A DNA stretch of 12,898 bases from an uncultured Ruminococcus sp. (GTDB lineage Bacteria > Bacillota > Clostridia > Oscillospirales > Ruminococcaceae). Shown here one piece after another: positions 1 through 12,898 of the stretch (position 1 is the first letter of the stretch; every line of letters begins with the position of its first letter). A program made the position numbers and the translations under genes. The notes beneath the pieces were generated by a model. That model was not told the DNA's origin and did no database searches. It saw only the letters and a program-made list of their open reading frames with translations. The stretch is taken from the NCBI GenBank assembly GCA_947177935.1, contig CAMWWG010000005.1:1-12898 (forward strand), written 5' to 3'.

Positions 1-962
1 AGCAGATCCGGATCGAATTTTTCAGCAAATTCCAGTTCCGGAACCTGAAAATCAACGGAATTTTCCTGTTCTGGCATTCCGGAAGATCCCAATGGCTGTA
101 AATGCAATTTTTCCAGTAATCGGAACATTTCCAGTTCTGTGAGAACTTTCCGGAGATTCTCGGAATCCTGTTTTTTCGGGAGATAATTTTGCAAATCCAG
201 AGAAACAGGTGCATTCCGGACGATCTGCGCAAGCCACCTGCTTTGGAATGCGGATTCTTTCCCCTCGGTGAGTAGTTTCCGGACTCTGGGCGTTGCCTGG
301 AATGTTTCCGGATTCTGTTCCAGATTCTGATATAAATTTTCAATACTCTGATACTTCTGAATTAAATTTTTGGCGGTTTTTTCTCCGATTCCCTTGACGC
401 CGGGAATATTATCCGAGCTGTCCCCCATCAGTGCTTTCAGGTCTACCAGATATTCCGGATCGAATCCGTAATCCTGCCGGAATTTTTCCGGCGTATACGG
501 AATTGTTTCTTTGTTTGTCAATAAATGCACGGTGACATGCTCTGTAATTAATTGCAGACTGTCCCTGTCGCCGGTCATCAGAATACATTCCTGTCCCTGC
601 TGATGACAAATATCGGCAAGCGTTCCGAGAATATCATCTGCCTCAAAGCTTTCCGCACCGCAACAGGAAATTCCCATAGATTTCAGAATTTCCTTGATAT
701 ATGGCATCTGCATGGCAAGTTCCTTCGGCATTCCCTGCCGGTTTGCCTTGTAGGATTCCACTTTTTCACGCCGGAATGTCTGCATTCCCACATCAAACGC
801 AACGGCGACCGCATCCGGTTTTACAGCATGGAACTCTTTGAGATACATATTCATGAAGCCAAAAATCGCATGTGTGAAGACCCCCTTGTGATTCGACAAC
901 GGACGCACCCCGTAATATGCCCTGTGAATCACGCTGTTTCCGTCAATGACAAGTAATCTCAT
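1..962 (-). CDS. polA: DNA polymerase I, N-terminal 5'-nuclease part (runs off the left edge)
   Basis: DNA polymerase I removes RNA primers and fills gaps in replication and repair. Only about 320 codons are in the window, covering the 5'-3' exonuclease (FEN-like) domain. The chain opens with MRLLVIDGNSVIHRAYYG, which holds a conserved metal-binding Asp. It continues with AFDVGMQTFRREK (about 59-71), FEADDILGTLA with clustered acidic metal ligands, TGDRDSLQLI, and the helix-hairpin-helix region LMGDSSDNIPGVKGIGEKTA. The frame is open to the left edge, so the polymerase domain lies outside and the gene is partial here. The ATG at 960-962 is preceded by a purine-rich AAAGGGGA site. A good promoter lies just upstream and a terminator separates it from pilT, so it is probably its own transcription unit. 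A stand-alone 5'-3' exonuclease cannot be excluded without the downstream sequence, although residues after the nuclease core run on without a stop. Confidence 0.93.
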   Translation of the reverse strand, partial: MRLLVIDGNSVIHRAYYGVRPLSNHKGVFTHAIFGFMNMYLKEFHAVKPDAVAVAFDVGMQTFRREKVESYKANRQGMPKELAMQMPYIKEILKSMGISCCGAESFEADDILGTLADICHQQGQECILMTGDRDSLQLITEHVTVHLLTNKETIPYTPEKFRQDYGFDPEYLVDLKALMGDSSDNIPGVKGIGEKTAKNLIQKYQSIENLYQNLEQNPETFQATPRVRKLLTEGKESAFQSRWLAQIVRNAPVSLDLQNYLPKKQDSENLRKVLTELEMFRLLEKLHLQPLGSSGMPEQENSVDFQVPELEFAEKFDPDL

Positions 963-1023
963 GAAAAATCCCCTTTCCTTCTGAAAAAATAATTTTAAAT
1001 TCTAAATTTTCAATTCTATTCTT

Positions 1024-1052
1024 ATTATACAACAAAATCATCCGGAATGCAA
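1024..1052 (-). promoter_or_regulatory. polA promoter (sigma-A type)
   Basis: On the minus strand a -35 TTGCAT (1047-1052) is followed after exactly 17 bases by a perfect -10 TATAAT (1024-1029). Transcription would start near 1017, giving a leader of about 55 bases before the polA ATG. An imperfect palindrome (1041-1062) overlaps the -35 box. Confidence 0.75.
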
Positions 1053-1083
1053 GCAATCCGGAGAAAAATTTTTCCCGGATATT

Positions 1084-1139
1084 CTGAAAAAAACAAAAAA
1101 TTCTTCCGTGACAGAAATTCTCCATCACGAAAGAATTTT
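1084..1139 (-). terminator. Rho-independent terminator after pilT
   Basis: Two 14-base arms (1126-1139 and 1097-1110) flank a 15-base loop and are followed on the minus strand by a T-rich run down to about 1084. The single non-Watson-Crick position is a U-G wobble when read as minus-strand RNA but a C-A mismatch on the plus strand. This fits termination of the pilB-pilT transcript about 25 bases past the pilT stop. Confidence 0.8.
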
Positions 1140-1161
1140 AAAATTTTTTAATTTTGATAAA

Positions 1162-2232
1162 TTAGCCGTTGCCGTTCAGGAATCTATAGAATTCCGCTTT
1201 GCTCTGGCATTTCTCCAAAGCGGCGGTTTCATTGACGATTCCTCTCTTGACATACCGTGCTAATTCCTGGTCAAGACACATCATGCCATGTTGTTTACCG
1301 GACTGAATCGCGGATAGTAACATGTGGGTCTTGCCGTCACGGATCATAGCGGCGCAGGCGTCCGTTACATTCAGAATTTCCATGCAGGCAACACGTCCCT
1401 TGCCGTCCATTCTCGGCAGAAGTGTCTGGGAAACAACGCCGACCAGGTTATTGGCAAGCTGTGTACGGATCTGTCCCTGTTGGTGCTCCGGATATACGTC
1501 AATAATACGATCAATGGTATCTGCGGCGGAAGTTGTATGCAGTGTGGATAATACTAAGTGTCCGGTTTCAGCAGCCGTAACGGCAGCACTGATCGTCTCA
1601 AAGTCACGCATCTCACCTACAAGAATGACATCCGGGTCTTCACGGAGTGCGGCACGGAGTGCGGCGGCAAAGTCCGGAACGTCATCGCCGACTTCTCTCT
1701 GATTCACCATGCAGAGTTTATGCTGATGGATGTACTCAATCGGATCTTCAATTGTGATGACGTGCGCACTTCTGTGCACATTGATATAATCAATCATACC
1801 TGCCAACGTGGTGGATTTACCAGAGCCGGTCGGACCTGTTACCAGGATCAGCCCACGGGGACGCATGGCAAAATCCGCAAGAACCGGCGGAAGATCCAGA
1901 TCATCCAGTGTCGGAATGTCATTTCTCAGCAGACGGATGGCAATTGCTGTATGTCCTCTCTGAAAATACACGTTCACACGGTGACGATAGCCGGCATTGG
2001 TCTGGAATGAAAAGTCTGTATCCACATGTCTGCGGACACTTGCCATCTGCATGTCATTTGTCATCTGGTTGACAATGGACATTACTTCTTCTTCATCAAG
2101 CTCCGGATATTTGGTCATTTTGCGGAGCGCACCATTCAATCTTACGATCGGATTAATGCCGTAAGTGAAGTGCAGGTCTGAACAGCCGATGGCACGGGCT
2201 TCATTCAGAATCTGGTTAATTTCGATAGCCAA
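1162..2232 (-). CDS. pilT: PilT-type retraction ATPase
   Basis: Predicted cytoplasmic hexameric ATPase that powers pilus retraction by depolymerising pilin at the PilC platform. The 356 residues match PilT length. Visible motifs are Walker A GPTGSGKS (133-140), Asp box ITIEDPIEY (159-167), Walker B DPDVILVGEMRD (199-210) and His box HLVLSTLHT (225-233). The N-terminal part (1-100) looks like the PAS-like PilT domain and lacks the long N-terminal extension and Cys pairs of PilB. The C-terminal signature is loose: AAMIRDGKTHMLLSAIQSGK (294-313) stands where PilT proteins usually carry AIRNLIRE. The start is TTG, chosen because AGGAGG sits 8 bases upstream and the sequence then reads as a normal PilT N-terminus. 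It follows pilB after 39 bases and is probably co-transcribed with it. A PilU-like accessory ATPase is the alternative. Confidence 0.9.
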   Translation of the reverse strand: MAIEINQILNEARAIGCSDLHFTYGINPIVRLNGALRKMTKYPELDEEEVMSIVNQMTNDMQMASVRRHVDTDFSFQTNAGYRHRVNVYFQRGHTAIAIRLLRNDIPTLDDLDLPPVLADFAMRPRGLILVTGPTGSGKSTTLAGMIDYINVHRSAHVITIEDPIEYIHQHKLCMVNQREVGDDVPDFAAALRAALREDPDVILVGEMRDFETISAAVTAAETGHLVLSTLHTTSAADTIDRIIDVYPEHQQGQIRTQLANNLVGVVSQTLLPRMDGKGRVACMEILNVTDACAAMIRDGKTHMLLSAIQSGKQHGMMCLDQELARYVKRGIVNETAALEKCQSKAEFYRFLNGNG

Positions 2233-2240
2233 ACAAAATT

Positions 2241-2246
2241 CCTCCT
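2241..2246 (-). promoter_or_regulatory. Ribosome binding site that fixes the TTG start of pilT
   Basis: A perfect AGGAGG lies 8 bases before the TTG at 2230-2232. No ATG in the same frame is better placed, so the TTG start is accepted. Confidence 0.85.
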
Positions 2247-2271
2247 GACTTAAAAATTTTATTATAATTAA

Positions 2272-3948
2272 TTATACAGCATAAGTTACACGCACAAGCT
2301 CATCCATGGAAGTAACGCCTTTCTGTACCAGTTCTGAAACGTTGTCACGGAGTAGCTTTGTACCGTTTTCACGGGCTTTTTCTTCAATTTCTTCTTTACT
2401 GCCGCTACGTGCCACAATCGTGGAAATCCCAGCAGTGCAGTGAATGATTTCATGAATTGCCGTTCTGCCCCGATAGCCCGTGCCATTGCATTCCGGACAG
2501 CCCTGTGCTTCATAAACCGGAATCGGTGAATAAATATCTTCCAGTTTCATGAGCTTGTTCTCGTCCTCGTCAGAATATCTCTGAACTTTGCATTTCGGAC
2601 AGAGCACTTTGACAAGTCGCTGCGCAATAACACCGATCAGAGAAGTTGCAACCATGTACGGCGCAACGCCCATGTCAACCAGACGCACAATCGTAGATGC
2701 AGCATCATTTGTATGCAGTGTAGATAATACTAAGTGTCCCGTGATAGCGGCTCTGATGCCGATGTCGGCAGTTTCGGAGTCACGCATCTCACCAATCATG
2801 ACAATATCCGGGTCCTGACGGAGGATAGAACGCAGTGCGGCGGCGAATGTCATACCAGTTTTTGCATTTACCTGTACTTGGTTAATACCATCAATGGCTT
2901 TTTCGACCGGATCTTCTACTGTGATGACGTTAACATGCGGTTTTGCCAATTCACCAAGCGCCGCATACAGCGTCGTAGTTTTACCAGAACCAGTAGGACC
3001 GGTTACCAGGATAACGCCATGCGGACATTTAATCATGGATTCAAACAGCGTATAGTTATAATCCGACATACCAAGATCTGTGATCTTACGCAGTGCGATA
3101 TTACCCGTGGACAAGATACGAATAACGATCTTTTCGCCGTTGACCATCGGGAGCGAAGATACACGGACGTCCAGTGTCGTACCATCAACGACTTGCGTGA
3201 AACGACCGTCCTGCGGAATACGCTTCTCAGCAATGTTCATGCCGGAAATCAGTTTCAGACGAGTTGCTAACGCAGTATGCACCACGTTGGAGACATTCAT
3301 CAGTTCTACTAAGTCACCATTTACACGAATCCGAATTCTGGTATATGTCTTGAACGGCTCAATATGAATATCCGTCGCATCCGCTCTGTAGGAGTTTTCC
3401 ACAATCGTCGTTGCAAGTTTTACAATCGGCGCACTCTCGACTCTGTCTCTGGAGTCATCATCCTCCACATCATTCTGTCTGAGCTGCGAAATACCTTCCA
3501 GAACGCTGTCTACGTTCTCCATAGAATACATATTACCGATTGCTTTATTAATCGCTGATTTCGTTGCCAGTACCGGAATCGTGTCCATACCGGTCTGCAT
3601 CTTGATATCTTCCAGAATATTGAAGTTAATCGGGTCGTCCGTGGCGACTGTCAGTCTGCGTCCTTGGATATTAATTGCAATGACCGTATATTTCTTGGCA
3701 AGTGTTTCCGGAATTCTGCGGACAGCGTCTTCATCAATGTCAATATTGCCCAGATCCACATACGGCACACGCAATTTTGCTGCCAGTGCCTTAGACAGGC
3801 TGACTTCAGAAATAAATCCTAATTCTACAACAGTTTCACCAAAACGCTTGCCGCCGTTTTCTTTCTGTGCTGTGAGAACCTGCTGCAACTGTTCGGCTGT
3901 GATTAACTTCTGTTCTACAAGATAATCACCAATACGAATATTTCTCAT
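2272..3948 (-). CDS. pilB: PilB-type extension ATPase with MshEN-like N-terminal domain
   Basis: Predicted cytoplasmic hexameric ATPase that drives pilin polymerisation at the PilC platform. The 558 residues match PilB/GspE size. The N-terminal 1-145 region resembles the T2SSE_N/MshEN fold, with two consecutive related motifs (from RIGDYLVEQKLITAEQLQQV at 5 and from FGETVVELGFISEVSL at 36). Then come ATDIHIEP (191-198), Walker A GPTGSGKT (317-324), Asp box TVEDPVEK (343-350), Walker B DPDIVMIGEMRD (379-390), and His box HLVLSTLHT (405-413). Cys 450/453 and Cys 484/487 form the zinc-binding tetracysteine motif typical of PilB and absent from PilT. The ATG is preceded by GGAGG about 10 bases upstream. 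It is first in the pilB-pilT unit and divergent from pilD. The com-type ATPase ComGA is less likely because of the full N-terminal domain and the zinc motif. Confidence 0.94.
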   Translation of the reverse strand: MRNIRIGDYLVEQKLITAEQLQQVLTAQKENGGKRFGETVVELGFISEVSLSKALAAKLRVPYVDLGNIDIDEDAVRRIPETLAKKYTVIAINIQGRRLTVATDDPINFNILEDIKMQTGMDTIPVLATKSAINKAIGNMYSMENVDSVLEGISQLRQNDVEDDDSRDRVESAPIVKLATTIVENSYRADATDIHIEPFKTYTRIRIRVNGDLVELMNVSNVVHTALATRLKLISGMNIAEKRIPQDGRFTQVVDGTTLDVRVSSLPMVNGEKIVIRILSTGNIALRKITDLGMSDYNYTLFESMIKCPHGVILVTGPTGSGKTTTLYAALGELAKPHVNVITVEDPVEKAIDGINQVQVNAKTGMTFAAALRSILRQDPDIVMIGEMRDSETADIGIRAAITGHLVLSTLHTNDAASTIVRLVDMGVAPYMVATSLIGVIAQRLVKVLCPKCKVQRYSDEDENKLMKLEDIYSPIPVYEAQGCPECNGTGYRGRTAIHEIIHCTAGISTIVARSGSKEEIEEKARENGTKLLRDNVSELVQKGVTSMDELVRVTYAV

Positions 3949-3991
3949 AAAACTGAAACCTCCAAATATAAAATTTTAAATAATATTTTAC

Positions 3992-4020
3992 TTGTCAAAC
4001 CTGGTAAGCTATGTTATAAT
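3992..4020 (+). promoter_or_regulatory. pilD promoter with extended -10
   Basis: -35 TTGTCA (3992-3997), a 17-base spacer and -10 TATAAT (4015-4020), with a TG one base before the -10 (extended -10). The start site would be near 4027, about 43 bases before the pilD ATG. Confidence 0.8.
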
Positions 4021-4041
4021 TATAATATATACCAATCTCAA
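4013..4041 (-). promoter_or_regulatory. Candidate pilB-pilT promoter
   Basis: On the minus strand, -35 TTGAGA (4036-4041), a 17-base spacer and -10 TATAAC (4013-4018) form a reasonable sigma-A promoter. The -10 overlaps the -10 of the opposing pilD promoter. A perfect TTGACA also occurs on this strand at 3993-3998, but without a convincing -10 at the right distance. Confidence 0.5.
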
Positions 4042-4054
4042 ATCTATCATTATC

Positions 4055-4061
4055 AAGGAGG
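4055..4061 (+). promoter_or_regulatory. Ribosome binding site that fixes the pilD start
   Basis: AAGGAGG ends 8 bases before the ATG at 4070-4072. It rules out the in-frame upstream TTG at 3992, which lies in the promoter -35 box. Confidence 0.9.
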
Positions 4062-4069
4062 GCATTTTC

Positions 4070-4960
4070 ATGCTTCACAATGAATTTATGGAACTTCCGT
4101 TCTATCTCATGTTTTACCTCATTGTTTTTTTCTATGGAATTTGTATCGGCAGTTTTCTGAATGTTGTAATTTTCCGTCTGCCGAAAAATGAATCACTGAT
4201 CAAACGTTCCTCGCATTGTATGACCTGCGGCACAAAAATCCGTGCGAGGGATAATATTCCGGTTCTTAGCTGGATGCTGCTCAAAGGCAAATGCCGCAGC
4301 TGCGGTGAACCTATCTCAAAACGCTATCCAATTGTGGAATCCCTGAATTGTGTCATTTATTTAATCACTGTCACTGTTCTGGATTTCAGCCTGCAAAGCA
4401 TTCTGTACTGCTTTTTCTTCTCAGCACTGCTCTGTATTGCTTTCATCGACTGGGACACAATGGAAATGGATCTGCGGTTATTAATCTTTATTGCTGTGCT
4501 TGCCGTTCCGGATCTGGTGCTTTCTGTGCTTGCGCTGACTGCTCCCGAATTATTTCAGAACTTGCCGCATTTTGTCACAGATCAGTCTTTGGCTTTGAGT
4601 TCCCATCTGATTGGCTTGCTTTGTATTGCCCTGCCGTTTTTCCTGATCGGTGAAATCAGTATCCCGATCATTAAGAAAAAATTCGGAGAGCGTTTCCGTG
4701 CCATTGAACTCGGTGATACGGTTCTGATGGCTGCCGGAGGATTATTAATCGGCTGGAAAGCTGTTTTAGTATCTGCATTTTTGGGAATTATCATTGCCGG
4801 CGTTTGCGGCATGATTCTCAAGAAACGTGGCGGAGAATCCAAATTTGCATTTGGTCCTTATCTTGCAATGGGTCTGTTCCTGGGAACACTGTTCGGGAAT
4901 CAGCTCTTTGACTGGTACATAGCATGGGTGACATATGATCCCTACGCAATACCTACATGA
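4070..4960 (+). CDS. pilD: Type IV prepilin peptidase / N-methyltransferase
   Basis: Predicted integral-membrane aspartic protease (family A24) that cuts the short leader of prepilins after Gly and methylates the new N-terminus. The 296 residues fit a full PilD. After a first membrane helix containing GICIGSFLNVVIFRLP (23-38) comes the cytoplasmic methyltransferase-type loop with two CxxC pairs (Cys 50/53 and 75/78). Several hydrophobic segments follow. The two catalytic Asp regions are FIDWDTMEMD (125-134) and ELGDTVL (213-219). The second departs from the usual GxGD: Glu stands in place of the first Gly, but the Asp (216) is kept. Its substrates are probably the prepilins encoded at 5031-8915. 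It is alone on the plus strand, convergent with the pilin operon, and has its own promoter and terminator. Confidence 0.93.
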   Translation: MLHNEFMELPFYLMFYLIVFFYGICIGSFLNVVIFRLPKNESLIKRSSHCMTCGTKIRARDNIPVLSWMLLKGKCRSCGEPISKRYPIVESLNCVIYLITVTVLDFSLQSILYCFFFSALLCIAFIDWDTMEMDLRLLIFIAVLAVPDLVLSVLALTAPELFQNLPHFVTDQSLALSSHLIGLLCIALPFFLIGEISIPIIKKKFGERFRAIELGDTVLMAAGGLLIGWKAVLVSAFLGIIIAGVCGMILKKRGGESKFAFGPYLAMGLFLGTLFGNQLFDWYIAWVTYDPYAIPT

Positions 4961-4962
4961 TG

Positions 4963-5028
4963 GCAATCGCAACCGGCAGCAGGAGCAATCTCCCGACTGC
5001 CGGTTTTTGCGGATTGCAAAATTTTTTT
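4963..5028 (+). terminator. Rho-independent terminator after pilD
   Basis: A long nested hairpin begins two bases after the pilD stop. The outer arms are GCAATCGC (4963-4970) and 5009-5017. The middle arms ACCGGCAG (4972-4979) and CTGCCGGT (4997-5004) pair perfectly, and an inner GGAG/CTCC pair closes a CAAT loop (4982-4993). Seven Ts (5022-5028) follow on the plus strand. Read on the minus strand there is no T run after the hairpin, so it should mainly stop pilD transcripts. Confidence 0.85.
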
Positions 5029-5030
5029 GA

Positions 5031-5990
5031 TTACTTGGGTGTTGTATCGATTTCAGAGCCGTAAGAATAAATAAACGTGTAGGCGCTGTTGTCGCCAGGT
5101 TCATATTTACAGCGTGCAAAGATATTTGTATATTCAGGAGAAACTAAAGTTCCTGATCCTCTGTCAACAAATGCGTTTTCCATGATCGGATTGCCAGCGG
5201 GATCTTTCTTGGGTGTGATCCCGTCCGCTTCCATTGCCTGCACCTTGTCGACACAATAATAAACACCTTTTACCGCAGAACTGGAGCCGAATACCTGATT
5301 GACCCAAGGCATTGTCATGGTAGATACAAAAGAATATTCTGTTTTGGGGCTGTCCACTGTGCTTCTGTGTGTGGTTGCCTTGATCGTGAATGCTGTATTG
5401 GACGGGCTCAAGCACTTATCAACTTCAATTGTATTCCCGGAACTACCATCAAGACTCCAGGCATCAAATTCTTCTACTGTGGCATAACTGCCGGGCTTGA
5501 TTTCAAAATCATAGGTATCATAATAAGACTTGTTTACAGCATATTCCTGATACGTCGGAGCTGAAGCAGAGATACTTCCCAGATCATCCACTGTATATGT
5601 CCATTTGCTGATTTTTCCGATCGTTCCGCTGTTGTCAATTTGAAGAACATGAAATGTTCCCTTTGCGTAATCCGGACTGTTCACATTGCTTTTTGCTCTG
5701 ACAACACCTCCGTAGTAAGTTTTAGCAAAATCTTCCACAGCAGCCTTTCTTCCGGTATCATCATATGTTGTGCATACAATACGACTGTATTCTGCTGTAG
5801 AAAGTTCACCCTCGATAAAACGACTGATATTCGTCACGGCAGCACTGCCATTCTCCTGGATTTCTGTCATGACTGTTGTTTTGTAGACAGGCATCATCAC
5901 AGAAGTAGCAGCCAGGAGAATAATGCTGAAAATCGCAATGACCACGATCAGCTCTATCAGCGTAAAACCCTTTAATTTCTTTGATTTCAT
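5031..5990 (-). CDS. PilW-like minor prepilin
   Basis: Type IV prepilin, 319 residues. The leader MKSKKLKG is followed by the classic cleavage and N-methylation site G|FTLIE, with mature Glu5 (residue 13) and a hydrophobic helix to about residue 32. The rest is a long soluble domain without obvious repeats, larger than a typical major pilin and close to PilW/PilJ-type minor pilins. That suggests a role in starting pilus assembly or in the filament tip complex. Its start is set by AAGGAGG (5998-6004), which overlaps the stop codon of the preceding pilin gene; 12 bases separate the two genes, so they are probably translationally coupled. It is the last gene of the operon. The family name is inferred from size, position and N-terminus. 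It could be an adhesive or even an abundant pilin. Confidence 0.8.
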   Translation of the reverse strand: MKSKKLKGFTLIELIVVIAIFSIILLAATSVMMPVYKTTVMTEIQENGSAAVTNISRFIEGELSTAEYSRIVCTTYDDTGRKAAVEDFAKTYYGGVVRAKSNVNSPDYAKGTFHVLQIDNSGTIGKISKWTYTVDDLGSISASAPTYQEYAVNKSYYDTYDFEIKPGSYATVEEFDAWSLDGSSGNTIEVDKCLSPSNTAFTIKATTHRSTVDSPKTEYSFVSTMTMPWVNQVFGSSSAVKGVYYCVDKVQAMEADGITPKKDPAGNPIMENAFVDRGSGTLVSPEYTNIFARCKYEPGDNSAYTFIYSYGSEIDTTPK

Positions 5991-6002
5991 GACACTTCCT
6001 CC

Positions 6003-6410
6003 TTAAGGTGCAGGTTCGATCCTGTAAAAGTCAAGATCTGCGTCCAGTCCTGAACCTGTATCACGGTTGGAACGGGAAGCCATGCAGGATGTGTCGTACT
6101 TCTTGGCATTCACAGTATACTCTTTTGCACCATACTTCACCTGGAATGTCACTTCTTCAGCGACAGGAGCGGTTTCCACTGTGCCCCCTTCGTCATCATA
6201 AAGGACAGTATTATTCTGGATTGCCGCCGCAGGTGCTTCTGCGGCGATTTTGTTATTGACATGATTGGAATTTTTGAGCAGATTCATAGCAACCTGTGTC
6301 ATTCTTACCATGATAAGCGTAGCAATGCTGAAAACAGCCATTGCAATGATACACTCAATCAGAGTCATGCCTTTGAGTTTTTTATTGTGTTTTCTGAAAA
6401 TTCTGTTCAT
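6003..6410 (-). CDS. PilV-like minor prepilin
   Basis: Small type IV prepilin, 135 residues. A 14-residue leader (MNRIFRKHNKKLKG) precedes the site G|MTLIE with mature Glu5 (residue 19) and a hydrophobic helix to about residue 36. Met as the first mature residue and the TLIECIIAMAVFSIA helix resemble PilV/GspI-type minor pilins. The remaining 100 residues form a small globular domain with a polar stretch rich in Ala, Glu and Thr (about 58-85). An AGGAGG lies 11 bases before the ATG. It sits 21 bases after the large pilin-like gene and 12 bases before the PilW-like gene, which gives the PilX-PilV-PilW type cluster seen for minor pilins. A role as the major pilin is possible but less likely given the PilV-like N-terminus. 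Confidence 0.8.
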   Translation of the reverse strand: MNRIFRKHNKKLKGMTLIECIIAMAVFSIATLIMVRMTQVAMNLLKNSNHVNNKIAAEAPAAAIQNNTVLYDDEGGTVETAPVAEEVTFQVKYGAKEYTVNAKKYDTSCMASRSNRDTGSGLDADLDFYRIEPAP

Positions 6411-6431
6411 TTCAAAGCACTCCTCCTATGA

Positions 6432-8915
6432 TTAATAATAATTGTAATACAACGGCGTGAGACTCTGGAAGACTTCCTTTGTGCCTTCGCCTTCTCCTTC
6501 GCCCTCGCCTTCTCCTTCGCCCTCGCCTTCTCCTTCCTTAGGCAGAGTGACATACATCATGCCCCATGTGTTACCTACAACAATATCCTTGCAGATCAGC
6601 TGACCGATGACACCGCAGTCCCCGTTGGAAAATTTATCTGTTACAATGGCATTGCTGGCATCATCATACTGTGTATAAGTCGTACCGGCAGGCATTTTCG
6701 TACCGGAAGCTTGCTGATCAAATTTCAGACCTTGTGCACGGAAATGTGCTGTTGTTACAGTACCATTCAAAGCAGTATAGGTTGCTCCTTCCGCACTATA
6801 AATAATAACATTGGGATAATATTCACTTGCCTCGTTGGGCTGTACTTCGTAAACATCCAACGGCGTACCATTTTTAATTTTTTCCCGGTAGGATTTTGTC
6901 CAGAGTCCGCCATTGCCGTTTAATGTCATAGTATTGTCAATAAAAAAGTACACTGTAGAAGTATCTTCTACAACAATTTCACAACCATTGTTAAGAGAGA
7001 AACTGTCTATTTCAATAATCAGTGGCGTCGTTGCCTTTACATAAAAACTATTTGCCCAGCTTCCCTGTAAAGTGCAGGAATTTTCAATCAGATAATATCC
7101 ATTATATGGATCAGATGGATCATTTATCTTAGAAGGAGGTGCACTATTGGTATAAGTTACACTTGGCTTTGTCAATGTCGCTTCCATATCATCAATACTC
7201 TGTGGATAACTTGCGACAGTAGAAATCTTGATAATCTTGCTTTTCAGTGTTGTATCATCAAAACCGTCAGGATAAATCGGCTGACCATATTCATCCGCAA
7301 TATTATATGGCTCAAATGTTACACCAGGATCAATTGGGACATAATCTGTCAGTATTTGGCTGCCGCTCATGTCTACGATTGAAACTTTACTCATATCACA
7401 GTTGACATTTGCATTATTTTCAAACTTGTTTACACGGATTTCAGAGCAAGTGATTGTATCATTGTTGACAATCTCATAAGCAAACAGCTTGTTTGCCTGC
7501 ACAAGACCGAAATCATGGCTTCCTTGGGTTGAACCATTATTATTTTCAAGTCTGTTCGTACAGATATCACCTGTTACAATCAGTTCACCAGTAGTCACAA
7601 TTTTCTCCGCATACACATTTCCATCTACTTTCAGAACTACCTTATCAGGAATCGTCAGCGTGCCACCGACTACAAGATCTCCGCCAACATAGACATCACA
7701 GGAATTATTTGTTGGATTTCCTTCCGGACTGGTAATAGATAAATCACCATCCATGCGCACATCATTTTCAAACGTAATTACATTACTGTTGTTATTGCGG
7801 ATGATATTCAGACTTCCTTTGGAATAATAATTACCAAATTTGTAATGTTCATGCTTGTTGCCGTTTGCGTCCATGATTGTCTTGTCAACCCATTCATACA
7901 AATCTGATCTTTTCCCGCCGTTATCAACAGAACTTGTTGCAGTGGAATCAAATGTGTACACATCACCTTTCACATGAAGCCCGCCGGTTGTAATATCAAT
8001 TTTGCCTGCATAGAGATTAATTGGTGTGGTATCACTTCCAATATTAATATCCTGATAATTGCCGACATTAAATGTACCGCCGACATACACACAAGGAACC
8101 TGATAGCAGTCTGTTTCCAGATTGCTTGCCCAGTTGTTCTTTAAGTTTTCATGGTAGTCAAAAACTGCACCATTATTAAATGTGAGATCGCCCTCCACAG
8201 CAAAGAAATCGCCCAATTTTGTAAATATGGGATGCGCCTGTGTGGAAGCATAGAGACTACCTTTTACATAAAAAGGCGCTTCAATAATGGTTGTGTTCTC
8301 CAATTTGTAAGTTTTGGAACCGTCTGTATTCAGACCAATCTCCGTACCGCCGGCAACAAAACCGCTCGTACCGATATTGTCATTATCACCCAGACCACCA
8401 TAAGCGACGAATGCGCCACCACCGCCAGAAGAACCGCCAGGACTGCTGGTCGCAACACTATCATCCGCCATATACGCACAATATGTCACGCCCTCACCGG
8501 TGCTTGCCATGTAAGCTTCTGCCTTGATTTCGTAGACAGACCCATCTACCCAGTCTTTTTTCTTGGAATTATAGACGGATTTCTGCTCTGCAAGTGAAAT
8601 CGTCACCGGCACTTTCAGTCCGTCACTGCCCTCAACTTCAATGCTGATGCTGCTGCCTGTGCTAAGCTTGCTGATTTGCTCATTCAGACCGCCGGCAACG
8701 CCCTTATCTACGTCATTGATCGCCTGAATGACGGAATCAAGCGCAGCCTTAGCATTTGCCTTTGTCTGCTCTCTTTGGTAGTTTCTGTAAGCTCTCTTGT
8801 TGGCAGTCGATGCCAGCGCAAGCGTTGCCGCCAGAAACACAATCAGCACCATCATGACAGAAACGACCGTGAACAACACCGTGCCTTTTAATTTTTTCGG
8901 AGTTGTTTTCTTCAT
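6432..8915 (-). CDS. Very large PilX/GspK-like pilin-type protein with beta-solenoid-like body
   Basis: I do not recognise a named family for the whole 827-residue protein. The N-terminus looks like a pilin: basic MKKTTPKKLKG, then one hydrophobic helix (about 12-36) and an Ala-rich amphipathic stretch (to about 67), much like PilX_N. The mature position 5 would be Thr 16, not Glu, as is common in PilX- and GspK-type proteins. A Gly/Ser linker (157-167) leads to a long body with recurring turns such as VKGS (217), VEGDL (240), VGGTF (278), VKGDV (315), MDGDL (388), VGGDL (410) and VTGDI (447), resembling bactofilin-like beta-solenoids. Eleven Cys residues occur. A second domain spans about 520-790, and an (EG)9 tract (794-811) precedes the C-terminus. 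The start was set by AAGGTGG 8 bases before the ATG and by the KLKG motif. It is in the pil operon, so it is probably exported with the pilus, perhaps at the tip as an adhesin. Confidence 0.75.
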   Translation of the reverse strand: MKKTTPKKLKGTVLFTVVSVMMVLIVFLAATLALASTANKRAYRNYQREQTKANAKAALDSVIQAINDVDKGVAGGLNEQISKLSTGSSISIEVEGSDGLKVPVTISLAEQKSVYNSKKKDWVDGSVYEIKAEAYMASTGEGVTYCAYMADDSVATSSPGGSSGGGGAFVAYGGLGDNDNIGTSGFVAGGTEIGLNTDGSKTYKLENTTIIEAPFYVKGSLYASTQAHPIFTKLGDFFAVEGDLTFNNGAVFDYHENLKNNWASNLETDCYQVPCVYVGGTFNVGNYQDINIGSDTTPINLYAGKIDITTGGLHVKGDVYTFDSTATSSVDNGGKRSDLYEWVDKTIMDANGNKHEHYKFGNYYSKGSLNIIRNNNSNVITFENDVRMDGDLSITSPEGNPTNNSCDVYVGGDLVVGGTLTIPDKVVLKVDGNVYAEKIVTTGELIVTGDICTNRLENNNGSTQGSHDFGLVQANKLFAYEIVNNDTITCSEIRVNKFENNANVNCDMSKVSIVDMSGSQILTDYVPIDPGVTFEPYNIADEYGQPIYPDGFDDTTLKSKIIKISTVASYPQSIDDMEATLTKPSVTYTNSAPPSKINDPSDPYNGYYLIENSCTLQGSWANSFYVKATTPLIIEIDSFSLNNGCEIVVEDTSTVYFFIDNTMTLNGNGGLWTKSYREKIKNGTPLDVYEVQPNEASEYYPNVIIYSAEGATYTALNGTVTTAHFRAQGLKFDQQASGTKMPAGTTYTQYDDASNAIVTDKFSNGDCGVIGQLICKDIVVGNTWGMMYVTLPKEGEGEGEGEGEGEGEGEGTKEVFQSLTPLYYNYY
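6484..6537 (-). repeat. In-frame hexanucleotide repeat encoding (Glu-Gly)9
   Basis: Nine consecutive 6-base units (CCTTCG, CCTTCT, CCCTCG, CCTTCC variants on the plus strand). Two full copies of an 18-base higher-order unit lie at 6490-6507 and 6508-6525. The units differ at one or two bases, so the tract is partly degenerate. Because the unit is a multiple of three, copy-number change would alter protein length, not switch the gene off. Confidence 0.9.
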
Positions 8916-8923
8916 CTTCCTGA

Positions 8924-8930
8924 CCACCTT
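8924..8930 (-). promoter_or_regulatory. Ribosome binding site that fixes the start of the large pilin-like gene
   Basis: AAGGTGG with 8 bases to the ATG at 8913-8915. The longer in-frame reading that begins at 9005 would overlap the pilO-like gene and add 30 polar residues before the pilin-like leader, so it was not used. Confidence 0.8.
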
Positions 8931-8970
8931 TCTGTTGTCTCTGTTGTCTTCATTCACAAAAATTGCGGGA

Positions 8971-9792
8971 TCAGCTAAAATCCGGTTCGTCAATCGGCAT
9001 TGCATTGTAGAATGTGAGACTCAATGTGAGTTCACTTTTGCCATCGCCATTGTCCGTAACCTCACGCTGTGTTGTTGTCACATTACCTTCTTCATCTGTA
9101 GATTCGACAGTTTCCATACGGGTCTGTCCCTTGCCGAATGTATAGTCTGCAATATCAACGGATGTCACACGGATTGCATTTTCGTCTTCTTTGATTTTGT
9201 CCAGGAATAATGCCAGATTTTCTCTGGAACCTCTTACAGTCAGATCAAGTGTATTGGTCATAACTTCTGCGGTTTCTTTCTGAGAAAGTGTATTGCTTTC
9301 TTTGAGCAGGTCAGATACCTGCTGTTCATATTTGCCATTGATATCAGCATTCTCTAACAGAGAGTATGTCAGCACATTAGGCGTATAATAGTAATAATCT
9401 AGTGTCTGGGAAGCAATACCGCTTGTTGCAAAACTGGAAACTTCCAGCTCACATTCATCAATCATGGGCTGTACATACTGATCCAGAATGTAATTCGCTT
9501 TTAGATTATCAAATGTGTCATTCACAGGCTCGAATACACTGTTAACGAACAGTTCTGCGGTCTTCTCCGCCTCGCTTGCTTCTTTCTTGATATTTTCTTC
9601 CAAAGTAGGGATCTGCTGTAATTTTGCATCAATGCCCTCCCACTCGGTCTTGGTTGCCTCATAATCATCTCTGTCAGCCACAAGTTTGTTATACTTCGGA
9701 CGGATCAGTGCAAAAAATCCGGCTGCCAGAATAATAATTGCGGTCATAATGACAAGAATCATCTTGTCTCTGTAACTCATTTCACGCATCAT
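8971..9792 (-). CDS. pilO: PilO-like inner-membrane alignment protein
   Basis: Predicted bitopic membrane protein of the T4P alignment complex, 273 residues. The layout is that of PilO: a short cytoplasmic N-terminus, one membrane helix (about 11-30), a charged heptad-like coiled coil (about 34-80), then an extracytoplasmic region ending in a likely ferredoxin-like half (about 178-262: TLDLTVRGSRENLALFLDKI and later ELTLSLTFYNAM). An acidic Thr-rich insertion (about 222-250) interrupts that half. In Gram-negative systems PilO pairs with PilN; here the partner is fused to PilM and encoded immediately upstream. Two adjacent ATGs are possible; a purine-rich AAAGGGGG lies about 10 bases upstream, next to the stop of the preceding gene (17-base gap). 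Sequence similarity is weak by eye, so the name rests on topology and gene order. Confidence 0.75.
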   Translation of the reverse strand: MMREMSYRDKMILVIMTAIIILAAGFFALIRPKYNKLVADRDDYEATKTEWEGIDAKLQQIPTLEENIKKEASEAEKTAELFVNSVFEPVNDTFDNLKANYILDQYVQPMIDECELEVSSFATSGIASQTLDYYYYTPNVLTYSLLENADINGKYEQQVSDLLKESNTLSQKETAEVMTNTLDLTVRGSRENLALFLDKIKEDENAIRVTSVDIADYTFGKGQTRMETVESTDEEGNVTTTQREVTDNGDGKSELTLSLTFYNAMPIDEPDFS

Positions 9793-9809
9793 GATGTAAA
9801 ATACCCCCT

Positions 9810-11471
9810 TTATTCAGCAGCCGGCTCAGCGTCTGCTGTTGTTTCTTCCGGAACAGTTTCTTCTACAATTTCAGGCAGTTCCTCCGGCAGCATGGTCAGT
9901 GTCAGATTGAAAGAAACGATTTTATTTGTGTTATTAGAACCCTCTGCACTGACAGTGCCTGCGACTGCATAACCATCATATGTAACGGAAGAAAACATAC
10001 GATTATCCTGCTCAGACGCTTCCTCGCCGTAAGTCTCATAGAGATACTGTACCAGATTGGACGGATATTTTTGCGTGAACTCTTCCGATGTTTCAATCAT
10101 CACCGGAACAACCAGGACGCCATTATCATAAGAAACGGAAATTGTCGGACTCTCGCTTGTACCATCTGTTTGACTCATCACTGTCTCAACAGCTTCATCA
10201 ATCGCATCATAGACGGCAATATCCACAACAGGCAGTGTCTTATAAGCATCACTGGCACTATTGATATTATCTGCATAGGTACGGACAACATCTTTCATTA
10301 CTTGCAAATCTTCATAATGCTGTAATTTTGCTGCTGTTTCGGGAGACTCAATCTCAGCCCGGAGGTTTGCTGTATCTTTTTTATAATTGCCGTCCATCAC
10401 AGCCAGAACGCCGAATGCCGCTGCTACAACAATTGCACTCAGACCGATACCGACACCGGCAATGACTGCAAATGAACCGTTATCCTGTACTTTTCCGGCA
10501 ACACCTGCCTCCGCCATACTGGTCTCTAACAGGTTAATATATTCTGTGAGTTTGTCACGCTTGAACATTGCACCAATGGCATTGGCATAAACTGCAAACT
10601 CCAGTTTTTCTGTGCCATGGATCTGTGCAGGCATGGCAAGTCGGGTCGATGTGATTTCGTCTTTTTTCAGCACTTCTTCCAGTCTGTTGTACAGATCCGG
10701 AGAGGCATTCAGATCACCATAGAATACAACATTGTAAATTTCTTCCGAACCACGGATTCTTGCAAACTGGAGCATACGCCCGATGTTCTCGTTGACTGCC
10801 TCATAGATATAGTCGTCCGGATTGTCATAGTCTTCCGGATCAATCGGCGCAAAACGTGAGAACGAAAGTTCACTTTCTTCATACAGGTTCAAGCTGATGA
10901 AATCCTTGTCAATCTGTACAGCCAGAAGCGGCATTTTTGCCTTGTTCTTGGCATCTGCAAGCAACACTTTGGTGATAGCATTACAACCAATCATAACAGA
11001 CTTGAGTGTAATACCGAGCATACGGAAAATAGCTCTATAACTGTCAATGACGTCACGGGGACATGCCGTTGCAAGAATTTTCTGCATTTTTTCGCCGTTG
11101 GCATCCTGTTGCGGTTCACCTACAATTGTATAGCCTACAGCGTAGGAATCATCAATGTTGAGCTGATTGCTCAGTTCCAGACGGACGCTTTTCATGAATT
11201 CCGATTCTTTGGGATTCGGCGGGATCATGAGTTCCTTGAAGACAGTCTGGTTTGAGGAAATTGAAATAATAGCCTCTTTGTCGGCGATATTCGCCGCTTT
11301 CATAGTCTTGATGATTTGGGCAACAACACGGTTCGGATCGTTGACGTGTCCGTTGACAATGAGCGCCTCGTCGAGTTTAATCTCTGCTGCATTGGTCACA
11401 CGGATCTTGTTGCCGCTTTCTGTACCCTTCACAAACCGGATACTTCTGTCAGTAATATCAAATGAAAGCAT
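9810..11471 (-). CDS. PilM-PilN fusion protein (actin-like ATPase fold plus membrane assembly domain)
   Basis: Predicted inner-membrane assembly protein of 553 residues that joins two usually separate proteins. Residues 1-300 look like PilM: an opening LSFDITDRSIRFVKG phosphate-loop-like strand, GCNAITKVL (162-170) and AVQIDKDFISLNLYEES (184-200). At 309-316 the sequence reads TEYINLLE, matching the INLLP motif by which PilN's cytoplasmic tail docks on PilM. One membrane helix follows (about 334-358), then a likely coiled coil (362-400) and a PilN-like extracytoplasmic domain (about 410-528). The C-terminal tail (529-553) is Pro/Glu/Thr rich and acidic. The length roughly equals PilM plus PilN, and no separate pilN exists before pilO. 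The start has AGAGGTGG 8 bases upstream. A 72-base AT-rich gap separates it from pilC. Confidence 0.85.
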   Translation of the reverse strand: MLSFDITDRSIRFVKGTESGNKIRVTNAAEIKLDEALIVNGHVNDPNRVVAQIIKTMKAANIADKEAIISISSNQTVFKELMIPPNPKESEFMKSVRLELSNQLNIDDSYAVGYTIVGEPQQDANGEKMQKILATACPRDVIDSYRAIFRMLGITLKSVMIGCNAITKVLLADAKNKAKMPLLAVQIDKDFISLNLYEESELSFSRFAPIDPEDYDNPDDYIYEAVNENIGRMLQFARIRGSEEIYNVVFYGDLNASPDLYNRLEEVLKKDEITSTRLAMPAQIHGTEKLEFAVYANAIGAMFKRDKLTEYINLLETSMAEAGVAGKVQDNGSFAVIAGVGIGLSAIVVAAAFGVLAVMDGNYKKDTANLRAEIESPETAAKLQHYEDLQVMKDVVRTYADNINSASDAYKTLPVVDIAVYDAIDEAVETVMSQTDGTSESPTISVSYDNGVLVVPVMIETSEEFTQKYPSNLVQYLYETYGEEASEQDNRMFSSVTYDGYAVAGTVSAEGSNNTNKIVSFNLTLTMLPEELPEIVEETVPEETTADAEPAAE

Positions 11472-11543
11472 TTAAGTTTCCACCTCTCTTAAAATTTCTT
11501 AGAAATCTGCATAAAATTATAAATAATTTATTATTAATTATAA
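11472..11543 (-). other. AT-rich gap inside the pil operon, nothing firm seen
   Basis: This is the longest gap in the operon and is very A/T rich. It contains a short ATTTC-TAA-GAAAT hairpin and a TATAAT-like word without a convincing -35, followed by the ribosome binding site of the next gene (11480-11487). No terminator with a T run is evident, so read-through from pilC is expected. Confidence 0.4.
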
Positions 11544-12740
11544 TTATGCAGCAATCGCATCGAATGAGCCATAGAGTGCCGGGAAGATAGATGCCAATAA
11601 CAAGCCGACTGCCACACCCATGATAATGATCATCACCGGTTCGAGCATTCCAACCAGACGACCAACGGCAGAGTCTGCTTCTTCGTCGTAGTAGTCAGCC
11701 GTTTTGCTCAGGATGGTATCCAATGCACCGGCTTCTTCACCGACATAGATAATGGAGCAGAACATGGAGTCAAAAATTTCGGTTCTCTGAATTGCAGCAG
11801 AGAGCGTTTCGCCCTGTTTTACTTCATCAATGACATTTTCGAAACACTCACTGATATAGAGATTGCCTAAAATATCAGAAGATCTTCTCAGACAGTCCAC
11901 CATCGGAATACCAGAAGAATACAGAGAGGAAAGTGTGCTTGCAAAACGTGCGGTGTAGACTTTTACAACCAATGGGCCAAATCCTGGACCCTTGATAATG
12001 AGTTTATCCCATTTGAGACGGGTGCTCGGAATTTTCATAATGTACATGAAAGCAAAGATAATACCAATGACAACGATCACATAAATATACCAGTATTGAA
12101 TCAAGGAGTCACTGAATCCCATCATGACTTTGGTCAGCGCCGGCATGGCATCTGGGTCTTCATACATGCCTGCAAATGTCGGCATGATGAAAGCGAACAT
12201 GAAGATAACAATGACAATACAGAGTACGCCTAAGATAATCGGGTAAGTGATGGCGCCCTTGATGGTGTTGTTCATTTTGTTCTGTTTTTGGTAATAATCC
12301 GACAAATCCTGTGAAATTGTGTCCAGCGAACCAGAAGTTTCACCTGCGGCAATCATGGAAATCATGAATTCCGGGAAAACGCCTCTGTACTGTGCAAGGG
12401 AATCAGAGAATGACTCACCTTTCTGAACGCTTTCATAAACGCTCTGCCAGAGTTCCTTTGCGTCCTCGGTCGGCTGCTCCTTGCTGAGGATGTCCAAAGC
12501 CTTAACGAGCGTCAGACCGGAAGTCAGCATTGCTGCAAGCTGTCTGCAGTTAAACGCCAGGTCTTTGGTGCTGAATTTCTTAATTGTCTTTTTCTTTTCG
12601 ATGTCTTTTTCCTCGTACTTGGTAACTGTCAGACCTTTTTCCTTGGCTTTTGCCGCAAATTCTCTTGCGTCCTCAGCGTTGATAGTACCCTTGACCTGCT
12701 TACCCGCAGCAGTGGTTGCAACGTAGGAAAAACTTTTCAT
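11544..12740 (-). CDS. pilC: PilC-type inner-membrane platform protein
   Basis: Predicted polytopic platform protein (GspF/PilC family) on which PilB and PilT act to move pilins into or out of the fibre. It has 398 residues, the usual length. Two related T2SSF domains are visible, with matching motifs GETSGSLD (133-140) and GEEAGALD (334-341), each following a helical cytoplasmic segment. Membrane helices are at about 165-190, 213-236 and 367-390, and an N-terminal extension (1-55) begins SFSYVATTAAGKQVKG as in family members. The ATG at 12738-12740 is chosen because GGAGGTGG lies just upstream; the in-frame reading from 12791 would add 17 residues without a ribosome site. It is first in the minus-strand pil operon and is driven by the promoter at 12809-12837. 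Confidence 0.95.
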   Translation of the reverse strand: MKSFSYVATTAAGKQVKGTINAEDAREFAAKAKEKGLTVTKYEEKDIEKKKTIKKFSTKDLAFNCRQLAAMLTSGLTLVKALDILSKEQPTEDAKELWQSVYESVQKGESFSDSLAQYRGVFPEFMISMIAAGETSGSLDTISQDLSDYYQKQNKMNNTIKGAITYPIILGVLCIVIVIFMFAFIMPTFAGMYEDPDAMPALTKVMMGFSDSLIQYWYIYVIVVIGIIFAFMYIMKIPSTRLKWDKLIIKGPGFGPLVVKVYTARFASTLSSLYSSGIPMVDCLRRSSDILGNLYISECFENVIDEVKQGETLSAAIQRTEIFDSMFCSIIYVGEEAGALDTILSKTADYYDEEADSAVGRLVGMLEPVMIIIMGVAVGLLLASIFPALYGSFDAIAA

Positions 12741-12744
12741 TCGA

Positions 12745-12752
12745 CCACCTCC
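12745..12752 (-). promoter_or_regulatory. Ribosome binding site that fixes the pilC start
   Basis: GGAGGTGG, with the GGAGG core 7 bases before the ATG at 12738-12740. Confidence 0.85.
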
Positions 12753-12808
12753 AATAAAATTTGGTTTGTATTTGCAAGAATATTTCAGCATAATACTCCA
12801 GTATCTTA

Positions 12809-12837
12809 ATTATAACATTGAAAGACAAAAAATGCAA
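12809..12837 (-). promoter_or_regulatory. Promoter of the pilC operon
   Basis: On the minus strand, -35 TTGCAT (12832-12837), a 17-base spacer and a perfect -10 TATAAT (12809-12814) preceded by TG one base away (extended -10). The start would be near 12802, giving a leader of about 60 bases. The DNA upstream (to 12898) is A/T rich with A- and T-tracts that could act as an UP element; no gene is seen there. Confidence 0.8.
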
Positions 12838-12898
12838 CTGTATTTTTTCATAAATAGAGAAAATTTTTTTAGAAATTTTCACTAAACGAACACAAAAG

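What the first reader, a model, noticed from the sequence alone, without database searches (positions are those of the whole stretch)
6432..8915. An 827-residue pilin-type protein lacking Glu5: candidate giant pilus-tip subunit
The N-terminus is pilin-like (KKLKG, one hydrophobic helix, Ala-rich continuation), but mature position 5 is Thr instead of Glu. Glu5 normally contacts the subunit ahead in the fibre, and GspK-type tip pseudopilins lack it. This protein also has a long body with repeated VxGDL/VGGTL turns resembling bactofilin-type beta-solenoids, a Gly/Ser linker and a C-terminal acidic tract. Together with its place just before the PilV- and PilW-like genes, this suggests a tip protein carrying a large display or adhesion domain. 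The size and domain mix are unusual for a minor pilin.
Basis: partly seen in the sequence, partly recalled or inferred. Interest (0 to 1): 0.72.

Follow-up and report, generated by a model that had tools for sequence, protein, structure and literature searches.

The report
Pilus-tip adhesin with inserted beta-helix
In fibre-digesting gut bacteria related to Ruminococcus, the type IV pilus operon encodes a very large pilin-like protein whose predicted shape is a small pilin carrying a big beta-helix that most resembles the cellulose-gripping tapirins of hot-spring bacteria, which makes it a testable candidate for the part of the pilus that holds on to plant fibre.

The parts
6432..8915 (-). Gene X: 827-aa pilin-type protein with inserted beta-solenoid (candidate tip minor pilin / adhesin)
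   Evidence: ORF; AF2 model; homologues; synteny
8883..8915 (-). Class III-type leader peptide, residues 1-11 (MKKTTPKKLKG)
   Evidence: sequence; Gly-1 in 119 of 119 rows with a letter; cleavage not shown
8709..8882 (-). Hydrophobic/amphipathic helix, residues 12-69, Thr at mature position 5
   Evidence: helix H12-69 in model; Thr5 in 119 of 119 rows with a letter and 79 of 81 loci
8463..8651 (-). Pilin head beta-meander, residues 89-151
8412..8450 (-). Gly/Ser linker into the inserted body, residues 156-168
   Evidence: sequence; pLDDT under 50 at 156-165
7533..8411 (-). Beta-solenoid, first part, residues 169-461
7296..7532 (-). Hypervariable, partly disordered excursion, residues 462-540
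   Evidence: information 0.46-0.62 and occupancy 0.34-0.56 in 461-540; pLDDT under 50 at 462-467 and 487-527; DNA identity trough inside X in the L054/L045 pair
6531..7295 (-). Second part of the body, residues 541-795 (541-585 mostly helix and coil, then strands)
   Evidence: included in the tapirin match range
6465..6530 (-). Acidic/Gly linker (EG)n out of the body, residues 796-817
   Evidence: sequence; pLDDT under 50 at 797-811
6438..6461 (-). C-terminal aromatic strand, residues 819-826, probably the last strand of the pilin fold
   Evidence: strand 819-826, mean pLDDT 89 for 821-827; pilin match range 40..827, 40..943 in the second model; aromatic ending in 115 of 120 rows
6003..6410 (-). 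Minor pilin, PilV/GspI-like (Glu5 present)
   Evidence: N_methyl over cut-off; gspI E 3.4e-5, below its cut-off
5031..5990 (-). Minor pilin, PilW/GspJ-like (Glu5 present)
   Evidence: N_methyl over cut-off; PRK10557 E 1.6e-5 and gspJ E 7e-5, below cut-offs
8971..9792 (-). PilO-like (T2SSM-like) protein
   Evidence: T2SSM E 1.7e-4, 22.3 bits, below the 27.8 cut-off; position
9810..11471 (-). PilM, probably fused to PilN
   Evidence: PilM_2 over cut-off, residues 5-206; PilN part inferred from length
11544..12791 (-). PilC platform protein
   Evidence: T2SSF E 1.6e-59
3992..4960 (+). PilD prepilin peptidase
   Evidence: A24_N_bact E 2.9e-33 and Peptidase_A24
2272..3948 (-). PilB extension ATPase
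   Evidence: T2SSE E 2.6e-128 with MshEN
1162..2232 (-). PilT retraction ATPase
   Evidence: T2SSE E 1.9e-51; next to PilB

Best explanation
X is the tip (GspK/PilX-position) minor pilin of a retractable type IV pilus. PilD cuts after KKLKG. The helix enters the membrane and, lacking Glu5, needs no subunit ahead of it, so X with the PilV/GspI-like and PilW/GspJ-like pilins caps and primes the fibre. [quoted passage not shown] PilB extends the fibre and PilT retracts it, pulling the cell to what X holds. Given the tapirin-like body, the dockerin-rich host and published pilus-cellulose work in ruminococci, the ligand is most likely a plant cell-wall polysaccharide. X and its two pilin partners vary as a unit and seem at times to be swapped as a block, as expected for an exposed, matched tip complex. 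Computed: gene, operon, leader, Thr5, predicted fold and insertion, co-divergence, block-like exchange. Inferred: cleavage, tip position, contact with PilV/PilW, adhesion, ligand (carbohydrate about 0.5).
Confidence: 0.7

Rival explanations
1. Tip adhesin, but for host mucus, other bacteria or another surface rather than plant fibre.
For: The family is broad (89 of 297 family genomes, 40 of 126 genera) and the body is highly diverse. Beta-helices bind many things; EtpA and ice-binding proteins are also good matches, and yeast adhesins in the second model.
Against: A tapirin is the best row in both fold lists; all 23 same-genus genomes searched are dockerin-rich; ruminococcal pili are tied to cellulose (PMC3672088, PMC6916266, passages).
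Confidence: 0.25
2. DNA receptor at the tip of a DNA-uptake pilus, as proposed for ComZ of Thermus thermophilus.
For: Same architecture and same insertion point as ComZ. A ComEC-type Competence domain is present in 37 of 37 genomes.
Confidence: 0.1
3. Assembly primer whose bulky body is decoration, with variation driven mainly by escape from pilus-specific phages.
For: Joint divergence and exchange of X-PilV-PilW would also follow from phage pressure; a tip minor pilin of this general sort can be a phage receptor (PMC8179133, passage on CofB/TcpB).
Against: A similar predicted body in two homologues at low identity and a conserved aromatic C-terminal strand suggest a retained function of the body.
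Confidence: 0.13
4. A bactofilin-type cytoskeletal polymer, as database names ('polymer-forming cytoskeletal protein') suggest.
For: Names; Bactofilin model in 15 of 51 relatives at E<=0.01; bactofilin 2n3d E 0.0099 over profile positions 373-446.
Against: The match covers about 74 of 792 profile positions; prepilin leader, pilin head, operon and a far larger body do not fit.
Confidence: 0.02

Closest known systems
ComZ, Thermus thermophilus (PDB 6qvi)
   Same: [quoted passage not shown] no Glu5 (Gly there); sits among minor pilins; argued to be at the tip (PMC6561018, passages). ComZ is Foldseek's first row for both models.
Tapirins of Caldicellulosiruptor (PDB 6n2c, 6n2b, 4wa0; NCBIfam NF051896)
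   Same: Best row for the body in two models; in the two inspected genomes the genes follow pilM/pilO-like and minor pilin genes of a T4P operon; N-terminus such as NG|SVLIVV, prepilin-like, Val or Ile instead of Glu5 in 11 of 11, aligns gaplessly with X (prob 89.6; 87.9 in the setting where 20 shuffles reached at most 1.3).
   Different: X is not matched by the tapirin model; head regions do not align; body sequence similarity weak; two tapirins per genome found, one X; tapirins bind cellulose with micromolar affinity (PMC7142884, passage), X untested.
GspK / PilX-type tip minor pilins
   Same: No Glu5 (for GspK and PilX recalled), pairing with GspI-like and GspJ-like pilins, an inserted domain (GspK, as described in PMC6561018).
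   Different: GspK carries an alpha-helical domain at another insertion point; no PilX_N or GspK family match to X.
Modular pilins PilB and PilC of Streptococcus sanguinis
   Same: Pilin presenting a bulky adhesion module, PilB argued to be at the tip (PMC8179133, passages).
   Different: Module appended after the pilin part (vWA or lectin-like), not inserted, and not a beta-helix.
[quoted passage not shown]
   Same: A pilin adhesin with a bactofilin-like motif in a cluster of pilin genes (PMC4376143, passage).
   Different: Different phylum and locus; no sequence comparison made here.
OrfX of the R. flavefaciens 007C pilus cluster
   Same: The 007c locus L120 encodes a 943-aa homologue between pilO and two pilins; the paper's cluster lists an unassigned OrfX (PMC3672088, passages).
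   Different: That OrfX is this gene is inferred; pilO is also unnamed in the passages seen, so OrfX could be either. The supplement was not read.

Membership tests
Type IV pilin / prepilin | Short basic leader ending in Gly, then a hydrophobic helix | tested here: met
   MKKTTPKKLKG|TVLFTVV; conserved in homologues; helix 12-69
Type IV pilin / prepilin | N_methyl (PF07963) family match | tested here: not met
   0 Pfam families at E<=1 for X; both neighbouring pilins match. That Glu5-less tip pilins often escape such models is recalled; ComZ was missed by PilFind
Type IV pilin / prepilin | Cleavage by PilD and presence in pili | not testable with these tools
   needs experiment
GspK/PilX-type tip pilin | No Glu at mature position 5 | tested here: met
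   Thr in 119 of 119 rows with a letter; 79 Thr and 2 Ala in 81 loci
GspK/PilX-type tip pilin | PilX_N, T2SSK or equivalent family match | tested here: not met
   none at E<=1 for X; none among the five families matched by 51 relatives at E<=0.01; ComGG E 0.032, far below its cut-off
GspK/PilX-type tip pilin | Located at the fibre tip with I- and J-like partners | not testable with these tools
   co-divergence with both partners is indirect support
ComZ-type pilin | Beta-solenoid inserted before the last strand of the pilin fold | tested here: met
   predicted only: head strands to 151, body 161-792, last strand 819-826; pilin match range 40..827, repeated in a second homologue.
ComZ-type pilin | DNA binding | not testable with these tools
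   needs experiment
Tapirin | NCBIfam NF051896 tapirin model | tested here: not met
   not listed for X at E<=1; 11 of 11 tapirins match
Tapirin | Tapirin-type beta-helix body | tested here: inconclusive
   [not shown]
Tapirin | Cellulose binding | not testable with these tools
   needs experiment
Bactofilin | PF04519 match to the window protein | tested here: not met
   0 Pfam families at E<=1; 15 of 51 relatives match at E<=0.01

The most novel reading that the evidence does not exclude
X and the tapirins are one lineage of pilus-tip adhesins: Glu5-less minor pilins with a beta-helix inserted in the pilin fold, encoded in T4P operons of cellulolytic Clostridia from hot springs to the rumen. 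In Ruminococcaceae the tip complex (X body, PilV, PilW) circulates as an exchangeable cassette, with the conserved X helix and the pilD end as borders. X would then be the missing cellulose receptor of ruminococcal pili, and fibre attachment would be retractable.
Probability: 0.4. Interest if true: 0.82.

Novelty: new variant of a known kind. Interest (0 to 1): 0.68.

Why it matters
Type IV pili have been tied to cellulose attachment in Ruminococcus albus for two decades, yet a 2019 review says it is not clear whether its major pilin has intrinsic binding activity (PMC6916266, passage). In a gnotobiotic sheep rumen, pilus genes made up 14% of R. albus and 4% of R. flavefaciens expression (PMC8092306, passage). 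X gives a concrete, clonable candidate for the binding part, with a homologue in R. flavefaciens 007c. The link to tapirins would also recast those as tip pilins and give structural templates for one question: how pili grip plant fibre. The joint variation of the tip trio suggests that lineages change what their pili hold.

Tried and rejected
Bactofilin/cytoskeletal reading: rejected, only local matches. Plain membrane or signal-peptide protein: rejected, because the leader, the Gly-1/Thr5 conservation, the operon and the pilin head fit together. Phage origin: PHROGs gave only an E 0.33 match. PDB by sequence: no match at E<=1 for the single protein. Two copies of X in G012: considered; the two hits lie at the ends of two contigs that break inside X, and their overlapping ends are not identical, so strain mixture or a second copy is not excluded. 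Neither GspK nor a bactofilin was among the fold rows shown, nor ComZ in the second list; this excludes nothing. Body sequence homology to tapirin: body-only profiles aligned over 70 columns at probability 80.4 against at most 1.4 in 20 shuffles, but profile A2 did not find tapirins in the PDB and beta-helix repeats can align by chance, so I do not rest on it. N-terminal controls: X against tapirin 96.3 (62 columns, both trimmed); the neighbouring pilins, at full length, aligned with X at 65.0 and 85.1 (23 and 38 columns) and with tapirin at 83.6 and 94.3, so part of this signal is common to all pilin helices and the lengths are not matched. Competence genes do not discriminate, and dockerins are not confined to X-bearing genomes. 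A model of the X-PilV-PilW complex could not be made (no multimer tool). That tapirins lie beside a T4P operon was recalled and then seen in two of the three genomes found; the third was not read. That tapirins were described as specific to extreme thermophiles is recalled from an abstract not read here. [quoted passage not shown] Literature: no printed account of X as a tip adhesin was seen in the listings; the library lacks most subscription papers, the primary tapirin papers and a 2021 survey of gut T4P, and accented words cannot be searched, so absence from print is not shown.

Full report
What is there. The window is a 12.9-kb contig of an assembly of 251 contigs judged 57.6% complete. 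The 80 homologous loci fetched from named records are titled mostly Ruminococcus, Oscillospiraceae or Clostridia MAGs, many with herbivore gut sources in their isolate names, plus named R. flavefaciens strains. Nine long genes belong to one type IV pilus locus: pilC, pilM(N), a pilO-like gene, X, a PilV/GspI-like and a PilW/GspJ-like pilin, pilB and pilT on the minus strand and pilD on the plus strand. X runs from 8915 to 6432 and encodes 827 aa. Three further N_methyl proteins, probably major pilins, lie on another contig.

The N-terminus. The leader MKKTTPKKLKG is followed by TVLFTVVSVMMVLIVFLAATLALAS. In alignment A1 Gly-1 and Thr5 are invariant in the 119 rows with a letter; in 81 loci 79 have Thr5 and two Ala5. 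The two neighbouring pilins keep Glu5 (45 of 45; 38 of 38 with a letter). X has no Pfam match at E<=1; NCBIfam gives only matches far below cut-off, ComGG over residues 7-68 (E 0.032) and FtsL (E 0.015) among them. Mean pairwise identity in 45 loci is 0.64 for residues 10-58 but 0.17-0.30 for the other stretches measured; the helices of PilV and PilW reach 0.41 and 0.49.

ComZ as precedent. [quoted passage not shown] X has the same plan on a larger scale.

Tapirins. A 93-residue tapirin piece found tapirins in 3 of 398 genomes of the phylum, all of one genus, two copies each. In the two neighbourhoods read (G380, G211), the first tapirin follows pilB, pilT, pilC, pilins, pilD, further pilins, a pilM-like or pilM-sized gene, a PilO-like gene and a minor pilin; the second lies a little further on, in G211 beyond two other frames. 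All 11 aligned tapirins match NCBIfam's tapirin model, and one matches PilX_N (E 0.0062). Their N-terminus is a prepilin-like helix with Val or Ile at position 5. Profile comparison aligns residues 3-65 of X with tapirin without gaps, Gly-1 on Gly-1 (probability 89.6 with A3; 79.7 with A1; 90.1 with A2); in my own run the value was 87.9 and 20 column shuffles reached at most 1.3. X aligns better and longer with tapirin than with its own Glu5 neighbours (96.3 over 62 columns against 65.0 over 23 and 85.1 over 38), but tapirin also aligns well with PilW (94.3), so this is support, not proof. Head regions do not align; bodies align over 70 columns only. X is not matched by the tapirin model. I therefore say that X works like a tapirin or ComZ; membership of the tapirin family is not claimed.

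Distribution. X was found in 34 of 61 relatives: 34 of the 37 genomes of the window's genus and none of 24 from other families. PilM was found in 35 of those 37, and in 6 of the 24; the one same-genus genome with PilM but no X has PilM at a contig end. Across the family, 89 of 297 genomes and 40 of 126 genera match the profile; some of these are short local matches, and about 70, counted by hand, include the N-terminus in a frame of 500 or more codons.

Neighbourhood and exchange. Of 81 loci (the window and 80, all chosen for X), 81 have pilMN-pilO-X in order; 75 continue with prepilin-like gene(s) and inverted pilD, and 6 end with the contig. In 45 loci with clean assignments, distances of X, PilV and PilW correlate with each other beyond the pilus backbone (0.61, 0.66, 0.60; 999 permutations, p 0.001 each). 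X-PilO is 0.12 and X-PilC -0.18; X-PilD 0.25 and X-PilT 0.22 are weakly positive, and among the other genes PilB-PilT reaches 0.56 and PilMN-PilD 0.45. Most of the 40 closest pairs listed show X, PilV and PilW diverging faster than the rest but in step with it. Two stand out. L057 and L047 are 0.93-1.00 identical in PilC, PilMN, PilO, PilD, PilB and PilT and 0.92 in the X helix, yet 0.27-0.35 in the rest of X, 0.43 in PilV and 0.40 in PilW. Along the DNA the drop begins about 60 codons into X and ends at the end of pilW. L101/L062 show a similar step with less even flanks (PilO 0.70, X helix 0.67, PilB 0.99; X body, PilV and PilW 0.22-0.25). Of 45 pairs with PilMN at 0.75 or more, L057/L047 is the only one of the 12 with lowest X identity whose PilO exceeds 0.9. 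The window's own relative G012 shows the same pattern: PilC 96, PilMN 86, PilO 91, X helix 91% on one contig; X body 25-34, PilV 42, PilW 36, PilD 94, PilB 97, PilT 95% on another. A pair without exchange (L054/L045) has its deepest trough inside X, in the hypervariable excursion. Linkage alone could make adjacent genes move together, but the flanking pilO and pilD follow only weakly.

Host and function. Pili are linked to cellulose in R. albus and R. flavefaciens (PMC3672088, PMC6916266, PMC13234629, PMC8092306; passages). The 007C pilus cluster paper names an unassigned OrfX; the 007c locus holds the X homologue between pilO and the pilins.

Conclusion. The best-supported mechanism is a Glu5-less tip minor pilin that carries a beta-helix adhesin, primes the fibre with its two partner pilins, and is pulled back by PilT after binding. 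The fold, insertion, co-divergence and exchange are computed; the tip, the contacts and the ligand are inferred. The ligand is probably plant cell wall (about 0.5), with other surfaces and DNA as rivals. The kind of protein, a modular or inserted-domain pilin, is known; this lineage, its tapirin-like body and its cassette-like exchange appear to be a new variant.

Noticed in passing
L126 (G000 contig C72), 788-1309, about 1407-1983, 3547-4113; recombinase 2482-3504: Three pilin genes share about 220 nt around their 5' ends (91-92% identical), the middle one inverted (231-nt inverted repeat arms 754-984 / 1753-1983), with a tyrosine recombinase (Phage_integrase) between the second and third: a candidate invertible or phase-variable major pilin locus.
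   Followed up: partly
L054 11160-11700 against L045 (inside X): Between these near relatives the most divergent stretch of the pilus operon is an internal segment of X, in the region of the hypervariable excursion of the predicted body.
   Followed up: partly
L029 14299-14751 (G032): A 150-aa frame resembling the PilB N-terminus lies between pilD and pilB, apparently a partial duplicate.
   Followed up: no
L143 2677-6181 (G211): Between the two tapirin genes lie two other open reading frames that are absent between the tapirins of G380.
   Followed up: no
window 6003-6410 and 5031-5990: The two small pilins diverge as fast as X (mean identity 0.31 and 0.28 against 0.83 for PilB), so they are part of the variable unit.
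   Followed up: yes
L102 and L113, start of X: Two loci have Ala instead of Thr at mature position 5 (KG|TVLLAVV), so Thr itself is not essential; only the lack of Glu is general.
   Followed up: partly
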